The position numbers and the translations under genes were made by a program. DNA of 5,227 nt. Source: JAUWCW01 sp030609125 [NCBI: Candidatus Rokuibacteriota bacterium]. GTDB lineage: Bacteria; JAUVQV01. Within the stretch, counting starts at the first letter, position 1, and every line of letters starts with the position of its first letter. The notes beneath the pieces were generated by a model. The model had not been told where the DNA came from. It made no database searches and saw nothing but the letters and a program-made list of their open reading frames with translations. The stretch is taken from contig JAUWCW010000172.1 in the NCBI GenBank assembly GCA_030609125.1, positions 1 to 5,227 on the forward strand, in the 5' to 3' direction. Shown here piece by piece: positions 1-5,227 of this stretch.

Positions 1-1544
1 AACCTTTTATGAGACCGAATAAGCTGTTCCGCATTCTCATAGGCCATCACCTCATGCTTGACTGGTATGCTCTGCCCAACAGGAACGGTCCGAAGCTGCG
101 GTGTTTTTTTCCACACCTTGACATCCAGAAGATGGGGCATGTATTCATCCATATCCTTGATCAGTTCAGGGCTGAGATCATTCACGTGGTACTCCCAGAT
201 GCCGATGACGAACTGTGTCGCCATGTACTTGACGGGCCGGTTCTTGCGCGAGAGCCGGAAGAGGAGCCCCTTCTGGGCCATGGAGGCCAGGATCCCGGTG
301 TTGCAGTAAATGACGATCTCCTTGTCCTTGGGAAGCTGGTCGAGGCTGGCCATCAGCATGCTCCGGGGAATGACCTTCGCCCCGGGAAGAACACCGGGGG
401 AAGTTCCCTCTCTCACATCGAGAACGAGCTTGTCCGCGGGAGGGCTGTCGACGATCGTCATGAACTCGCTCGTCCCGATCTGCGTGGGCTTGAGCCTCTT
501 GACGTAGACGATGTCGGTGGGCAGGTCGCCGGTGAGCACCTTGCCCTCAGATTTGTTCCATCCTTTGAGGCCGCCGCGGAGGACCGAGGCGTTCTTGTAG
601 CCCCAGCCACGCACGACCTTGAAGTCCTTCACTTCGGCCTGGCCGTCGGAGTAGAGGATGACGGGAGCGCTCTTCTTGGCGGGGAACCGCTCTTTCGCCC
701 TCGCCAGCTCTCCGCGCGGCAGTGAAACCGCGCCGGGGATGTACCCCGATGCCGCGGCGGCGGGGTCTCTCAGGTCGACGAGGACATAGGCGTCTCCGCC
801 TTTGATCATCCCCTTTATTCCTCCCGCCTCGGAGACCAGGATGCCGGCGTCTTTCTTCCAGGCCGGCATGCCGGCGTGAAAGACCTTGACGTTGGTGTAG
901 CCGAGTTTTCCCGCCTCACGGGCGGCAAAGGGGCTCAGCGTTCAGGTGATTCCCCCGCAGTAGAAGATGACCAGCCTCGACTTGTCCTTGGGAAGCACCT
1001 TGGCGTGTCTCTTCGCGAAGGCGCCGTAGGGGAGGGACCGGGCCCTCGGAATGTGTCCCTGCAGGTAGGGGGCCGGCGGGCGGGCGTCGACGAGGGTGTA
1101 GCCCCCCGCCTTGGGGCCCATAGCGACGAGAGCCTTCACCTCTTCGAGGGAGATGAGCATCTCCTCCGGGACTTTGTAGGGCTGCTTCAGCACCACCTGG
1201 GCGGCGAGAGGCTTCGACTCTTCGCCGGTGTAGGTGATAAGGATCTCCTTGCCCATGGGAATCGCGGCGATCCTCTCGGGGCCGCTGACCTTCTTCCCTT
1301 CCTTGACCTTGATCGCATCGTCGTACTTGACGATCCAGACCACCGGCCCCACCGCGACCTGGAAGGTGTGAAACTTATCGGAGACGCTCTTCATCTTGCC
1401 CCAGATCGTCCCGGGCTTGGCGGTGTGGCACTTCTTGCACCCGCCGACGATGTTCGGCTTGCCCGCCCGGGCGGAACCCGGGTAGGACGCCGCCATCAGC
1501 ATGAACGCCGCCGCGACGGCGACGGTACGAATTGCGATTCTCAT
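1..1544 (-). CDS. Exported selenocysteine-containing multi-domain rhodanese with CXXCH haem motif (partial, runs off left edge)
   Basis: Starts at ATG 1544 behind AAGGA-type SD (spacing about 5 nt). At least 514 residues if the in-frame TGA at 942-944 is read as Sec201; no other in-frame stop to the window edge. Residues 1-27 form a Sec signal peptide (MRIAIRT, hydrophobic core, SARA cleavage site). CKKCH at 36-40 is a c-type haem motif. Rhodanese domain 1 spans about 130-230 (LVDAR at 151-155, GHIP at 163-166, active-site segment YCGGIT-Sec at 195-201, then LGYTNV and GMPAW). Domain 2 spans about 243-330 (LVDLRD at 255-260, YIPGAVSLP at 268-276, GGLKGW at 324-329), but its loop reads YSDGQ, so no catalytic Cys. 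Domain 3 starts near 355 (LVLDVRE at 373-379, YCNTG at 413-417) and looks cut short after residue 421, continuing into a 4Fe-4S-protein-like segment. Likely a periplasmic sulfur/selenium transferase or redox protein; substrate unknown. Last gene of the block inside the window. Confidence 0.85.
3..281 (-). other. C-terminal segment resembling the middle of a 4Fe-4S protein, joined to truncated rhodanese domain 3
   Basis: After YCNTGILAS (413-421) a rhodanese domain should continue with an alpha helix, GY and a final strand. Instead the frame reads MAQKGLLFRL, then QFVIGIWEYHVNDL (444-457), then TPQLRTVPVGQSIPV (481-495). From memory this matches a family of soluble 4Fe-4S proteins with an N-terminal winged-helix part, in which a CICR-type cluster region would come next, outside the window. 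Base composition also shifts: about 48% GC in 1-180 against about 64% in 361-540. This may be a real gene fusion, a recombination scar or an assembly join. No cluster cysteines are visible inside the window. Confidence 0.55.
900..939 (-). promoter_or_regulatory. Bacterial SECIS-like hairpin for Sec insertion
   Basis: Read in the mRNA, the hairpin begins 2 nt after the TGA. The lower stem GCUGAG/CUCGGC (939-934 with 905-900) has six pairs, one of them U-G. Next come a CCCC/A asymmetric bulge, a UUU/AAA helix (929-927 with 909-907) and a G-G mismatch. The apical stem CCGCC/GGCGG (925-921 with 915-911) is closed by the five-base loop CGUGA. The loop starts 21 nt after the TGA and has G as its second base. 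Both match the known bacterial SECIS rules (small apical loop, G among the first two loop bases, about 16-37 nt from UGA). The fold was drawn by hand, not computed. Confidence 0.75.
942..944 (-). other. In-frame TGA read as selenocysteine codon (Sec201)
   Basis: The codon sits at the end of the rhodanese domain 1 active-site loop, YCGGIT-TGA-TLSPFAA. Rhodanese homology continues directly after it in the same frame (LGYTNVKV, GMPAW), so it is not a natural protein end. Cys-containing relatives, as I remember the family, read CGGxTC at this place, which puts Sec on the second Cys. A SECIS-like hairpin follows. Without Sec insertion the product would end at 200 residues inside domain 1. Confidence 0.85.
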
Positions 1545-1564
1545 ACCTTTCCTTTCCAGGCGAT

Positions 1565-1639
1565 TAGCCCGGAAATTTCATGAGCCATCTGCTGCGAGCG
1601 CGGAGATCACGCAACGAAGTTCATGAAATATCCAGGCTA
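1565..1639 (-). repeat. Long inverted repeat between the small membrane protein and rhodanese genes
   Basis: Two 19-nt arms (1621-1639 and 1565-1583) are complementary except for one T-T mismatch and one G-U pair. They enclose a 37-nt loop that can itself form a 6-bp stem (GTTGCG/CGCAGC). In the mRNA the first arm begins with the TAG stop codon of the upstream gene, and the hairpin ends about 20 nt before the rhodanese start. No U-run follows, so it does not look like an intrinsic terminator. An mRNA stability or processing element, or a differential-expression barrier, is more likely. Confidence 0.7.
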
Positions 1640-1822
1640 GATGAGGGATTTCCGGCCGTCTTCGCCGGCAGACGGGGCGGCGTCGCTGCCCGGGACCTCG
1701 AGGGCCACTTCAGCATGGGCCCTGGCGTCCATGACCGGCCTGAGGCTCCGGCCGATCATGAAGCTCACTACCGAGATGATGACGAGCAGAACGATGCCGA
1801 AACGCAGCTGTAGATCTTTCAC
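1637..1822 (-). CDS. Small single-helix membrane protein, unknown function (61 aa)
   Basis: Begins with GTG at 1822, chosen because a strong SD (AAGGAGG) sits 5 nt upstream and the gene begins 23 nt after the transporter stop. The product starts VKDLQLRFG and has one hydrophobic segment at about residues 8-24 (FGIVLLVIISVVSFMIG), followed by a basic stretch (RSLRP) and a polar, acidic and Ala-rich tail that ends in KSLI. I do not recognise a family. Its place between the YeeE/YedE transporter and the exported rhodanese suggests an accessory subunit or membrane adaptor for one of them, which is inference from position only. The frame is open far upstream inside the transporter gene, but that extension is a low-complexity shadow without membrane or domain character. 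Confidence 0.75.
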   Translation of the reverse strand: MKDLQLRFGIVLLVIISVVSFMIGRSLRPVMDARAHAEVALEVPGSDAAPSAGEDGRKSLI

Positions 1823-1845
1823 TCTCTCCTCCTTTTTCCGCAGTC

Positions 1846-2952
1846 CTACAGGTCCATGTTGTTCATGGGCCTGATGATTTTGAAGTAGACCATCGTCCAG
1901 TTGCCGAGGATGATGGCGCTGATGGCGACCATGCTGGAGAGCGCCATCGTCGAGAAACCGGTGATGCCGTGACCCAGGTTGCATCCTCCGGCGATGACCG
2001 CTCCGATTCCCATGATAATGCTGCCGAAGAGGACCGTCAGGAATTCCTTCGCCGGCGGTATCTTCCACCTGAACTCCTTGAGGCCGTAGGCGCTGAGAAA
2101 GGCCCCCAGGGGGACGGCGAAGATGAAAAAGACGCCCCAGGTGCCCTTGAAGATGCCGAAGAAGCTGAACTCGGGAAAGGGTGAATAGGAGCTCTTGTAG
2201 AGGACGCTGGAAAAGAACTCCCTGATGGGCGTGGTGATGGCGAGACCCCTGGGAATGCCGCCGAAATAGGAGGACACCCACCACGCCACCGAGGTCAGCA
2301 CGCCGATCAGGAACCCCGTCAGCGCCCACGAGTAGCCATTGTTCTGCTTGCCTATGCGGGGCTTGCCCTTCACGATGAAAGTCAGAACCACGGCGGAGAA
2401 GACCGCGATGGTCAGCCATTTGACCAGCGGCCCGCTGCCGAAGATGTCCCAGAGGGCGGGGTTGGTCTTCCCGAAGACGTCGACGTTGAGGCTCTTGAGG
2501 TACTTGTGGGCCGGGCTCAGCATGCCGCTCTGGGTCATGACCACACCGAAGAAGAACCCGATGGTGGCAACGATGGCCGCCACCTGCCCCTCTCCCATCC
2601 GATAGACGATGCCGCTGGCGCACCCTCCGGCGAGGACGATTCCCATGCCGAAGAGAAAGCCTCCGATGATGTGGGCGGCGGGCATGAAGTTCTGCCGCAG
2701 CAGGCCGTAGGTGACGGCTTTGCCCGTCTCGGGATCGATCGTGGTGAGAAGTCTCATCTCCTCCAGGAAGTTCGCGCCGACGATGGCGACCACGACGGCC
2801 AGAAGATAGGCCCGGAACATGGTCAGGTCTTTCATGAAGATGATGTCCCTGAAGGCGGAGTTGAGGCAGAACCGCCCTCTCTGAAGGACGAACCCCAGCG
2901 CCCCACCGAGGGCTATGGCGGACAGGCCGGAGGCAAGATTACTGTGTAGCAT
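1846..2952 (-). CDS. YeeE/YedE-family membrane transporter, probable thiosulfate/sulfur-species uptake (368 aa)
   Basis: Integral membrane protein with about nine hydrophobic stretches spread over the chain, for example about 44-62, 93-110, 124-141, 178-194, 207-226, 272-290 and 304-323. It carries the three family signature loops, each with a cysteine: RGRFCLNSAFRD (C29), AGGCASGIVYRMGEGQ (C111) and AGGCNLGHGITG (C324). In the characterised thiosulfate carrier of this family (YeeE/TsuA), three such cysteines lie along the conducting path, so sulfur-species import is the best guess. It lacks the NMGxCxACFxRD-type N-terminal motif I associate with the selenium-linked YedE subfamily. Start ATG 2952 is preferred over an upstream ATG at 3024, since GGAGGG lies 6-7 nt ahead and the protein then begins just before the first helix. 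The start overlaps the preceding USP stop by 14 nt, which implies translational coupling. Confidence 0.88.
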   Translation of the reverse strand: MLHSNLASGLSAIALGGALGFVLQRGRFCLNSAFRDIIFMKDLTMFRAYLLAVVVAIVGANFLEEMRLLTTIDPETGKAVTYGLLRQNFMPAAHIIGGFLFGMGIVLAGGCASGIVYRMGEGQVAAIVATIGFFFGVVMTQSGMLSPAHKYLKSLNVDVFGKTNPALWDIFGSGPLVKWLTIAVFSAVVLTFIVKGKPRIGKQNNGYSWALTGFLIGVLTSVAWWVSSYFGGIPRGLAITTPIREFFSSVLYKSSYSPFPEFSFFGIFKGTWGVFFIFAVPLGAFLSAYGLKEFRWKIPPAKEFLTVLFGSIIMGIGAVIAGGCNLGHGITGFSTMALSSMVAISAIILGNWTMVYFKIIRPMNNMDL

Positions 2953-3451
2953 ATGCTTCCCTCCAGCCGTAGACGTGCTTTTCGCAGCCGTCGTTCTTCG
3001 CCACGAGCACGGGCACCTCGGCACGTATCTCGACTTCGTTGGTGGCGCAGCCGCTGATGAGCCTGTGGAGCCCCCTCTTTCCGCCGCAGCCCATGATGAT
3101 CAGGTCCACCGCCTCTTCCCTGGCGACCTGGAGAATGACGTCGGAGACGATGCCCTCCCGGACCATGGTGGTGACCTTCGCCGGGCCGCTGCCTTCGAGC
3201 TTCCTGCTGAAGAAGCCGAGGATCTTCTCGGCCTTCTCCTCCAGCGCCGCCTGGTGCCTTGTTCCCTGCATCGATTCCTTCAGGGTCCCGAGCTCCGCCT
3301 CGCCGAGCATGTCGATCATCAGCGAACTCCCCTGCAGCCTCGGCACGTGGAGCAGGATCACCTCCTCCGCCGGGGTGATGGCGCTGTGAAAGAGGGCCAG
3401 CGCCTCTTTCGTCCCTTTCGTTTCGTCTACCGGAATGAGTACCTTTTTCAT
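2939..3451 (-). CDS. Universal stress protein, third of three tandem paralogues (170 aa)
   Basis: A single UspA domain starting MKKVLIPVDE, the usual first beta strand with its acidic nucleotide-contacting end. It shows EVILLHV (30-36), LIIMG (117-121) and the C-terminal strand VPVLVAK (146-152). The ATP-binding motif G-2x-G-9x-G-(S/T) appears as G121, G124, G134, but Cys135 replaces Ser/Thr, so nucleotide binding may be altered. It shares with the two neighbours a long MIDMLGEAEL-TLKES insert-like signature (45-60). The tail YGWREAYATQ resembles the start of the membrane tail in the first paralogue (YSWKDACAAF) but stops before any helix. SD AGGGGGA lies just before ATG 3451, 19 nt after the previous gene. 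Probably a cytoplasmic stress-signalling protein. Confidence 0.93.
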   Translation of the reverse strand: MKKVLIPVDETKGTKEALALFHSAITPAEEVILLHVPRLQGSSLMIDMLGEAELGTLKESMQGTRHQAALEEKAEKILGFFSRKLEGSGPAKVTTMVREGIVSDVILQVAREEAVDLIIMGCGGKRGLHRLISGCATNEVEIRAEVPVLVAKNDGCEKHVYGWREAYATQ

Positions 3452-3470
3452 CTCTTCCCCCTGTCCCTTG

Positions 3471-4004
3471 TCAGCTCAGTTCTTCCTGGAGCACCAGGCG
3501 TTCCGGCACGACTCTGTCCGCGACGTCTTCCCTGCCGCTCCCCGGGCGCCTGGCCAGCATGACCGGCACCCTGGCGTTCTTTTCGATGTCCTTGCTCACG
3601 CGTCCGGCGACGAGCCGGTCCAGCCCTTCTCTCCTGTTGAAGCCCATGATGATGAACTCCGCCTCTTCTTCGTCGGCCACCTTCAGGATCTCTTCCGAGG
3701 GAATGCCGAATCTCGACACGGTCTTCACCGGGACCAGCCCGTTCTTCTGGATCTCCCTGCGGTAGTAGTCGAGAATCCTCTTCGACTCCTGCTCCAGCTT
3801 TTCCATGTGCTCCGTGCCCTGGAGCGATTCCTTCAGGGTGGACAGTTCCGCCTCACCCAGCATGTCGATCATCATCGACCGGCCTTCGAGACCCTGCACA
3901 TTGAGGACCACTACTTCTTCCGGCGGACGGACGAGATTCCTGAAGACCGAGAACACCGCCGTGGAGTCCTTCGTATCGTCAACCGCTATCAGCACCTTTT
4001 TCAT
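3471..4004 (-). CDS. Universal stress protein, second of three tandem paralogues, degenerate ATP motif (177 aa)
   Basis: A UspA-type domain beginning MKKVLIAVDD, with EVVVLNV (30-36), MIDMLGEAELSTLKES (45-60), FIIMG (117-121) and VPVMLAR (146-152). It aligns with both neighbours without gaps over the first 150 residues. At the nucleotide-binding loop the canonical G-2x-G-9x-G-(S/T) is broken: G121 and G134 remain, but the second Gly is Arg124 and the Ser/Thr is Arg135. This argues for a non-ATP-binding (UspA-like) member, perhaps a heterodimer partner of its paralogues. The tail after residue 152 is charged and has no membrane helix. Strong SD AAGGAGG lies 5 nt before ATG 4004; the gene follows the first paralogue by 44 nt. 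Confidence 0.93.
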   Translation of the reverse strand: MKKVLIAVDDTKDSTAVFSVFRNLVRPPEEVVVLNVQGLEGRSMMIDMLGEAELSTLKESLQGTEHMEKLEQESKRILDYYRREIQKNGLVPVKTVSRFGIPSEEILKVADEEEAEFIIMGFNRREGLDRLVAGRVSKDIEKNARVPVMLARRPGSGREDVADRVVPERLVLQEELS

Positions 4005-4048
4005 TTCTTCCTCCTTGTGGTCATTCGTGTGGTTATCCGCATTGTTCG

Positions 4049-4633
4049 TCAGGGCGCGAGGACCCCCTGCTGCATGGCGAATCCCAGCAGCAGGAGTCCG
4101 AACACGACTATCGTCAGAGCCGAGAAGGCGGCGCAGGCGTCTTTCCAGCTGTAGGGCTCCTCGCAGACCGGCCTCCGCCTGGCGGTCATCACGGGAATCC
4201 CCGCCTTCTTTTCCACCTCCGCCGCCACGCTCCCCGTGATGAGCCGGTCGAGGCTTTTCTTGCCGCTCTTTCCAAGAATGATGAGGTCAACCCCTTCCTC
4301 CCGGGCCACCCTGAGGATCTCGTCCGCCGGCGGGCCTTCGGCAAGAAGCGTCCTCACCGGGACGCCCATCATCGCCTCCAGTTTCTTCCGGTACCAGGCG
4401 AGGATCTTTTCCGCCTTCCGGTCGAGTCCCCTCTGGTGCTCCGTACCGCGAAGCGATTCCTTCAGGGTCGACATCTCGGCGTCGCCGAGCATGTCGATCA
4501 TGAGTGACCTGCCCTCCAGTCTCTGCACGTGCAGGAGGAGCACCTCCCCCGGCTCGCGGACGAGAGTGGCGCATGTGGAGAGCACTTCGCGGGAAGTCCG
4601 GCTGTCATCAACGGCGATCATTATCTTCTTCAT
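4049..4633 (-). CDS. Universal stress protein with C-terminal membrane anchor, first of three tandem paralogues (194 aa)
   Basis: The start is set at ATG 4633, where the chain reads MKKIMIAVDD like its paralogues and a GAGGG SD lies 8 nt upstream. An ATG at 4687 would add 18 residues with no family match and lies almost on the predicted transcription start. The domain has EVLLLHV (30-36), MIDMLGDAEMSTLKES (45-60), LIILG (117-121) and IPVMTAR (146-152). The ATP motif G121-2x-G124-9x-G134-Ser135 is complete, so this is the paralogue most likely to bind ATP. Unusually, a hydrophobic helix follows the domain (about 169-188, FSALTIVVFGLLLLGFAM), which would tether the protein to the inner membrane with the USP domain in the cytoplasm. 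It is promoter-proximal in the block and probably sigma-54 controlled. Confidence 0.93.
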   Translation of the reverse strand: MKKIMIAVDDSRTSREVLSTCATLVREPGEVLLLHVQRLEGRSLMIDMLGDAEMSTLKESLRGTEHQRGLDRKAEKILAWYRKKLEAMMGVPVRTLLAEGPPADEILRVAREEGVDLIILGKSGKKSLDRLITGSVAAEVEKKAGIPVMTARRRPVCEEPYSWKDACAAFSALTIVVFGLLLLGFAMQQGVLAP

Positions 4634-4703
4634 CGTTTCTTCCCTCTGACTGACTGTTAATGTCATTATCGCTTTATTGTTTACCATCTTGATTCACTCT
4701 ACA

Positions 4704-4719
4704 ATCAACTTCCGTGCCA
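4704..4719 (-). promoter_or_regulatory. Sigma-54 (-24/-12) promoter for the minus-strand block
   Basis: Read on the minus strand the site is TGGCACG-GAAG-TTGAT. The -24 part matches the consensus TGGCACG fully, the spacing is right, and the -12 part is TTGA instead of TTGC, one mismatch at an important base. The predicted transcript start is near 4692, giving a 5' leader of about 60 nt before the first USP gene. An IHF site and a palindrome upstream support it. Confidence 0.65.
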
Positions 4720-4747
4720 GAAATGATAGCTGTGGAATATAATGTTT

Positions 4748-4760
4748 TATCAATGTGTTG
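4748..4760 (+). promoter_or_regulatory. Candidate IHF binding site
   Basis: TATCAATGTGTTG fits the IHF consensus WATCAANNNNTTR at every position. Its centre is about 60 bp upstream of the predicted sigma-54 transcript start, the usual place for a DNA bend that brings a distant activator to sigma-54 RNA polymerase. The surrounding DNA is AT-rich. Confidence 0.55.
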
Positions 4761-4781
4761 CAAGGTTGCAGCGTTTTCTGC

Positions 4782-4809
4782 TTGACAAAAAATATGTTTA
4801 CCGTAAATT
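4782..4809 (+). promoter_or_regulatory. Candidate sigma-70 promoter of the PAS regulator gene
   Basis: A perfect -35 TTGACA (4782-4787) is followed after 16 bp by TAAATT (4804-4809), which matches four of six -10 bases. Transcription would start near 4816, giving a leader of about 33 nt before ATG 4849. The weak -10 overlaps the 12-bp palindrome. Confidence 0.45.
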
Positions 4810-4818
4810 AACGTTAAT
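4807..4818. promoter_or_regulatory. 12-bp perfect palindrome, candidate activator/operator site
   Basis: ATTAACGTTAAT is perfectly self-complementary. A related sequence, ATTAACGGTTGA, follows at 4834-4845 (shared ATTAACG, 27 bp apart, under three helical turns). The palindrome lies about 115-126 bp upstream of the sigma-54 start, typical for an enhancer-type site, and overlaps the likely -10 region of the divergent regulator gene. It could serve both activation and autoregulation. Binding by the neighbouring regulator is inference. Confidence 0.45.
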
Positions 4819-4848
4819 GTTGAAATTCAAACTATTAACGGTTGAACG

Positions 4849-5227
4849 ATGCTGAAAAGGTTCCTGGAAGACCCCGGGTTTCTGATGAACATCTTCGAGA
4901 CCATGAGGGAAGGGCTGATGGTCATGGACGAAGACGGGATCATACAGTTCTTCAACAAGGCCGCGGAGGAAATCACGGGCTACGGCAGGGAAGAGGTGCT
5001 CGGGCAGCCCTGCATGATGCTCGATTCCGACACCTGCGTCGTGCTCACCCATGATGGCCGGCAGAAGAAGTGCGACCTCTTCAAACAGGGCACCATCACC
5101 AACAAGAGATGCCGCATACGAGCCAAGGGCGGGCAGGCGGTCTACCTCCTGAAGAACGCCGTCGTCCTCAAGGATGAGAATGGCGAGATCGTGGGGGGCG
5201 TGGAGACCATAACGGACATTACCTCCC
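4849..5227 (+). CDS. PAS-domain regulator, probably a sigma-54-dependent activator (N-terminal 126 aa, cut by right edge)
   Basis: Open from ATG 4849 to the window end. The chain shows a PAS domain: FLMNIFETMREGLMVMDEDG (11-30), IIQFFNKAAEEITGY (31-45), EEVLGQPC (48-55), then the C-terminal strands VYLLKNAVVLKDENGEIVGG (98-117) and ETITDIT (119-125). I recognise the overall pattern from PAS-AAA-Fis activators of sigma-54 RNA polymerase, but the AAA and DNA-binding parts are outside the window, so a histidine kinase is the main alternative. Four cysteines (C55, C63, C75, C88) sit in the PAS core and could bind a metal or iron-sulfur cluster or sense redox state. No clear SD precedes the ATG, so translation may be weak. 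Divergence from a block with a sigma-54 promoter makes it the probable controller of that block. Confidence 0.8.
   Translation, partial: MLKRFLEDPGFLMNIFETMREGLMVMDEDGIIQFFNKAAEEITGYGREEVLGQPCMMLDSDTCVVLTHDGRQKKCDLFKQGTITNKRCRIRAKGGQAVYLLKNAVVLKDENGEIVGGVETITDITS

Follow-up and report, generated by a model that had tools for sequence, protein, structure and literature searches.

A very probable selenoprotein with three rhodanese domains and an in-frame TGA codon in a Candidatus Rokuibacteriota genome

The locus and its genes

The window analysed in this work is the complete stretch of 5,227 nucleotides of contig JAUWCW010000172.1, assigned to a Candidatus Rokuibacteriota bacterium. Its minus strand contains, from position 1544 to 3, a reading frame of 514 codons that has neither TAA nor TAG and is interrupted only by one TGA, codon 201 (Table 1). 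An earlier note, based on the sequence alone, had claimed that this TGA conceals a rhodanese selenoprotein, with 313 open codons after it and rhodanese motifs on both sides. Translation gives the same number of codons and the same numbering for Cys196 and Sec201, and the chance that 313 codons contain neither TAA nor TAG was estimated from base composition at about 3e-5. The absence of these stops is real; however, the frame passes beyond the contig end, no frame end lies inside the window, and part of the 313 codons may be foreign to the gene because the tail matches a 4Fe-4S protein. Pfam detects three rhodanese stretches (PF00581, 120.3 bits) with the TGA inside the first of them, and the residues YCGGIT stand directly before the TGA, both in agreement with the previous description. 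As had also been predicted for automatic annotation, a mechanical ORF caller cuts the gene into an ORF of 200 aa and a second ORF.

Table 1. Features of the window, with positions counted from its first nucleotide.
Feature	Position	Strand	Evidence or remark
C-terminal tail, 4Fe-4S protein-like	1..290	-	57% identity to G002:C215; possible assembly misjoin
Open frame of triple-rhodanese selenoprotein (very probable), TGA as Sec	3..1544	-	Translation; three PF00581 stretches, 120.3 bits
Rhodanese domain 3 with Cys414 (CNTG)	261..452	-	Cys in 46/47 rows
Rhodanese domain 2, active-site Cys absent	552..797	-	Cys in 0/47 rows at aligned place
Rhodanese domain 1, holds Cys196 and Sec201	852..1136	-	55.6 bits, 1 TGA inside
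SECIS-like hairpin, 5-bp stem and 5-nt loop (CGUGA)	911..925	-	+17 to +31 after TGA; comparative
TGA at codon 201, very probably a Sec codon	942..944	-	Translation; family alignment
Codon of Cys196, rhodanese active-site Cys	957..959	-	Cys in 33/33 TGA rows, 44/47 overall
CKKCH, possible haem c motif	1425..1439	-	CxxCH in 22/47 family rows
Probable signal peptide, residues 1-27	1464..1544	-	Sequence, judged by eye
Small ORF (61 aa), upstream neighbour	1637..1822	-	No Pfam match
Sulf_transp transporter, TsuA/YeeE type	1846..2952	-	Passes Pfam cut-off; NCBIfam TsuA 206 vs 400 bits, below
Universal stress protein	2939..3451	-	End overlaps transporter start
Universal stress protein	3471..4004	-	Ends in TGA stop
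Universal stress protein	4049..4633	-	Ends in TGA stop
σ54-type -24/-12 site (TGGCACGGAAGTTG), head of presumed operon	4706..4719	-	Exact match; predicted
Start of divergent gene, PAS domain with four cysteines	4849..5226	+	Rest beyond contig

Active-site cysteines are present in domain 1 (Cys196) and domain 3 (Cys414) and lacking in domain 2, and Sec201 would be located five residues C-terminal of Cys196 within domain 1. The CKKCH motif follows the putative signal peptide, and the protein is probably exported. A PDB sequence search retrieved five distant rhodanese sequences (best E 2.6e-13) and a plasmid search retrieved 43 records, every one below 60% identity. A structure prediction based on two sequences did not reach usable quality (pLDDT 47.6, pTM 0.28).

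The C-terminal end of the frame shows a seam that the earlier note had not anticipated. Residues ~419-512 (nt 9-290) share 57% identity with a 4Fe-4S protein of a Desulfobacterales MAG (G002, see below) and differ from the C-terminus of the rhodanese family itself; the switch falls within domain 3, ~290 bases from the contig end. An assembly misjoin is considered more likely than a true fusion, since the latter would cost domain 3 its last part. When the genome of the window was searched with the 4Fe-4S protein, the hits outside the window were ferredoxin-type stretches only (five places, best E 5e-10). The region around the TGA lies ~650 bases from the seam and is unaffected by it.

Upstream of the rhodanese gene, the coding sequences for a transporter and three universal stress proteins are found on the same strand. 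One of the stress-protein genes shares its last 14 bases (2939-2952, minus strand) with the beginning of the transporter gene, and this overlap suggests that the two may be translated in a coupled manner within one operon. With a threshold of E 1e-5 and flanks of varying length, a relative of the transporter was detected in one (L189) and a relative of the stress proteins in another (L177) of the 44 other family loci. Taken by itself, the σ54-type site in front of the presumed operon is weak, as shuffled sequences give a mean of 0.93 matches with up to one mismatch. A longer version of the pattern occurs seven times within 300 bases upstream of a family gene across 45 loci, versus 0.23 occurrences expected from the remainder of those loci, and six of these seven loci have a divergent PAS regulator. 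Ten of the other 44 loci have a relative of the PAS domain, with the regulator placed upstream on the opposite strand in eight (L182 and L199 differ), and the four cysteines are conserved in nine of these ten regulators, L199 being the exception. The σ54-activator query also matched places with weaker scores (E ~1e-50; L160, L176, and L181), which may correspond to unrelated activators. The divergent PAS gene of the window probably encodes a σ54 activator, and its four-Cys domain is a possible sensor of sulfur, redox state or metal. A regulon comprising the part of the family associated with the PAS regulator is plausible.

Family alignment, SECIS-like hairpin and selenocysteine machinery

In the phylum of the window the gene is present in both genomes examined (that of the window and G001), with one TGA in each. 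A scan of genome contigs produced 70 loci, of which a single one, L033 from the Desulfobacterales MAG G002, is related over most of its length (42% identity, E 1e-94) and carries a TGA at the identical codon; the next-best locus scored E 6e-11. This MAG has a second copy of the family, likewise with a TGA. With G002 taken as the centre, a four-sequence profile was then used to search 395 sampled genomes of that phylum and detected the family in 39 of them, at 45 places, which together with the window and G001 make up an alignment of 47 rows.

At the Sec column, these rows have TGA in 33 cases, TGC in seven, TGT in three, Gly in two (both with a shifted gap) and Asp in one, and the remaining row is truncated before the column. 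The proposal that Sec replaces a Cys is thus borne out by 10 of the 14 aligned rows without TGA, and the relatives with CGGxTC that the earlier note mentioned do exist, as five of the ten Cys rows carry the exact motif (L131, L135, L138, L140, and L148). Three residues after Sec, Ser is found in 29 of the 33 TGA rows and Thr in the other four. A quick tree of 44 rows, built without L150, L151, and L152, requires five or more changes between Sec and Cys, gains and losses being counted alike, and sister pairs with one form each were found in L126/L131 and L149/L148. In two members, L144 and L146, the active-site loop is two residues shorter (VGGCLSP and IGGCLSP) and has a Cys close to the Sec place; L146 additionally lacks the active-site Cys.

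Downstream of the TGA, a SECIS-like hairpin was evaluated by comparison among family members, after removal of the duplicates L121 and L136 and leaving out the four rows with Gly, Asp or a truncation at the Sec column. At least four of the five pairs can form in 31/31 distinct TGA genes (all five in 23) versus 0/10 Cys genes. The TGA genes average 4.74 pairs compared to 3.47 in 500 synonymous-codon shuffles (sd 0.13, maximum 3.81), a comparison that is somewhat favourable because the stem was placed with the help of folds and a placement scan on these very sequences, whereas the Cys genes average 2.50 pairs versus 2.55 in their shuffles; the contrast with the Cys genes is the stronger point. 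The second stem pair appears as C-G in 23 genes, G-C in four, U-A in three and U-G in one, and therefore this pair covaries. Position 2 of the loop is G in every one of the 31 TGA genes vs 2/10 Cys genes. Folding of the window alone yields the identical stem, with a stability that is not unusual (z -0.89 and -1.02 in two folds), so the hairpin with its apical-loop G is recognized comparatively, the window by itself not being significant. Mean folding z-scores in 45-nt windows were -0.96 for the 33 TGA rows, 0.06 for the seven TGC rows and -1.17 for the three TGT rows; as these scores fail to split TGA from TGT, only the stem comparison separates Sec from Cys genes. A search of the window against Rfam gave one match, below the gathering score (L25 leader, E 0.6).

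The earlier note had named the sel genes of the same genome as a check on its claim, and selA (593 bits), directly followed by selB (314 bits, covering model positions 2-399 of 581), as well as selD (363 bits) and tRNA-Sec (67.9 bits, anticodon tca according to ARAGORN) were all detected above the cut-offs of their models. Moreover, selA exceeds its cut-off in 40/40 family genomes tested (the 39 mentioned above and G001), including those with the Cys form. The selD gene of the window's genome (L018 1501-2418, G000:C159) has an in-frame TGA of its own, after TCG and near the gene start, and because of this it is probably a selenoprotein gene itself.

The codon counts at the Sec column, the hairpin, the decoding genes and the repeated Sec/Cys changes on the tree together make it almost certain that codon 201 is decoded as selenocysteine, the rare 21st amino acid, and that the gene encodes a selenoprotein; the SelA/SelB/SelD/tRNA-Sec system of this genome would carry out the decoding, guided by the hairpin right after the TGA. 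The possibility that the TGA is an ordinary stop, ending a 200-residue protein that is followed by a second gene or marking a pseudogene, agrees with the way in which the mechanical ORF caller splits the gene, but it is very improbable considering that 33 of the 47 genes keep frame and domain order beyond the TGA and ten others have Cys, that the hairpin is kept in TGA genes only and that the Sec machinery is present in the genome; the codon counts at this column and the TGA-only hairpin led to its rejection. Even less probable is that the codon reflects a sequencing error or a general reassignment of TGA in this organism. The assembly is indeed fragmented (376 contigs); however, an error is not credible because the TGA at codon 201 recurs in 33 of the 47 genes, and a changed code is argued against, and was rejected, as two neighbouring genes use TGA as their stop, selB and tRNA-Sec being moreover retained in the genome.

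Relationship to known rhodanese selenoproteins

The accessible parts of two publications (PMC13188914 and PMC9312934) list several forms of rhodanese selenoproteins, in agreement with the statement of the earlier note that such proteins had been reported. Form 1, exemplified by WP_010941598.1 and credited in the accessible text of PMC13188914 to Zhang and Gladyshev 2005, has a PF00581 domain and the motif UxxS. The window protein shares with it the rhodanese domain (120.3 bits), one Sec and this motif, in the version U-T-L-S, a likeness drawn from the described motif only. Since UxxS forms are already in the literature (PMC13188914, accessible parts), the window gene adds one more member to the known rhodanese selenoproteins.

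The Cys196/Sec201 pair of the window aligns with the UxxxxU pair of TsoB (NF045694), a rhodanese/DsbD fusion-like selenoprotein. The window protein scores 53.1 bits against the TsoB cut-off of 805, has one Sec and three rhodanese domains and lacks the DsbD part, and for these reasons its assignment as TsoB was rejected. The MAG G002 encodes a TsoB member (L106 1083-2825, G002:C273; 888 bits) with its two Sec at the positions of Cys196 and Sec201; this protein joins the rhodanese to parts resembling DsbD and thioredoxin in one fusion. In another form, rhodanese_LYCAU (NF041203, form 3, CxU), a rhodanese-related protein has Sec near the active-site Cys, as in the window, but two residues after it rather than five (CxxxxU). 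Assignment to this form was rejected as well (41.2 bits vs a cut-off of 115, in addition to the different motif), and a true LYCAU member with the motif CAU is encoded elsewhere in the window's genome (L004 813-1232, minus strand, G000:C373; 136 vs 115 bits). No NCBIfam model passes its cut-off for the window protein or for three relatives.

A further likeness, by description and size, is with ExtH (GSU2940) of Geobacter sulfurreducens, a rhodanese-like protein of 49.0 kDa (PMC5877670, accessible text) and thus approximately of the same size as the window family. The accessible text of PMC5877670 and PMC6148476 does not term ExtH a selenoprotein, unlike the window protein; it does report that without extI the reduction of selenite and tellurite is impaired. 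In G002:C75, an ExtKL-family selenocytochrome (L104 1-1092 and 1462-2796; 481 bits) is encoded directly upstream of the second family gene with TGA, so that two selenoprotein genes are neighbours there.

In the open-access literature, with subscription papers mostly outside the scope of the search, 'CxxxxU' or 'UxxxxU' were found only in PMC13188914, for TsoB, and among the matches listed no title combined a rhodanese selenoprotein with σ54. What would be new in the window, judging from the alignments, is the correspondence of Cys196/Sec201 to the UxxxxU of TsoB and, in some relatives, the σ54-type site with the divergent four-Cys regulator.

A proposed Cys–Sec mechanism and its significance

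The earlier note had suggested that Sec tunes sulfur or selenium transfer, or redox cycling, and any such role would depend on the active site. In rhodanese folds, the persulfide is held by a short loop that comes right after the active-site Cys. Sec201 would sit at the end of this loop, and it is likely that the gene both encodes a selenoprotein and acts through the Cys–Sec pair of domain 1. TsoB, which has Sec at both places and is fused to a reductant, suggests a redox cycle between Cys and Sec. In such a cycle, thiosulfate, polysulfide or a comparable donor would convert Cys196 into a persulfide; attack by the selenol of Sec201 would then set sulfide free and join the two residues in a Cys–Sec bond, which a periplasmic reductant would reopen. 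Domain 1 would accordingly be a reductase of sulfane sulfur (or selenium) instead of a plain transferase, domain 3, which keeps the ordinary rhodanese Cys, could pass sulfur on, and domain 2 would be structural. No dedicated reductant is encoded within the window. Drawn by analogy, the reduction of sulfane sulfur through a Cys–Sec bond can be proposed tentatively, with confidence somewhat short of even.

The main rival to this reductase reading is a selenoprotein with another chemistry, in which Sec201 would carry sulfur or selenium to an acceptor, making the protein a faster transferase or a selenium carrier, perhaps one that deals with selenite in the way suggested for the ext cluster of Geobacter. 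This cluster, rhodanese-like ExtH included, has been linked to the reduction of both selenite and tellurite (PMC5877670 and PMC6148476, accessible parts), an ExtKL-like cytochrome is encoded directly upstream of the family gene in two of the 45 loci (L159 and L193), and that of G002 passes the ExtKL model (481 bits vs a cut-off of 250). On the other hand, the window of 5.2 kb lacks any cytochrome neighbour, Cys196 is kept in all 33 TGA rows, as would be expected of a pair rather than of a selenol acting alone, and TsoB has two Sec at the matching places together with a fused reductant. A carrier role is thus possible though rather unlikely. Returning to the reductase reading, its fullest version, in which the CxxxxU pair would form a self-resolving periplasmic reductase of sulfane sulfur or selenium, of a redox class common to TsoB and partly under σ54 control through the four-Cys PAS activator, is speculative and, taken as a whole, a little less likely still.

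Altogether, routine annotation very probably makes the real protein look shorter and chemically less reactive than it is, and the family is probably mis-annotated often, since the ORF caller splits the gene and no NCBIfam model passes its cut-off. The closely related Sec and Cys forms that occur in Sec-decoding genomes (L126/L131 and L149/L148) make the contribution of Sec to a rhodanese directly testable, and the match with TsoB offers a concrete Cys–Sec redox mechanism that can be put to the test.
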